A stretch of DNA of 64,000 nt from Nocardioides sp. HDW12B (GTDB lineage: Bacteria > Actinomycetota > Actinomycetes > Propionibacteriales > Nocardioidaceae): assembly GCF_011299595.1 (NCBI RefSeq), contig NZ_CP049867.1:558001-622000 (forward strand), written 5' to 3'. Shown one piece after another: positions 1-64,000 of the stretch. Both the position numbers and the translations under genes were made by a program. The notes under the pieces were generated by a model, which did not search any database, was not told the DNA's origin, and worked only from the letters and a program-made list of their open reading frames with translations. Every line of letters begins with the position of its first letter. The first letter of the stretch is position 1.

Positions 1-842
1 TGCGACTGGAAGCCGGTACCGGTCATCGGGCCGGTGGCCAACGAGTCGAACGGCGCGTTCATGACGGTCGACTGGGTGGGGGTCGGGGTCGGCGTCGGCG
101 TGGGCGTGGGCGTCGGGGTCGGCGTCGGGGTCGGCGTCGGGGTCGGCGTCGGGGTCGGCGTCGGGGTCGGCGTCGGGGTCGGCGTGGGCGTCGGGGTCGG
201 CGTCGGGGTCGGCGTGGGCGTCGGGGTCGGCGTCGGGGTCGGCGTGGGCGTCGGGGTGGGCTCGACGACCGGCAGCTGTCCCACGAGCGAGGCGTTGCTC
301 AGCAGCAGCTTCTGCTTGGACCTGAGGGTCGCCCGGACCGAGAAGTCGAGCGAGGCGCCCGGCAGGGTCGGCGTGACGGTGACGGCGGCGCCCTTCCACG
401 CCGTGCTCGTCAGCGACACGGACGCCCGGTGGTCGATGCTCGAGACTCCGTTGCTCTCGGTGACCACGAGCGTGGCTCCGAGCGTGGGCAGGTTGGTGCG
501 CACGTCGACGGCGGCCCGGTAGGTCGCACCCGGCGTGACCTCGGCGACGGTCGTGCCGGTGTCGGTGACCCGCGTGGCGGTGGTGGTGCGCGAGCGGGTC
601 GCGGTGGTCGTCGGGCGCAGGGCGCCGGCGCTGTCACGGGGCGACGCGACGGCCACCGAGGCGAGCCGCGCGTTGCTGCGCCAGTTGCTCGTCCCGTCGG
701 CGAAGTCGCCGTTGGTGACGAACTCGTGGCTGGTCGTCCGTGCCGCGGTGGCGGACGGTGCGGCGGTGGCGGCGAGGGCTGCGGACGCGGGGACGAACAC
801 GGCACCGGCGCAGGCCAGGGCAAGGGTGGTGTGGCGGATCAA
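1..842 (-). CDS. Secreted carbohydrate-binding-like protein with Pro-Thr linker (3' end outside window)
   Basis: The gene is read leftward and runs off the left edge, so only the N-terminal part is visible. The start is taken as TTG at 842-840, because GGGAGG lies five bases upstream and a signal peptide follows (IRHTTLALACAGAVFVPASA, then an ALAAT cleavage region). Residues about 45-190 form a beta-rich domain containing NGDFADGTSNW, resembling CBM4/9-type carbohydrate-binding modules. A run of about 31 Pro-Thr dipeptides follows, then QSTVMNAPFDSLATGPMTG, which looks like the start of a second, probably catalytic, extracellular domain. PT linkers of this kind join modules of secreted polysaccharide-active enzymes. 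The catalytic class cannot be seen. A DosR-like operator cluster lies upstream, shared with the glycosyltransferase gene at 4037, which suggests a role in exopolysaccharide handling (inference). Confidence 0.75.
   Translation of the reverse strand, partial: MIRHTTLALACAGAVFVPASAALAATAAPSATAARTTSHEFVTNGDFADGTSNWRSNARLASVAVASPRDSAGALRPTTTATRSRTTTATRVTDTGTTVAEVTPGATYRAAVDVRTNLPTLGATLVVTESNGVSSIDHRASVSLTSTAWKGAAVTVTPTLPGASLDFSVRATLRSKQKLLLSNASLVGQLPVVEPTPTPTPTPTPTPTPTPTPTPTPTPTPTPTPTPTPTPTPTPTPTPTPTPTPTPTPTPTPTPTQSTVMNAPFDSLATGPMTGTGFQS
76..261. repeat. Hexamer-based tandem repeat encoding a (Pro-Thr)n linker
   Basis: On the plus strand the tract alternates GGCGTC, GGGGTC and GGCGTG hexamers, mostly as 12-bp pairs. 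On the minus strand, in the frame of the secreted protein, every hexamer reads Pro-Thr, giving about 31 dipeptides. The codon pattern is nearly homogeneous, as expected for slippage or unequal crossing-over, so its length probably varies between strains. Confidence 0.9.
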
Positions 843-937
843 GGCTGCCTCCCAACAGACTTGTGGTGAATCCGGCATCCGCGGGGGGTCGGACGCCGAC
901 GTCGTCGGGAGGGCGAAGGCCCATGCCCGACACACCA

Positions 938-991
938 AAGTTAGGCCCCATTCGGGACCTGTGGGGACCATTCCGGGACCTTGGTCCCGAA
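938..991 (-). promoter_or_regulatory. DosR/DevR-like operator cluster and promoter of the secreted protein gene
   Basis: The palindrome GGGACC-TT-GGTCCC (975-988), followed by GAA, matches the form of the actinobacterial DosR (DevR) box, whose known mycobacterial consensus core is GGGACT-WW-AGTCCC. Two more GGGACC half-sites lie at 964-969 and 954-959, so successive half-sites are spaced 11 and 10 bp, one helical turn each. A -10-like TAACTT (943-938, minus strand) sits just downstream of the last half-site, which would therefore overlap the -35 region, a position usual for activation by this LuxR/NarL-type family. The regulator is not in the window. Confidence 0.55.
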
Positions 992-1019
992 TAGCGCAAT
1001 CGGTTGATCCCGGGTAGGC

Positions 1020-1334
1020 CGAACGGGCTACTCGGAAGGCCGGTGGGGGTGGCCCACCGAGGAGTCCAGGGAGGTTGGCGGTCTAGACGGTGGGCTTGTT
1101 CATGACACGGTCAGGGGTCGAGGTGGGTGTCAGCCAGCGTTCGAGGGAGAGCGCTGCGAGCAGCTTCTGGTCCGTCGCGCGGGGCCCCGACCCTGCTGCC
1201 CGACCATGCCGCAGAGGACCGACTCGGCGTCTGTGACGTGCTCGAGGACGAGCGACGGGCAGGCCTCGTCGTAGGCGCCCTTGACGAGGAGGAGCGAGCG
1301 TACGTCCGAGGACCGCCTCGTCCAGTCGCCGTCG
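1020..1334. other. No convincing gene; possible minus-strand coding remnant
   Basis: No convincing complete gene lies here. One minus-strand frame (about 1130-1340) reads SDVRSLLLVKGAYDEACPSL followed by VLEHVTDAESVLCGMVGQQ. This looks more protein-like than the other frames but has no credible start or recognised family. It could be a decayed gene fragment next to the polymerase gene. Confidence 0.25.
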
Positions 1335-2294
1335 CTACCGAGATCCGACTGCGGGACCGTCTCCCTCGCGCTCGTCCCGCTCCGCCCATGCGAGCAGCGG
1401 TGCGAGGTCGAAGACCGTGTCGTCGATGCCGGCGTGCAGGTCGCCGATCTCGGCGAAGCGGGCAGGCACCGTCGCGATGGTGAAGTCGCCGGGCTCCGCG
1501 TCGTCGATCTCGTCCCACCGCACCGGGGTGGAGACCGTGCCCTCGGGGTTGCCGCGCACGGAGTAGGCCGCCGCGATCGTGTGGTCGCGGGCGTTCTGGT
1601 TGTAGTCGACGAACAGGCTGTGCGGGTCACGGTCCTTGCGCCACCAGGCGGTCGTCACGTCCTCGGGCGCCCGACGCTCCACCTCCCGCGCGAAGGCGAG
1701 AGCGGCGCGGCGTACGTCGGCGAAGCCGTGCGCCGGAGGGATCCTCACGTAGACGTGGAGGCCGCTCCCGCCGCTCGTCTTGGGCCAGCCGGTGGCGCCC
1801 AGGTCGTCGAGCACCTCGTGGACGACGTGGGCCACCCGTCGCACGCGGGCGTAGTCGCACTCCGGACCGGGGTCCAGGTCGATGCGCCACTCGTCGGGGC
1901 TCTCGGTGTCGGCCCGGCGGCTGTTCCACGGGTGGAACTCGACGGTCGACATCTGCACGGCCCAGACGACCGCGGCCGGCTCGGTGACGCACAGCTCGTC
2001 GGCGTACCGGTCGTAGCGGGGGAAGTGCAGGCGGACGGTCTCGAGCCAGGGCGGTGCGCCCCGGGGCACGCGCTTCTGGTGCACCTTCTCCCCGCTCACC
2101 CCCTCGGGGAACCGGTGGAGCATGCACGGGCGCTCGAACAGGGCCCGCACGATGCCGTCGGAGACGGCGAGGTAGTACTCGACCAGGTCGAGCTTGGTCT
2201 CGCCCCGTGCCGGGAAGTACACCCGGTCGGGGTTGCTCACCCGGACCACGCGGTCGTCGATCTCGATCTCCACCGCGGGAGAGGACGTGGCCAT
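1335..2294 (-). CDS. LigD-type polymerase domain protein (non-homologous end joining)
   Basis: This 319-aa protein is a stand-alone LigD polymerase (archaeo-eukaryotic primase superfamily), which extends and fills in DNA ends during Ku-dependent end joining. Family marks are the catalytic DLDPG motif in WRIDLDPGPECDY, the SGGSGLHVYVRIP segment, and FVDYNQNARDHTIAAAYSVR near the C-terminus. The length fits a single PolDom, and no ligase or phosphoesterase domain is attached. The ATG at 2294 is chosen because MATSSPAVEIEIDDRVVRVS is the usual beginning of the fold; the frame stays open further upstream but loses similarity there. No Ku or ligase gene is nearby, so partners must be elsewhere. 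It diverges from rplY with about 210 bp between starts. Confidence 0.9.
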   Translation of the reverse strand: MATSSPAVEIEIDDRVVRVSNPDRVYFPARGETKLDLVEYYLAVSDGIVRALFERPCMLHRFPEGVSGEKVHQKRVPRGAPPWLETVRLHFPRYDRYADELCVTEPAAVVWAVQMSTVEFHPWNSRRADTESPDEWRIDLDPGPECDYARVRRVAHVVHEVLDDLGATGWPKTSGGSGLHVYVRIPPAHGFADVRRAALAFAREVERRAPEDVTTAWWRKDRDPHSLFVDYNQNARDHTIAAAYSVRGNPEGTVSTPVRWDEIDDAEPGDFTIATVPARFAEIGDLHAGIDDTVFDLAPLLAWAERDEREGDGPAVGSR

Positions 2295-2507
2295 GACGTC
2301 ACGGTAGTCCGCGTGAGCACCCGATTCGCCTCGCGGGACGCGGCCCGGTAGGATTCCGGGGTTGCCTCGGCGAGGGAGACGAAGGGTCCAGCGGGCTCTC
2401 GGCTCCGTGATCGACGCGGTCGTGCAGCGCACGTCTGCGTGCGCTCCGACCCAGCCTCTCGCCGACGGCCACCCCACGCGCACCCGCCGAGCAAGAGGAG
2501 AGCACCC

Positions 2508-3212
2508 ATGTCCGAGACCAAGCTCCAGGCCGAGTCCCGCAACGAGTTCGGCAAGGGCGCCGCCCGCCGGATCCGCCGCGACAACAAGGTCCCCGCCGTG
2601 CTGTACGGCCACGGCACCGACCCCGTCCACATCACGCTGCCCGGTCACGACACGATGCTGGCCCTCAAGCACGGCGGCGCCAACGCGCTGCTGTCGATCG
2701 ACCTCGACGGCACCTCGCAGCTCGTCCTGCCCAAGCAGGTCCAGCGCGACCCGATCAAGGGCTTCCTCGAGCACCTCGACCTGATCATCGTCCGCAAGGG
2801 CGAGAAGGTCACCGTCGACGTCCCGGTCCACACGGTCGGCGACGCCGCGCCGGAGACCCTGGTGACGCTCGAGAACTCGACGCTGTCCCTCGAGGCCGAG
2901 GCCACCCACATCCCCGAGGTCATCGAGGTCTCGATCGAGGGCGCCCAGGTCGGCACGCAGATCCTGGCCAAGGACCTGGTCCTGCCCAGCGGCTCGACGC
3001 TCGACGCCGACGAGGACCTGCTCATCGTCAACATCACCGCGGCCCCGACGGCCGAGGAGATCGAGGAGGAGCTCGCCGAGGCCGAGGCCGAGGTCGGCAT
3101 CGAGCGCGACGAGTCCGACGAGGAGCTCGCCGAGGCGGCTGCCGCGGGCGACGACGCCGAGACCTCCGGCGACGAGTCGTCCGAGGGTGGCGACGACTCC
3201 TCGAAGGAGTGA
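2508..3212 (+). CDS. rplY: 50S ribosomal protein L25/general stress protein Ctc
   Basis: This 234-aa protein binds 5S rRNA in the large subunit. It is the long TL5/Ctc form: an N-terminal L25 beta-barrel (residues 1-95, with GKGAARRIRRDNKVPAVLYG) is followed by the L25 C-terminal beta domain (about 96-180). A strongly acidic, Glu/Asp/Ser-rich tail (about 185-234) ends in GGDDSSKE. The ATG at 2508 is preceded by AAGAGGAG. The stop overlaps the GTG of pth (GTGA), so the two are probably translationally coupled, the common rplY-pth pairing of bacteria. The acidic tail is typical of high-GC actinobacteria and probably disordered. Confidence 0.97.
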   Translation: MSETKLQAESRNEFGKGAARRIRRDNKVPAVLYGHGTDPVHITLPGHDTMLALKHGGANALLSIDLDGTSQLVLPKQVQRDPIKGFLEHLDLIIVRKGEKVTVDVPVHTVGDAAPETLVTLENSTLSLEAEATHIPEVIEVSIEGAQVGTQILAKDLVLPSGSTLDADEDLLIVNITAAPTAEEIEEELAEAEAEVGIERDESDEELAEAAAAGDDAETSGDESSEGGDDSSKE

Positions 3213-3826
3213 GCCCGGTCGGTCGACCGCACGCCGACCCCGACCCCGACGCGCCCTGGCTGGTCTTCGGGCTCGGGAACCCGGGGCCGGCGTACGCCGG
3301 GCACCGGCACTCGGTCGGCCACATGGTCGTGCAGGAGCTGGTCGCCCGCCGGGGCGGATCCCTGCGCCCGTTCAAGCGGGGAGGGGCGGACGTCCTGGAG
3401 GGCTGGACCACCCCGGGACGTCGACGAGGGGTGCTGGCCACCGGGCGTTCGTACATGAACGTCTCCGGTGGGCCGCTGCTGAACCTCGCACGCTTCTTCA
3501 AGGTGGACCCGTCGCGCCTGGTGGTCGTCCACGACGAGCTCGACATCCCGTTCGAGGCGGTGCGGGTGAAGCACGGCGGCGGTGACAACGGCCACAACGG
3601 GCTCAAGTCGATCCGGGGCTCGCTCGGCACCGGCGACTACTTCCGTGTCCGGGTCGGCGTGGGCCGTCCGCCGGGGCGACAGCCCGTGGCCGACTTCGTG
3701 CTCTCCGACTACGCACCGAGCGAACGCGTCGCCCGCGACGTCCAGGTGGCGCGCGCCGCCGACGCGGTGGAGGTGCTGATCGACGAGGGCCTCGAGGCGG
3801 CGCAGCAGCGCTTCCACGGCGACTGA
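3209..3826 (+). CDS. pth: Peptidyl-tRNA hydrolase
   Basis: The 205-aa enzyme cleaves peptidyl-tRNA released by abortive translation. The signature is intact: FGLGNPGPAYAGHRHSVGHM (catalytic His in HSVG), SYMNVSGGPL, the VVHDELDIPF loop and HGGGDNGHNGLKSI. The GTG start overlaps the rplY stop by four bases, and the reading frame begins with a short Pro/Asp-rich extension before the conserved WLVFGLGNPG strand. It shares the mRNA with rplY. Confidence 0.97.
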   Translation: MSPVGRPHADPDPDAPWLVFGLGNPGPAYAGHRHSVGHMVVQELVARRGGSLRPFKRGGADVLEGWTTPGRRRGVLATGRSYMNVSGGPLLNLARFFKVDPSRLVVVHDELDIPFEAVRVKHGGGDNGHNGLKSIRGSLGTGDYFRVRVGVGRPPGRQPVADFVLSDYAPSERVARDVQVARAADAVEVLIDEGLEAAQQRFHGD

Positions 3827-3865
3827 CGGCCCGCGACCCGCGGCGGGGGCGCCGACACCGGGTGT

Positions 3866-3930
3866 GACGACCATCTCGGGGTCCTCGGACCTTGGTCCCG
3901 AGTACTCCCGAGACGGGACGGGGTACTTGC
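3866..3930 (+). promoter_or_regulatory. DosR-like operator upstream of the exopolysaccharide transferase gene
   Basis: GGACC-TT-GGTCCCGAG (3887-3902) repeats the central box found at 974-990 upstream of the secreted carbohydrate-binding gene; the two share GGACCTTGGTCCCGA. A second CCCGAG lies exactly 10 bp after the first (3897-3902 and 3907-3912), the same helical phasing as at the other promoter. The site lies in the 210-bp gap before the transferase start and does not resemble pth coding sequence. Regulator identity is inferred only from motif form. Confidence 0.5.
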
Positions 3931-4036
3931 CTCGGGCGCCCCCGTTCCGTGAAGATGAACACGCGTCGATTCCGAAGGGGATGTCGGACCGGCGCTGTCA
4001 CATTGGGGTTTTGCGTAACGGTGGGGGTTCACCGAG

Positions 4037-5614
4037 GTGTCGATTCACGTCGATGCTGCCGTTCAGGCATGGGGCGGCAGTGAGGATGCGCGCACGCAGG
4101 CGGCGCCGACTGCACGCGACGCGCGTGCGGTGGCCGGCCCCGTCCTGCCGCGCCAGTCCGCCCCGGGCCATCTCGCCGCACCGGTCGCTGCGCCCTTCCC
4201 GGTGCAGCGCGCCTCCTCGGAGGCCGGCACCGCACCCGCCCCGGCGCCCGCCGTGGTGCCCGCGTCGGAGCGCGGGTTCTCGGCCTGGCTGCGCCGGTGG
4301 GGCCTGCACCTCGAGCTGGCCGTGGCCCTCGCCATGGGCCTCGCCTTCGTCGTCTCCTCGGCGACCCCGCTCGTCGCGCTCGTGACGTTCGCGGTGTGGG
4401 TGGTCGGCGCGTTCTACCGCGGTCGCGCCGTGACCACCCCGTTGCGGCACCAGCTCCGCGTCGTCGCCTCCAGCGCGCTGCTCCCGCTGGCGCTGCTCTC
4501 GATGTCCGTGGCCCTGCTGAGCCTGCCCGTCGCCTCGGTCCGCCACAGCGTGCTCGCCGTCACCAGCGCGGCTGCCGTGACGGCCCTGAGCCGCTCGCTG
4601 CGCTGGACGCTGCAGGCCCCGGTCCGCGTCGTGGCCGTCGGGGACCGCGCCTCGGTGGCCACCTCCGTCGCCCAGCTGCCCCGCACCTCGCGCTGCCGCG
4701 TCGTCGGTGTCGTCGTCGTCGAGGAGGGCCTCGCCGCCGACGCCGTGCCGCAGCAGATCCTCGGGGTGCCCTGCCACCGCGACCTCGACGCCATCGCGGA
4801 CGTGGTGACCGCGCACGCCGCCGACCTCGTGGTCGTCGATCCCGGCCGCGGGGTCAGCGCCGACGACTTCCGGCGGATGACCTGGCACCTGGAGGGCCTC
4901 GGCGTCGCGCTCGGGGTCTCCGGTGTCATCCGGACCGTCGCCCCCCACCGGCTGGCCGCCGGCAAACTGGGGCGCGCGTCCGTGCTCGACGTCCGGCTGC
5001 CCCGGCAGTCGCACTACGTGCGTCTCACCAAGGCTGTGCTGGACCGTGTCCTGGGTGGCCTGGCCCTCGTCCTGGCGACCCCGCTCCTGCTGCTGCTGGC
5101 CGCGGCGGTCCGCCTCGACAGTCCCGGCCCGTCACTGTTCCGGCAGACCCGTGTCGGGCAGGACGGCCGCGAGTTCACGCTGTGGAAGTTCCGCACGATG
5201 GTGCCCGACGCCGAGGACCGCAAGTCGGACCTCGTCGACGAGAACGTCGACGACGAGGTGCTCTTCAAGATCCGCAACGACCCCCGGGTGACCCGGCTGG
5301 GCGTGTTCCTGCGCACCTCCTCGCTCGACGAGCTGCCGCAGCTGCTGAACGTCGTGCGCGGCGAGATGTCCCTGGTGGGACCGCGACCGCACCTGCCCGA
5401 GGAGGTCGACGCCATGGACGACGGCACCCGCCGGCGGCACGTCGTCGCCCCGGGCATGACCGGGCTGTGGCAGGTCAACGGCCGCTCGGACCTCTCCCGC
5501 GACGAGGCGCGTGACCTCGACACCTACTACGCCGACAACTGGACCCTCAGCGGCGACCTGTCGATCCTCGCGCGCACGGTCCGCGCCGTGCTGGGGCACA
5601 AGGGCGCCTACTGA
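4037..5614 (+). CDS. Exopolysaccharide polyprenyl glycosylphosphotransferase
   Basis: The 525-aa membrane protein is a WcaJ/WbaP-type enzyme that transfers a sugar-1-phosphate from a nucleotide sugar to undecaprenyl phosphate, starting exopolysaccharide repeat assembly. Residues 1-80 are a low-complexity Ala/Pro-rich cytoplasmic tail. Hydrophobic segments cover about 90-190, a Rossmann-like CoA-binding-type region about 195-310, another membrane segment about 337-357 (GGLALVLATPLLLLLAAAV), and the C-terminal sugar transferase domain has KFRTMVPDAE, DELPQLLNV and GEMSLVGPRP. The GTG at 4037 is the first plausible start, with a G-rich tract about 10 bases upstream; an internal start is possible. 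It is probably monocistronic and controlled from the DosR-like site upstream. Confidence 0.92.
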   Translation: MSIHVDAAVQAWGGSEDARTQAAPTARDARAVAGPVLPRQSAPGHLAAPVAAPFPVQRASSEAGTAPAPAPAVVPASERGFSAWLRRWGLHLELAVALAMGLAFVVSSATPLVALVTFAVWVVGAFYRGRAVTTPLRHQLRVVASSALLPLALLSMSVALLSLPVASVRHSVLAVTSAAAVTALSRSLRWTLQAPVRVVAVGDRASVATSVAQLPRTSRCRVVGVVVVEEGLAADAVPQQILGVPCHRDLDAIADVVTAHAADLVVVDPGRGVSADDFRRMTWHLEGLGVALGVSGVIRTVAPHRLAAGKLGRASVLDVRLPRQSHYVRLTKAVLDRVLGGLALVLATPLLLLLAAAVRLDSPGPSLFRQTRVGQDGREFTLWKFRTMVPDAEDRKSDLVDENVDDEVLFKIRNDPRVTRLGVFLRTSSLDELPQLLNVVRGEMSLVGPRPHLPEEVDAMDDGTRRRHVVAPGMTGLWQVNGRSDLSRDEARDLDTYYADNWTLSGDLSILARTVRAVLGHKGAY

Positions 5615-5669
5615 GGTTGCCGGTCAGGTTGCCGGTCTCGGGCGCCGGGGAGCGCAGTAGGTTACGGCC

Positions 5670-6443
5670 ATGACGATCGCACCGGTCCCGCAGGACGCCC
5701 TGGACGACGACCACGCGCTGGCCTCCTGGCTGGCCACGCAGGCCGGCGAGCTGCTGCTGGAGGTGCGCACCCGCGGCCTGGAGGGGCGCGAGCTCAAGGA
5801 CACCGGCGACCGCGAGTCCCACGAGTGGCTGATGCGTGCCCTGCACGAGGCCCGGCCCCAGGACCCGGTGCTGAGCGAGGAGGGCAAGGACGACCGACGT
5901 CGCCTCGAGGCCTCCCGCGTGTGGATCGTGGACCCCGTCGACGGCACGCGCGAGTTCTCCGAGCCCCCGCGCGACGACTGGGCCGTGCACGTGGCGCTCT
6001 GGCAGGACGGCGAGCTGGTCGCCGGCGCCGTCGCGCTCCCGGCGGTCGGCACGACCTTCCACACCGGTGCGCCCGCCACGGTCCCGCCGCGCACCAGCGA
6101 CCGGCCGCGCATCGCGGTGTCGCGCTCGCGCCCACCGGCGTTCGTGCAGGCGCTCGCCGAGGAGATCGGCGCCGACCTGGTGCCCATGGGCTCCGCCGGG
6201 GCGAAGGTGATCTCGGTGGTGCGCGACGTCACCGACGCCTACGTCCACGCCGGCGGGCAGTACGAGTGGGACTCCGCGGCCCCGGTCGCGGTGGCACGTG
6301 CCGCGGGCCTCTTCACCAGTCGGATCGACGGCTCGGAGCTGGTCTACAACCAGGACGACGTCCTGCTGCCCGACCTCGTGGTCTGCCGACCGGAGCTCGC
6401 CGAGCAGATCCTGGCGTTCGTCGACCGCCACGGCACGGACTGA
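5670..6443 (+). CDS. cysQ: 3'(2'),5'-bisphosphate nucleotidase / inositol monophosphatase family
   Basis: The 257-aa protein belongs to the Mg2+-dependent, Li+-sensitive phosphatases and most resembles CysQ, which hydrolyses 3'-phosphoadenosine 5'-phosphate from sulfate assimilation. Metal-binding motifs are LSEEGKDD (about 69-76), DPVDGTREF (about 88-96) and the C-terminal YEWDSAAPVAVARAAG with its conserved WD. Length is normal for CysQ. ATG at 5670 follows a short gap after the glycosyltransferase; the two are on the same strand, but nothing shows co-transcription. No sulfate assimilation genes are in view, so an inositol-phosphate substrate cannot be excluded. Confidence 0.85.
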   Translation: MTIAPVPQDALDDDHALASWLATQAGELLLEVRTRGLEGRELKDTGDRESHEWLMRALHEARPQDPVLSEEGKDDRRRLEASRVWIVDPVDGTREFSEPPRDDWAVHVALWQDGELVAGAVALPAVGTTFHTGAPATVPPRTSDRPRIAVSRSRPPAFVQALAEEIGADLVPMGSAGAKVISVVRDVTDAYVHAGGQYEWDSAAPVAVARAAGLFTSRIDGSELVYNQDDVLLPDLVVCRPELAEQILAFVDRHGTD

Positions 6444-6578
6444 CCGCGCGAGTCACGCAGGAGGGCCGGGTTCGGCACCGGTCGGACCCAGGAGGTCCGG
6501 GAGGCTCAGTCCCGGGGCCGGGCGGGGTGCCGGTCGTCCGGGAGGCGCTCCCGCCGCCACCGTAGACTGAGCCGGCAA

Positions 6579-6606
6579 CCCCCTCCCGGGCTCGGGAGGG
6601 GGCGTT
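6579..6606 (+). terminator. Strong GC hairpin between cysQ and mfd
   Basis: CCCCCTCCCG (6579-6588) pairs perfectly with CGGGAGGGGG (6593-6602) around a GGCT loop. There is no U-tract, only CGTTCG. A -10-like TAGACT lies at 6563-6568, just before it, so the hairpin could also form at the very 5' end of an mfd transcript rather than end the cysQ transcript. Confidence 0.6.
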
Positions 6607-6647
6607 CGTGATGTGCGCGCAGCCGAGGACCATGGAGGAGCAGACCG

Positions 6648-10271
<3,624 letters not shown>

Positions 10272-10327
10272 CGTCCGACCCCGCTCGACCCGACAGACCG
10301 GCTGCCCGTCCCGCTAGGAGCGTCCCT

Positions 10328-11038
10328 GTGCCCACCCTGCTCGCGTCCCGCCGCACCCCCCACCCCGGTCGTGCCGGCCGGGTCGCCGCCGCCGGACTCA
10401 CGGCGCTGGCCCTGACGACGCTGACCGCCTGCTCGGGCCCCGGGCCGGGCGTCGCCGCGGAGGTCGACGGCACCACGATCACCACCGAGCAGGTCGACGA
10501 CTTCGCGCTGCTGCTGTGCAGCCTCGGGGGCGTGCCCGGCGGCGAGGGGGCGGCCACCAAGTCGGCGCGTCAGCAGGCGCTGACCCTGCTCATCGGCAAC
10601 GTCGCGGCGTTCGAGATCATCGACGAGGACGCCCTCGACCCTGCGGCGGTCGAGCAGGCCGTGGCGCAGAACGAGCAGGCTCGCGCCGGCGTGCCGGAGA
10701 GCCAGGTGGCGACCTTCGACGCCTTCGTGGAGGACTTCTCCCGCGCCCAGATCGGGCTGGTCGAGATCGGCACGGACGCGCTGGCCGAGCAGGGGCAGGA
10801 CCCGGCTGCGATCACCCAGGAGGCCGCCTTCGCCGAGGGGCAGCGCCTGCGCCAGGAGGTGCTGGCCGACGCCGACATCGAGCTCGACCCACGCTTCGGC
10901 TCCGTCACCGACGGCGTGGTCGGCCCACGCTCCGAGCAGCTCTCGGTCCCGGTCTCGGACCTCGCGGTCGAGGGCAGCTCCGCGGAGCCGTCGGAGACGC
11001 TCGGCGGCCTGCTGCCGGCCTCGCAGACCTGCAGCTGA
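10328..11038 (+). CDS. SurA N-terminal-like lipoprotein (putative periplasmic chaperone)
   Basis: The 236-aa protein starts at GTG 10328, with AGGAG upstream, and has a lipoprotein signal ending LTALALTTLTAC, so Cys35 is the likely lipidated residue. The mature part begins VAAEVDGTTITTEQVDDF, the beta-hairpin typical of SurA/PrsA/trigger-factor-like N-terminal domains, followed by helices (residues about 70-200). No PPIase (parvulin) domain follows, so any role would be chaperone-like rather than isomerase. Placement between mfd and mazG is, to my knowledge, common in actinobacteria. It acts outside the membrane if lipidated. Confidence 0.75.
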   Translation: MPTLLASRRTPHPGRAGRVAAAGLTALALTTLTACSGPGPGVAAEVDGTTITTEQVDDFALLLCSLGGVPGGEGAATKSARQQALTLLIGNVAAFEIIDEDALDPAAVEQAVAQNEQARAGVPESQVATFDAFVEDFSRAQIGLVEIGTDALAEQGQDPAAITQEAAFAEGQRLRQEVLADADIELDPRFGSVTDGVVGPRSEQLSVPVSDLAVEGSSAEPSETLGGLLPASQTCS

Positions 11039-11041
11039 CCC

Positions 11042-11716
11042 GTGGCGAGCACGCCGGACGACGGGGCGCCCCCGGGGTCGCGCCTGCTCGAGCTGGTCGA
11101 GGTCATGGACCGGCTGCGCACCGGCTGCCCCTGGGACCGCGAGCAGACGCACCGGTCGCTGGCGACGTACCTGCTCGAGGAGACCTACGAGACCCTCGAG
11201 GCGATCGACACCTGGGCCGCGACGGGCCAGGACCGCGACCTCGCCGAGGAGCTCGGCGACCTGCTGCTGCAGGTCGTCTTCCACGCCCGCGTCGCCTCCG
11301 AGCGCCGGGGTGACGGGTCGGGCTTCGACATCGACGACGTCGCGGGCGGCATCGTGGACAAGCTGGTGCACCGCCACCCGCACGTCTTCGCCGGCCTCGA
11401 GGTGGCCGACGCCGACGAGGTCGACCGCAACTGGCAGCGGTTGAAGGCCGCGGAGAAGCAGCGCTCGCACGTCCTCGACGGCGTCCCGCTCGCGCTGCCC
11501 GCGCTCTCGCTCGCCGACAAGGTGCTGGGGCGGCTCGCGCGTGCCGGCCAGGCGCCCCGACCGGTCGACCCGGGCATCGGCGCCGAGCTGCTGGCGCTCG
11601 TGGCCCGTGCCCGCGAGGCCGGGGTGGACCCGGAGCAGGCGCTCCGCGACGCCGTGCGGCAGGCCGCCCCGCCCCCGGGCGAGCCGGACCGGTCCGGGCC
11701 ACCCGCGCGGGTCTAG
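11042..11716 (+). CDS. mazG: Nucleoside triphosphate pyrophosphohydrolase MazG
   Basis: The 224-aa protein hydrolyses NTPs/dNTPs to monophosphate and pyrophosphate. The N-terminal half carries the MazG fold with CPWDREQTHRSLATYLLEET and the metal-binding EExxE...ExxD pattern (EETYETLEA then EELGDLL). A second stretch (about 95-150) contains HRHPHVFAG and the NWQRLKAAEK segment typical of the full-length family. The C-terminal half is shorter and Pro-rich compared with the E. coli two-domain enzyme. GTG at 11042 is only three bases after the preceding stop, so it is probably co-transcribed with mfd and the lipoprotein. Confidence 0.93.
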   Translation: MASTPDDGAPPGSRLLELVEVMDRLRTGCPWDREQTHRSLATYLLEETYETLEAIDTWAATGQDRDLAEELGDLLLQVVFHARVASERRGDGSGFDIDDVAGGIVDKLVHRHPHVFAGLEVADADEVDRNWQRLKAAEKQRSHVLDGVPLALPALSLADKVLGRLARAGQAPRPVDPGIGAELLALVARAREAGVDPEQALRDAVRQAAPPPGEPDRSGPPARV

Positions 11717-13057
<1,341 letters not shown>

Positions 13058-13094
13058 GACCGCCCACCCGCCGACCCTGAGAGCGAGCCGACCG

Positions 13095-13733
13095 GTGCCC
13101 CAGCAGCGACGAGGAGGACACGCCTCCCGCGGACCGCGGGACCGCGTGACCGACGCGCGCAGTGCCCGGCGCACCCCGGGCGGCCGCGTGCCCCGTCGCC
13201 CCGACCGTCCCGGGCGCTCCGCCGGCCGGGGGGAGGCGGCAGGGTCCGGTCCGGGCCACGGGGCCGCCACCCTGCGGAACCGTCCGCGCTTCACCGGTCG
13301 CGCCCTGGTGGTGCTGCTGGTGCTGGCGGCGCTGGTGGCCTCCTACGCCTCCAGCCTGGGCGCCTACCTCGACCAGCGTCGTCACGTGGCGTCGCTGCAC
13401 GAGCAGATCGAGAGCTCCGAGGCCGCGATCTCCGACCTGCGGCGCGAGAAGGAGCGGTGGCGGGACGACGCGTACGTCGTCGCGCAGGCCCGTGCCCGCT
13501 TCGCCTTCGGGTTCCCCGGTGAGATCGGCTACCAGGTGCTTGACGAGGACGGCCGGCCGCTCGGCCACGAGGACTCCCTGCCCGAGCCCGTCGAGACGGT
13601 GCCCGACGAGCCGGAGTGGTGGGAGACCACCCTCGAGTCCGTCGCGGTGGCCGGCGACCCGCCCCCGGCCCGGGACTCCGGCCCCGTCGAGGACATCACG
13701 ACGCCGCCCGACCTGAGGACCCCGACCGAGTGA
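13095..13733 (+). CDS. Septum formation initiator (DivIC/FtsB-like)
   Basis: The 212-aa protein has a long basic, Arg/Pro-rich cytoplasmic N-terminus (1-68), one transmembrane helix (about 69-92, ALVVLLVLAALVASYASSLG), an extracellular coiled coil (about 93-122, with IESSEAAISDLRREKERW) and a conserved post-coil segment DDAYVVAQARARFAFGFPGE. It ends in an acidic/Pro-rich tail. This is the architecture of DivIC/FtsB proteins, which link FtsL and FtsQ in the divisome. In actinobacteria the gene follows eno, as here. Its stop overlaps the DUF501 start (GTGA). Confidence 0.9.
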   Translation: MPQQRRGGHASRGPRDRVTDARSARRTPGGRVPRRPDRPGRSAGRGEAAGSGPGHGAATLRNRPRFTGRALVVLLVLAALVASYASSLGAYLDQRRHVASLHEQIESSEAAISDLRREKERWRDDAYVVAQARARFAFGFPGEIGYQVLDEDGRPLGHEDSLPEPVETVPDEPEWWETTLESVAVAGDPPPARDSGPVEDITTPPDLRTPTE

Positions 13734-14269
13734 GCGACGCCCCCGACACCTTCGGGCCCGAGGACGAGGCGTCGGTGACCGCCCAGCTCGGACGTACGCC
13801 GCGCGGCGTGGTCCGCGTCGGCCACCGGTGCCCGTGCGGCAACCCCGACGTGGTGACGACCGAGCCCCGGTTGCCGGACGGCACCCCGTTCCCGACGACG
13901 TTCTACCTGACCTGCCCGCGCGCAGCGTCGCGGATCGGGTCGCTGGAGGGCGGGGGAGTGATGGCGGAGATGACCGAGCGGCTCGCCCACGACGCCGACC
14001 TCGCGGCGGCGTACCGGGGTGCGCACGAGCGCTACCTCGCCGAGCGCGAGGCCATCGCCCACGTGCCCGAGATCGCCGGCGTCTCCGCCGGCGGCATGCC
14101 CGACCGGGTCAAGTGCCTGCACGTGCTGGCCGCCCAGTCGCTGGTCCAGGGCCCGGGCGTGAACCCGCTCGGCGACGAGGTGCTGGCCGAGCTCGGGGAG
14201 TTCTGGGCGACCGGCCCCTGCGTGGACCCGGGCGCCGAGCCCGGCACCGGCTCGGGCGCCGGGGCGTGA
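13730..14269 (+). CDS. DUF501 domain-containing protein
   Basis: The 179-aa protein belongs to the DUF501 family of unknown function, conserved in actinobacteria between the FtsB/DivIC gene and ppx. Visible family marks are RVGHRCPCGNPDVVTTEPRL, TTFYLTCPRA, the glycine-rich EGGGVMAEM region and CLHVLAAQSLVQGPGVNPLG. The conserved Cys residues near positions 40-42 and 65, with the late Cys-Leu-His, could bind a metal (inference). The GTG overlaps the upstream stop by four bases and its own stop overlaps the ppx GTG, so the three genes form one translationally coupled unit. Confidence 0.9.
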   Translation: MSDAPDTFGPEDEASVTAQLGRTPRGVVRVGHRCPCGNPDVVTTEPRLPDGTPFPTTFYLTCPRAASRIGSLEGGGVMAEMTERLAHDADLAAAYRGAHERYLAEREAIAHVPEIAGVSAGGMPDRVKCLHVLAAQSLVQGPGVNPLGDEVLAELGEFWATGPCVDPGAEPGTGSGAGA

Positions 14270-15234
14270 GCTCCCGCCGGGTCGCCGCGGTCGACTGCGG
14301 CACCAACACCGTCAAGCTGCTGGTCGCCGACCTCGACGCCGAGAGCGGCGAGGAGCGCGAGCTGGTCCGCGAGAGCCGGATGGTGCGCCTCGGCCAGGGG
14401 GTCGACGAGAGCGGACGGCTGGCCGACGAGGCGCTCGAGCGGCTCTTCGAGGCGGTCGACGCCTACGCCGCGACGGTCGCCGAGCACGACGTCGAGACGC
14501 TGCGGTTCTGCGCCACCTCCGCGGCCCGGGACGCCTCGAACGCCGACGTCTTCACCGCCGGGGTGCGCGAGCGCCTCGGCGTGGAGCCCGAGGTCATCGC
14601 CGGTGCCGAGGAGGCCCGGCTCTCCTACGACGGCGCCACCCGCGGCCTCCCGGACGTCGTCGCGCCGCTGCTCGTCGTCGACATCGGGGGAGGGTCCACC
14701 GAGCTCGTGCTGGGCGACGCCCACGGCTCGGTGCGCGCCGGGCACTCCCTCGACATCGGCTCGGTGCGGCTCACCGAGCGCTGCCTGCCCGGCGACCCGC
14801 CGGGTGCCGACGAGGTGGCTCGGGCCGTCGAGGTCATCGACGCCGCCCTCGACGAGCTCCCCGGCCACGGGGTCGACCTCGCCGACGCCCGGAGCCTGGT
14901 GGTGGTCAGCGGCACCGGCCTCACGGTGGCCGCGTCCGCGCTGGACCTGCCGGACCTCGACCGCACCGAGCTGCACCGGGCCACGGTCTCCGCCGAGGCC
15001 GCGCGCGCCGCAGTGGCCAGCCTCGTGGCGATGCCGGTGGCCGAGCGGCGGACGCTGGGCTACATGCAGCCCGGCCGTGCCGACGTCATCGGTGCCGGCG
15101 CCCTCATCCTCGACCGGGTCCTCGAGCGCACGCCGGTCACCGAGCTCCGGGTGTCCATCAGCGACATCCTCGACGGCATCGCCTGGTCGTGCCTCGAGCC
15201 CGGGCGCGAGCGGCGCGGCCCGTCGCGGCGATGA
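14266..15234 (+). CDS. ppx: Exopolyphosphatase (Ppx/GppA family)
   Basis: The 322-aa protein is a Ppx/GppA phosphatase of the actin-like ATPase superfamily, expected to remove terminal phosphate from polyphosphate, or to act on pppGpp. Motifs are VAAVDCGTNTVKLLVAD at the start, the catalytic Glu region (about 115-125), VDIGGGSTELVLG (about 143-155) and VVSGTGLTVAA. It is the short single-module form found twice in many actinobacteria, without the C-terminal HD-like domain. The GTG overlaps the DUF501 stop, and its own stop overlaps the ATG of the uracil-DNA glycosylase. A PPK2 gene lies about 5 kb away at 19947. Confidence 0.93.
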   Translation: MSSRRVAAVDCGTNTVKLLVADLDAESGEERELVRESRMVRLGQGVDESGRLADEALERLFEAVDAYAATVAEHDVETLRFCATSAARDASNADVFTAGVRERLGVEPEVIAGAEEARLSYDGATRGLPDVVAPLLVVDIGGGSTELVLGDAHGSVRAGHSLDIGSVRLTERCLPGDPPGADEVARAVEVIDAALDELPGHGVDLADARSLVVVSGTGLTVAASALDLPDLDRTELHRATVSAEAARAAVASLVAMPVAERRTLGYMQPGRADVIGAGALILDRVLERTPVTELRVSISDILDGIAWSCLEPGRERRGPSRR

Positions 15235-16088
15235 CCCCGACGACGCTGCCGCACCCGCTCACCGGCGCCGCCCACCCCTCGCCGGTGCCGCCGGGCACCG
15301 GCTGGCCCGACGACCCCGCCGACCCCGCGACGCCCACGGCCCACGGTCCCGAGGACGTGGTCTCGCTCGCCGAGGGGGCCACCCTCGCCGAGGTCGGGGC
15401 CCGCGTCAGCGTGTGCCGGGCGTGCCCGCGCCTGGTCACCTGGCGCGAGGACGTCGCGGTGGCCAAGCGGGCGGCGTACGCCGAGGAGCCCTACTGGGGC
15501 CGGCCGATCGCGGGCTGGGGCGACCCGGCGGCGCGGGTGCTCGTCGTCGGGCTCGCCCCGGCCGCCCACGGCGGCAACCGCACCGGGCGCATCTTCACCG
15601 GTGACCGCTCCGGCGACTGGCTCTTCGCGTCCCTGCACCGCGCCGGGCTCGCGCGCACCGCCACCAGCGTCCACGCCGGCGACGGCCAGGAGCTGCTGGG
15701 CACCCGGATGGTCGCGGCCGTGCGCTGCGCCCCGCCGGACAACAAGCCGAGCACGGCCGAGCGGGACACCTGCGCGCCGTGGCTGCACCGGGAGCTCACC
15801 CTGCTCGCGCCCACCGCGCGCGTGGTGCTGTGCCTGGGCTCCTTCGGCTGGGCCGCCGCCCTGCGCGCCCTCGCCGCGATCGGGTACGTCGTGCCGCGTC
15901 CGCGCCCGCGCTTCGGCCACGGGGCGGAGGTCGTCCTCGAGCCCGGCCCCGGACGGCCCGACCTGGCGCCGCTCGTGCTGCTCGGCAGCTACCACCCCAG
16001 CCAGCAGAACACCTTCACCGGGCGGCTGACCGCCGAGATGCTCGACGCCGTCACCCGCCGGGCGGCCGAGCTCGGCCGCGACGGGTAG
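15231..16088 (+). CDS. Uracil-DNA glycosylase, family 5 (UDGb-like, Fe-S)
   Basis: The 285-aa enzyme removes uracil and possibly other deaminated bases from DNA. Family 5 features are the iron-sulfur ligands in VCRACPRLVTWRE, the active-site motif GLAPAAHGGNRTGRIFTGD, VRCAPPDNKPS with a further Cys, CLGSFGW, and the C-terminal LGSYHPSQQNTFTGRLT motif. The first 50 residues are a Pro-rich extension. ATG at 15231 overlaps the ppx stop (ATGA), supporting this start over the upstream in-frame ATG. High-GC genomes are prone to cytosine deamination, and this family is common in actinobacteria. Confidence 0.92.
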   Translation: MTPTTLPHPLTGAAHPSPVPPGTGWPDDPADPATPTAHGPEDVVSLAEGATLAEVGARVSVCRACPRLVTWREDVAVAKRAAYAEEPYWGRPIAGWGDPAARVLVVGLAPAAHGGNRTGRIFTGDRSGDWLFASLHRAGLARTATSVHAGDGQELLGTRMVAAVRCAPPDNKPSTAERDTCAPWLHRELTLLAPTARVVLCLGSFGWAAALRALAAIGYVVPRPRPRFGHGAEVVLEPGPGRPDLAPLVLLGSYHPSQQNTFTGRLTAEMLDAVTRRAAELGRDG

Positions 16089-16125
16089 CCGAGCCCGCCC
16101 CGGGCGACCTGGCAGACTCCCGCCC

Positions 16126-16644
16126 GTGACCCTCCACGCCATCACCGTCATCGGCCACGACCGGCCCGGGATCATCGCCGAGACCACCGCCGCGCTCGGC
16201 GACCTGGGACTGAACCTCGAGGACTCCACGATGACCCTGCTGCGCGGCCACTTCGCGATGATGCTGGTCTGCCGCGGCGAGGCCGACCAGGCCGCCGTCG
16301 AGGCCGGGCTGGCGGGCCTCACGGCCGACGGCACCCTCGACGTCTCGGTGCGCGCGGTGCCCGACGAGGCCCCCGCCGGACCGGTCCGGGCGTCCTACGT
16401 GCTCACCGTCCACGGGGCCGACCGGATCGGGATCGTCAGCTCGGTGGTCGGGCGGGTGGCCGAGGTGGGCGGCAACGTCACCGACCTCACGACCCGGCTG
16501 GCCGGTGGGCTCTACCTGCTGGTGGCCGAGGTCGACCTGCCCGACGGGGTCGACGCCGACGCCCTCACGGAGGCCCTGCGCAGCACCGCCGGCGACCTCG
16601 GCGTCGAGGCGACCCTGCGGGAGCTGGAGAGCGACGACCTGTGA
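16126..16644 (+). CDS. ACT-domain regulator, GcvR-like
   Basis: The 172-aa protein is two ACT domains in tandem: residues about 1-80 (TVIGHDRPGIIAETTAALGD) and about 88-165 (TVHGADRIGIVSSVVGRVAE). This is the layout of the glycine-cleavage regulator GcvR family, which binds amino acids and acts through partner proteins rather than DNA. No HTH is present. The stop overlaps the def start, so it is co-translated with peptide deformylase. A specific ligand cannot be told from the sequence. Confidence 0.85.
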   Translation: MTLHAITVIGHDRPGIIAETTAALGDLGLNLEDSTMTLLRGHFAMMLVCRGEADQAAVEAGLAGLTADGTLDVSVRAVPDEAPAGPVRASYVLTVHGADRIGIVSSVVGRVAEVGGNVTDLTTRLAGGLYLLVAEVDLPDGVDADALTEALRSTAGDLGVEATLRELESDDL

Positions 16645-17237
16645 CCGACGCCGTTCCCGACCCCGCCCAGCGGCCCGTCGGGCTGCTCGACGACGTCGTG
16701 GCGCGCTGGCACGAGACCGACCTGGGGGTCGAGGGCCGCGTGCTCGACGTCGTCACCGCCCCGGCGGCCGTGCTGTCGGGCACCGGGGCCGAGGTCGACC
16801 CCACGGCCCCCGAGACCGTGCGGCTCGCGGCCGACCTGGTCGCCACCATGCGGGTCTCGCCCGGCTGCGTCGGCCTGGCCGCCCCGCAGGTGGGAGTCGG
16901 GGCCCGGGTGTTCTGCGTCGACGTCAGCGACCACCCGAAGACGCGCACCCACCACGGCACCTTCGTGCTCTGCAACGCCGAGGTCGTCGGGTCCTCCCGC
17001 AACGAGAAGGCGCGCGAGGGCTGCATGTCCGTGCCGGACCTCACCGGCGACGTCAAGAGGGCCTCCCGGGTCGTGGTGCGCGGGCGCCTGCCCGGGACGG
17101 GGGAGGAGGTCGAGGTGGCCGCGGAGGCCTTCGAGGCCCGGGCCCTGCAGCACGAGATCGACCACTGCGCCGGGCTGCTCTTCCTCGACCGGGTGGCCGG
17201 CGCGCACGCGGTGCACCCCCGCAAGACGTACCTTTAG
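16641..17237 (+). CDS. def: Peptide deformylase
   Basis: The 198-aa metalloenzyme removes the N-formyl group from nascent proteins. All three signature motifs are present: GCVGLAAPQVGVG (motif I, about 74-86), EGCMSVPDL (motif II, with the metal-ligand Cys, about 126) and QHEIDHCAGLLF (motif III, HExxH, about 170-174). The first 40 residues are an N-terminal extension compared with E. coli Def. GTG at 16641 overlaps the upstream ACT gene. The gene ends 27 bp before the tRNA. Confidence 0.95.
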   Translation: MTDAVPDPAQRPVGLLDDVVARWHETDLGVEGRVLDVVTAPAAVLSGTGAEVDPTAPETVRLAADLVATMRVSPGCVGLAAPQVGVGARVFCVDVSDHPKTRTHHGTFVLCNAEVVGSSRNEKAREGCMSVPDLTGDVKRASRVVVRGRLPGTGEEVEVAAEAFEARALQHEIDHCAGLLFLDRVAGAHAVHPRKTYL

Positions 17238-17264
17238 CCCCAGCACGTGGCCCGGCTGGTCGCG

Positions 17265-17340
17265 GCCCCCGTAGCCCAACGGCAGAGGCAGAGGTCTTAA
17301 AAACCTCGCAGTGTGGGTTCGACCCCCACCGGGGGCACCA
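17265..17340 (+). tRNA. tRNA with anticodon UAA, class I (short variable loop), CCA encoded
   Basis: All arms pair cleanly. The acceptor stem is GCCCCCG/CGGGGGC (17265-17271 and 17330-17336), the D stem GCC/GGC with GG in the loop, and the anticodon stem GAGGT/ACCTC. The anticodon loop is CTTAAAA (17296-17302), giving anticodon TAA at 17298-17300. The variable loop is only GCAGT (17308-17312), the T arm is GTGGG-TTCGACC-CCCAC, the discriminator is A, and CCA is at 17338-17340. UAA reads UUA, but bacterial tRNA-Leu normally has a long class II variable arm, which this gene lacks. It is either an unusual leucine tRNA or one charged with another amino acid. A pseudogene is unlikely given the perfect stems. 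Confidence 0.9.
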
Positions 17341-17384
17341 CCCGGCGGGTCCGGCGACGGATCCGGCCTGGGAGGATGCCCGGC

Positions 17385-19154
17385 ATGCCTGACCTGATGA
17401 CGCGCTGGGGGCGCGAGCTCGACGTCGACCACGTGCTCGCCGAGCACCCCCGGCCGCAGCTGGTCCGCGACAGCCACCTCAACCTCAACGGTCGGTGGGA
17501 GCACGCGTTCACCGCCGAGGACGCACCGGCCCCGTCGACGTACGACGGACCGATCGTGGTGCCGTTCTCGCCGGAGGCGCCGCTGTCCGGCGTCGGTCGT
17601 CAGCTGCAGCCCGACGAGCGGCTCTGGTACCGCCGCACCGTCACGCTGCCCGACGGCTTCGTGCGCGACCGGGTGCTGCTGCACTTCGGCGCCGTCGACC
17701 AGACCTGCACGGTGTGGCTCAACGACGTCGAGGTCGGGGGCAACGAGGGCGGCTACTGGGCCTTCACCCTCGACGTCACCGAGGCGCTGCGGCCCGGCGA
17801 GAACACGCTCGTCGTCGCGGTGCGCGACCTGTCCGACGGCCACCAGCACGCCTCGGGCAAGCAGCGGCTGCAGCGCGGCAACATCTGGTACACCGCGCAG
17901 TCGGGGATCTGGCAGACGGTCTGGATGGAGTCGGTGCCGGCGACCTGGGTGGACCGGCTCACCCTCACCCCGCACCTGGCGGACGGCGAGCTCGAGATCA
18001 CCGTCCACGCCGCCGGCACCACGGCCGCCGACGGCGGGCCGGCCACGGCCCGGGTGGAGGTGGCCGGACGCGAGGTCGAGGTCGCGGTGGGGGAGCCGAC
18101 CCGCATCGGGATCGACGACGTGCGCCCGTGGTCGCCCGAGGACCCCCACCTGTACGACGTCGCGGTCACCCTCGGCGCCGACCACGTGACGTCGTACGCC
18201 GGGATGCGCAGCGTCGGGATCACGACCGACGCCGACGGCACGCCGCGGATCACCCTCAACGGCGAGCCCTACCTCCACCTCGGCGTGCTCGACCAGGGCT
18301 ACTGGCCCGACGGGCTCATGACCGCGCCGTCGGACGCGGCGCTCGTGCACGACGTCGAGACGATGAAGCGGCTGGGCTTCACCATGCTGCGCAAGCACAT
18401 CAAGGTCGAGTCGATGCGGTTCTACCACCACTGCGACCGCCTGGGGATGCTCGTGTGGCAGGACGCGGTCAACGGCGGGGCGCCGTACCGTCGGCGCGCG
18501 GTCGCCAACGCCAAGCCGCGCCACTTCGACGACACGGTGCGCCGGCGCCCGCTCGGGCGCGAGGACGCGGCCGGGCGCGCGCTGTTCGAGCGCGAGCTGG
18601 CCCGCACGATCGACCAGCTGCACGACGTCGTGTCGATCGTGGTCTGGGTGCCGTTCAACGAGGGGTGGGGGCAGTTCGACGCCGCCCGCATCGCCGAGGA
18701 GACCGCCACGCGTGACCCCAGCCGGCTCGTGGACCATGCCAGCGGCTGGCACGACCAGGGTGCCGGCGACCTCTGGAGCCTGCACGTCTACCAGCAGGAG
18801 GTCGCGGTGCCGTCGCGGCCGTCGGCGGAGCGGCGGGCCTTCGTGCTCTCGGAGTACGGCGGGGTGTCGCTGCTGGTGCCGGGCCACGCCTTCGACGAGA
18901 CCCGGACCTTCGGGCACGGCACCAGCCGGACCGAGGAGGCCTGGTTGGAGTCGTTCACCCGCCTGCACGACGACCAGATCGCGACCGCGGTGCGCCAGGG
19001 GCTCGCCGCGACCGTCTACACCCAGCTGTCCGACGTCGAGGACGAGGTCAACGGCCTGCTGACCTACGACCGCGAGACCTCCAAGGCTCCCGAGGCGGCG
19101 GTCCGGGCGGCGGTGGACGCGGTCCGCGCGGCGTACGACGACGCGCGCGGCTGA
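17385..19154 (+). CDS. Glycoside hydrolase family 2 protein (beta-galactosidase/glucuronidase-like)
   Basis: The 589-aa protein has the three-part GH2 layout: jelly-roll sugar-binding domain (about 20-185, with LNGRWEHAF and ALRPGENTLVVAVRD), an immunoglobulin-like domain (about 190-280) and a TIM barrel (about 285-589). The catalytic acid/base is Glu426 in VPFNEGWGQFD and the nucleophile is probably Glu490 in VLSEYGG. There is no signal peptide, so it is likely cytoplasmic. ATG at 17385 is nine bases after GGAGG; two other in-frame ATGs (17376, 17397) are possible. The substrate is unknown. It stands alone, with no sugar transporter beside it. Confidence 0.9.
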   Translation: MPDLMTRWGRELDVDHVLAEHPRPQLVRDSHLNLNGRWEHAFTAEDAPAPSTYDGPIVVPFSPEAPLSGVGRQLQPDERLWYRRTVTLPDGFVRDRVLLHFGAVDQTCTVWLNDVEVGGNEGGYWAFTLDVTEALRPGENTLVVAVRDLSDGHQHASGKQRLQRGNIWYTAQSGIWQTVWMESVPATWVDRLTLTPHLADGELEITVHAAGTTAADGGPATARVEVAGREVEVAVGEPTRIGIDDVRPWSPEDPHLYDVAVTLGADHVTSYAGMRSVGITTDADGTPRITLNGEPYLHLGVLDQGYWPDGLMTAPSDAALVHDVETMKRLGFTMLRKHIKVESMRFYHHCDRLGMLVWQDAVNGGAPYRRRAVANAKPRHFDDTVRRRPLGREDAAGRALFERELARTIDQLHDVVSIVVWVPFNEGWGQFDAARIAEETATRDPSRLVDHASGWHDQGAGDLWSLHVYQQEVAVPSRPSAERRAFVLSEYGGVSLLVPGHAFDETRTFGHGTSRTEEAWLESFTRLHDDQIATAVRQGLAATVYTQLSDVEDEVNGLLTYDRETSKAPEAAVRAAVDAVRAAYDDARG

Positions 19155-19258
19155 GCGCCCCAGGCGCGCGTCCCGGCGAGCACACCCTTGTGGAGGTTTC
19201 CCCGGAACATCACCGTTTCCGGTTCCGCCCGTGGACGGTTCGTGACAACGTGCGGCGG

Positions 19259-19963
19259 ATGAACGCTCTCTCGGACCGCGCCCTCGTCTTCGCCCTCGCC
19301 GACGCCACCGAGCTGGTGGACCCCGAGCTGTGCAGTGAGCTGCGCCAGGCCGGGGCGACGACGTTGCAGGTCAACGTGTGCGACGTCGCGGTGCGGGCCG
19401 GGTTTCGGCTGGCGACCCTGGAGCCGCCCGTCGACGCCGTGGTGACGATGACGGGGGAGGTCGACGTCGAGCGCGCCCGCGAGGTGCTGGCGGCGCGCTC
19501 CCGCGTCCACGGGGCGTGGTGGACCGAGGTGGAGGTGCCCCTCGAGCCCGCCGAGACCCCGCAGGGCCAGCGGTTGGAGGCCCTGGCCCAGGTGGCCCTG
19601 CTGCGCCGTCCGGGGGCGATGGACGAGGAGCAGTGGCTGCACGTGTGGAAGGCCGAGCACACCCCCGTGGCGCTCGAGACCCAGGCGTCCACCGGCTACG
19701 TCCAGCACCGCGTCCTCGAGCCGGCGCTGCCGGGCAGCCCCGAGATCGCTGCGGTCGTGGAGGAGCACTTCCCCGTGGAGGCGGTCTCCGACCCGCACGC
19801 CTTCTACGGCAGCGGCGGCGACCAGGACGAGCTGGACCGCCGGATGACCACGATGGTCGCCTCCGTGCAGCGCTTCGGTGCCGACAAGGACCTCGACGTG
19901 GTGCCGACCAGCCGCTACCGCTGGGTGTTCCCCTCGCCCGACGAGCTCACATCGAGGCCTTGA
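19259..19963 (+). CDS. EthD-like / dimeric alpha-beta barrel protein
   Basis: The 234-aa protein seems to contain two ferredoxin-like repeats: residues about 1-110 (ATTLQVNVCDVAV, VDAVVTMTGEVDVERA) and about 110-234 (VALLRRPGAMDEEQWLHVWK, then HTPVALETQASTGYVQHRVL). The second half resembles the EthD family of dimeric alpha-beta barrels. Function is unknown; EthD members accompany small-molecule degradation, but no such pathway is nearby. ATG at 19259 is preferred over an upstream GTG at 19190, which would add a positively charged, unconserved stretch. Its 3' end overlaps the convergent ppk2 gene by 17 bp. Confidence 0.7.
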   Translation: MNALSDRALVFALADATELVDPELCSELRQAGATTLQVNVCDVAVRAGFRLATLEPPVDAVVTMTGEVDVERAREVLAARSRVHGAWWTEVEVPLEPAETPQGQRLEALAQVALLRRPGAMDEEQWLHVWKAEHTPVALETQASTGYVQHRVLEPALPGSPEIAAVVEEHFPVEAVSDPHAFYGSGGDQDELDRRMTTMVASVQRFGADKDLDVVPTSRYRWVFPSPDELTSRP

Positions 19964-20795
19964 GCCGCTTCTTCTCGGCCTCGACGTCGAAGTCGGGGGC
20001 CGGCCACTCCAGGTCGAGCCCGCGCAGCGTCTCCAGCAGCACCTGCGCCACGGCGAGCTTGCGGTACCACTTCCGGTGCGCCGGTACGACGAGCCAGGGC
20101 GCGACCGAGGTGTTGGTGCGCTCCAGGGCGATCTCGTAGGCCTCCTGGTAGGCGTCCCAGTGCTCGCGCTCGTCGATGTCTGCGGGGTTGTACTTCCAGT
20201 ACTTCGTGGGGTCCTCGAGGCGGGCCATCAGGCGCTCGGCCTGCCGCTCCTTCGTGGCGTGCAGCATCACCTTGACGATCGTGACGCCGGACTCGACGAG
20301 CCCGGCCTCGAAGTCGTTGATGGCGCCGTAGCGGCGCTCGATCTCCTCCGGCTTGGCGAAGCCGTGCACCCGCGCGATCAGCACGTCCTCGTAGTGGGAG
20401 CGGTCGAAGACCCCGATCTTGCCCGGGCCCGGCAGCCGCTTCTCGATGCGCCACAGGAAGTCGTGGCGCTTCTCGGCCTTCGTCGGCGCCTTGAACGAGG
20501 CGATGTCCAGGCCCTGGGGCTCCATCAGCCCGGCGGCGTCGCGCACGATCCCGCCCTTGCCGGTGGTGTCCATGCCCTGCAGCACCAGCAGCACGCGCCG
20601 CTGGTCGCCCTCGATGCCGCGGGCGTAGAGCCGCTCCTGGAGGTCGGCCAGCTCGACACCGACCTCGAACAACGCCTCCTTGGCCGCCGCCTTGTCGTCG
20701 GAGGACGTGCCCGGCCACTCGGGGGTCGCCTTGGTGTCGATCGTGCTGAGGTCGACGGGACCGGGGTGGAGGCGCAGAGCCTCGGTGAATGCCAT
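19947..20795 (-). CDS. ppk2: Polyphosphate kinase 2 family protein
   Basis: The 282-aa enzyme belongs to PPK2, which uses polyphosphate to phosphorylate nucleotides. The Walker A is GMDTTGKGG (Gly74-Gly82), Walker B is GVFDRSHYEDVL (about 137-148), and the lid module has MLHATKERQAERL and DPTKYWKYNPADID. Length matches single-domain PPK2. Whether it prefers AMP, ADP or both cannot be judged from these motifs alone. The nearby ppx gene provides the opposing polyphosphate-degrading activity, though they are not in one operon. The start is ATG at 20795; the gene diverges from the BI-1 gene. Confidence 0.93.
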   Translation of the reverse strand: MAFTEALRLHPGPVDLSTIDTKATPEWPGTSSDDKAAAKEALFEVGVELADLQERLYARGIEGDQRRVLLVLQGMDTTGKGGIVRDAAGLMEPQGLDIASFKAPTKAEKRHDFLWRIEKRLPGPGKIGVFDRSHYEDVLIARVHGFAKPEEIERRYGAINDFEAGLVESGVTIVKVMLHATKERQAERLMARLEDPTKYWKYNPADIDEREHWDAYQEAYEIALERTNTSVAPWLVVPAHRKWYRKLAVAQVLLETLRGLDLEWPAPDFDVEAEKKRLKASM

Positions 20796-20945
20796 CGCCT
20801 CACCTTGTCACAGGCCGTCACGGGCCGGCGGCGCGTTGCGCGCGCTTTCAGCCTGGCTTCAGGTCCGGCCCCTACAGTGAAGAGGCAACCCGGGTGTCCT
20901 CATCGTCGCCCGGGTCCCGCCGCAGCCATCCGTCGAGGAGTGATG

Positions 20946-21902
20946 ATGCACAGCAGCAACCCCGTGTTCCGCCGGTCCGAGGGCTTCAACGGCCAGCCGT
21001 CGACGACCAGCCAGAGCGGCGTCAGCTACCCCGCCCAGGGCTCGTCGACCTCCGGCACGGGCACCCAGCAGGCGCCCTCGTGGAACGGCGCCCCCGCGCC
21101 CCAGTACGGCGGCCAGTACGGCCAGCCGGGTGGTCAGTACGGCGACCAGTACGCGACCCCCTACGGCGTCCAGCCCGACCAGGGCCGGATGACCATCGAC
21201 ACCGTCGTGCAGAAGACCGGCCTGACGCTCGGCGTCGTGGCCGTCGTCGCGGCCGCGACCTGGATGCTCACCGGCGACTTCAGCACCGCCACGCCGCTGG
21301 AGCAGGAGCGCATCGCCTCCAACCTCTACCTGCTGTCGATGGTGGGTGCCTTCGTCGGCTTCGGCCTGGCGATGGTCAACTCCTTCAAGCGGGTGGTCAG
21401 CCCCGCTCTCGTCCTGGCCTACGCGGTCTTCGAGGGCATCTTCCTCGGTGCCTTCAGCAAGGTCATCGAGGCCACCTTCGGCGACGCCAACGGCATGCCG
21501 GGCCTGGTGATCGGTGCGGTCATCGGCACCGCCGGTGCGGTCGTCGGAACGCTGGCGGCGTACAAGTTCTTCGACATCAAGGTGAGCAGCAAGTTCCGCA
21601 CCTGGGTGGTGGCGGCGGGCTTCGGCTTCGTGGCCGTCTCGCTGCTCGACGTCGTCCTGCGCCTGTTCAACGCCGACATCGGCTTCAACGGCTTCGGCAC
21701 CATGGGCCTGATCTCCAGCTTCATCGGCCTCGGCCTCGGCGTGCTGTTCCTGATCCTCGACTTCGACTTCGTCGAGCGGGGCATCGCCGCCGGTCTGCCG
21801 GAGCGCGAGTCCTGGCGGGCCGCCTTCGGCCTCACCGTCACCATCATCTGGATCTACATCGAGATGCTGCGGATCCTGGCGATCCTGCGCGGCAACGACT
21901 GA
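20946..21902 (+). CDS. Bax inhibitor-1/YccA family membrane protein
   Basis: The 318-aa protein has a flexible N-terminal region rich in Gly, Gln, Tyr and Ser (about 1-80, with QYGGQYGQPGGQYGDQY), then seven hydrophobic helices (about 90-315). The last contains WRAAFGLTVTIIWIYIEMLR, typical of the BI-1/YccA family. Actinobacterial members of this subtype are uncharacterised; eukaryotic homologues are Ca2+ leak proteins. GAGGAG five bases upstream points to ATG 20946 rather than the adjacent ATG at 20943. A strong terminator follows 49 bp after the stop, so it appears monocistronic. Confidence 0.93.
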   Translation: MHSSNPVFRRSEGFNGQPSTTSQSGVSYPAQGSSTSGTGTQQAPSWNGAPAPQYGGQYGQPGGQYGDQYATPYGVQPDQGRMTIDTVVQKTGLTLGVVAVVAAATWMLTGDFSTATPLEQERIASNLYLLSMVGAFVGFGLAMVNSFKRVVSPALVLAYAVFEGIFLGAFSKVIEATFGDANGMPGLVIGAVIGTAGAVVGTLAAYKFFDIKVSSKFRTWVVAAGFGFVAVSLLDVVLRLFNADIGFNGFGTMGLISSFIGLGLGVLFLILDFDFVERGIAAGLPERESWRAAFGLTVTIIWIYIEMLRILAILRGND

Positions 21903-21951
21903 CCCACCGCGCGACCTCGACCGCGCACCCACCAGACGGCCTGCTCGGCCC

Positions 21952-21992
21952 GAGAGCCCCCCGGAGTGACCCGGGGGGCTCTCGTTCGTTCT
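21952..21992 (+). terminator. Rho-independent-like terminator after the BI-1 gene
   Basis: GAGAGCCCCCCGG (21952-21964) pairs with CCGGGGGGCTCTC (21971-21983), a perfect 13-bp stem around a six-base loop, followed by GTTCGTTC. The U-tract is weak, as usual in this GC range. Confidence 0.85.
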
Positions 21993-22063
21993 CCGGGCAT
22001 CGCACACGGCTGTCGTCGCGGCACGGGATCGCCGTGCCCTGGTGGGAGGGGTGCGGTTGTGCC

Positions 22064-22507
22064 ATGATCCGGGCCATGCACCCGGGGATCGTGGTCGGCT
22101 CCGTGTTCTACACCGGGGTGGGCCTCACGGCGCTCGTCCGCCCGGCCCTGGTGCCGTCCCTGTTCGGCGGTCGTGCGCCGACCGCGACCGCGCGGACCGA
22201 GATCCGCGCGGTCTACGGTGGTCTTCCGCTGGCCATGGCCGGCCTCGTCCTGAGCGAGGCCGGAGGCCGGGACGGCGGCCGACGCGCCAGCAGGACCGAG
22301 GCGGTGGCCGCCCTGTCGGCGGCGATGGCGGCGGGACGCCTGCTGGGGAGCTGGATCGAGGGCGAGGCCGACGGCATCACGCGCCTGTTCACCGCCCTGG
22401 AGGCCGCCACGGCCGCAGCACTCCTGCTCGGCGCCGGGGTGGGCCCGGCCGGCCACGGCTCCGGGCCGGACGAGCGGACTGACAACGTGGGCCGGACGAC
22501 TGCCTGA
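22064..22507 (+). CDS. DUF4345-like small membrane protein
   Basis: The 147-aa protein has four hydrophobic helices (GIVVGSVFYTGVGLTALV, GLPLAMAGLVL, AVAALSAAMAAGRLLG and ALEAATAAALLLGAGVG), with RTEIRAVYGG between the first two. This matches the DUF4345 pattern of small four-helix membrane proteins of unknown function. Two ATGs are possible (22064 and 22076); the first is nearer the GGGAGGGG tract. It stands alone between a terminator and the secreted propeller gene. Confidence 0.7.
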   Translation: MIRAMHPGIVVGSVFYTGVGLTALVRPALVPSLFGGRAPTATARTEIRAVYGGLPLAMAGLVLSEAGGRDGGRRASRTEAVAALSAAMAAGRLLGSWIEGEADGITRLFTALEAATAAALLLGAGVGPAGHGSGPDERTDNVGRTTA

Positions 22508-22606
22508 TTCGACGGACAGGCCCGTCGGGGCCGCGTTGAATGGGCGGGACGAGCACTGGACGAGGACGGACGCCTGCCCGGCGTCGGCACCGCGAGGAGG
22601 CACCCC

Positions 22607-24115
22607 ATGCGACGACTGCGAGCACGGCGAGCACTGCGTCGGCCCACCACCGCCCTGGCCGCGATCGCCGCGACCGCGACCACCGCCGGCCTGCTGGCCG
22701 CCGCGCCGTCGGCGCCGGCCGCGCCCGCTCCGGCCCTCGCCGCCGGCCCGTCGGCCACCGGCCTCACCCTGGGGGCCGCGACTGCCGAGCGACGCGCCCT
22801 CACCGGCAAACGCACCGTGATGGTGGTCGGCAACAACTGGGACGGCACCGCGACCATCGTGGACGGCGAGACCCGGCGCAAGCTCGACCGCATCGACATC
22901 GTCCCCGACCTCGAGCAGGAGCTGCGCGACATCCGCACCACCCCGGACCGGCTGGCCTTCTACCTCGCGGTGCAGCAGGGCGTGGGGGAGGGCCACGACC
23001 AGTACGTCGACGACGCCTTCACCACGCGCAACGGGCGCTTCCTGGCCGTCTCCCGGCCGAGCCTCTCCGACGTCGTGTGGATCGACCTGCGCAAGGCCGC
23101 AGCCGGCGACCGCGACAGCATCGTGGCCGAGCGCCAGATGGACGGCTACCGCACCGACCACATGGGGGTCTCGCCCGACGGGCGCCGCCTGCTCGTCTCG
23201 GACTCGACCGAGCGCCAGGTCATCGAGTACAGCATGGTGAACGAGCGGCGTCCCGACGGCACCCGGATCCGGATGGGCCAGCGGCTGCGGGCGTTCGAGT
23301 CCGGCGACACCCCTCACGAGAACAACTACTCCGACGACGGGCGGCGGATCTTCCACGCCTCGATCGGCCGGGTCTACACCGCGCCCGACCAGGACTTCCC
23401 GGCGCCGATCCCCGACGACTTCGTGCACGACTCGGTCAAGGCGGACCGGTGGCTGGAGGTCGTGCGCACCCGCGACTTCGCCGTGACGAAGCGCTGGGAC
23501 ATGGGCCTGGAGCTCGAGGAGGCCGGTCACCCGGACATGAGCAGCGCCGTCCGGCCGGTGGCGCTCAGCCCGGACGAGCAGACGATGTACCTCCAGGTGT
23601 CGTTCTTCCACGGCATCGTCGAGTTCGCCCTCGACGAGCCGGACGTCGCCGGCAGCGCCGACTACACGACCGGCCCGCTGGGCGGCGCCACCGTGCCGGA
23701 GCCCGAGACCGGCCGCGTCACCCGCCTCATCCCGCTGCCGAACCTCGTGCCCGACGTGCCCCGGGAGCAGTACGTCCTCGACTCGGCCCACCACGGCATC
23801 GCCATGAACGAGAGCGGCCGCAAGCTCTGCGTCTCCGGCACCATGTCCGACTACGCCGCGATCGTGGACCCGCGCACCGAGGAGCGCAAGCTCTTCCGCG
23901 GTGACGCCCGCTTCCTCGAGGGCCGGGAGTACTCCAAGCCCTACTGGGCCACCGAGGGCCCCGGCAACACCTGCTGGATGTCGATGAGCGGCAGCGACAT
24001 GGTGACGATCATCGACTTCCGCACCGAGAAGGTGATCGGCGAGGTCGCCGTCGGGGACCACCCGCAGCGCGTCCGCGAGGGTCGCATCCGCGAGAGCATC
24101 GTCGCCACGTTCTGA
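22607..24115 (+). CDS. Secreted YncE/YVTN-like beta-propeller protein
   Basis: The 502-aa protein begins with a twin-arginine-poor, Ala-rich signal peptide (1 to about 45, RRLRARRALRRPTTALAAIA then TAGLLAAAPSAPA). The mature protein has repeated four-stranded blades, for example VMVVGNNWDGTATIVDGETR, HMGVSPDGRRLLVSDSTERQ and MVTIIDFRTEKVIGEVAVGD, the YVTN/YncE seven-bladed propeller pattern. HGIAMNESGRKLCVSGTMSD is a further blade. No catalytic motif is evident. Function is unknown; such proteins are often surface-binding scaffolds. The ATG at 22607 follows GAGGAGGCACCCC. Confidence 0.85.
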   Translation: MRRLRARRALRRPTTALAAIAATATTAGLLAAAPSAPAAPAPALAAGPSATGLTLGAATAERRALTGKRTVMVVGNNWDGTATIVDGETRRKLDRIDIVPDLEQELRDIRTTPDRLAFYLAVQQGVGEGHDQYVDDAFTTRNGRFLAVSRPSLSDVVWIDLRKAAAGDRDSIVAERQMDGYRTDHMGVSPDGRRLLVSDSTERQVIEYSMVNERRPDGTRIRMGQRLRAFESGDTPHENNYSDDGRRIFHASIGRVYTAPDQDFPAPIPDDFVHDSVKADRWLEVVRTRDFAVTKRWDMGLELEEAGHPDMSSAVRPVALSPDEQTMYLQVSFFHGIVEFALDEPDVAGSADYTTGPLGGATVPEPETGRVTRLIPLPNLVPDVPREQYVLDSAHHGIAMNESGRKLCVSGTMSDYAAIVDPRTEERKLFRGDARFLEGREYSKPYWATEGPGNTCWMSMSGSDMVTIIDFRTEKVIGEVAVGDHPQRVREGRIRESIVATF

Positions 24116-24130
24116 CCTGCTCGGGTCCCG

Positions 24131-25192
24131 TCAGGGAGCGACCGGCAGGTCGTCCGTGGGGTCCTCGGACGCGTCGTCGCCGGACCGGTCCTCGACGTCC
24201 TGCGGGGTCTCCACCTCGGTCTCCGGCTGGCGGCGTCGGCGGCGCAGCTGGACGAAGCGGCCCCGCGAGGCGCCGGCGGGCTTCGCGGTGTCGTCGGCCG
24301 GCTCGACCGAGGCGCCCGGGTGCCGCGCGGCCTCGAGGACGGCGATGTCGATCGGCAGCAGGGCCTCGCCGCGGTCGTACTCCGGCAGCTCGTCCTCGGC
24401 CGGGGCCAGGTCCAGCGCGGCCAGCACCGTCGGCAGCACCGCGGAGGACATCCGGGCGTAGCCGGCGGCCGAGGGGTGGAAGCGGTCCGGGCCGAACAGC
24501 AGGTCCGACAGTCGCTGGAACTCGGAGCTGAGCACCGAGGCGAGGGCGACGGCGCGACCGCCGTGCTCGACGACGGCCGTGGCCTGCGCCGCGGCCAGCC
24601 GGCGCGACCAGGCCCGGGCGACCTGCTTGAGCGGCGGTGCCAGCGGCTCGATGGTGCCCAGGTCGGGACAGGTCGCCACGACGACCTGCACGCCGGCCTC
24701 GCGGAGCCGCCGGACCTGGGCGGTCAGGTTGCGGACCGACGTGCGCACGGTGACGGCGTGCGTGACGTCGTTGCCGCCGATGAAGATGACGGCCACGTGG
24801 GGCTCCAGCGGGAGGATCCGGTCGACCTGGCCGGCCAGGTCCTTGGTCTGGGCCCCGACGGTGGCGACCGAGGTCAGGTAGACCCGCCGGTCGGCGGCGT
24901 CGGCCACGCCGGAGGCCAGGTAGGCGCCGGGGGTCTCCTCGACCGTGTCCACGCCGTAGCCGGCGGCCGAGGAGTCGCCGATGAGGGCGACGGTCAGCGC
25001 GGGGCCGGGGCGACCGTGGCCGTACCAGCCGGAGGGGGCCGGCGGATCACCGTCGGCGTCGCCGATGGCGCGCCGGGCCAGCTTCGCCTCGGCGACCAGC
25101 AGCCCGTAGACCGAGGTGCCCACCAGGGACAGCCCGCCCCCGCCGTACGCCGCGATGCGCCTGGCTGCTCCTCCTCGTCCGGCTGTGGTCAC
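24131..25192 (-). CDS. SGNH/GDSL hydrolase family protein
   Basis: The 353-aa protein is an esterase-type SGNH hydrolase. Block I is VALIGDSSAAGYGV with nucleophile Ser74, block III is IFIGGNDVTHAV, and block V is FGPDRFHPSAAGY with the catalytic Asp and His. A hydrophobic stretch near the N-terminus (about 15-32) could anchor it. The C-terminal 110 residues are acidic and Arg-rich and likely disordered. The GTG at 25192 lacks a Shine-Dalgarno; TACAGT, a good -10 box, lies only seven bases upstream, so a leaderless mRNA is plausible. It faces away from infA. Confidence 0.88.
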   Translation of the reverse strand: MTTAGRGGAARRIAAYGGGGLSLVGTSVYGLLVAEAKLARRAIGDADGDPPAPSGWYGHGRPGPALTVALIGDSSAAGYGVDTVEETPGAYLASGVADAADRRVYLTSVATVGAQTKDLAGQVDRILPLEPHVAVIFIGGNDVTHAVTVRTSVRNLTAQVRRLREAGVQVVVATCPDLGTIEPLAPPLKQVARAWSRRLAAAQATAVVEHGGRAVALASVLSSEFQRLSDLLFGPDRFHPSAAGYARMSSAVLPTVLAALDLAPAEDELPEYDRGEALLPIDIAVLEAARHPGASVEPADDTAKPAGASRGRFVQLRRRRRQPETEVETPQDVEDRSGDDASEDPTDDLPVAP

Positions 25193-25487
25193 GGCGTCAC
25201 TGTACAAACGCCCCGGCGGCCGCACCGCGGCTGCCCACGGGGGGCCGCCGCGATTAACGCCCCGGGGGTGTTTTCGCCTAGACTCGTACGTCGGCCCAAC
25301 ATGGGTCCGTCTTGTGCTGCCTCGCGGCTGCCCCACGACATCGCCCTCACGGTGGTGCCGGACACGGGGAAGAGGTGCCCAGGACGGCGTCATGAGGTCC
25401 ACCCGGGGAGCGTGATCCTACGCCTCCGGGGCGGTTCGCGGGCCACCCGAGAGACCGATCCCACCCCCACGACAGATTGCGGAGGAC
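25193..25487 (+). promoter_or_regulatory. Intergenic region with promoter and leader of the infA-rpmJ-rps operon
   Basis: The 295-bp gap between the SGNH hydrolase start and infA holds no gene. On the plus strand TTAACG (25255-25260) and TAGACT (about 25278-25283) form a plausible -35/-10 pair, leaving a leader of about 200 nt before infA. The leader has several GC-rich inverted stretches; I could not identify a known ribosomal leader element. TTGCGGAGG just before the ATG is the infA ribosome binding site. Confidence 0.55.
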
Positions 25488-25709
25488 ATGCCGAAGAAGG
25501 AAGGCGTCATCGAGATGGAGGGCACCATCGTGGAAGCCCTCCCGAACGCGATGTTCCGGGTCGAGCTGAGCAACGGCCACAAGGTCCTGGCTCACATCAG
25601 CGGCAAGATGCGGCAGCACTACATCCGCATCCTTCCCCAGGACCGGGTCGTCGTCGAGCTGTCGCCCTACGACCTGACGCGTGGCCGGATCGTCTACCGG
25701 TACAAGTAG
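25488..25709 (+). CDS. infA: Translation initiation factor IF-1
   Basis: The 73-aa OB-fold protein binds the ribosomal A site during initiation. It is almost invariant with other bacterial IF-1 proteins: [40 protein letters not shown] and [20 protein letters not shown]. It begins the alpha-type ribosomal operon, followed by rpmJ 79 bp later. Confidence 0.99.
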
Positions 25710-25788
25710 CACCCCGTGCGGGAGCAAGGCTCCTGCACGCCCGGGCACGCCCCGGGACCGTCCAGCCGACAAAGAACAGGACAGCACC

Positions 25789-25902
25789 GTGAAGGTCAAC
25801 CCGAGCGTCAAGCCGATCTGTGACAAGTGCAAGGTGATCCGTCGCCACGGCCGCGTCATGGTGATCTGCGAGAACCCTCGCCACAAGCAGCGCCAGGGTT
25901 AG
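25789..25902 (+). CDS. rpmJ: 50S ribosomal protein L36
   Basis: This 37-aa protein is the zinc-ribbon (C+) form: ligands Cys11, Cys14, Cys27 and His32 in [20 protein letters not shown]. The GTG start is preceded by AAAGAACAGGACAGCACC, with AGGA as Shine-Dalgarno. Confidence 0.99.
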
Positions 25903-25990
25903 GTCGCGTCAGCGACCAAGGTCGAGTTGATGCGCGAAGCGCATCAAGGTCGAGCAGCCTGAGCCGCTAGGCGAAGGCGTCGTCGAGACC
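25903..25990. repeat. REP-like palindromes in the rpmJ-rpsM spacer
   Basis: Two perfect short hairpins, GTCGC-GTCA-GCGAC (25904-25917) and GATGCGC-GAA-GCGCATC, are each followed by AAGGTCGAG or a close variant. TCGAGACCCTGTCGAG lies downstream. The same TCGAG-based words occur at 38652-38692 and 39361-39488, so this looks like a dispersed REP-type family rather than an operon-specific leader. The rest of the 274-bp spacer, up to rpsM, contains no gene. Confidence 0.55.
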
Positions 25991-26176
25991 CTGTCGAGTA
26001 GTGAGCAGAACAGCACCACAACTGAACACCCCACAACGTGATCGCTAGCGAGGGTCCCCCTCGCGAAGACACCTCCGGAGCAGTGGCCGGAGCCCGCCGT
26101 GGCAGGCGGGACGCGACACGACAGAAACCACCGCGACGTACAGGAGGACCTCAGGTCCTCCGAGAAAGGGCCACTC

Positions 26177-26551
26177 ATGGCACGCCTCGTCGGTGTGGAC
26201 CTCCCGCGCGACAAGCGCATCGAGGTCGCACTCACCTACATCTACGGCATCGGCCGTACCCGCGCCCAGCAGCTGCTCACCGACACCGGTGTCAGCCCGG
26301 ACACCCGTGTCCACGCGCTGGGCGAGGAGGAGCTGGTGAAGCTCCGCGACGCGATCGAAGCGAACTTCAAGATCGAGGGTGACCTCCGTCGCGAGGTCCA
26401 GGCGGACATCCGTCGCAAGATCGAGATCGGCAGCTACCAGGGACGCCGCCACCGGATGAACCTCCCGGTCCGCGGCCAGCGCACCAAGACCAATGCGCGC
26501 ACCCGCAAGGGTCCCAAGCGCACCGTCGCCGGCAAGAAGAAGGCCAAGTGA
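26177..26551 (+). CDS. rpsM: 30S ribosomal protein S13
   Basis: The 124-aa S13 contacts the P-site tRNA and S19 in the small-subunit head. It has [32 protein letters not shown] with the helix-two-turn-helix, and the basic tail [29 protein letters not shown] upstream of ATG is the ribosome binding site. The spacer to rpsK contains AGGCTCG (26563-26569) paired with CGAGCCT (26585-26591), a hairpin of unknown role. Confidence 0.99.
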
Positions 26552-26642
26552 CGGCTCTCGCCAGGCTCGCTCGTCGAGCTCTGCCGAGCCTCACCGGCTG
26601 ACTTCCATCCCACTCTTTCACCAGCAACTCAGGAGATAACGA

Positions 26643-27047
26643 ATGCCTCCCAAGGGCCGTCAGGCCGGCGCCAAGAAGGTGCGCCGCAAGGAGAAGAAGA
26701 ACGTCGCTCAGGGCGAAGCCCACATCAAGAGCACGTTCAACAACACGATCGTGACGATCACCGACCCCAGCGGTGCGGTGATCTCGTGGGCCTCGGCCGG
26801 CACCGTCGGCTTCAAGGGCTCGCGCAAGTCCACCCCGTTCGCGGCGCAGATGGCTGCCGAGGCCGCGGGTCGTCGGGCGATGGAGCACGGCATGAAGAAG
26901 ATCGACGTCTTCGTCAAGGGCCCGGGCTCGGGCCGCGAGACGGCGATCCGCTCGCTGGGTGCGATCGGCCTCGAGGTCGGCACCATCCAGGACGTGACCC
27001 CCACCCCGCACAACGGATGCCGGCCGCCCAAGCGCCGTCGCGTCTGA
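26643..27047 (+). CDS. rpsK: 30S ribosomal protein S11
   Basis: The 134-aa S11 lines the platform and mRNA exit. It shows [40 protein letters not shown] and [18 protein letters not shown], the standard C-terminus. The ATG has AGGAG nine bases upstream. It is part of the infA-rplQ operon. Confidence 0.99.
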
Positions 27048-27080
27048 CCCGCCGACTCAAGAAACTAGGAGACATCTGAC

Positions 27081-27689
27081 ATGGCCCGTTACACCGGCCC
27101 CATGACCAAGAAGTCCCGTCGACTCGGTGTTGACCTGGTCGGCGGCGACATGGCGTTCGAGCGCCGCCCCTTCCCGCCCGGCCAGCACGGCCGCGGTCGG
27201 ATCAAGGAGTCCGAGTACCTGCTGCAGCTCCGCGAGAAGCAGAAGGCTCGCGTCACCTACGGCATCCTCGAGAAGCAGTTCGTGCGCTACTACCACGAGG
27301 CCTCGCGTCGTCCCGGCAAGACCGGTGACAACCTGCTCCAGATGCTGGAGTGCCGCCTGGACAACGTGGTCTACCGCGCCGGCTTCGCCCGGACCCGTCG
27401 CCACGCCCGCCAGCTGGTCAACCACGGCCACTTCCTGGTCAACGGCAAGAAGGTCGACATCCCGTCCTTCCAGGTCACCCAGTACGACGTCATCGACGTG
27501 CGCGAGAAGTCGCTCGAGATGACCCCGTTCATCGTGGCCCGCGAGACCTTCGGCGAGCGCATCGTCCCGGGTTGGATGGACGTCGTCATCGACCGCATGC
27601 GGGTCCTGGTCCACCAGCTTCCCGTGCGCGCCCAGATCGAGCTGCCCGTCCAGGAGCAGCTCATCGTCGAGTACTACTCCAAGAAGTGA
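27081..27689 (+). CDS. rpsD: 30S ribosomal protein S4
   Basis: The 202-aa S4 nucleates 16S rRNA assembly, and in many bacteria also represses its own operon. It is the form without an N-terminal zinc knuckle (MARYTGPMTKKSRRLGVDLV). The S4 RNA-binding domain has LDNVVYRAGFARTRRHARQL and NHGHFLVNGKKVDIPSF. The start is ATG at 27081 with AGGAG upstream. No clear S4 target pseudoknot could be recognised by eye. Confidence 0.99.
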   Translation: MARYTGPMTKKSRRLGVDLVGGDMAFERRPFPPGQHGRGRIKESEYLLQLREKQKARVTYGILEKQFVRYYHEASRRPGKTGDNLLQMLECRLDNVVYRAGFARTRRHARQLVNHGHFLVNGKKVDIPSFQVTQYDVIDVREKSLEMTPFIVARETFGERIVPGWMDVVIDRMRVLVHQLPVRAQIELPVQEQLIVEYYSKK

Positions 27690-27777
27690 CCCTGTGCGGG
27701 GGGCGCCGCCCCCCGCACCTCCTCCACTGAAGTTCGGGACCCTCAAATAGTGGTCGGTCCCGGGAAGGACACACTCC

Positions 27778-28791
27778 GTGCTCATCGCACAGCGCCCCAC
27801 CCTCTCCGAAGAGGTCGTCGACGAGTTCCGCTCGAAGTTCATCATCGAGCCGCTCGAGCCCGGCTTCGGCTACACCCTCGGCAACTCGCTCCGCCGCACC
27901 CTGCTCTCCTCGATCCCCGGTGCCTCCGTCACGAGCATCAAGATCGACAACGTCCTCCACGAGTTCTCCACCATCGAGGGGGTCAAGGAGGACGTCACCG
28001 AGGTCATCCTCAACCTGAAGGACCTCGTCGTCTCCTCCGAGCAGGACGAGCCCGTCACCATGTACCTGCGCAAGCAGGGCCCCGGTGACGTCACCGCCGC
28101 CGACATCGCGCCCCCGGCCGGCGTCGAGGTGCACACGCCCGACCTGAAGATCGCCACCCTGAACGACAACGGCAAGCTCGAGATGGAGCTCGTCGTCGAG
28201 CGGGGCCGCGGCTACGTCAGCTCGGCGCAGAACAAGGGCCTGGACAACGAGATCGGCCGCATGCCCGTCGACTCGATCTACAGCCCCGTGCTGAAGGTGA
28301 CCTACAAGGTCGAGGCCACCCGAGTCGAGCAGCGCACCGACTTCGACAAGCTCATCATCGACGTCGAGACCAAGCGCTCCATGCGTCCCCGCGACGCGAT
28401 CGCCTCGGCCGGCAAGACCCTGGTCGAGCTCTTCGGCCTGGCCCGTGAGCTGAACGTCGAGGCCGAGGGCATCGACATCGGCCCCTCGCCCGTCGACGAG
28501 CAGCTGGCCGCCGACCTGGCGCTCCCGGTCGAGGACCTGAACCTCACCGTGCGCTCCTACAACTGCCTCAAGCGCGAGGGCATCCACACCGTGGGTGAGC
28601 TCATCTCGCGCTCGGAGCAGGACCTGCTCGACATCCGCAACTTCGGGGCCAAGTCGATCGACGAGGTCAAGCTGAAGCTGCACGAGATGGGACTCTCCCT
28701 CAAGGACAGCGCCCCGGGCTTCGACCCGTCGCTGGCCCTGGCCTCCTACGAGGACGACGACGACTCGTTCGTCGAGGACGAGCAGTACTGA
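27778..28791 (+). CDS. rpoA: DNA-directed RNA polymerase subunit alpha
   Basis: The 337-aa alpha subunit dimerises through its N-terminal domain (1 to about 230, with [20 protein letters not shown]) and touches UP elements and activators through its C-terminal domain (about 245-320, with [20 protein letters not shown] and ARN-type [16 protein letters not shown]). It ends in an acidic tail [16 protein letters not shown] at 27778 is preceded by AAGGA. A GGGACC/GGTCCC inverted pair (27738-27767) with a 14-bp gap precedes the start; it looks like a hairpin, not a DosR-type box. Confidence 0.99.
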
Positions 28792-28889
28792 TCTGAGCTC
28801 CACCGGGTGGGCGCCACGTCCGAGGCGCCCACCCCGCACACCCCACTACCCGGGTACCTGGTACGGCTCGGGAGAATCGAGAAGCAGAG

Positions 28890-29504
28890 ATGCCCACCCC
28901 CAAGAAGGGCTACCGCCTCGGCGGGTCGTCCTCGCACCAGAAGGCCATCCTCAACAACCTGGCCACCTCGCTCTTCGAGCACGGTCGGATCACCACCACC
29001 GAGGCCAAGGCGCGCATGCTGCGCCCGTTCGCGGAGCGGCTGATCACCAAGGCCAAGAAGGGTGACCTCCACAACCGTCGCATCGTGCTGCGTGCGGTCA
29101 AGGACAAGGGCGTGGTGCACACGCTCTTCACCGAGATCGGCCCGCAGTTCGCCGACCGCCCCGGTGGCTACACCCGCATCACCAAGCTCGGCCCCCGCAA
29201 GGGCGACAACGCCCCCATGGCCGTCATCGAGCTGGTGACCGAGCCCTACGCCCCCAAGGCGGCCTCGGGCGCGAAGGCCTCGACCACGACGAGCACCCCC
29301 GCCGCGGCCCCGGCCGCCGACGAGGCTCCCGAGTCGACCGAGGACACCACCGCGGAGTCGACCGACGAGACGACCGAGGAGACCGCTCCCCAGGAGACGG
29401 TCGCCGAGGACGCGCTCGCCGGCACCGCCGTCGAGGAGTCCGCTGCGGACTCGACCGACGAGGCCGACACGGCCGACTCGTCCGAGGACGACGCCAAGGC
29501 CTGA
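28890..29504 (+). CDS. rplQ: 50S ribosomal protein L17 with acidic C-terminal extension
   Basis: Residues 1 to about 118 are a complete L17 ([56 protein letters not shown]). The remaining 86 residues are an Ala/Thr/Glu/Ser-rich tail ending SSEDDAKA, absent from E. coli L17 but usual in many actinobacteria. The tail is probably disordered and may balance charge or bind partners (unknown). The gene closes the alpha operon and is followed by a strong terminator. Confidence 0.98.
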
Positions 29505-29525
29505 CACCGGCCGCGCACGACCCAC

Positions 29526-29568
29526 CGAAGGCCCGTTCCCCTCACCGGGGAGCGGGCCTTCGTCGTAC
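29526..29568 (+). terminator. Terminator of the alpha ribosomal operon
   Basis: CGAAGGCCCG (29526-29535) pairs with CGGGCCTTCG (29553-29562), with an inner CCCC/GGGG stem and TCAC loop, followed by TCGTCG. It separates rplQ from the convergent YczE-like gene. Confidence 0.85.
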
Positions 29569-29606
29569 GTCGAGCCCGTCGCTGCTCGCGCCGGGGGAGC
29601 GCGTCG

Positions 29607-30230
29607 CTACCCGCGGTCGGCGGGCTCGCGCGGCGACTCGGTGCGGACCGGGTCGAGCTGCAGGCCCAGCAGGCGGCCGGCCAGGGCGACGGCCGGCCCC
29701 AGCAGCACGATGACCGCGATCGTGCCCGGGCCGATCGCCGCCCCGAGCTGCCAGCCGACGACGGCGCTGAGCAGTTGCAGGGCGCTGTAGCTCCAGGCGA
29801 ACGGCAGCGGCGGGTCCCAGGCCTGGGCCGCGGCCTCCATCGGGCCGGCGCCGAGGTGGCTGTCGAGGTAGAGCGCGATCCCGACCGCGAGCACGGGGAA
29901 CGCCGCCAGCAGCATCAGGGTGCGCGCGACCGGTCCGCTCGGGTCGGCCCGCTCCAGCAGAGGAAGCAGCGCCGTGACGGTGGCGCCGACCACGAGGACC
30001 TGGACCACGGTGCCGATCCCGGGCCGCACGCCGCGCAGCCACGCCATGGCCAGGAACCCGGCGCTGACGACGGCGTTGGCCAGCATGAAGGACCAGCCGG
30101 CCGCCTCGGCCAGCCCGCTCACCAGCGAGGAGAAGCCGTCGGACCCCAGCTGCGGGGTGAGCAGCAGCGACACCCCGGAACCGAGGACGACGCAGCCGGC
30201 GAACAGCTGCACGATCCGGCGGGGAGTCAC
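29607..30230 (-). CDS. YczE/YitT-like integral membrane protein
   Basis: The 207-aa protein has five to six hydrophobic helices with short loops: IVQLFAGCVVLGSGVSLLL, WSFMLANAVVSAGFLAMAWL, VVQVLVVGATVTALLPLL, TLMLLAAFPVLAVGIALYL and IAVIVLLGPAVALAGRLLGL. SHLGAGPMEA in the loop after helix four is typical of the YczE/YyaS family. Function is unknown. The GTG at 30230 directly follows GGGAG, so the exact start is uncertain. It diverges from ppdK, and together they separate rplQ from truA. Confidence 0.8.
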   Translation of the reverse strand: MTPRRIVQLFAGCVVLGSGVSLLLTPQLGSDGFSSLVSGLAEAAGWSFMLANAVVSAGFLAMAWLRGVRPGIGTVVQVLVVGATVTALLPLLERADPSGPVARTLMLLAAFPVLAVGIALYLDSHLGAGPMEAAAQAWDPPLPFAWSYSALQLLSAVVGWQLGAAIGPGTIAVIVLLGPAVALAGRLLGLQLDPVRTESPREPADRG

Positions 30231-30330
30231 CTCCCGAGGATAGGTGGCGGCACGGGCCTCGTCCGGCCCGGGCGGCGGCCCCTCCCCGCGGAGGGGTGTG
30301 CCGGGCGACGACGAGGTGCAGGATGTGACC

Positions 30331-33060
<2,730 letters not shown>

Positions 33061-33090
33061 GCACGGCCCCGCACCTGGGATGATGGGCCG

Positions 33091-33930
33091 GTGCGCATCC
33101 GACTCGACCTCGCCTACGACGGGGGCGCCTTTCACGGCTGGGCCCGCCAGCCGGGCCTGCGCACCGTCCAGGGCGACCTCGAGACGGCGCTGACCACGGT
33201 GCTGCGTCGGCGCGAGCCGGACGGCGTCGCGGTGACGTGCGCCGGCCGCACCGACACCGGGGTGCACGCCCGCGGCCAGGTCGTCCACCTCGACACCTCC
33301 GCCGACGAGCTCACGGCCGCCGCCGGACGTAGCGAGGAACCGGCCGTGGACTCCCTCGTCCGCCGGCTGAATGGGCTGCTGGGCGACGACGTCGTCGTCC
33401 GCGCGGGCCGGGAGGCGCCCGCCGGCTTCGACGCCCGCTTCGGGGCGCTGTGGCGTCGCTACGTCTACCGCGTCGCGGACCACCCCGCGCTCGTCGACCC
33501 GCTGGCCCGGGGGCACGTGCTGGCCTGGCCCCGCCCCCTCGACCTGGGCGCCATGAACGACGCGGCGGCCGGCCTGCTCGGCGAGCACGACTTCGCGGCG
33601 TACTGCCGGCGCCGGGAGGGCGCGACGACGATCCGGGCCCTGCTGGACCTGCGCTGGGACCGTGACGAGGCGGGGCTGGCCGCGGCCACCGTGCGCGCCG
33701 ACGCCTTCTGCCACAGCATGGTGCGCGCCCTCGTCGGCGCGCTCCTCGCCGTCGGTGAGGGGCGACGCGCCACCACCTGGCCCGCCGAGGTCCTCGCCGC
33801 CGAGGTGCGCGACCCGGCGGTGCTCGTCGTACCGGCCCACGGCCTGTGCCTGGAGGAGGTCGCCTACCCGCCCGACGACGAGCTGGCCACCCGGGCGCAG
33901 GAGACGAGGACGGTGCGGACGCGTGGATGA
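33091..33930 (+). CDS. truA: tRNA pseudouridine(38-40) synthase TruA
   Basis: The 279-aa enzyme isomerises uridines 38-40 in the anticodon arm. It starts with [19 protein letters not shown], and the catalytic Asp55 is in [33 protein letters not shown] and [20 protein letters not shown] are the other family segments. GTG at 33091 matches the usual N-terminus. In most actinobacteria truA directly follows rplQ; here ppdK and a YczE-like gene lie between. The end overlaps the methyltransferase start by eight bases. Confidence 0.97.
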
Positions 33931-34531
33931 GCACTACTTCACCGCCGACCCGTCGGCGCCCTTCCCCCGGACCACGGCGAAGACCGAGGTGTGGGGGCGC
34001 ACCATGCGCATGGTCACCGGCGGCGGCGTCTTCTCCCACGGGCGCCTGGACCTGGGCACCGGCGTGCTGTTCCGCACCACGCCGCCCCCGACGGAGGGCC
34101 GGACCTACCTCGACCTGGGGTGCGGGTACGGCGTGATCGCCACCGCGCTGGCGCTGGCCCGTCCGGAGGCGACCGTGTGGGCCGTCGACGTCAACCGCCG
34201 GGCCCTGCTGCTGACCACGGAGAACGTGGTCATCGCTGGGGTCGAGGAGCGGGTGCGCATCGCCGAGCCCGACCAGGTGCCCGCCGACCTGCAGGTCGAC
34301 GAGATCTGGTCCAACCCGCCGATCCGCATCGGCAAGGAGGCGCTGCACGCCCTGCTGCTGCAGTGGCTGCCCCGGCTGCGACCCGGTGGTCGTGCGGTGC
34401 TGGTCGTGGGCAAGAACCTCGGTGCCGACTCGTTGCAGCGCTGGCTGGGCGACCAGGGCTGGCCGACGACGCGGCTGGCCAGCGCCAAGGGGTTCCGCGT
34501 GCTGGAGACCCGCCGCGCGGAGCAGCCCTGA
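33923..34531 (+). CDS. Class I SAM methyltransferase (RsmC-like)
   Basis: The 202-aa protein has the C-terminal half of the RsmC/RlmG type: [19 protein letters not shown] (SAM motif I), [12 protein letters not shown], and [10 protein letters not shown] in the NPP[FY] catalytic position. Related actinobacterial proteins are annotated as 16S rRNA guanine-N2 methyltransferases. The expected NPPF is NPPI here, so the target base is uncertain. GTG at 33923 overlaps the end of truA, implying coupled translation of two RNA-modification enzymes. Confidence 0.87.
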
Positions 34532-34556
34532 CCCCGCCATGTAACGCGGGGTTATG
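34532..34556 (+). terminator. Short hairpin after the methyltransferase gene
   Basis: CCCCGC (34532-34537) pairs with GCGGGG (34546-34551), followed by TTATGG. It lies right after the stop and before the convergent sortase gene, so it could end transcripts from either side. Confidence 0.55.
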
Positions 34557-34618
34557 GACCGGGGCCAAGGGGCACATCCCGTGGGAGGCGTCCGCAAGCC
34601 TTGGTCGGAAGGCGCGGC

Positions 34619-35389
34619 TCACCGGACCTGGCGCCGCTCGACGAGCACCCCGATCTTGTCGATGCGGTGCTCGGGGTTGCCGAAGCGGTCGGACCAGTAG
34701 TTGCCGCGCGCGTGGTCCTCGGGCGTCGCGCAGGTGGACAGCGTGATCATCGGCCGCGTCGCCTCCTGCTCCGGTCGCCCGGGCACCGGCGCCGACTGGG
34801 CCGCGAGCGAGCGGGGGGAGCGGAACGACGTCCACCGGGTCCGGGTGATCTCGTAGACCAGCTCCACCTCCCCGCTGCGGACCAGGACCCGGTCACCGGC
34901 CCGCGCCGAGGGCAGGTCGGCGAACGGCATCGTGTGCGACGTGCGGTGCCCGGTGACCAGGAAGTTGCCGACCACACCGGGCCCGACGCCACCGGCAGGG
35001 CCGCGCGGCGAGGCCATCGGGCCGGCGTTCTGGATCGCCGTCCCCGGTGCGTCGTCGGGGGAGCCGACGTAGCGCACCACAGGGAAGTCGCGCAGCCCGA
35101 GCGCCGGCACGGTGAGGAACGACCGGGCCGGCTCCGGCGCCGGAGCGGCTGCGCGGTCCGGCGAGCGCGTGGTCGTCGGACGGGCAGCCGGGGGTGTGGC
35201 CGGCGTGTCCGCAGGCTCCGACGGTTCCGACAGGTCCGACGGCTCCGACGACTTCGACGGCGAGGCGGGGCCGAGCCGGTCCCCACCGAGGTCCTCGCCC
35301 AGCGCCGCCGGGTCGGACCCGCAGGCGGCGAGGAGCAGGGCAGCGCCCCCGACGAGCGTCGCGGTGGTCCGGCTCGGGCGTGGCCTCAC
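34619..35389 (-). CDS. Class E-like sortase with lipoprotein signal
   Basis: The 256-aa protein has the sortase fold: catalytic His in FLVTGHRTSHTMPF, Cys in MITLSTCATPEDHARG, and Arg in DRFGNPEHRIDKIGVL. Sortases join LPXTG-like proteins to the cell wall or to each other. Unusually, the N-terminus (RPRPSRTTATLVGGAALLLA then ACGSD) is a lipoprotein signal with lipobox Cys23, rather than an uncleaved membrane anchor. A Ser/Pro/Glu-rich linker (about 30-85) follows. The GTG overlaps the MOSC stop (GTGA), so both are co-translated. No sorting-signal substrate is nearby. Confidence 0.85.
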   Translation of the reverse strand: MRPRPSRTTATLVGGAALLLAACGSDPAALGEDLGGDRLGPASPSKSSEPSDLSEPSEPADTPATPPAARPTTTRSPDRAAAPAPEPARSFLTVPALGLRDFPVVRYVGSPDDAPGTAIQNAGPMASPRGPAGGVGPGVVGNFLVTGHRTSHTMPFADLPSARAGDRVLVRSGEVELVYEITRTRWTSFRSPRSLAAQSAPVPGRPEQEATRPMITLSTCATPEDHARGNYWSDRFGNPEHRIDKIGVLVERRQVR

Positions 35390-36015
35390 GCCTCCGACGG
35401 TACGCCGACCTCCGGGACGGGCCGTGAGACACGGACGGTGTCGCCGGGCCGCACGGTGCCGGCCTGCACGACGCGGGCGTTGAGCCCGCGCAGTCGCAGG
35501 GGGCGCCCGGTGCTGCCGTTGACGAAGCGCATGGCCTCGGCGCCGAAGCGGTCGACGAACTTCGGGCAGCCGGTGTGGGGCAGCGCGGTGACCTCGATGA
35601 CGGCCCCGCCGGCCCCGCCGATCGCCAGTCGCGTCCCGGCCGGCAGGTTCTCCTCCGACAGGTCGAGGTCGAGGTAGAGCTGGTCGCCGGCCAGTGCCAT
35701 CCGCTCCCGACCGTCGGCCACGAGCTCGGCGACGCGGACGCTCATGACGTTGAGCTGCATGTCGGGGTGGGCCGAGCCGTCGGGGGTGCGCTTGCTGCCG
35801 CGCTCGAGCCAGGTGTCGCCGACCAGCCCCACCTCGAGGTCGAGGACGCCCTCGGTGAGCACCTCGCGCTCGCCGACCCCGCCGCGGCGTACGACGAGGG
35901 CGAGGGTGCCGTCGTCCGTGGGTGAGCCGCGCAGGTGGTCCAGCGCGGCCGTCAGCTCCTCGGCGCCGAGGTGCCGGGGTCGTGCCGGCGCCAGCACCGG
36001 GTCGTGAGGGGACAT
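35386..36015 (-). CDS. MOSC domain-containing protein
   Basis: The 209-aa protein is a single MOSC domain, the beta-barrel found at the C-terminus of molybdenum cofactor sulfurases. The conserved Cys is in EVTALPHTGCPKFVDRFG, followed by ALRFVN-like EAMRFVNGSTGRPLRLRG and GTVRPGDTVRVSRPVPEVG. Residues about 50-75 hold the GLVGDTWLERG segment. MOSC proteins are proposed to carry sulfur for metal-sulfur centres. The ATG at 36015 has no good Shine-Dalgarno. It is translationally coupled to the sortase gene; a functional link is unclear. Confidence 0.88.
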   Translation of the reverse strand: MSPHDPVLAPARPRHLGAEELTAALDHLRGSPTDDGTLALVVRRGGVGEREVLTEGVLDLEVGLVGDTWLERGSKRTPDGSAHPDMQLNVMSVRVAELVADGRERMALAGDQLYLDLDLSEENLPAGTRLAIGGAGGAVIEVTALPHTGCPKFVDRFGAEAMRFVNGSTGRPLRLRGLNARVVQAGTVRPGDTVRVSRPVPEVGVPSEA

Positions 36016-36113
36016 GCGGAGGATGCTGCCACGCCGCAGGCGATCCACGACAGCCGGTTTGCGGGTGCGGCATGCTGGCCGAACACGCCCGACCGTCGCT
36101 GGCAGGGAGCCCG

Positions 36114-37571
36114 GTGTCCGACTTCGAGGAGTACGTCGCCGGTCGTGGCCCTGCCCTCGTGGCCTTCGCCGTGGCGGTGACCGGCCGCGACGACGCGGGG
36201 GTGCGCCTCGTCCAGAACGCGCTGGGACGTGCCCTGGCCGGCTGGGAGGGCCTGGTGCACGACGAGGATCCCGACGCGCACCTGCGTCGCGACGTGGTGG
36301 CCGAGGCGGCACGGCACGCGCGTCGTCCCCGTCGGGAGGGCTCCGAGCGCCGGGCCCGGCCGGCGGACCACGGCGGACGGCTCGACCCGGCGCAGGAGGC
36401 GCGGTGGCGACGGTGGTTGCGGCTGCCCGTCCTGACCCGGGCCGTGCTGGCGCTCCGGCTGCTCGAGGACCGGTCCTGGGCCGAGGTCGCCTGGGTGACC
36501 GACCTGCCCGAGCGAGCGGCCCGCCGGCGGGCCGAGCACGGCCTGCGGGCGCTGGGTGACGACGAGCCGACGCTGACCGAGGCGCTGCGGGCGCGGACGG
36601 TGGGGGTGGACGCCCTGCCCGTCGAGCTGTCGTCCCGTGCGGCACGCGTCAGCACCCGCCGCCGTGAGCGCGCCGTCCGCCGGGGCGCCCTGGCGCTGCT
36701 GCTGGCGGCGGTGGGGGTCCCGCTCCTGGTCTCGGTGTGGCCCGCGACGACCGGCGGGCTCGACCTCGATCCCTCGCCTGACGACAGCCTGCTCGAGGAG
36801 GTGCTGCCCGAGGGCTTCCGCACCGAGAGCTGGCGCGGCGTCGAGCTCGGCGTGCCCGACGGCTGGGGGCACGGCCCGCTCGCGGGCTGGTGCCGCGACG
36901 GCGACCTGCCCACGCCCCGTGTGGAGCGGCCCGGCCCGGACGGGGTCGGTGACGGGGACGAGGACTGCGACCCGTCCCTCGCCCCGGGGGTGCAGCTCCG
37001 GCTGGCGGGCGACCCCGCCCCGGACGTGCCGGACGACCTCGCAGCGGGGGAGCGGACGCTCGACGGCCGGGTGGTGCTGGTGGCGACCCCCGACGCCGAC
37101 CTGACCGAGCAGGTGCTGGCCACGGTGCGCAGCGTCGAGCGCACGGACTCGGCCGGCTGTGCCGTGCAGCGCGCGATCCCGCGGGCCGGCAAGAACTTCC
37201 CCGCCGTGGAGACGAGCTCCGTCGCCCTCTCGGTGTGCCGCTACGAGGTCGGTGTCACCGGCCCCAACCTGGTGCAGTCCGAGCGGTTGAGCGTCATCGA
37301 CTCCCTCGACGCCCGGGAGGCCGTCGACGCGGCTCCGACGGTCGTCGCCCCGCAGGGCTGCCTCGACGGCCCGGGTGAGGAGGCGGTGGTGCTGACCACC
37401 GCGGACGGCGACGTGGCGTGGATCCACCTGGGTCGCTGCCAGGGCCTCGACGATGAGGGCACGCACCTGCTGACCCCGGACGTCCTGTTCTGGGCGCTCA
37501 CCCCGGGCTGGGACGGCCCGCGCCAGGACCTGCCGCTCCCCGACGAGCTGCGCGGGCTGCCGTCGCGCTGA
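36114..37571 (+). CDS. SigE-like sigma factor fragment fused to a membrane-anchored extracellular domain
   Basis: The 485-aa protein has three parts. Residues 1 to about 60 (SDFEEYVAGRGPALVAFAVA, LVQNALGRALAGWEGL) resemble region 2 of SigE-like ECF sigma factors. Residues about 95-155 (RAVLALRLLEDRSWAEVAWV then TDLPERAARRRAEHGLRAL) resemble region 4 but with an altered helix-turn-helix. A transmembrane helix (about 190-210) and an extracellular domain with several Cys residues (about 215-485) follow. The GTG at 36114 has GGGAG five bases upstream and begins with the family sequence SDFEEYV. It may be a membrane-tethered regulator or a degenerate sigma factor; function is unknown. It diverges from the MOSC gene. 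Confidence 0.72.
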   Translation: MSDFEEYVAGRGPALVAFAVAVTGRDDAGVRLVQNALGRALAGWEGLVHDEDPDAHLRRDVVAEAARHARRPRREGSERRARPADHGGRLDPAQEARWRRWLRLPVLTRAVLALRLLEDRSWAEVAWVTDLPERAARRRAEHGLRALGDDEPTLTEALRARTVGVDALPVELSSRAARVSTRRRERAVRRGALALLLAAVGVPLLVSVWPATTGGLDLDPSPDDSLLEEVLPEGFRTESWRGVELGVPDGWGHGPLAGWCRDGDLPTPRVERPGPDGVGDGDEDCDPSLAPGVQLRLAGDPAPDVPDDLAAGERTLDGRVVLVATPDADLTEQVLATVRSVERTDSAGCAVQRAIPRAGKNFPAVETSSVALSVCRYEVGVTGPNLVQSERLSVIDSLDAREAVDAAPTVVAPQGCLDGPGEEAVVLTTADGDVAWIHLGRCQGLDDEGTHLLTPDVLFWALTPGWDGPRQDLPLPDELRGLPSR

Positions 37572-37618
37572 GCGAAACCGGCTCGCCAGCGGGTCGTCGC
37601 CTCGGGGACACTGGCGTC

Positions 37619-39349
37619 ATGGGCCATGTCGACGTCGCCGGGATCCGGTACGAGCTGCCGGACGGGCGGGTGCTCCTCGACGACGTGTCCTTCCGCGTCG
37701 GCGAGGGAGCCAAGGTCGCGCTGGTCGGTGCCAACGGTGCCGGCAAGACGACCCTGCTGCGCATCGTCACCGGCGAGCTGGTCCCGCACGAGGGTGCGGT
37801 CACGCGCTCGGGCGGCCTGGGCGTGATGAGCCAGATGGTCGGGCGGGGCAGCACCACCGTGCGCGAGCTGCTGCTGTCGGTCTCGCCGGAACGGGTGCGG
37901 CAGGCGGCCGCCGCGGTCGAGCGCTGGGAGCTCGCGCTCATGGACACCGACGACGAGCGCACCCAGATGAGCTACGCCGGCGCCCTCGCCGAGTGGGGCG
38001 ACGCGGGCGGCTACGACCTCGAGGTGGCGTGGGACGTCTGCTGCACGGCCGCCCTCGGGGCGCCGTACGAGCGGGTGAAGTACCGCGACCTCGCCACGCT
38101 GTCGGGCGGCGAGCAGAAGCGCCTGGTGCTGGAGTTCCTGCTGGCCGGACCGGACGAGGTGCTGCTGCTCGACGAGCCGGACAACTTCCTCGACGTGCCC
38201 GGCAAGCGGTGGCTCGAGCAGCGGATCCGTGAGTCGGTCAAGACCATCCTGTTCATCAGCCACGACCGCGAGCTGCTGAACAACACCGCCACCCGGGTGG
38301 TCACGGTGGAGCTCGGGGCGGCCGGCAACAGCGTGTGGACCCATCCCGGCGGCTTCGCGTCGTACCACGCGGCGCGGCGCGACCGCTTCGCGCGCTTCGA
38401 GGAGCTGCGCCGGCGCTGGGACGAGGAGCACGCCAAGCTCAAGGCGCTGGTGCTGCGCTACAAGATCAAGGCCGAGTACAACGACGGGCTCGCCTCGCAG
38501 TACCGCGCGGCCCAGACCCGGCTGCGCAAGTTCGTCGAGAAGGGCCCGCCGACCGGACAGCCCCGCGAGCAGCAGGTCAGCATGCGGCTCACGGGCGGTC
38601 GGACCGGGAAGCGTGCCGTCGTCTGCGAGGACCTTCATCTGTGGCTCCCTGCATCGAGCAGCGAGCGCAGCGAGCGTGTCGAGATGATGAAGCCCTTCGA
38701 CCTCGAGGTCTGGTACGGCGAGCGCGTGGCCGTGCTGGGCTCGAACGGCTCGGGCAAGTCGCACTTCCTCCGCCTGCTGGCGGCCGGGGGCTCGGACCCC
38801 GACGTCGAGCACCGGCCCGTGGGGGTCTCGACCGGCTCGACCGAGGTGGCCATCGAGCCGGTGCACCACCGGGGCCGGGCCCGCCTCGGGGCGCGCGTGC
38901 GACCGGGCTGGTTCGTGCAGACCCACGCCCACCCCGAGCTCGTCGGGCGGACGCTGCTGGAGATCCTGCACCGCGGCGACGACCACCGGGCCGGGATGCC
39001 ACGGGAGCAGGCCTCGCGGGTGCTCGACCGCTACGAGCTGGCGCACGCCGCCGAGCAGCGCTTCGAGTCCTTGTCAGGCGGACAACAAGCCCGTTTCCAG
39101 ATCCTCATGCTCGAGCTGTCCGGCGCGACCCTGCTGCTGCTCGACGAGCCGACCGACAACCTCGACGTCGAGTCGGCCGAGGCGCTCGAGGAGGGCCTCG
39201 ACGCGTTCGCCGGCACGGTGCTGGCGGTCACCCACGACCGCTGGTTCGCCCGTGGCTTCGACCGGTTCGTCGTCTTCGGCAGCGACGGCTCGGTCTACGA
39301 GTCCGACGAGCCGGTCTGGGACGAGCGCCGCGTCGAGCGCGTGCGCTGA
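37619..39349 (+). CDS. ABC-F family ATPase
   Basis: The 576-aa protein has two nucleotide-binding domains and no membrane segment: Walker A VGANGAGKTTLLR (about 36-48), signature LSGGEQKRL (about 160), DEPDNFLDV, then second Walker A GSNGSGKSHFLR (about 373), signature LSGGQQARF (about 486) and DEPTDNLDVESAE. ABC-F proteins act on ribosomes and some protect against antibiotics. The linker contains long helices (DRFARFEELRRRWDEEHAKL). Directly before the second domain is an odd insertion, ASSSERSERVEMM (about 346-358), encoded by a REP-like element. This subgroup is uncharacterised in actinobacteria; drug resistance cannot be assumed. Confidence 0.92.
   Translation: MGHVDVAGIRYELPDGRVLLDDVSFRVGEGAKVALVGANGAGKTTLLRIVTGELVPHEGAVTRSGGLGVMSQMVGRGSTTVRELLLSVSPERVRQAAAAVERWELALMDTDDERTQMSYAGALAEWGDAGGYDLEVAWDVCCTAALGAPYERVKYRDLATLSGGEQKRLVLEFLLAGPDEVLLLDEPDNFLDVPGKRWLEQRIRESVKTILFISHDRELLNNTATRVVTVELGAAGNSVWTHPGGFASYHAARRDRFARFEELRRRWDEEHAKLKALVLRYKIKAEYNDGLASQYRAAQTRLRKFVEKGPPTGQPREQQVSMRLTGGRTGKRAVVCEDLHLWLPASSSERSERVEMMKPFDLEVWYGERVAVLGSNGSGKSHFLRLLAAGGSDPDVEHRPVGVSTGSTEVAIEPVHHRGRARLGARVRPGWFVQTHAHPELVGRTLLEILHRGDDHRAGMPREQASRVLDRYELAHAAEQRFESLSGGQQARFQILMLELSGATLLLLDEPTDNLDVESAEALEEGLDAFAGTVLAVTHDRWFARGFDRFVVFGSDGSVYESDEPVWDERRVERVR
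38652..38692 (+). repeat. REP-like element inside the ABC-F gene
   Basis: CATCGAGCAGCGAGCGCAGC followed by GAGCGTGTCGAGATG forms an imperfect palindrome closely matching the intergenic copy at 39361-39400 (TCGAGCGCGAGCGTAGCGAG then CAGTCGAGACC). It keeps the frame open and adds about 13 residues (Ser/Glu/Arg-rich) just before the second ATPase domain. Confidence 0.6.
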
Positions 39350-39360
39350 GGCCCCGCCAC

Positions 39361-39488
39361 GACGGTCGAGCGCGAGCGTAGCGAGCAGTCGAGACCTGGT
39401 GACGGGGATCTCGACAACGGTCGCTGCGCGACCTGCTCGATCACCAAGAGCTACGACGGTCGCTGCGCGACCTGCTCGACCACCGGAG
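39361..39488. repeat. REP-like repeat cluster downstream of the ABC-F gene
   Basis: The spacer holds one palindromic copy of the GGTCGAG...TCGAGACC element (39364-39400). Two near-identical copies of ACGGTCGCTGCGCGACCTGC follow (about 39418 and 39457), each containing the palindrome GGTCGC-TGC-GCGACC followed by CTCGA. The family also occurs inside the ABC-F gene and in the rpmJ-rpsM spacer. No gene is evident in this stretch. Confidence 0.7.
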
Positions 39489-39491
39489 CGT

Positions 39492-39635
39492 TCAGTCGTC
39501 CTGGGGACGGCGCTGGCGCGGGATGCGGTCGCCCGCGACGGAGCGGCGCCGGCCGACCCGGGGCTGACGGTGTCGGACGGGGGACGGACCCTGGGCGCGT
39601 TCGACCCAGGCGGCGAAAGGATGAGGACTGGTCAT
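39492..39635 (-). CDS. Hypothetical small basic protein
   Basis: A 47-codon minus-strand ORF starting at ATG 39635 begins TSPHPFAAWVERAQGPSPVR and ends RIPRQRRPQDD. It is rich in Arg and Pro and has no recognised family. A weak GGTGGG lies upstream. The alternatives are a leaky intergenic frame; I give it only because the spacer is otherwise empty and the N-terminal part looks protein-like. Confidence 0.3.
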   Translation of the reverse strand: MTSPHPFAAWVERAQGPSPVRHRQPRVGRRRSVAGDRIPRQRRPQDD

Positions 39636-39684
39636 GCCCACCAGGAGCACGGCCGGCGGGGGCTGATACCCAGGTCCAGACCGC

Positions 39685-40266
39685 TCAGAGGAACTCGACG
39701 GGGTCGAACTCGGCGATCGGGATGACCCGCACACGGGGGAGGCGGCTGGTGAAGGCCCGCACGTCGTGCTCGAGGTCGAACAGCCGCAGGCCCCGGGCGG
39801 CCAGCGCCGTGAACTGGTGGTTGCGGAACTCGTCGAAGCCGATGAGCGAGACCCGCCGGTCGCCGCCGAGCAGGCGGGAGACGTGGTCGGCGAAGTCGCC
39901 GTCGTTGCTGACGAGGACGACGTCGGCCTCGCGCCGCTGGAGCTCCTCCAGCGTGCGCTGGATGGCGATGTCGACGACCTTCTCCTCGCCGTCGCCCCGC
40001 AGCGGGACGGGCCGGTAGTCCATGGCCATGAGGGCCTGGACGAACGACATCGGCAGCTCGGAGGTGACGGCCAGGAAGAACAGGCCGTGGGTGTCGCCGC
40101 GCGAGCCCTCGGCGACGAACTGGAGCAGCCGCTCCCAGCGCGGCCGCTCGGCCGGCTGGGGACGGCGTCCCAGGATCGAGGCGCCCAGCGTCGCGTCGAT
40201 GTTCTCGCCGTCGACGAGGACGTACGTCGGGCGGGACCCGGGCTCGGTGGACGTCACGGGTGTCAC
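39685..40266 (-). CDS. NYN domain (PIN-like) putative ribonuclease
   Basis: The 193-aa protein has the NYN/LabA fold of PIN-like nucleases: YVLVDGENIDATLG with the first acidic residue, FVQALMAMDYRPVPLRGDGE, KVVDIAIQRTLEELQRR and VVLVSNDGDFADHVSRLLGG with the other catalytic Asp residues. These acidic positions coordinate Mg2+ in the family, so RNase activity is likely. The GTG start at 40266 lies 27 bp after the gltA stop on the same strand, so read-through from gltA is possible. The substrate is unknown. Confidence 0.88.
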   Translation of the reverse strand: MTPVTSTEPGSRPTYVLVDGENIDATLGASILGRRPQPAERPRWERLLQFVAEGSRGDTHGLFFLAVTSELPMSFVQALMAMDYRPVPLRGDGEEKVVDIAIQRTLEELQRREADVVLVSNDGDFADHVSRLLGGDRRVSLIGFDEFRNHQFTALAARGLRLFDLEHDVRAFTSRLPRVRVIPIAEFDPVEFL

Positions 40267-40293
40267 GACGACCTCACCGGCCCGGGCACGCGA

Positions 40294-41595
<1,302 letters not shown>

Positions 41596-41705
41596 GTTCG
41601 CTCCTGAATGGTGAGGGAGAGCAGCAGAGGGAGGGCGGTCCCGATGAGGACAGTCCCGTGCCAACCTATTGCCCGAGCGTGTCCGGCGTGAAACCACGGC
41701 CCGTT

Positions 41706-41735
41706 TTGACCCTCGCGAGCCAGCGACGGTAGTCT
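41706..41735 (+). promoter_or_regulatory. Sigma-70-type promoter of rplM-rpsI
   Basis: TTGACC (41706-41711) and TAGTCT (41730-41735) are separated by 18 bp, a good housekeeping promoter. The resulting leader to the rplM GTG at 41853 is about 110 nt and contains a CGCGCGACGAGCGCG hairpin. The remaining intergenic sequence to the divergent gltA start shows no gene. Confidence 0.7.
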
Positions 41736-41852
41736 TGTCGGTCGCGGCTGCTTGCACTCTCCTGTGCCTGCGGCCCGGACCGGTTCCCCGCGCGACGAGC
41801 GCGATGCTGTGGACCGCACCCGACCGAGCAACGACTGAGAAGGCAACTTAAC

Positions 41853-42296
41853 GTGCGCACGTACAGCCCCAAGCCCGCTGACATCCAGCGCGAGTGGCAT
41901 GTCATCGACGCCACTGACGTGGTGCTCGGTCGCCTCGCCGTGCAGACCGCGAACCTGCTGCGCGGCAAGCACAAGCCGACCTTCGCGCCCCACGTCGACG
42001 GCGGTGACTTCGTCATCATCGTCAACGCCGACAAGATCTCGCTGTCGGGCAACAAGAAGGTCACCAAGATGGCCTACCGCCACTCGGGCTACCCCGGTGG
42101 TCTGACCGCGACCGCGTTCGGCGACCTGCTGGACAAGGACCCGCGCCGCGCCATCGAGAAGGCGGTCTGGGGCATGCTCCCCAAGAACCGTCTCGGCCGC
42201 CAGATGCTGAAGAAGCTCAAGGTGTACGCCGGCCCGAACCACCCGCACCAGGCCCAGCAGGCCAAGCCCTTCGAGATCGTCCAGATCTCCCAGTGA
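41853..42296 (+). CDS. rplM: 50S ribosomal protein L13
   Basis: The 147-aa L13 is an early assembly protein of the large subunit. It has [40 protein letters not shown], the RHSGYPGGL motif and [23 protein letters not shown] start at 41853. It is paired with rpsI 40 bp downstream, as in nearly all bacteria. Confidence 0.99.
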
Positions 42297-42336
42297 CCCG
42301 CTTCCCGGACAACCAGCAGGACGACGAGGACCTTTC

Positions 42337-42843
42337 GTGACTGACACGACCACGCAGACCGACGCCGAGGAGACCTTCGAGGTCAACGAGGACGGTGTCG
42401 CCTACAGCAGTGAGAGCGCGCCCAGCGCCGACGCGCCCCTGCGCCCCGCGACCATCGCGCCCGCCGCGGCCACCGGCCGTCGCAAGGAGGCCGTCGCCCG
42501 TGTGCGCCTCGTCCCGGGCACCGGGCAGTGGACCGTCAACGGTCGCGCGCTGGACTCGTACTTCCCGAACAAGCTGCACCAGCAGGTCGTCAACGAGCCC
42601 TTCGTGACCACCGACCTGGTCGACCGCTTCGACGTGATCGCCCGCATCCACGGTGGCGGCATCACCGGCCAGGCCGGCGCGCTGCGCCTCGGCGTGGCCC
42701 GCGCGCTCAACGCCATCGACCTCGAGGCGAACCGTCCGTCGCTGAAGAAGGCCGGTCTGCTGACCCGCGACGCGCGCGTCATCGAGCGCAAGAAGGCTGG
42801 TCTGAAGAAGGCCCGCAAGGCGCCGCAGTACAGCAAGCGCTGA
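42337..42843 (+). CDS. rpsI: 30S ribosomal protein S9
   Basis: The 168-aa S9 contacts P-site tRNA with its C-terminal tail, here ending KAPQYSKR. The core begins at about residue 47 ([20 protein letters not shown], then [10 protein letters not shown] and [20 protein letters not shown]). The first 46 residues are an acidic, Ala/Pro-rich extension ([20 protein letters not shown]) not present in E. coli S9 but common in actinobacteria. GTG start at 42337. Confidence 0.98.
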
Positions 42844-42847
42844 TCGC

Positions 42848-44221
42848 TTGACCCGCGGGGGGCCCCAGGTTGGGGGAGCCCGGGTCTTCGGCACCGACGG
42901 TGTCCGGGGCCTGGCCAACGGCTTGCTGACGGCCGAGCTCGCGCTCGACCTGTCGGTCGCGGCCGCTCACGTGCTCGGCGAGGCCGGGGCCTTCGAGGGC
43001 CACCGGCCCCGCGCCGTCGTCGGTCGGGACACGCGGCTGTCGGGGGAGTTCCTCCAGGCGGCCGTCGTGGCCGGCCTGGCCTCGGCCGGGGTCGACGTGC
43101 TCGACCTCGGGGTGCTGCCCACGCCAGGCGTCGCGCACCTGACCTCCGCCCTCGGCGTGGACCTGGGCGTGATGATCTCGGCGAGCCACAACCCGATGCC
43201 CGACAACGGCATCAAGTTTCTGGCCCGCGGCGGCCTCAAGCTCGACGACGACATCGAGCACGTCATCGAGGGCCGTCTGCGTGAGCCCTGGGACCGACCC
43301 ACCGGCGCGAAGGTCGGGCGGATCTCCCCCTACGCCACCGCGGTCGACGAGTACGCCGCGCACCTGACCGCGACCGTCCCCGGCGACCTGGCCGGTCTCC
43401 GGGTCGTCCTGGACTGCGCCCACGGCGCGGCCTACCAGGCCGGCCCCCGGGCGCTGCGCGCCGCCGGCGCCGACGTCGTCGCGATCTGCGCCGAGCCGGA
43501 CGGGCGGAACATCAACGACGGCTGCGGCTCGACCCACCTCGAGGTCCTGCAGGCGGCTGTGCTCGAGCACGGCGCCGACGCGGGCTTCGCCCTCGACGGC
43601 GACGCCGACCGGTGCCTGGCCGTCGACGCCTCCGGCGCGGTGGTCGACGGCGACCAGATCCTGGCCGTGCTGGCGCTCGCCCTGCGTGACGCCGGGCGCC
43701 TGCACCGCGACACCGTCGTGGCCACCGTCATGAGCAACCTCGGCTTCGTGCAGGCCATGGAGCGCGAGGGCGTCACCGTCGAGCAGACCAAGGTCGGCGA
43801 CCGCTACGTGCTCGAGTCGATGAAGGCCCACGGCTTCACCCTCGGGGGCGAGCAGTCGGGCCACGTCATCCTCAGCGAGCACGCCACCACCGGCGACGGC
43901 ATCCTCACCGCGCTGCAGGTGCTGGCGCGGATGGCGGCCACCGGTCGGTCCCTGACCGACCTGGCGGGCGTCATGACCCGGCTGCCGCAGATCCTCGTCA
44001 ACGTGCCGGACGTCGACAAGTCCCGGGCGAGCTCCGACCCGGACGTCGCTGCCGCGGTGGCCGAGGCCGAGGCCGAGCTGGCCGGCCGCGGACGCGTGCT
44101 GCTGCGACCCTCGGGCACCGAGTCGCTGGTCCGGGTGATGGTCGAGGCCGAGAGCGAGGAGCAGGCCGCCCAGGTGGCTCACCGGCTCGCCGACGTGGTG
44201 AAGAAACACCTCGCGCTCTGA
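42848..44221 (+). CDS. glmM: Phosphoglucosamine mutase
   Basis: The 457-aa enzyme converts glucosamine-6-phosphate to glucosamine-1-phosphate for UDP-GlcNAc synthesis. The active-site serine is Ser113 in [15 protein letters not shown], the metal loop is [11 protein letters not shown], the sugar-binding loop is GGEQSGHVI, and the phosphate-binding loop is [15 protein letters not shown]. The start is TTG at 42848, followed within a few residues by the conserved [13 protein letters not shown]; no better start exists downstream. It follows rpsI by four bases. glmS, which makes its substrate, is 3.7 kb away. Confidence 0.97.
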
Positions 44222-44247
44222 TTCCCCGGGGCCCTAGCCTGGCGGCC

Positions 44248-45282
44248 ATGAGCATCGCTGTGGTCGACCCCGCCGACGACGACGTCCTCCGCGCGGTCTG
44301 GTCGGTGGCCCGCGCCGCGCACGACCTGCGCCCCCACAACACCTACTGGGCGTGGGAGCCCTTCCGGGCCACCCAGCGCACGCCCCGGTCCGACCTCGAG
44401 ACCGTCCTGCTCGCGGCGTACGACGACCGGGGCGATGACCGGGGTGCGTCAGGCGGGCCGGGGGCGGTCGTCGGGATGGTCGAGCTCCAGCTCTTCGGCC
44501 AGGCCAACCCCCACCTGGCCGCCGCCGACCTCCACGTCCACCCCGACCACCGTGGGCGCGGGGTCGGGACGGCCCTGCTGGCCGAGCTCGAGCGTCGCGT
44601 GACCGAGGCGGGGCGGACGGCGCTGCTCATGGAGGTCTTCGTGACCCCCGGGGAGACGTCGCCGGGTCGCGACTTCGGGCTCCGGCGCGGGTTCTCGGTC
44701 GCCATGGAGGAGGGCTTCAAGGCCTGCGACCTCGGCGCGACCGAGGACCGGTGGGACGCCCTCGAGGCGGAGGCGGCCCCGCGCCATGACGGCTACCGCC
44801 TCGTCACGTGGCAGCGGCGGGTGCCCGAGGAGCTGATGGCGGCCTACTGCCGGTTGCAGAGCGTCTTCCTCGACGAGGCGCCCCTGGGCGAGATGGAGAT
44901 CCAGGCCGAGCCGTGGGACGCGAAGCGTGTCCATGAGCGCGACGACCGCCTGGCCGGTGCCGGGCGGCACCAGATCGGGGCGGTGGCGCTGGCGCCCGAC
45001 GGGTCGCCGGCGGGGCTGTGCGAGCTGTCGGTCGCCGAGGCGGACCCCGCCGTCGGCATGCAGGGCATCACCCTGGTGCTGCCCGAGCACCGCGGGCACC
45101 GGCTCGGGATGGCGCTGAAGATCGCCACCCAGCGCGCGCTGCGCACCGCCGAGCCGCGCTGCACCCACGTCTTCACCGACAACGCCGACGTGAACGTCCA
45201 CATGAACGCCGTCAACGACCAGCTCGGGTTCGAGACCGTGGAGCACCTGCTGGAGCTGCAGAAGACCTGGCCCCGCGACTGA
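44248..45282 (+). CDS. GNAT family N-acetyltransferase, two GNAT domains
   Basis: The 344-aa protein contains two GNAT modules. The first (about 1-170) has the acetyl-CoA loop HVHPDHRGRGVGTALLAELE. The second (about 185-340) is divergent, with TLVLPEHRGHRLGMALKIAT and TDNADVNVHMNAVNDQLGFE, similar to the mycothiol synthase-like arrangement. The TDN...N..MN.LGF end is common in actinobacterial GNATs of unknown substrate. It is not MshD, since other parts differ. ATG at 44248, 26 bp after glmM; co-transcription is possible. Confidence 0.85.
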   Translation: MSIAVVDPADDDVLRAVWSVARAAHDLRPHNTYWAWEPFRATQRTPRSDLETVLLAAYDDRGDDRGASGGPGAVVGMVELQLFGQANPHLAAADLHVHPDHRGRGVGTALLAELERRVTEAGRTALLMEVFVTPGETSPGRDFGLRRGFSVAMEEGFKACDLGATEDRWDALEAEAAPRHDGYRLVTWQRRVPEELMAAYCRLQSVFLDEAPLGEMEIQAEPWDAKRVHERDDRLAGAGRHQIGAVALAPDGSPAGLCELSVAEADPAVGMQGITLVLPEHRGHRLGMALKIATQRALRTAEPRCTHVFTDNADVNVHMNAVNDQLGFETVEHLLELQKTWPRD

Positions 45283-45318
45283 GCCGCGGTCAGGTGGGGC
45301 GGAGCGCCGGAGGCGGGG

Positions 45319-45795
45319 TCAGGCGGTCTGCTGCGCGTCGAGCTTGCGCAGGAGGTTGGCCGAGAACCGGTCGCCCATCCGGGTCATCACGCTGCCCATG
45401 ACCTTGTTCACCGACCGGGCCGCCACCTTCGGCAGGGGCAGGTCGACGCACACCTCGAGCTTGACCGCGAGGTGGGTGCCCCGCTCGTGGTCCTCGAGCT
45501 GGTACCACCCGGCGACGGCGGCGCGCTCCGGCTTGCCGCCCGGCGGGGCGTGCTCGAACTCGATGCGCGTCTCGGGGTCGAAGGTCATCTTCTCGGTGAA
45601 GGCCGGCGCGACGCTCACGCCGAGCACCGGGATGCGCCCCATCTGCCAGCGCCAGAGGTCACCGTCGGCGGTGATCTCGTTGAGGAACGGCGTCAGCTCC
45701 GGCAGGGCCTTCGGGTCGGTGAGGATCTCCCAGACCGCCGATCGGTCGGCCGAGACCACGGCCTCGTTCTCTGTCGTCGCGGTGAATCGAGCCAC
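45319..45795 (-). CDS. SRPBCC family protein
   Basis: The 158-aa protein has the START/Bet v1-like SRPBCC layout: RFTATTENEAVVSADRSAVW, ILTDPKALPELTPFLNEI, then beta strands (RIEFEHAPPGG, WYQLEDHERGTHLAVKLEV) and the long C-terminal helix VAARSVNKVMGSVMTRMGDR. The fold binds hydrophobic ligands. Function is unknown. ATG at 45795; it converges on the GNAT gene with a 36-bp gap. Confidence 0.85.
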   Translation of the reverse strand: MARFTATTENEAVVSADRSAVWEILTDPKALPELTPFLNEITADGDLWRWQMGRIPVLGVSVAPAFTEKMTFDPETRIEFEHAPPGGKPERAAVAGWYQLEDHERGTHLAVKLEVCVDLPLPKVAARSVNKVMGSVMTRMGDRFSANLLRKLDAQQTA

Positions 45796-45827
45796 GCCTG
45801 CATCTCCTCCGAGTCGGACCCCTGGTC

Positions 45828-45856
45828 GGGTGGGACGGGGCCCCGGGGGCCCACCC
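45828..45856. terminator. GC hairpin between the DUF389 and SRPBCC genes
   Basis: GGGTGGG (45828-45834) pairs with CCCACCC (45850-45856), with GGGGCCCC inside. It could end the leftward DUF389 transcript or form part of the SRPBCC leader; no U-tract is visible. The flanking 45796-45899 sequence holds no gene. Confidence 0.5.
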
Positions 45857-45899
45857 TCTCAGGTCTCCCCACCTGCGGGCCTCGCCAACCTCACCGACC

Positions 45900-46844
45900 T
45901 CACCAACCGTGGAGCCGGGGTCCGCGCCCGCCCTTGTGCGACCAGTAGACGCGCTGGGCGAGCAGCGTGAGGGCACCGGCGACGACCATGCCGGCGATGT
46001 TGATGTTCAGCTGCAGGAACGCCGGCCACACCTCGTGCCACACCCCGGTGCCGAGGCACAGCGCGATCGTGCCGGCGGCGGGCACCGTGGTGACGGAGAT
46101 GAAGACGCCGACGAGCGGGCCCGACTTGTCGCTGGTCAGCGACAGCACCCCGGCGACCCCGGCCAGCAGCGCGATGACGAGCGACCAGCCGTCGGGGTGG
46201 ACGATGAACTCGGTGAGCCGACCGGACGAGGCGTCGCGGATCGTGGAGTTCCCGGTGACGTGGACCAGGACCCAGAACGGCACCGCGGCCGCCACCGCGA
46301 TCAGGTAGCCGAGCACGAGCGTGCGCAGCGCCATCGGCAGGATGCTGAGCCGTGGCCGAGCCAGGGCCACGCAGATGGCGGCGATGGGGGAGAACTCCGG
46401 GCCCACCACCATGGCGCCGATGATGAGGATGGGCTGGTCGAGCAGCCGGCCGGTGCCGGCGATGAGCACGGCCAGGGTGAGGAAGGCCAGGTAGGCGAAC
46501 GACATCCGGCTCTCCTTGCGGACCCGGTCCTCCACGACGTCCCACACCAGGCCGTCGTCGGGGTGCCCCGGGGCCGCCTTCTCCGCGGCCTCGGCCGCGT
46601 CGGAGAGCAGGGTGGCGGGCTCGGTCAGCATGATCGAGCCGTCGTGGTGCAGGCCCAGGCCGTGCAGCCGGGTGGTGATGCCGTGGGCGCCCTCGCGGGC
46701 GACGTCGGCGATGACGAGGCAGCCGTCGGGCTTGCAGTAGGCGCCCTCGAAGACGGCCACGTTGGTGACGCCGTCGTCCTCGGACAGCAGGGAGACGACC
46801 TCCTCGGACAGGTGCGACGGCACCCGCAGCTGCATGTGGATCAT
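45900..46844 (-). CDS. DUF389 membrane protein
   Basis: The 314-aa protein has a soluble ACT-like N-terminal region (1 to about 75, MQLRVPSHLSEEVVSLLSED) and about six transmembrane helices. It has the DUF389 signature ILIIGAMVVGPEFSPIAAIC and TSDKSGPLVGVFISVTTVPA. Family function is unknown; proposals include transport or signalling. ATG at 46844 is preceded by GAGAGGTGG. It is read in the same direction as coaA and starts about 50 bp after it, so read-through is possible. Confidence 0.9.
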   Translation of the reverse strand: MIHMQLRVPSHLSEEVVSLLSEDDGVTNVAVFEGAYCKPDGCLVIADVAREGAHGITTRLHGLGLHHDGSIMLTEPATLLSDAAEAAEKAAPGHPDDGLVWDVVEDRVRKESRMSFAYLAFLTLAVLIAGTGRLLDQPILIIGAMVVGPEFSPIAAICVALARPRLSILPMALRTLVLGYLIAVAAAVPFWVLVHVTGNSTIRDASSGRLTEFIVHPDGWSLVIALLAGVAGVLSLTSDKSGPLVGVFISVTTVPAAGTIALCLGTGVWHEVWPAFLQLNINIAGMVVAGALTLLAQRVYWSHKGGRGPRLHGW

Positions 46845-46894
46845 CGCGCCGCCACCTCTCCTCGTCTCTCCCCGCGTCTGTAAGCCGCTGCTCG

Positions 46895-47875
46895 TCAGAG
46901 CTTCCGCAGCCGGACCCAGCTGACCGAGTGGTCGCCGGCCTTGCGCAGCACGAGCGTGGCGCGCGAGCGTGTCGGGGCGATGTTGCGGGCCAGGTTGGGA
47001 CCGTTGATGGTGTCCCAGATCCGCCCCGCCTCCTCGACCGCCTGGTCCTCGGACAGGTCGGCGTACTTGGTGAAGTACGACGTCGGGTCGCGGAAGGCGG
47101 TCTCGCGCAGCCGCAGGAAGCGCTCGGTGTACCAGCGCCTGATGTCGGTGCGCGAGGCGTCGACGTAGACGGAGAAGTCGAAGAAGTCGCTGACGGCGAG
47201 CCCGGCGGTGCCGTCCTCGCGCATCCGCGCCGGCTGGAGGACGTTGAGGCCCTCGATCACCACGATGTCGGGGCTGTTGACCACCACGGGCTGGTCGGGC
47301 GTGACGTCGTAGGTCAGGTGGGAGTAGGTCGGCGCCAGCACCGTGTCCTTGCCGGACTTGATGTCGATGACGAAGCGCAGCAGCGCCTTGCGGTCGTAGG
47401 ACTCGGGGAAGCCCTTGCGGTCCAGCAGGCCGCGGCGGCGCAGCTCGTCGTTGGGGTAGAGGAACCCGTCGGTCGTCACGAGCGCGACGGACGGGTGGGC
47501 CGGCCAGTGCGCGAGCATCTGCTGCAGCACCCGGGCGGTGGTCGACTTGCCGACGGCCACCGACCCCGCGACGCCGATGACGAAGGGCGTCCGCGGCGGT
47601 TGCGGCTGGTCGAGGAAGGTCTCCTGGGCCCGGTGCAGCGCGCCGGACGCCTCGACGTACAGGCTGAGCAGGCGTGAGACGGGCAGGTAGACCTGCTCGA
47701 CCTCGTCGAGGTCGAGCTCGTCGCCGAGACCGCGGACGCGGTCGATCTCGGCGGCGCTCAGCGGCTGCTGGGTGGCCGCCCCCAGCGCCGACCACGCGCT
47801 GCGGTCGAGCTCGACGTAGGGGGAGGTGTCGCGGTCGACAGGGGTGCCCGAGCGGACCTGCGCGGCAGAAGCCAT
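46895..47875 (-). CDS. coaA: Type I pantothenate kinase
   Basis: The 326-aa enzyme phosphorylates pantothenate in the first step of coenzyme A synthesis. Walker A is [19 protein letters not shown] (about 100-118), followed by [47 protein letters not shown] and [13 protein letters not shown]. This is the E. coli-type (CoA-inhibited) form. The ATG at 47875 lies only five or six bases downstream of a -10-like CACAAT, so the mRNA may be leaderless. Starts of coaA and glmS are 38 bp apart. Confidence 0.97.
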
Positions 47876-47913
47876 GGCTCATTGTGGACCACGGGGGCAC
47901 TAGGATCGCCGCC
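47876..47913. promoter_or_regulatory. Compact divergent promoter region coaA/glmS
   Basis: Only 38 bp separate the two start codons. TAGGAT (47901-47906) lies seven bases before the glmS ATG, and CACAAT (minus strand, about 47887-47882) lies six bases before the coaA ATG. With these as -10 boxes both transcripts would begin at or within a base or two of the ATG, and each promoter would extend into the other gene. There is no Shine-Dalgarno for either gene. Confidence 0.55.
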
Positions 47914-49758
47914 ATGTGCGGAATCGTGGGGTACGTCGGGGAGCGCTCGGCCGAGCGTGTGGTCATCGATGGGCTGCGGCGGCTGGAGTACCGCGGCTAC
48001 GACTCGGCGGGGGTCGCGCTCGTCCACGAGGGCACCCTGGTGGGCGACAAGAAGGCCGGCAAGCTGGCCAACCTGGTCAAGGCGCTCGACGAGACCCCGC
48101 TGCCGGAGACGACCACCGGCATCGGCCACACCCGCTGGGCCACGCACGGCCCGCCGACCGACGGCAACGCGCACCCGCACCTGGGCACCGAGCGCCGCGT
48201 CGGGGTCGTGCACAACGGCATCATCGAGAACTTCGCGCACCTGCGCGGCGAGCTCGAGGCCGAGGGCGTGACGATGAGCTCCGACACCGACACCGAGGTG
48301 GCCGCGCACCTGCTCGAGCGCGAGGTCCGCGGCGGCGCGACGCTCACCCAGGCCATGCAGGCCGTCTGCCGCCGGCTCGAGGGTGCCTTCACCCTCGTCG
48401 CGGTCGACGCCGAGGACGCCGACCGCGTGGTCGCCGCCCGCCGCAACTCCCCGCTCGTGGTCGGGGTCGGGCAGGGCGAGAACTTCCTGGCCTCCGACGT
48501 GGCCGCCTTCATCGAGCACACCCGCGACGCGCTGGAGCTCGGGCAGGACCAGGTCGTGACGATCACCGCCGAGGGCGTGGAGGTCACCGACTTCGACGGC
48601 GTCGCCGTCGAGCCGACCGCGTTCCACGTCGACTGGGACCTCTCCGCGGCGGAGAAGGACGGCTTCGACTGGTTCATGCGCAAGGAGATCTTCGAGCAGC
48701 CGCGCGCCATCGCCGACTCCCTGCTGGGACGCCACGACGAGGCCGGCCGGCTCCAGCTCGACGAGCTGCGGATGAGCGTCGAGGACCTGCGCTCGGTCGA
48801 CAAGATCATCATCACCGCGTGCGGGACGGCCTTCTACGCGGGCCTGGTCGCGAAGTACGCCATCGAGCACTGGACGCGCATCCCCTGCGAGGTCGAGCTC
48901 GCCCACGAGTTCCGCTACCGCGACCCGATCCTGACCCGCGACACGCTCGTGGTCGCGATCAGCCAGTCCGGCGAGACCGCCGACACCCTGATGGCGATCC
49001 GCCACGCGCGCGAGCAGCACTCCAAGGTGCTCGCGATCTGCAACACCAACGGCGCCACGATCCCGCGCGAGTCCGACGCGGTGATCTACACCCACGCCGG
49101 TCCCGAGATCGGGGTGGCCTCGACCAAGGGGTTCATGACCCAGCTCATCGCGTGCTACCTGCTCGGCCTCTACCTGGCCCAGGTGCGCGGCACGAAGTAC
49201 GCCGAGGAGATCCGCGACGTCGTGGAGGAGCTGGCGCAGATGCCGGACCGCGTCGCGACGATGCTCGAGCGCTGCGACGAGGTCTACGAGCTGGCCCGCG
49301 AGCTCGAGGACGCCGGCTCGGTGCTGTTCCTGGGGCGCCACGCCGGCTTCCCGGTGGCGCTGGAGGGGGCGCTCAAGCTCAAGGAGCTCGCCTACATCCA
49401 CGCCGAGGGCTTCGCGGCCGGCGAGCTCAAGCACGGGCCGATCGCGCTGATCGAGAAGGACCTGCCCGTCTTCTGCGTCATCCCGCCCCGGGGCCGGGAC
49501 TTCCTGCACGACAAGATGCTCAGCGGGATCCAGGAGGTGCGGGCCCGCGGGGCGCGCACCATCGTCGTGGTCGAGGAGGGCGACGACACGGTCGTGCCCT
49601 ACGCCGACACGATCATCCGCATCCCGGTGTCGTCGACGCTGCTGCAGCCGCTGGCCGCGGTCGTGCCGCTGCAGCTGTTCGCCTGCGAGCTGGCCACGGT
49701 CAAGGGCCACGACGTCGACCAGCCGCGCAACCTCGCCAAGTCCGTCACGGTCGAGTAG
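47914..49758 (+). CDS. glmS: Glutamine-fructose-6-phosphate aminotransferase (isomerizing)
   Basis: The 614-aa enzyme makes glucosamine-6-phosphate. The N-terminal glutaminase domain starts CGIVGYVG with nucleophile Cys2 (after Met removal) and has THGPPTDGNAHPH. Two SIS domains follow, with ITACGTAFYAGLVAKYAIEH, VVAISQSGETADTLMAIRHA and GRHAGFPVALEGALKLKELA. The C-terminus DQPRNLAKSVTVE is the universal ending. ATG at 47914 must be the start because Cys2 is catalytic. No glmS ribozyme is present in the 38-bp upstream gap. Confidence 0.99.
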   Translation: MCGIVGYVGERSAERVVIDGLRRLEYRGYDSAGVALVHEGTLVGDKKAGKLANLVKALDETPLPETTTGIGHTRWATHGPPTDGNAHPHLGTERRVGVVHNGIIENFAHLRGELEAEGVTMSSDTDTEVAAHLLEREVRGGATLTQAMQAVCRRLEGAFTLVAVDAEDADRVVAARRNSPLVVGVGQGENFLASDVAAFIEHTRDALELGQDQVVTITAEGVEVTDFDGVAVEPTAFHVDWDLSAAEKDGFDWFMRKEIFEQPRAIADSLLGRHDEAGRLQLDELRMSVEDLRSVDKIIITACGTAFYAGLVAKYAIEHWTRIPCEVELAHEFRYRDPILTRDTLVVAISQSGETADTLMAIRHAREQHSKVLAICNTNGATIPRESDAVIYTHAGPEIGVASTKGFMTQLIACYLLGLYLAQVRGTKYAEEIRDVVEELAQMPDRVATMLERCDEVYELARELEDAGSVLFLGRHAGFPVALEGALKLKELAYIHAEGFAAGELKHGPIALIEKDLPVFCVIPPRGRDFLHDKMLSGIQEVRARGARTIVVVEEGDDTVVPYADTIIRIPVSSTLLQPLAAVVPLQLFACELATVKGHDVDQPRNLAKSVTVE

Positions 49759-49764
49759 GCCGCG

Positions 49765-50118
49765 GTGATCCTCGGGCTCGGCATCGACGTGTGCGACATC
49801 GAGCGCTTCGGCGCATCCTTGGATCGCACGCCCGAGCTGCGGGACCGGCTGTTCACCGCCGCCGAGCGCGACCGCCCGCTGGCCTCGCTGGCCGCCCGCT
49901 TCGCGGCCAAGGAGGCGCTGGCCAAGGCGCTCGGCGCCCCGGTCGGGCTGGCCTGGCACGACGTCGAGGTCGTCTCGGAGTCGTCGGGACGGCCGCGGCT
50001 GGCGATGACCGGGACCGTGGCCGACGCGTGCGACGCGCTGGGGGTGGCCTCGACCCACCTGTCGTTGTCCCACGACGCGGGGATCGCCTCGGCGGTCGTG
50101 GTGCTGGAGGGCTCGTGA
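49765..50118 (+). CDS. acpS: Holo-acyl-carrier-protein synthase
   Basis: The 117-aa enzyme transfers phosphopantetheine from CoA to acyl carrier protein. Motifs are [18 protein letters not shown] with the metal-binding Asp, [13 protein letters not shown] with the metal-binding Glu, and [20 protein letters not shown]. Starts at GTG 49765, six bases after glmS; its stop overlaps the nnr GTG. The glmS-acpS-nnr order is typical of actinobacteria. Confidence 0.96.
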
Positions 50119-51539
50119 GGTCGGCCCACACCGCGCAGCAGGTGCGTGAGGCCGAGGAGCCGCTGCTGGCGGCCGGGCCCGAGGGTGCGCTGATGAAGCG
50201 GGCCTCGGCCGGCCTCGCGACGGCGCTCGCGACCTACCTGGGACGCGTGTACGGCGCGCGGGTGCTGCTGCTCGTCGGCGCCGGCAACAACGGCGGCGAC
50301 GCGTTGTACGCCGGGGCGTCCCTGGCCGGGCGCGGCGCTCGGGTGGACGCGCTGCTGCTGGTGCCCGGCAGGGTCCACCCCGACGGTCTGGCCGCCTTCC
50401 GGTCCGCCGGCGGCCGCGTCGTGGACCGGGTGGCGCGGGTGGACGGCCGGCCGCGCACGGCGTACGACGTGGCGGTGGACGGGATCGTCGGGATCGGGGG
50501 CTCCGGCCCGCTGCGGCCGGAGGCGGCCGAGGTGGTGGCGGCGCTGGACGGGATCCCCTTCGTGGCCGTCGACGTGCCCTCGGGTGTCGACGTCGACAGC
50601 GGACGCGTCGAGGGCCCGCACGTGCGAGCCGCGCTCACCGTCACCTTCGGCACCCACAAGGCGGTGCACCTGGTCGACCCTGGCGCCCAGGCGTGCGGAG
50701 TCGTCGAGCTGGTCGACATCGGCCTCTACCCGCCGGTTGCCCCGATCGAGGCGCTCCAGGCCACCGACGTGCGCGACCTGCTGCCGGTGCCGTCGCCGAG
50801 CGCCCACAAGTACACGCGCGGCGTGGTCGGGGTCCGCGCCGGATCCGACCGCTACCGCGGCGCCGGGGTGCTCAGCGTCGCCGGTGCCGCCTCGGGGCTC
50901 GCGGGCATGGTGCGCTTCGTGCCGGCCGGTGCCGGCGGCGGTCAGGGACCCGGTGTCGTCGACCTCGTGCAGGCCGCCCACCCCGAGATCGTGGTGGGGG
51001 AGGGCCGCGTGCAGGCCTGGGTCGTCGGGTCCGGCGGCGGTGAGGACGCCGCCGAGCAGCTGCGCGAGGCGTGTCGCGACGGGGTCCCGGTGGTGGTCGA
51101 CGCCGACGCCCTCGCGGAGGTGAGCGGCCCGCTCGGCGTACCGGCCGTGCTGACACCGCACGCGGGCGAGCTCGCCCGGATGCTCGGGGTGGAGCGCCAG
51201 GAGGTCGAGGCCGACCAGCTGGCCCACGCCCGGCAGGCGGCCGAGCGGTACGACGCCGTGGTGCTGCTCAAGAACCGCCACACCTTGGCCGCCCACCCGG
51301 ACGGCCGGGTGCGGGTCACGACGGTCGGCCCGCCGTGGCTCGCGACCGCCGGAGCGGGGGACGTGCTCGGGGGCCTGGTCGGGGCACTGCTCGCCGCAGG
51401 CCTGTCGCCACTCGACGCCGCGAGCGTGGGGTCGTGGCTGCACGGTGCAGCCGCTGCCTTCGCCGGACGGGGTGGTCCGCTGACCGCCTCCGACGTGGCC
51501 CGGGCGATCCCTGACGTGTGCGCCCGGCTGCTGCGCTGA
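50115..51539 (+). CDS. nnr: Bifunctional NAD(P)H-hydrate epimerase / ADP-dependent dehydratase
   Basis: The 474-aa fusion repairs hydrated NAD(P)H. The N-terminal YjeF-N epimerase (about 1-215) has [16 protein letters not shown] and [16 protein letters not shown]. The C-terminal ribokinase-like dehydratase (about 225-474) has [41 protein letters not shown] and [20 protein letters not shown] with the catalytic Asp. GTG at 50115 overlaps the acpS stop (GTGA). In other actinobacteria alr usually follows soon after; here about 6.1 kb of array DNA and an HNH gene lie between. Confidence 0.95.
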
Positions 51540-51658
51540 GGCACTGCCCCTCGCCGGGGAGCGCCGTGCAGGTGTCCGCGGACGAGTACGCGCGATAAGC
51601 GGCCTCGCACTCACTGACGAGATCGACCCGCGGGGCTTGTCCGCGCCACCACAGGACT

Positions 51659-51709
51659 CCGACCGCTCATCGGCACGACCGCGCGGAACACGGCAGATCA
51701 GGGCGTTGG
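51659..51709 (-). repeat. Array repeat 1 (distal end)
   Basis: On the minus strand: CCAACGCCCT, GATCTGCCGTGTT, CCGCGCGGTCGTGCCGATGA, GCGGTC. It overlaps the last codons and stop (TGA of TGATCTGCC) of the P-loop gene. It aligns base for base with repeat 6 (54104-54153). A weaker CCGCTTATCGCGCG on the minus strand near 51597-51612 may be a decayed further copy; the rest of 51540-51658 holds nothing recognisable. Confidence 0.75.
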
Positions 51710-52144
51710 AGTCACGAGATCCTCGATGACGTCGGCGAGTTCGGATGGAGGACGTTGTCCGTCGAGTTCAAGGGCCCCTCGGCGCAAGAGTGGTTCGAGG
51801 GTGTCCACGTACCGCGCGATCTCGGCACGTTGCTCAGGGGTCTTGCCATAGGGGTTGTTCGTCCGTCTGCTCACTCGCTCGACCAGCACCGGAAGTGGCG
51901 CGCTGAGGAGCACGATGTGCTCGAAGCGGTCATAGAAGCGGCCTTGGTTCTCCACCGTCCCCGAGACGACCACATCATGGTTGGAAGCCAGAAGACGTTG
52001 CATACGTTCTTCGTCCCACGTGCCGTCAGGCAGTGCCCACCCGTCGTAGTCGGTGTCCACCGTCAGGTGTCCTCGACGTCGAAGCGCATCCAAGACAGTG
52101 GTCTTGCCCGCACCTGACATCCCCGTCACTAACACGCGCGCCAT
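51698..52144 (-). CDS. P-loop NTPase / adenylate kinase-like protein (cassette gene A)
   Basis: The 148-aa protein has a Walker A ARVLVTGMSGAGKTTVLDAL at the N-terminus, a lid-like VERVSRRTNNPYGKTPEQRA and EDLVTPTP at the end. It resembles small AAA_18/AAA_33 kinases (shikimate or adenylate kinase-like); the substrate is unknown. ATG 52144 begins the conserved strand; no Shine-Dalgarno precedes it. Leu5 is encoded by TTA. The stop lies inside array repeat 1. Confidence 0.75.
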   Translation of the reverse strand: MARVLVTGMSGAGKTTVLDALRRRGHLTVDTDYDGWALPDGTWDEERMQRLLASNHDVVVSGTVENQGRFYDRFEHIVLLSAPLPVLVERVSRRTNNPYGKTPEQRAEIARYVDTLEPLLRRGALELDGQRPPSELADVIEDLVTPTP

Positions 52145-52178
52145 GGCAAGAACGGTAGTGACCTGGCGACGAGCAGGT

Positions 52179-52220
52179 CCGGTCATCAGCATGACCGCAC
52201 TGTCGCGTCAGATAAGTGCC
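52179..52220 (-). repeat. Array repeat 2 (degenerate)
   Basis: The minus-strand sequence GGCACTTATCTGACGCGAC, AGTGCGGTCATGCTGATGAC, CGGACC aligns with the array consensus at about two thirds of positions. Its arms (GCACTTATC and GATGACCGGAC) are partly complementary. It lies between genes A and B, where a repeat is expected from the array pattern. Confidence 0.5.
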
Positions 52221-52277
52221 TTCGCGCAGCGATGGCTCGCCACCAGGCACAGAGGTCGTCTACGAGGCGTTCCACCG

Positions 52278-52682
52278 CTAAGGGCGAAAGCTGACGCGGA
52301 ACTCGGCGTGGACCTCGCTTTGCAACCGCTCAGCCAGTCGCCGCCCGCGTTCCTCCAGTGGCGGATGCGGCAGCTGACGATGGTGGTGTGCCGTGTCCAT
52401 GTCGCGCACCCACGCAAGTAGATCAGCGATGAGTGAGTCACTGAGGTCTAGCGCCTGCCGTAGCCATGAAGGGTCGTCAGGTAGCAGACCTCCCTCATCC
52501 CAGACGGGGCCGGCGCCCTCGTCCCACATGACTCGAAGCTTCGTGCCTTCGATAGTGGAGTCTGCCGCTTCGTCCCCTTCAGCGGTGGGTCCTTCAGCGT
52601 GAAACGATAAGTAGGTGTCAGCCGGGTAGTCGCCGGGGTGAGGCGGTGCTGGATCGTCCGGGCTGCACTCCATGGCCGCCAT
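52278..52682 (-). CDS. Hypothetical protein (cassette gene B)
   Basis: The 134-aa acidic protein (AAMECSPDDPAPPHPGDYPA at the start, then EGTKLRVMWDEGAGPVWDEG and a helical C-terminus RRLAERLQSEVHAEFRVSF) matches no family I recognise. ATG 52682, or the adjacent ATG 52673, is preferred; the longer frame starting MRAATLAR begins inside the array repeat and is an artefact. A TTA codon encodes Leu in DTYLSFH. Orientation matches the array. Confidence 0.6.
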   Translation of the reverse strand: MAAMECSPDDPAPPHPGDYPADTYLSFHAEGPTAEGDEAADSTIEGTKLRVMWDEGAGPVWDEGGLLPDDPSWLRQALDLSDSLIADLLAWVRDMDTAHHHRQLPHPPLEERGRRLAERLQSEVHAEFRVSFRP

Positions 52683-52704
52683 TTCACCAGAGAGGAAGCG
52701 AGCG

Positions 52705-52868
52705 GCACATGGGCACGGCCGCACATCGGTACGACCGCGCGGAACGCGGCAGATCCGGGCGAGCGTAGCCGCCCTCAACGCGGCAGATCCGGGCGAGCGT
52801 AGCCGCCCTCAACGCGGCAGATCCGGGCGAGCGTAGCCGCCCTCAACGCGGCAGATCCGGGTGCGTTC
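52705..52868 (-). repeat. Array repeat 3 with 34-bp tandem expansion
   Basis: A 34-bp unit, on the plus strand ACGCGGCAGATCCGGGCGAG then CGTAGCCGCCCTCA, occurs three times exactly (52744-52777, 52778-52811, 52812-52845), followed by a partial fourth copy (52846-52863). The left part (52723-52743) is the other half of the element, with CCGCGCGG and an altered CATCGGTACG. GCGGCAGAACCCGG at the end of gene C pairs with CCGGATCTGCCGC of the first repeat copy across the stop codon. Confidence 0.9.
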
Positions 52869-52870
52869 GC

Positions 52871-53116
52871 TCAACCGGGTTCTGCCGCTCGGACGACACC
52901 TGTCTCGTCGAGGAACAGCCTCAGTCGCTTTGGCCTCATGTCTGCAGTGATCGCTTCAACATCGGGATCGACCAGTTCAGGAGAGAAGCCCGCTTCAACG
53001 GCCCGGTCGAACGCAACGTCACCGGGCAACCCGATTAACTCGTCGCCGAGTACTGAACCGGCACGCAACGTCTCGGACAGCCGACGAGCACTTTCGTCCA
53101 TGCGCGTCCCATTCAC
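52871..53116 (-). CDS. Hypothetical protein (cassette gene C)
   Basis: The 81-aa acidic protein (ESARRLSETLRAGSVLGDEL, then DVAFDRAVEAGFSPELVDPD and PKRLRLFLDETGVVRAAEPG) is small and helix-rich; I recognise no family. GTG 53116 follows GGGATGG; ATG 53101 is an alternative. Leu in GDELIGL is encoded by TTA. The stop directly abuts array repeat 3, with which its last codons form a hairpin. Confidence 0.6.
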   Translation of the reverse strand: MNGTRMDESARRLSETLRAGSVLGDELIGLPGDVAFDRAVEAGFSPELVDPDVEAITADMRPKRLRLFLDETGVVRAAEPG

Positions 53117-53141
53117 TCATTCGACCATCCCATCACTCCTG

Positions 53142-53190
53142 AGCGCGCCCATCAGCACCACCGCGCGGAACGCGGCAGATCCGGACGCTC
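53142..53190 (-). repeat. Array repeat 4
   Basis: Minus strand: AGCGTCCGGATCTGCCGCG, TTCCGCGCGGTGGTGCTGAT, GGGCGCGCT. The arms AGCGTCC and GGGCGCGCT are only roughly complementary; the internal CCGCG-CGGAA-CGCGG hairpin is intact. It starts at the stop codon of gene D. Confidence 0.75.
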
Positions 53191-53633
53191 TAGTCGAGCT
53201 TCGTTTGAGTGTCGTTAACCGAGTCCGGTGCGTCCTCGTCGTGCTCCATCCCGTAGATGTCCAGGTCGAGGTGGATCGGGAAGGTTCCCAGGCGCGCTAA
53301 CAGGTCGGCGTCGAGGTCGACACCGCCCATGCCATCCACGTCGACGAAGCAGAACCAATCCATCGTGAAGCCGTCACCGGAGAGGTCCCGCAAGACTTCG
53401 CGGCGGTTCTCAACCTGCTCGAGCAGTGCCGAGAGGTGCTCCGTAAGTGGCCCACGTCCAAGGTGCTCTGTAGAAAGGCCCCACACTGCGCCCTTGCGCA
53501 CGTGACCGCTACGCCCGATGTCACCGGCCTCGTGGGAGAAGGTCGGCGTGATGCCAAGACGTTCGGTTATCTCGGACGAGCTCGTGCCGGGTCTCCAAAT
53601 CCGCAGGGTCGCGAAACACGTTGCTTGTGCCAT
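53190..53633 (-). CDS. DUF4279-like protein (cassette gene D)
   Basis: The 147-aa protein resembles DUF4279 (TCFATLRIWRPGTSSSEITE with LGITPT, RKGAVWGLSTEHLGRGPLTE, then IHLDLDIYGM near the end), a family found in bacterial immunity-type and other small loci. Function is unknown. ATG 53633 has no Shine-Dalgarno. One in-frame TTA (plus-strand 53298-53300) and an ATA codon stand out against neighbouring GC-rich codon use. It ends at repeat 4. Confidence 0.7.
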   Translation of the reverse strand: MAQATCFATLRIWRPGTSSSEITERLGITPTFSHEAGDIGRSGHVRKGAVWGLSTEHLGRGPLTEHLSALLEQVENRREVLRDLSGDGFTMDWFCFVDVDGMGGVDLDADLLARLGTFPIHLDLDIYGMEHDEDAPDSVNDTQTKLD

Positions 53634-53665
53634 AGACGGAAAGTCTGCCCGAGAGGAACACCCAC

Positions 53666-53713
53666 CCGTCCGCTTATCGGCACGACCGTGCGGATCGCGG
53701 CATGAGCGGACGG
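53666..53713 (-). repeat. Array repeat 5 (long perfect arms)
   Basis: Plus strand: CCGTCCGCTTAT (53666-53677) and ATGAGCGGACGG (53702-53713) are complementary over 12 bp with one T-G wobble, enclosing GCAC-GACC-GTGC. This copy has the longest outer stem of the family. It lies between the stop of gene E and the start of gene D. Confidence 0.85.
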
Positions 53714-53718
53714 TTTGC

Positions 53719-54096
53719 CTAGCCGCTGCTCGCCAGGAAGATCACCTCGTCGGGCTCAGACTTGTCGTTCCCCAGGACAGTCACGCGCACTGAACCAGCC
53801 TCAACGCCCAGCGACGCGTGCTCACGGTTGTAGACATCCCTGACGGACAGGTGCCCCTCCGACTCAATACGGAAGTCGCCGAGCGTCACGAGCCCTGACC
53901 CATCCATCACCTGCGTGAGCGAGGCCGATGTTGGGCCGTCATCGACGCTCAGGACTCCGACCGCGATGCAATCCGAACTCGACACACATACTTCGCCTGC
54001 AAAAGTCTGGGGCGGGGTGAACTCCTCACGCCCCACCAGCAGGAGTACCGAGTTGGGCGGCTCGATGAGGGGGCTCACCGGTTCATCTTCGCGCAT
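53719..54096 (-). CDS. Hypothetical protein (cassette gene E)
   Basis: The 125-aa protein is mostly beta (SPLIEPPNSVLLLVGREEFT, then SGLVTLGDFRIESEGHLSVR and SVRVTVLGNDKSEPDEVIFL). No family recognised. The ATG at 54096 follows array repeat 6 by few bases; a GTG nine codons in is an alternative start. It is read in the array direction and is divergent from gene F. Confidence 0.6.
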   Translation of the reverse strand: MREDEPVSPLIEPPNSVLLLVGREEFTPPQTFAGEVCVSSSDCIAVGVLSVDDGPTSASLTQVMDGSGLVTLGDFRIESEGHLSVRDVYNREHASLGVEAGSVRVTVLGNDKSEPDEVIFLASSG

Positions 54097-54103
54097 TGCG
54101 GCC

Positions 54104-54153
54104 CCGTCCGCTCATCGGCATGACCGCGCGGAACGCAGCAGACGAGTGCGTTG
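54104..54153 (-). repeat. Array repeat 6
   Basis: Minus strand: CCAACGCACTCGTCTGCTGC, GTTCCGCGCGGTCATGCCGA, TGAGCGGACGG. AACGCA and TGCGTT form a perfect inverted pair, and CCGCG-CGGAA-CGCAG a near-perfect inner hairpin. It keeps the array orientation although gene F beside it is reversed. Confidence 0.85.
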
Positions 54154-54182
54154 GGGGCCGGCGAGGCTGCCAGCATGTGGTC

Positions 54183-54548
54183 ATGCATCCACCCACGGGA
54201 ACAGCGGTGACCATCAGCGGCGGCTACGACTTCGAGCCCCAGTGGCTGGGCGGCAAGCAAGAAGTTGAAGGGCACGTCGAGAAGTGGATTCCCGGCCAGA
54301 ACACTCAGACAGCTTGTGTCGTTCGTCTTGACGAGTTTCTTACGGCCACCGGCGATGTGCGCGGCAAGCGCGAACAACGGACCGGGGTGTTCGTGGTACT
54401 CGAACTCCGGTACGTCGGGCAGGAGTGGGAGCACTCAGGAACTGCCCACGTCGAGTTGTGCGATGCCGAACCGGACGACAGGCCGTGGTCGGAACGCGAG
54501 GTCGGTGCGTGGGTGGAGTCGCATGCGACTTACGCATTCGCCGGTTGA
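54183..54548 (+). CDS. Hypothetical protein (cassette gene F, reversed)
   Basis: The 121-aa protein (VTISGGYDFEPQWLGGKQEV, LDEFLTATGDVRGKREQRTG, VFVVLELRYVGQEWEHSGTA, ending HATYAFAG) appears beta-rich and I recognise no family. ATG 54183 is chosen because upstream in-frame sequence lies in the repeat. It is the only gene of the eight read on the plus strand, while the repeats on both sides keep the common orientation. Confidence 0.6.
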   Translation: MHPPTGTAVTISGGYDFEPQWLGGKQEVEGHVEKWIPGQNTQTACVVRLDEFLTATGDVRGKREQRTGVFVVLELRYVGQEWEHSGTAHVELCDAEPDDRPWSEREVGAWVESHATYAFAG

Positions 54549-54550
54549 GG

Positions 54551-54600
54551 TAACGCACTCACTCGGCGTAGCCGCCCTCAACGTGGCAGATGAGTGGGTC
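54551..54600 (-). repeat. Array repeat 7
   Basis: Minus strand: GACCCACTCATCTGCCACG, TTGAGGGCGGCTACGCCGAG, TGAGTGCGTTA. CACTCA and TGAGTG form the outer arms; they replace the CCGCTCAT/ATGAGCGG arms of other copies with a new complementary pair. The 118 bp from here to the gene G stop contain no gene I can support. Confidence 0.75.
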
Positions 54601-54718
54601 CTATGCGACTTATCGCTAACGAAGTTCGTTGCAGTGGACGAGTCGCACGGGCGCGGTCTGGTGATTCGGCGTCGACCGCTCACATGGCTGCCCGGACACC
54701 GCCAGAGCGTCGTCTGAC

Positions 54719-55534
54719 TTATCGACCCGGCACTTCAGTTGGACGCCAGTTCCGCCTGGGCGGAATCCAGTCGAGCGCATCAGCTGCGGCGACGTCCGGC
54801 AGCACCACGACCGACTCGTCGTAGAGGTGCCATTCGTTGTGGGAGTAGGACTCGGCTGCAATCAGTAGTGAAGTCGACGCGTCGCCGTGAAGTAGCACCT
54901 CGGTGACCAAGCCCGGCGCGGAGCCGCCTTCAACCAAAGTGTCGAGCACGACCTCGACTTTCTTGATCCCGCCCACGACCAACGGGACATCCCGGCGCGA
55001 GCGGAGAGACCCATGGTCGGTCCCAGGCAACTGCAGGTCGACGTTCGAAACGAAGCTCAGCCCAAACACGGCATCGTCCTGGTAGATGCTGATCAAGAAG
55101 TCGCGATCGGAACCCCTTGCCCGGAGCCACGCGAAGGGCGTGCGGCCATCGGCTGGCATCGCCCACGCGAGTGCAACGTCGTCATCGCCAGACTCAAGTG
55201 CCCACTCCTCACCCTCCCAAGCGAGCACGTCTAACGAGGCCAGCAGCAGCGCTGCCGAGATGTTCTTCATGATCCATCCGTCGCCATCCGCCAAGTCAGC
55301 CGCTGCCAACAGATCAGCGACAGCTTCTCGGGTCATCGCCTCAAGTGCGTCCGGCGGTGGCAGGGCCCCTTCTCCGCGCGCCGCTGAGAACACCGGAAAG
55401 GCGCCACCGTCCTCGCGGAACACCGCCCAGACGTCTTCCTGCCGCAAAGTTGTAAACTCCCAACCAATCCCGTCGCGGGTGAGGACGTCGCTCGCCACCG
55501 TCACGAGCCACCGAGAGCGCCAATCAGAAGTCAC
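54719..55534 (-). CDS. Hypothetical protein (cassette gene G)
   Basis: The 271-aa protein is the largest cassette product (SDWRSRWLVTVASDVLTRDG, DLLAAADLADGDGWIMKNIS, GSDRDFLISIYQDDAVFGLS, ending WIPPRRNWRPTEVPGR). It has no signal peptide or membrane segment, and no family is recognised. GTG 55534 directly abuts repeat 8 and has no Shine-Dalgarno; TACGCT in the repeat is seven bases upstream, so a leaderless start is possible. Frames starting MRAATLARV read through the repeat. One Leu (in ASLDVL) is TTA. Confidence 0.65.
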   Translation of the reverse strand: MTSDWRSRWLVTVASDVLTRDGIGWEFTTLRQEDVWAVFREDGGAFPVFSAARGEGALPPPDALEAMTREAVADLLAAADLADGDGWIMKNISAALLLASLDVLAWEGEEWALESGDDDVALAWAMPADGRTPFAWLRARGSDRDFLISIYQDDAVFGLSFVSNVDLQLPGTDHGSLRSRRDVPLVVGGIKKVEVVLDTLVEGGSAPGLVTEVLLHGDASTSLLIAAESYSHNEWHLYDESVVVLPDVAAADALDWIPPRRNWRPTEVPGR

Positions 55535-55576
55535 CCGGGCGAGCGTAGCCGCCCTCAACGCGGCATGAGCGGTCGC
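55535..55576 (-). repeat. Array repeat 8
   Basis: Minus strand: GCGACCGCTCATGCCGCG, TTGAGGGCGGCTACGCTCGC, CCGG. It fills the whole 42-bp gap between the stop of gene H and the GTG of gene G. CCTCAAC near the end of gene H and GTTGAGG of the repeat form a perfect 7-bp inverted pair, with AGCGG/CCGCT inside. Confidence 0.85.
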
Positions 55577-55813
55577 TCAATCTTGCTGAGCCCGCTGGTT
55601 GAGGATGCTTACGAAGTACCTCGTGGACTGGCCCTGGCGCTCGGCCACCGCGTTGAGCCTCGCCGCCTCCTGGTCGGCGTCCCCGGCGTCAGAGAACGCC
55701 TTCATCAGCGCCACCCGCTGGTCAGGAGTCGTGCCTTCGTAGTCGTTGTACCGGACGACAACTGCTAACTCCCACGGGGGCGGCGGCCAGGGCTCGGGGA
55801 GGTTCGGACTCAC
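55577..55813 (-). CDS. Hypothetical protein (cassette gene H)
   Basis: The 78-aa protein starts SPNLPEPWPPPPWELAVVVR and continues YNDYEGTTPDQRVALMKAFS, DAGDADQEAARLNAVAERQG, ending STRYFVSILNQRAQQD. No family recognised. GTG 55813 is chosen over an in-frame ATG (55840) that lies closer to the repeat. There is no Shine-Dalgarno. The Leu of WELAVVV is TTA. It is the first cassette after the HNH gene. Confidence 0.6.
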   Translation of the reverse strand: MSPNLPEPWPPPPWELAVVVRYNDYEGTTPDQRVALMKAFSDAGDADQEAARLNAVAERQGQSTRYFVSILNQRAQQD

Positions 55814-55837
55814 AGGCCGAAGTCTGCCAGTCGGTCT

Positions 55838-55889
55838 CAACGCGTCGTCCGCTCATCGGCATGAGCGGACCCGTCGTGACGCGGGGTTG
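55838..55889 (-). repeat. Array repeat 9 (perfect hairpin)
   Basis: GTCCGCTCAT (55847-55856) and ATGAGCGGAC (55861-55870) are perfectly complementary around a CGGC loop. Outside them CAACGCGTC (55838-55846) pairs with GACGCGGGGTTG (55878-55889) except for an extra GGG, giving an extrahelical bulge. This copy marks the start of the array, 48 bp after the HNH gene. Confidence 0.85.
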
Positions 55890-55936
55890 CGTGGGTGATC
55901 GCACGCCTCGACGGTGCGAGCGTGCGCCGCGCAGTG

Positions 55937-57490
55937 TCAGGGCAGGTCGAGAGCGGTGGTGCCGGAGGGAGTGACGAGGTAGCGGCGCCCGAGAGGGCTG
56001 GTCCAGGTGAGGTGGCCGGTGACCGGGTCGCGCTCGACGGTCCAGTCGCCGTTGGTCTTGAGCCGGTGGTGGAAGCGGCACAGCCGCGACAAGTTCGACG
56101 TCCGGGTCTGATCGGGTGGACCGCCCTCGTCGGGTGGTCGCCAGGGTTCGAGGTGGTCGAGGTCGTGCCGCCCGGCGTTGCCGCACCACGGGAAGGTGCA
56201 CGTGGCGTCGCGCTCGACTACCTGTCGGCGCAGCCGGGGCGGGATCTCGTAGGAGTCGACCGCGATCTCGGCGGTCTGGTCGACGACGGGAATGACCGTG
56301 AGCCGTGCGCCGGGTGTGAGCCCGGCCAGCCAGCGCTCGAGCGTCGCGGTCGTCCGGGCTCCGAGCCGGAGCCCGGCCCGGTCGACGCGGATCAGGTCCG
56401 CGACGTCGTCGGCGATCTCGGCGTCTCCGGACGGCGCCGTGCGCGCGGCGTCCGAGCCGGACTCGGCGCCGCCACTCGTGACCAGGGTCCGCAAGGCGTC
56501 GAGGTGCAGGTGGAGGTGGAGGGTCGGCACCAGTCGCGTGGGCCGAACCGGCCGCCGCTGGATACCAGCTACCTCGTCCCGCTGCTGTGCCAGCTGCTCC
56601 GCGGCGCGGTCGAGGTCGAGGGAGTACTGCGGGTCGGCCAGCACACCGAGGGCCCGGGCGCGCCGGACCTCGCGCCGGTCACCGTCACCGAGCGCGCCCA
56701 GCGTCGTCGCCACGGCGTCTAGGGCGTGGTCCAGGGCGTGGGCGTCGGGAGTGTCCAGCAGAGCCGCGAGGTCGGTGGTGCCGTCCAACCGGTCCTCGAA
56801 CCACACCCCTCGCTTCTCCGCCGCCGCAGCGTCCCGCTCCGCCGCCAGCTCGGGCTCCAGCCGGAGGGTCGCCGCGTCGACGGCCCGGTCGATGCGTCCG
56901 ACGGAGAGCCGACCCGCGAACGGCGCCAGCGAGGCGTCCACCGCGTCGGCGGTCGCCGCCTCCAGCGGGATGGTGCGCTCGGCGATCCGGCGCGCCTTCC
57001 ACGCGGGGAGCGCGCCGCCCATGACCTGGGCCCAGCAGCGGGGGAGGCGGTCGCGGAGCTCGACGGCCTGTCCGACGTACGCCCGACCGGCGGCCTCGCC
57101 GAGGCCGAGCGCGGTCGCGAGCTCGGAGACCGCGTACTCCTCGACCATGAACGCGCCCTCGCCCGCCGAGCGCAGCACGCCCTCGACGCCCTGCGCGGCC
57201 GCCGACGCCTTCACGAAGCCGTCGCGTCCGACCAGGGAGTCGCTGACGTCCTGGTGCGCGGCGCCGATGAGTCCCTGAGCGATGTCGGCGCGGCCGACGC
57301 GGTGGAGGTCGGCCCAGTGCGCGACGCCGCGCAGCTCGCGCGCCGCGGCCAGGTCCTGCGCCCGACGCTGTCCCACGACCCAGCCCAGCGCGTCGGCCGC
57401 GTCCAGCCCGAGGACCTCGGCGTCCTCGCTCGACCCCGCCACCGGTGCCGGCGGCGCCACCCGTCGGCGCTGGAGAGGGGTCGTCGTCAT
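55937..57490 (-). CDS. DUF222 domain HNH endonuclease
   Basis: The 517-aa protein has an N-terminal DUF222 region (about 30-360; GVAHWADLHRVGRADIAQGL, VGQAVELRDRLPRCWAQVMG) and a C-terminal HNH motif: RDATCTFPWCGNAGRHDLDH, LEPWRPPDEGGP and NLSRLCRFHHRLKTNGDW, with His/Asn/His and the zinc-type Cys residues. These '13E12 repeat' proteins are abundant and repeated in Nocardioides-type genomes; their role is unclear, with some suggestion of mobility. The gene borders the cassette array and diverges from alr. Whether it has anything to do with the array is unknown. Confidence 0.9.
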   Translation of the reverse strand: MTTTPLQRRRVAPPAPVAGSSEDAEVLGLDAADALGWVVGQRRAQDLAAARELRGVAHWADLHRVGRADIAQGLIGAAHQDVSDSLVGRDGFVKASAAAQGVEGVLRSAGEGAFMVEEYAVSELATALGLGEAAGRAYVGQAVELRDRLPRCWAQVMGGALPAWKARRIAERTIPLEAATADAVDASLAPFAGRLSVGRIDRAVDAATLRLEPELAAERDAAAAEKRGVWFEDRLDGTTDLAALLDTPDAHALDHALDAVATTLGALGDGDRREVRRARALGVLADPQYSLDLDRAAEQLAQQRDEVAGIQRRPVRPTRLVPTLHLHLHLDALRTLVTSGGAESGSDAARTAPSGDAEIADDVADLIRVDRAGLRLGARTTATLERWLAGLTPGARLTVIPVVDQTAEIAVDSYEIPPRLRRQVVERDATCTFPWCGNAGRHDLDHLEPWRPPDEGGPPDQTRTSNLSRLCRFHHRLKTNGDWTVERDPVTGHLTWTSPLGRRYLVTPSGTTALDLP

Positions 57491-57647
57491 GCATCAAAAC
57501 TAGGGGCACCCTCCGACACAATGGGCGTCTGATCAGGCCCTCTCCACAGGATCAGCAGAACCCATTTCTCGGCGACCTGACGACGCACACCGTCCGCCGC
57601 GCGTCGTGCTCCACCACCCGACGTGGCGCATCTGAAAAGATGCTGCG

Positions 57648-58817
57648 GTGAGCGAGCCGGAGAGTCCTGCGTCCGGACCCGTCCGGGCCGAGCTCGTCGT
57701 GGACCTCGACGCCCTGCGCCGCAACGTGCGCACGCTTGCCGACACGTGCGCGCCGGCCGCGCTCATGGTGGTGGTGAAGGCCGACGGCTACGGCCACGGC
57801 ATGGTGCCCGTCGCCCGTGCTGCGCGCGAGGCGGGGGCCGACTGGCTCGGGGTCGCCACCCTCGACGAGGCGCTGGCGCTGCGCGCGGCCGGCGACACCG
57901 GACCCGTGCTCTGCTGGCTCGGGGTGCCTGGGGAGGACTACGCCGCCGCGATGGAGGCGGACGTCGACGTCACCGCCTACTCGACCGCCGAGCTCGACGA
58001 GATCGTCGGCGCCGCCCGTGCGCGAGGCGGCCGGGCGCGGCTGCAGCTCAAGGTGGACACGGGACTCTCGCGGGGCGGCGCCACCGCCGCCGACTGGCCC
58101 GACCTCGTGGCCGCCACCCGCGACGCCGTCGAGGCCGACGAGGTCGAGCTGACCGGCGTGTGGTCCCACTTCGCCTGCGCGGACGACCCCGACCACCCCG
58201 CGAACGAGGCCCAGGAGCAGGCGTACGCCGCCGCGCTGCGGGTCGTCGACGAGGCGGGCCTCGACCCGGGGCTGCGCCACCTCTGCAACTCCGCCGGCGC
58301 CCTGACCCGGCCCCAGGCACGCTACGACCTCGTCCGGTGCGGGCTGGCGTCGTACGGGCTCTCGCCGGTGCCCGAGCACCGCACCAGCGAGGAGCTGGGG
58401 CTCGTGCCGGTCATGACCGCGCGCGCCCAGGTCGCGCTCACCAAGCAGGTCCACGCCGGCGCGGGGCTGTCCTACGGCCACACCTACGTCACCGAGCGCG
58501 AGACCACCGTCGCCCTGGTCCCGGTCGGGTACGGCGACGGCGTCCCGGTCCACGGCTCGTCGGTCGCCCCGGTGCAGGTCGGCGGCGTACGACGTACCGT
58601 CTCCGGCCGGGTCTGCATGGACCAGCTCCTCGTCGACGTGGGCGACCAGCCGGTGGCCGCCGGGGACGAGGTCGTCCTCTTCGGCGCCGGCGCCGACGGG
58701 GGACCGACCGCCCAGGAGTGGGCGGAGGCCTGCGGCACGATCTCCTACGAGATCGTGACGCGGATCGGCGGACGCTTCCGACGACGCCACGAGCACCTGA
58801 CCCAGGAGGACGCATGA
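57648..58817 (+). CDS. alr: Alanine racemase
   Basis: The 389-aa PLP enzyme makes D-alanine for peptidoglycan. PLP-binding Lys44 is in VVVKADGYGHGMV. The catalytic Tyr is in the LSYGHTYVTERET region (about 270), and RVCMDQLLVDVGD is the other signature. GTG 57648; CATCT-GAA-AAGATG, a short hairpin, overlaps the region just before it. The stop overlaps the ATG of the hydrolase gene. It heads the alr-hydrolase-tsaE-tsaB-rimI-tsaD operon. Confidence 0.97.
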   Translation: MSEPESPASGPVRAELVVDLDALRRNVRTLADTCAPAALMVVVKADGYGHGMVPVARAAREAGADWLGVATLDEALALRAAGDTGPVLCWLGVPGEDYAAAMEADVDVTAYSTAELDEIVGAARARGGRARLQLKVDTGLSRGGATAADWPDLVAATRDAVEADEVELTGVWSHFACADDPDHPANEAQEQAYAAALRVVDEAGLDPGLRHLCNSAGALTRPQARYDLVRCGLASYGLSPVPEHRTSEELGLVPVMTARAQVALTKQVHAGAGLSYGHTYVTERETTVALVPVGYGDGVPVHGSSVAPVQVGGVRRTVSGRVCMDQLLVDVGDQPVAAGDEVVLFGAGADGGPTAQEWAEACGTISYEIVTRIGGRFRRRHEHLTQEDA

Positions 58818-59923
58818 GCCGGCGCGGGATCGCCGCGGGGGTGGTGGCCGGTCTCGGCGCCGCCGTCACCACCGGGGTGCTGGTGGACCGCCGGATCGGC
58901 AAGCGGCTCGAGGCCGCGGCCCGCGAGGGCGACGTCGACAACCTCGGCTCCCTGCGCGGCGAGGTGCACCGGATCCGCACCTCCGACGGCCTCGACCTGC
59001 ACGCCGAGGTCGACCCCCGCTCACCCCACGTCGGGGAGGGGACCGAGGAGTACGGCGAGGACGACCTCACGGTGGTGTTCGTCCACGGCTTCGCCCTCAG
59101 CCTCGACTGCTGGCACTTCCAGCGGGCCGCCTTCCGCGGCCGGCACCGGCTGGTCTTCTACGACCAGCGCTCCCACGGCCGCAGCGACCGCTCGGAGAAG
59201 GAGAACGCGACCATCGACCAGTGCGGCGACGACCTGATGCGCGTGCTCGACGAGCTCGCCCCGGGGCCGGTCGTGCTCGTGGGCCACTCCATGGGGGGCA
59301 TGACGATCGTGGCGCTCGCCGAGGAGCACCCGGAGCTGTTCGGCACGCGGGTGGTCGGCGTCGGCCTGGTCTCCACCACCGCGGGCGGGATGCGGGCCCA
59401 CAAGGTCGTCATCAAGTACCTCCCCGACCGTGTCGGCACCACGCTGGTCAAGCAGGGCGTGATGCTGGCCGCGCAGCGCGACCGGCTCCTCGAGCTGCTG
59501 CGCCGCCGCGGATCCGCGGTCGGGCTCAAGCTCACCGACGTCTTCGCCTTCGGCGACCACCCGGTGCCCCCGGCGTACGTCGCCTTCGTCGACGACATGA
59601 TCTCGGCGACGCCGATGTCGGTGCTGCTCGAGTTCATCCCGCAGTTCGACCTGCTCGACAAGTTCCACGTCGTGCGGGCGTTCGAGCGCGTCCCCACCTG
59701 GATCCTGGGCGGGACCGCCGACAAGCTGACCTCCATCGGGCACGCCCGCAAGCTCCACGCCCACATCGACGGCTCGCACCTCGTCGTGCTCGAGGGCGGC
59801 GGGCACATGCCGATCCTGGAGTTCAAGGACGAGGTCAACGCCGCCCTCGATGACCTCCTCGAGGCGGCCGAGCAGCACCGCGCCGGCGGAGGGCAGCCCG
59901 AGCGCGCCCGAGGGGCGTCGTGA
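58814..59923 (+). CDS. Alpha/beta hydrolase
   Basis: The 369-aa protein starts with a hydrophobic segment (SRRGIAAGVVAGLGAAVTTG) and then has an alpha/beta hydrolase core: oxyanion region VVFVHGFALSLDCW, nucleophile elbow LVGHSMGGMTIVAL, acid residue in ILGGTADKLTSI and catalytic His in VVLEGGGHMPILEF. Homologues occupy the same place between alr and tsaE in other actinobacteria. Substrate unknown. It overlaps alr (ATGA) and the next gene (GTGA), so the operon is translationally coupled. Confidence 0.92.
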   Translation: MSRRGIAAGVVAGLGAAVTTGVLVDRRIGKRLEAAAREGDVDNLGSLRGEVHRIRTSDGLDLHAEVDPRSPHVGEGTEEYGEDDLTVVFVHGFALSLDCWHFQRAAFRGRHRLVFYDQRSHGRSDRSEKENATIDQCGDDLMRVLDELAPGPVVLVGHSMGGMTIVALAEEHPELFGTRVVGVGLVSTTAGGMRAHKVVIKYLPDRVGTTLVKQGVMLAAQRDRLLELLRRRGSAVGLKLTDVFAFGDHPVPPAYVAFVDDMISATPMSVLLEFIPQFDLLDKFHVVRAFERVPTWILGGTADKLTSIGHARKLHAHIDGSHLVVLEGGGHMPILEFKDEVNAALDDLLEAAEQHRAGGGQPERARGAS

Positions 59924-60894
59924 CGCAGCCCGAGGCAGCGCCGACGCTCCAGGTGTCCGAGGTCGGCGAGGAGGCCGCCGAGGTCGTCACCGCCCTGATC
60001 CATGCCGGCTTCTCGCACCGACCTGCCCTCGACCCGCCGGCCACGGCGCTCGACGAGACCACCGCCACGGTCGCGGCGGCCCTGCGCGGCGCCGGTGGCC
60101 TGCTGGCCACCCGGGACGGCGAGCCCGTCGGCGCCCTGCTGCTGGACCACGACGGCGACTGGCTGACGCTGCGCCGGGTGTCGGTGGCGCCGCAGGCCCA
60201 GCGCCTCGGCGTCGCCTCCGCCCTCGCGGCGGCCGCCGAGGAGGTGGCCGAGCGTCGCCGGGTGCCGCGGCTGCGCCTCGCGGCGCGCGTCGAGCTGCCC
60301 GCGACGGTGGCGCTGTGGGTCCGGCTCGGCTACCGCGAGATCGACCGCCACGGCCCGCTGCTGACGCTGGCGAAGGAGACGCCGGTGCGTGGCGTTGCCG
60401 AGGACGCCGACGCCACGCGCGAGCTCGGGCGCCGCCTCGCCGGTGGGCTGCGGGCCGGCGACCTGCTGATCCTCACCGGCGACCTCGGGGCCGGCAAGAC
60501 GACGCTGACCCAGGGGCTGGGCGCGGGCCTGGGGGTGCGCGGTCCGGTCACGTCCCCGACGTTCGTGCTCTCCCGGGTGCACCCCTCCGAGGTCGGGGGA
60601 CCGCCGCTGGTCCACGTCGACGCCTACCGGCTCGGCCTCGGGGCCGGCGCGGGGGCGCTCGAGCTCGACGACCTCGACCTGGACCTGTCGCTGGACACCG
60701 CGGTCACGGTGGTCGAGTGGGGCGAGGGTCTGGCCGAGAGGCTCGCCGACGACCGGCTCCACCTGAGCATCCGCCGGGCCACGGGTGGGGCGACCGACGG
60801 TGCGGGCGACGAGGCGACCGAGCAGCGGACCGTCACGCTCACCGCGGTCGGCGCCCGCTGGGTGGGTTCGGACATCCACAGGCTCGTCACCTAA
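59920..60894 (+). CDS. tsaE: GNAT acetyltransferase-TsaE fusion
   Basis: The 324-aa protein joins an N-terminal GNAT domain (about 10-150, SVAPQAQRLGVASALAAAAE) to TsaE (about 155-324), the ATPase of the t6A tRNA modification complex. Walker A is TGDLGAGKTTLTQGL (about 188), with SPTFVLSRVH, HVDAYRLG and VVEWGEGL marking TsaE. Fused forms occur in Nocardioides-type actinobacteria. The two halves may acetylate an unknown substrate and energise t6A synthesis separately. It precedes tsaB by nine bases. Confidence 0.93.
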   Translation: MTQPEAAPTLQVSEVGEEAAEVVTALIHAGFSHRPALDPPATALDETTATVAAALRGAGGLLATRDGEPVGALLLDHDGDWLTLRRVSVAPQAQRLGVASALAAAAEEVAERRRVPRLRLAARVELPATVALWVRLGYREIDRHGPLLTLAKETPVRGVAEDADATRELGRRLAGGLRAGDLLILTGDLGAGKTTLTQGLGAGLGVRGPVTSPTFVLSRVHPSEVGGPPLVHVDAYRLGLGAGAGALELDDLDLDLSLDTAVTVVEWGEGLAERLADDRLHLSIRRATGGATDGAGDEATEQRTVTLTAVGARWVGSDIHRLVT

Positions 60895-60903
60895 TCTCTA
60901 CGG

Positions 60904-61551
60904 GTGCTTCTCGCCCTCGACACCTCGACCCCGCTGGTCGCGGTGGCCCTCCACGACGGTCGGGGCGTCGTCCACCGTGCGGTCAGCGAGGCCCGGATGC
61001 AGCACGGCGAGCAGCTCGGCGTGATGATCGACGCCGCGCTCCGCGCCGTCGGCGCCGACCGCCTCGACCTCACCGGGGTGGCCGTCGGTGTGGGACCGGG
61101 ACCGTTCACCGGCCTGCGGGTCGGCGTGGTCACCGCGCGCGTGCTGTCCCTGGCCCTCGACGTGCCGACGCACGGGGTCAGCAGCCTCGACGTGCTCGCC
61201 GCGGCCGCCGCCGACGAGCAGGCAGCGGGGGGTCAGCCTCCCGAGCCCTTCGTCGCGACCCTCGACGCCCGCCGCAAGGAGCTCTTCTGGGCCTCGTACG
61301 ACGCCACCGGGCAGCGGGTCTCCGACCTGCAGGTGACGCGGCCCGACGACGTACCGGAGGGGTTGGTGGTGGGCGCCGGACCCGTCCTCTACCCCGACGC
61401 GTTCACCCGGGTCGCGGGACCGACCGCGCCCGACGCCGGGGTGCTGGCGCAGGTCGTGCTGGACCGGCGCGCCGAGGTCGTCGCCGCCGAGCCGATCTAC
61501 CTGCGCCGCCCCGACGCGCAGGTGCCCGGCCCGCCGAAGGCCGTGTCGTGA
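60904..61551 (+). CDS. tsaB: t6A complex subunit TsaB
   Basis: The 215-aa protein is a catalytically silent paralogue of TsaD that scaffolds the t6A37 complex with TsaD and TsaE. It shows LLALDTSTPLVAVALHDGRG, GVAVGVGPGPFTGLRVGVVT and TLDARRKELFWASYD. The length is normal. GTG at 60904; its stop overlaps rimI (GTGA). Confidence 0.96.
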   Translation: MLLALDTSTPLVAVALHDGRGVVHRAVSEARMQHGEQLGVMIDAALRAVGADRLDLTGVAVGVGPGPFTGLRVGVVTARVLSLALDVPTHGVSSLDVLAAAAADEQAAGGQPPEPFVATLDARRKELFWASYDATGQRVSDLQVTRPDDVPEGLVVGAGPVLYPDAFTRVAGPTAPDAGVLAQVVLDRRAEVVAAEPIYLRRPDAQVPGPPKAVS

Positions 61552-62099
61552 GCCGCCCGCACGTGAGCATCGAGCAGGCCACCGGCGCCGACGTCGAGGC
61601 CGTGCACGCGCTGGACGACGCCTGCTTCGGCGTCGACGCCTGGTCGCAGGAGTCGGTGCGCACCGCCCTGACCGGACCCCACCGGCACGCCCTGCTGGCG
61701 CACGAGGGCGAGGAGCTCGTCGGCTACGCCATCTCGATGCTGGGCGGCGACGTCCTGGACCTGCAGCGGATCGCGGTCGCCCCCGGGCACCGCCGCAGCG
61801 GCCTGGCCCGGGTGCTCTTCGACCGGCTCTGCCAGGAAGGCGCTGCCGGGCGAGCGCAGCGCCTGATGCTCGAGGTGAGCGAGGCCAACGCCTCGGGTCG
61901 CGCGTTCTACGAGGCCTGCGGGCTGACCGAGGTGGCGCGACGGCCGGCGTACTACCGCGACGGGTCCGCCGCCCTGGTGATGGAGCTGCCGCTCACGCCC
62001 GAGGACGAGGACGTGGTCGAGGCCCACCTCGCCCGGGAGCGGACCGACGTGGCGGAGCTGGCCGAGCTCGCCGAGCGGGAGGAGTGGCGCGATGCGTGA
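61548..62099 (+). CDS. rimI: Ribosomal-protein-alanine N-acetyltransferase RimI-like
   Basis: The 183-aa GNAT protein sits between tsaB and tsaD as in most bacteria. [20 protein letters not shown] is the acetyl-CoA loop and [20 protein letters not shown] the C-terminal motif of RimI. In E. coli RimI acetylates ribosomal protein S18, but the target in actinobacteria may be wider. The last 35 residues are an acidic, helical extension ([20 protein letters not shown]). The end overlaps tsaD by eight bases. Confidence 0.92.
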
Positions 62100-63138
62100 C
62101 GAGCCGTTGGTGCTGGGGATCGAGACCTCCTGCGACGAGACCGGCGTCGGGATCGTGCGCGGCCACACCCTGCTCGCCGACGCCGTCGCCTCCTCGGTCG
62201 AGGAGCACGCCCGCTTCGGAGGGGTCGTCCCCGAGGTCGCCTCGCGCGCCCACCTGGAGGCGATGGTGCCGACCATCGAGCGTGCCTGCACGACCGCCGG
62301 GGTCTCCCTGCGCGACGTCGACGCGGTCGCGGTGACGAGCGGCCCCGGCCTGGTCGGGGCGCTGCTGGTGGGCCTGGCCTCGGCCAAGGCGCTGGCGATC
62401 GGGCTCGACAAGCCGTTGTACGGCGTCAACCACCTTTCGGCCCACGTCGCGGTCGACCAGCTCGAGCACGGGCCGCTGCCGGAGCCGTGCCTGGCGATGC
62501 TCGTCAGCGGAGGACACTCCTCGCTGCTGCTGGTCGAGGACGTCACCGGGACCGTGGAGCCCCTGGGCGCCACCATCGACGACGCGGCGGGGGAGGCCTT
62601 CGACAAGGTCGCGCGGCTGCTGGGCCTGCCCTTCCCGGGTGGGCCGCACATCGACCGCGCGGCCGCCTCGGGATCCTCGGTCGCGATCGACTTCCCGCGC
62701 GGGCTGACCTCGCGGCGCGACCTCGAGCGGCACCGGTTCGACTACTCGTTCTCCGGCCTCAAGACCGCCGTCGCCCGCTGGGTCGAGGCCCGCGTCGCCG
62801 CCGGCGAGCCGGTCCCGGTGGCCGACGTCGCGGCGTCCTTCCAGGAGGCCGTCTGCGACGTGCTGACCCGCAAGGCGATCGACGCCGCGGTGGACCGCGG
62901 CGTCGAGGACCTCCTCATCGGGGGCGGGGTGGCGGCCAACTCGCGGCTGCGCGTGATGGCCGAGGAGCGGGCCGCCCGCCACGGCATCCGCGTGCGGGTG
63001 CCCCGACCGGGGCTGTGCACCGACAACGGTGCCATGGTGGCCGCCCTCGGCTCCGAGCTGGTGGCCCGCGGCCGGACCCCGTCGGAGCTGGGCATCGGGG
63101 CCGACTCCAGCCTGCCCGTCACCCAGGTCCTGGCCTGA
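62092..63138 (+). CDS. tsaD: tRNA N6-adenosine threonylcarbamoyltransferase TsaD
   Basis: The 348-aa enzyme transfers threonylcarbamoyl to A37 of ANN-decoding tRNAs. It has [17 protein letters not shown], the metal-binding His pair in [16 protein letters not shown]-type [30 protein letters not shown] and the Asp of [19 protein letters not shown] 62092 lies inside the rimI end. With tsaB and tsaE in the same operon, the t6A set here lacks only tsaC, expected elsewhere. Confidence 0.98.
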
Positions 63139-63148
63139 GCCATCTCCC

Positions 63149-64000
63149 TCAGGGGGTGGTCTCCAGGTGCACGTCGGAGACGTAGGGGTCGGAGCTCTCG
63201 TAGTCCCCGCCGCGCACGGCCGAGAACTCGCCGGTGACGCTCAGCTGCATCGTCCGCCACGTGCCGGCCTGCGCGACCGACATCACCACCTGGTCGGACT
63301 CGTTCCACTCCCTCTGAGCCACGAACGCCTGGGTCCTGCGGTTGTTGACCAGCGACGTGACCACCTCGCCGGTGGCCGCGTCGAGGATCGCGATCGACGA
63401 GCTGCCGGCACCGTCACCCTGGGGGTCGACGCCCATCACCCACCTCCCGCTGGGGCTGAAGACCAGTCCCGCGTAGTCGCACGTGCGCCAGAGCGGGCGC
63501 TGGGAGCCGGCCGCGACGACGCCGCTGCACGACCCGTAGTCCTCGACCTTGATCATGCCGGCGACGCGGCCGTCCGCGGCGACCGAGTTGACCCAGGCCA
63601 GCCCGGGCGTCACGGCGACGTCGCCCTGGGACGTGACGGTGAGGCTCTCGACCCGGTCCTGCCGGTTGAGGTGCACGACGCAGCCGTCGTCGGCCCCCGG
63701 GGTGCACGACCCCGTGGCGTCGATCGCGGCGACGAAGACCGTCCCCTCGGCCCGGTAGATCTCCTGGGGCTCACCTCCGTCGACCAGCGTCACGACCCGG
63801 TTGTCCGGGTCCGACCAGGCCACGACGGCGCCGTCACGCGAGACGGACAGCCCGCCGTCGCCGGCCGCGTAGGTGGCGTCGACGGCACCGGTCGCGTCGA
63901 CGCGGTCGGCGACGAGGTCGGAGCCGTCGGAGCGGATCGCGACCCACCCGCTGCCCAGCGGCACGACCGACTGGTAGTCGGCCTCGACGGCCACCGGGCT
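63149..64000 (-). CDS. Secreted/propeller-like protein, 5' end outside window
   Basis: The visible part (284 codons) is open through the right edge, so the start is not seen; the GTG at 63994 is probably internal. The sequence has repeated beta-blade patterns (GDGGLSVSRDGAVVAWSDPD, YAGLVFSPSGRWVMGVDPQG, SSSIAILDAATGEVVTSLVN, RTMQLSVTGEFSAVRGGDYE) like WD40/YVTN propellers, with Cys pairs (SCTPGADDGCVV, YGSCSG, RTCDY) suggesting an exported protein. It ends ten bases before tsaD and faces it. Related actinobacterial genes are next to SigE-like sigma factors, which cannot be checked here. Confidence 0.65.
   Translation of the reverse strand, partial: SPVAVEADYQSVVPLGSGWVAIRSDGSDLVADRVDATGAVDATYAAGDGGLSVSRDGAVVAWSDPDNRVVTLVDGGEPQEIYRAEGTVFVAAIDATGSCTPGADDGCVVHLNRQDRVESLTVTSQGDVAVTPGLAWVNSVAADGRVAGMIKVEDYGSCSGVVAAGSQRPLWRTCDYAGLVFSPSGRWVMGVDPQGDGAGSSSIAILDAATGEVVTSLVNNRRTQAFVAQREWNESDQVVMSVAQAGTWRTMQLSVTGEFSAVRGGDYESSDPYVSDVHLETTP

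Follow-up and report, generated by a model that had tools for sequence, protein, structure and literature searches.

Comparison of sequences indicated that the locus at 51,660-55,871 of the window (the whole 64-kb stretch of DNA that was analysed) is very likely an acquired array without an integrase, belonging to a cassette-capture system of Actinomycetes that is integron-like but not an integron. The run of eight small genes looks like a stranded fragment of an actinobacterial gene-shuffling system with its own enzyme and its own type of site. Integrons are the textbook platform for the capture of single genes by bacteria, and Actinomycetes probably have an independent counterpart, composed of a conserved clade of Xer-like integrases, a single core site at the integrase 3′ end, arrays exchanged at the 6-bp core (T/G)CGGCA, palindromic and probably double-stranded sites, cassettes that cross families and reach plasmids, and IS110 elements as dedicated parasites of the core. 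A literature search found no published description of such a system. If true, an independent counterpart would explain the apparent near-absence of integrons from the phylum. A second capture platform, found across Nocardioides, Kribbella, Nocardia, Amycolatopsis, Actinoplanes and others, would give access to a large reservoir of uncharacterised mobile genes in soil bacteria and antibiotic producers. It would also allow two independent solutions to gene capture to be compared directly, and would supply DNA engineering with a new directional pair of recombinase and site.

In the mechanism that we propose, the sites are most likely recombined by a Xer-type tyrosine recombinase that is encoded in complete arrays elsewhere. 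The recombined sites would be short, with two inverted arms around a directional (T/G)CGGCA core, and a cassette would be the DNA from core to core: the right arm, then as a rule a single gene, which may point either way, then the left arm and the core. Recombination of core with core would then result in the excision, insertion and reshuffling of cassettes. Because the core is directional, the sites in an array all face one way.

Layout of the array and structure of its sites

The alternation of eight genes with nine same-direction repeats, as originally predicted, was confirmed, and all nine repeat copies lie on the + strand. Site 1 (about 51656-51711; core ends at 51675 and 51695) consists of CTCATCGGCA, CGACCGCGCGGAACACGGCA and GATCAGGGCGTT, and its right arm contains the stop codon of cassette gene 1 (51698..52144, −), a P-loop kinase gene (AAA_18). 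Site 2 (about 52171-52226) is degenerate (CATCAGCA / GCGTCA) and precedes cassette gene 2 (52278..52673, −), which has no family and whose start was chosen by eye in a frame open to 52778. After site 3 (about 52710-52763; core ends at 52731, CGGTA, and 52751) stand three 34-bp gene-less units on the + strand (52752..52853; GATCCGGGCGAGCGTAGCCGCCCTCAACGCGGCA), a unit that other genera and a Microbacterium plasmid also carry. Cassette gene 3 (52871..53116, −) matched no family above the cut-off; it is followed by site 4 (53141..53194; core ends at 53157, CAGCA, and 53177) and by cassette gene 4 (53190..53633, −), which encodes a DUF4279 protein (PF14106, E 1.1e-13). Site 5 (about 53664-53717; core ends at 53682 and 53702), the family-less cassette gene 5 (53719..54096, −) and site 6 (about 54103-54154; core ends at 54120 and 54140, CAGCA) come next. 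Cassette gene 6 (54183..54548, +; no family, start chosen by eye) is the only one in the opposite orientation, so that the single reversed gene without reversed repeats was found as described. Site 7 (54547..54604; core ends at 54568, CGGCG, and 54588, TGGCA) is degenerate, and cassette gene 7 (54719..55534, −; no family) was given its start by eye in a frame open to 55558. Site 8 (about 55527-55582) comprises the end of a 34-bp unit, a core end at 55565 and the right arm TGAGCGGTCG. Cassette gene 8 (55577..55840, −) has no family, and site 9 (about 55844-55864) is a single core within the near-perfect palindrome CGTCCGCTCAT-CGGC-ATGAGCGGAC (core end at 55861). The annotated extents of the sites are 51660..51708 (site 1), 52174..52224 (site 2), 52716..52764 (site 3), 53667..53715 (site 5), 54105..54153 (site 6), 55537..55582 (site 8) and 55844..55871 (site 9). 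The GC content of the array was 63.9%, lower than in every one of 120 sliding stretches of 4.2 kb across the window (mean 72.3%). A defence-gene reading of the cassettes was rejected: PADLOC returned weak P-loop matches for gene 1 and none for the other seven.

Each site was found to have inverted arms, CGnCCGCTCA and TGAGCGGACG, which enclose either one directional (T/G)CGGCA core or two. When a profile built from 44 repeat copies, 4 of them from the window, was applied at a threshold of at least 8 bits, 11 matches were obtained in the 64-kb window, all inside the array and all on the + strand, and none outside the array or in the reversed window. Independently of any profile, blastn also detected the repeat at unrelated loci in other genomes. 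The repeat copies of the original prediction are real, but what it counted as one repeat is mostly a pair of core sites that flank a 20-bp spacer unit. Gene-less cassettes of 20-34 bp account for both this double-core look and the tandem 34-bp units. The first covariance model holds just two pairs and at E<=0.05 matched 58 of 58 relatives; for this reason, later counts were made at E<=1e-5 or 1e-4. No Rfam family was found for the repeat, and a hairpin-RNA element was rejected on that account. The observed arm pairing was attained by 103 of 500 shuffles, as would follow in any case if the two arms were parts of different cassettes.

Arrays, cassette exchange and insertion at the locus

The same repeats were found in other Propionibacteriales, where the largest arrays contain about 30 copies; the genomes compared were one per species. 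At the 33 loci with at least four copies, 275 of 289 copies faced the majority direction; in three of the four mixed-direction loci the recombinase lay between converging runs. Outside Propionibacteriales, 48 loci gave 89 matches of at least 11 bits, of which 86 were opposite to the integrase direction; reversed sequence gave none, and other loci three in 285 kb. L104 and L108 are exceptions to the orientation rule. Several candidate drivers and origins were judged less likely. IS5-type transposase genes occur at some array ends (L040, L041, L044, L052 and L055), not generally, and a DUF222-HNH gene like the one beside the window array adjoins some arrays only. Phage origin was dismissed after an exact 19-base pattern gave a single isolated match in each of 7 IMG/VR contigs and the integrase alignment gave one weak match.

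Cassette boundaries were read block by block from 15 shared blocks, selected because each end lay no more than 70 bp from a repeat; 10 of them contain more than gene-less units. In eight of these 10, common to unrelated arrays, both ends fell within about 12 bp of a CGGCA core; the other two (74% and 70% identity) stop inside the cassette. A recent exchange in genome G047 showed 99.7% identity over 620 bp between two arrays and broke exactly at TCGGCA on both sides. Further shared cassettes had identities of 88.6% (G688), 86% (G025 and G688) and 93.6% (G054 and G057), and plasmid pYJNG (Microbacterium) bears a gene cassette that has the 34-bp unit of the window array. In the clear cases (L065/L077, L080/L081, L046/L080 and L038/L047), sequence 3′ of the core was common at the upstream end but was not shared downstream, the reverse of the pattern of an attC G^TT crossover. 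As predicted, the site ends did not fit RYYYAAC/GTTRRRY, and crossover maps to the central CGGCA core, not to G^TT. An automated test of 25 cassette pairs, on which the boundary claim does not rest, gave arm identities just slightly over background because many weak sites were misplaced. In addition, six of eight IS110-type insertions had hit a core precisely at CGG^C.

The comparisons also showed insertion at this locus. Neither of the two outcomes that would have refuted the original prediction was seen: six of seven relatives have nnr and alr side by side without an array, and five of the six strong copies in the window's genome lie in the array, while the sixth adjoins a NUDIX gene unit. 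The array would have come in between nnr and alr, alone or together with the neighbouring HNH gene, and it has no resident integrase.

The linked tyrosine recombinase and alternative readings

The original prediction had proposed a search for a tyrosine recombinase accompanied by the repeat; one such family was found in the arrays of other genomes. Repeats are present at all 15 loci whose members reach at least 60% identity, whereas among the six loci of distant homologues (37-44%) they are absent from four and, in the other two, amount to four weak copies in total. The nearest 3′-side repeat was opposite to the recombinase gene in 12 of the 14 loci having one. TGCCGA, the core on the other strand, occurred within 75 nt of the integrase stop codon in 38 of 76 loci, TCGGCA in 4 and the reversed string in 2; of 265 control stretches lying further downstream, 9 had TGCCGA. 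The motif was missing from the other 38 loci, mostly one set of families (Tessaracoccus, Propioniciclava, Ornithinimicrobium and Terrabacter). Member P0001, from Nocardioides currus, matched PF00589 (E 1.2e-22), and of the tyrosine recombinase residues R-K-H-R-H-Y, the R, K, H-x-x-R and H were invariant in eight aligned members. In L103 an Asp replaces the catalytic Tyr, L099 shows an in-frame loss of about 33 N-terminal codons, and 7 of the 15 copies are broken. A plasmid origin of the integrase was rejected (best identity 42.5% among 17 plasmid records). We infer strand exchange catalysed by the linked enzyme, circular cassette intermediates and the direction of insertion; the single site beside the integrase would be the entry site.

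The units might instead be moved in trans by host XerCD, as on Acinetobacter dif modules, with the linked recombinase a passenger cassette. The palindromic site with its short core would fit this reading, as would the G047 exchange, which occurred without an integrase, and the many arrays lacking one: the enzyme was missing from 11 of 26 repeat-bearing genomes tested, including G047 and that of the window, where the predicted absence of an integrase was borne out (0 linked-family matches at E<=1e-20). However, the recombinases form one separate clade (support 99/99) tied to the sites across many families, with a single site at their own stop codon. P0001 scored 117.8 and 120.0 bits against the XerC and XerD equivalogs (cut-offs 335 and 330), and identity to XerC/XerD of G000 was 29-32%. 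Sites of dif modules alternate in direction, whereas those described here face one way. We consider XerCD-driven movement improbable.

Still less probable is a true integron array without integrase (CALIN), with attC sites recombined by an IntI, as the original prediction had read the locus. The overall layout is alike, the repeats terminate in CGTT, and several copies have complementary outer flanks, for example CTCCGAC/GTTGGAG in site 1; this complementarity was equalled in 602 of 2000 re-pairings of the flanks. None of 117 order genomes encoded an IntI scoring over the cut-off. Against the IntI model TIGR02249 (cut-off 265), P0001 scored 53.6 bits and five further members 43-63 bits, and about 28 residues of the IntI1 catalytic-domain insertion have no counterpart in five aligned members. 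Cassette gene orientation was close to random (71 vs 57). On scores, insertion and crossover position, the repeat was rejected as attC and the enzyme as IntI. The cassette-like array of mostly single-gene units was supported, as was the alternative named at the outset, a different gene-capture system; integron membership was not supported. Equally remote is a static gene cluster with genes shared by homologous recombination, its repeats being transcription terminators or elements of the MITE or REP type. Repeats lie at gene ends with stops nearby and could form hairpins, but almost every copy faces one direction, no Rfam family matched, six of seven relatives have no array at the locus, a recombinase family is linked to the repeats, and the 5-6-bp core at which blocks exchanged between families end is too short for homologous recombination. 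Repeats scattered without arrays and without the recombinase were not seen.

Comparison with known systems

The cassette-capture system favoured here resembles integrons and CALINs in its mostly single-gene cassettes, arrayed in one site direction and largely of unknown function, in its dedicated tyrosine recombinase with a candidate entry site at the enzyme gene, and in the occurrence of integrase-less arrays. IS110/IS1111-type elements target its site, as they do attC (PMC11187229). It differs in that the recombinase is not IntI, the core lies mid-palindrome whereas the integron G^TT lies at the site end, left and right arms, which may belong to different cassettes, show no sign of covariation, cassette genes occur in either orientation, and the entry-type site is at the integrase 3′ end. 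It also resides in Actinomycetes, and the IntegronFinder 2.0 survey reports no complete integron in Actinobacteria (PMC9024848).

Among Xer systems, the dif/pdif modules of Acinetobacter (XerCD) are likewise flanked by short Xer-type palindromic sites and clustered as arrays (PMC12907356). In contrast to these, the present arrays have their own recombinase in or beside them, one site direction and a different site sequence, and occur in Actinomycetes. One-enzyme Xer systems linked to their site include XerH. In XerS/difSL, too, a single Xer-like recombinase is genetically linked to its own site (PMC2731167). The present system shares this linkage of one Xer-like recombinase to its site; whereas XerS/difSL and XerH resolve chromosome dimers, here the linkage concerns gene cassettes on many sites.

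The array, its locus, and its repeats in other genomes

The window lies in a closed 4.19-Mb genome (G000), at positions 558,001-622,000. The layout put forward in the original prediction was borne out, in that eight genes separated by nine + strand repeats were found between nnr and a DUF222-HNH gene (window ~51,660-55,871); likewise, a family could be assigned to only two of the eight cassette genes, a P-loop kinase (AAA_18) and a DUF4279 gene. The GC minimum of the window falls on this stretch. Given that nnr and alr are adjacent, with no array between them, in six of the seven relatives from which the locus was fetched (G001-G004, G011, and G015), and that the different ~1.9 kb insert at this locus in the seventh (G014) is free of repeats, the array represents an insertion between nnr and alr. 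The nnr neighbourhood was struck twice: by the window array, between nnr and alr, and by a separate small array in G015 (locus L044), close by between nnr and acpS.

Repeats were matched at unrelated loci when 58 relatives were searched by blastn. With a profile built from 44 copies, 97 of the 391 genomes sampled from the order were hit at E<=1e-5, as were five of 396 in a phylum-wide sample at E<=1e-4 (own genome counted in both). Five of the six matches in G000 at E<=1e-5 fell within the array; the sixth adjoins a unit with a NUDIX gene, and further units of that NUDIX cluster are found close to repeats in G015 and G459. The majority direction was kept by 275 of 289 copies (33 loci), and the arrays of G688 (30 matches over ~17 kb) and G663 (28 matches on one 15.4-kb contig) ran in a single direction throughout.

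Site anatomy and cassette boundaries

The usual copy of the repeat reads CGnCCGCTCA-TCGGCA-TGACCGCGCGGATC-GCGGCA-TGAGCGGACGTT. Among copies of at least 20 bits, TCGGCA was exact in 131 of 166 and the second core in 155 of 166; copy 9 of the window is a near-perfect palindrome holding a single core. Double-core copies are interpreted as a pair of sites flanking a gene-less unit of 20-26 bp. Tandem gene-less units of 34 bp are present in the window and in G628, and G003 and G032 hold the window's 34-bp unit in unaltered form. In arrays of G047 and G057 (L061, L062, L077, and L047), another recurrent string, GTGTCGCACATCA, was observed; some copies have it instead of the usual left arm.

Cassette boundaries were read from homologous cassettes common to unrelated arrays. 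Fifteen homologous blocks were taken, each with both ends no more than 70 bp from a repeat; five were gene-less units, and in eight of the remaining ten both ends fell within ~12 bp of the core. The sharpest block, between two arrays of G047 (99.7% over 620 bp), has TCGGCA at its start and end. Because the sequence 3' of the core is common to both arrays at the block start and divergent at the block end, the exchange point was placed at the core, whereas exchange at G^TT, as in integron attC sites, predicts the reverse pattern. In a global test of 25 cassette pairs, arm identity was only slightly above background because many weak sites were misplaced. Arm pairing inside the repeat was not above that of re-paired arms; such an outcome would follow if each arm were part of a different, adjacent cassette.

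The linked tyrosine recombinase

Clustering of array-neighbouring proteins yielded one recurrent tyrosine recombinase. Of 40 genomes searched, 15 encode a member with 60% identity or more, with repeats at all 15 loci. Among the repeat-bearing genomes, 14 of 26 had such a member and 11 of 26, including G000, had no integrase; in G015, a broken relative (35-51%) adjoins repeats. The sole carrier among the 14 genomes picked as repeat-free, G482, had weak repeats at the locus. Eight integrase copies have long open frames and seven are broken; the copy in L099 is short by ~33 N-terminal codons, and that of Kribbella antiqua (L103 1036-1950) has an open frame with the catalytic Tyr replaced by Asp. 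Family scores against cut-offs ruled out identity with IntI or XerC/XerD. The closest solved structure by sequence is XerD. In the tree, 56 members formed one clade (support 99/99), separate from XerC, XerD, IntI1, and distant homologues, with internal grouping that mostly follows host family. IntI1 differs in having ~28 catalytic-domain residues without counterpart in this family.

Scanning 84,980 species genomes produced 130 integrase relatives, of which the best 80, including loci from identical or closely related genomes, were retained. Hosts among these 80 were Nocardioides, Kribbella, Pimelobacter, Planotetraspora, Amycolatopsis, Kibdelosporangium, Lentzea, Nocardia, Actinoplanes, Actinomadura, Kineococcus, Motilibacter, Cellulomonas, Tessaracoccus, and others. 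Of the 76 loci with enough sequence (best 80 of 130), 38 carried TGCCGA no more than 75 nt from the integrase stop, four carried the sense core TCGGCA there, and two the reversed string; control stretches 0.6-3 kb further downstream carried TGCCGA in 9 of 265. At 48 loci placed outside Propionibacteriales by name (four being MAGs whose assignment is broad or doubtful), 89 site matches scored 11 bits or more; 86 of these were oriented opposite to the integrase, and controls gave none in reversed sequence and three in 285 kb of other loci. Families lacking the TGCCGA site could rely on a different one, or the site may have been lost.

The sequences themselves show the site, its direction, the cassette boundaries, the linkage of the recombinase family, and the insertion at this locus. 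We consider it highly probable, taking the statement as a whole, that a Xer-type integrase carries out strand exchange across the (T/G)CGGCA core, with a cassette and a core site as partners. The linked integrase would be the catalyst, cassettes would pass through a circular form, and entry would occur at the site beside the integrase. Movement where no integrase is resident (G047 and G000) may reflect recent integrase loss, supply in trans, or XerCD.

Cassette content and comparison with integrons

No description of this system was found in the open-access PubMed Central literature, and a subscription paper could exist. On a Microbacterium plasmid from another order (pYJNG, NZ_CP060403.1), a gene lies between such sites (L216 8007-8560), and the window's 34-bp unit stands ahead of its cassette. 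Near the leading end of several arrays (L040, L041, L044, L052, and L055), IS5-like transposase genes or pieces of them were seen. DUF222-HNH genes, which are common in genomes of this kind, adjoin several arrays (window 55937-57490, L076 12985-14496, L044 5130-6416, L031 4215-5567, L043 13346-14740, and L093 13156-14448). One Propionibacteriales genome holds a truncated class 1 intI (L207, G505:C12:97900-98700; 242.7 bits, positions 1-201 of 315).

With a simple GC3 caller, intervals of 200-1600 bp held one ORF in 121 of 233 cases and none in 80. The main ORF was antisense to the site in 71 of 128 intervals and sense in 57; cassette genes thus occur in both orientations, whereas those of integrons show a strong orientation bias. 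Of the eight IS110-type genes located near repeats, six belong to elements that sit exactly at CGG^C of the core (L031, L035, two in L053, L086, and L098), and the copies in L052 and L096 lie elsewhere. This insertion into the core parallels the targeting of integron attC by IS1111-type elements, as described in PMC11187229.
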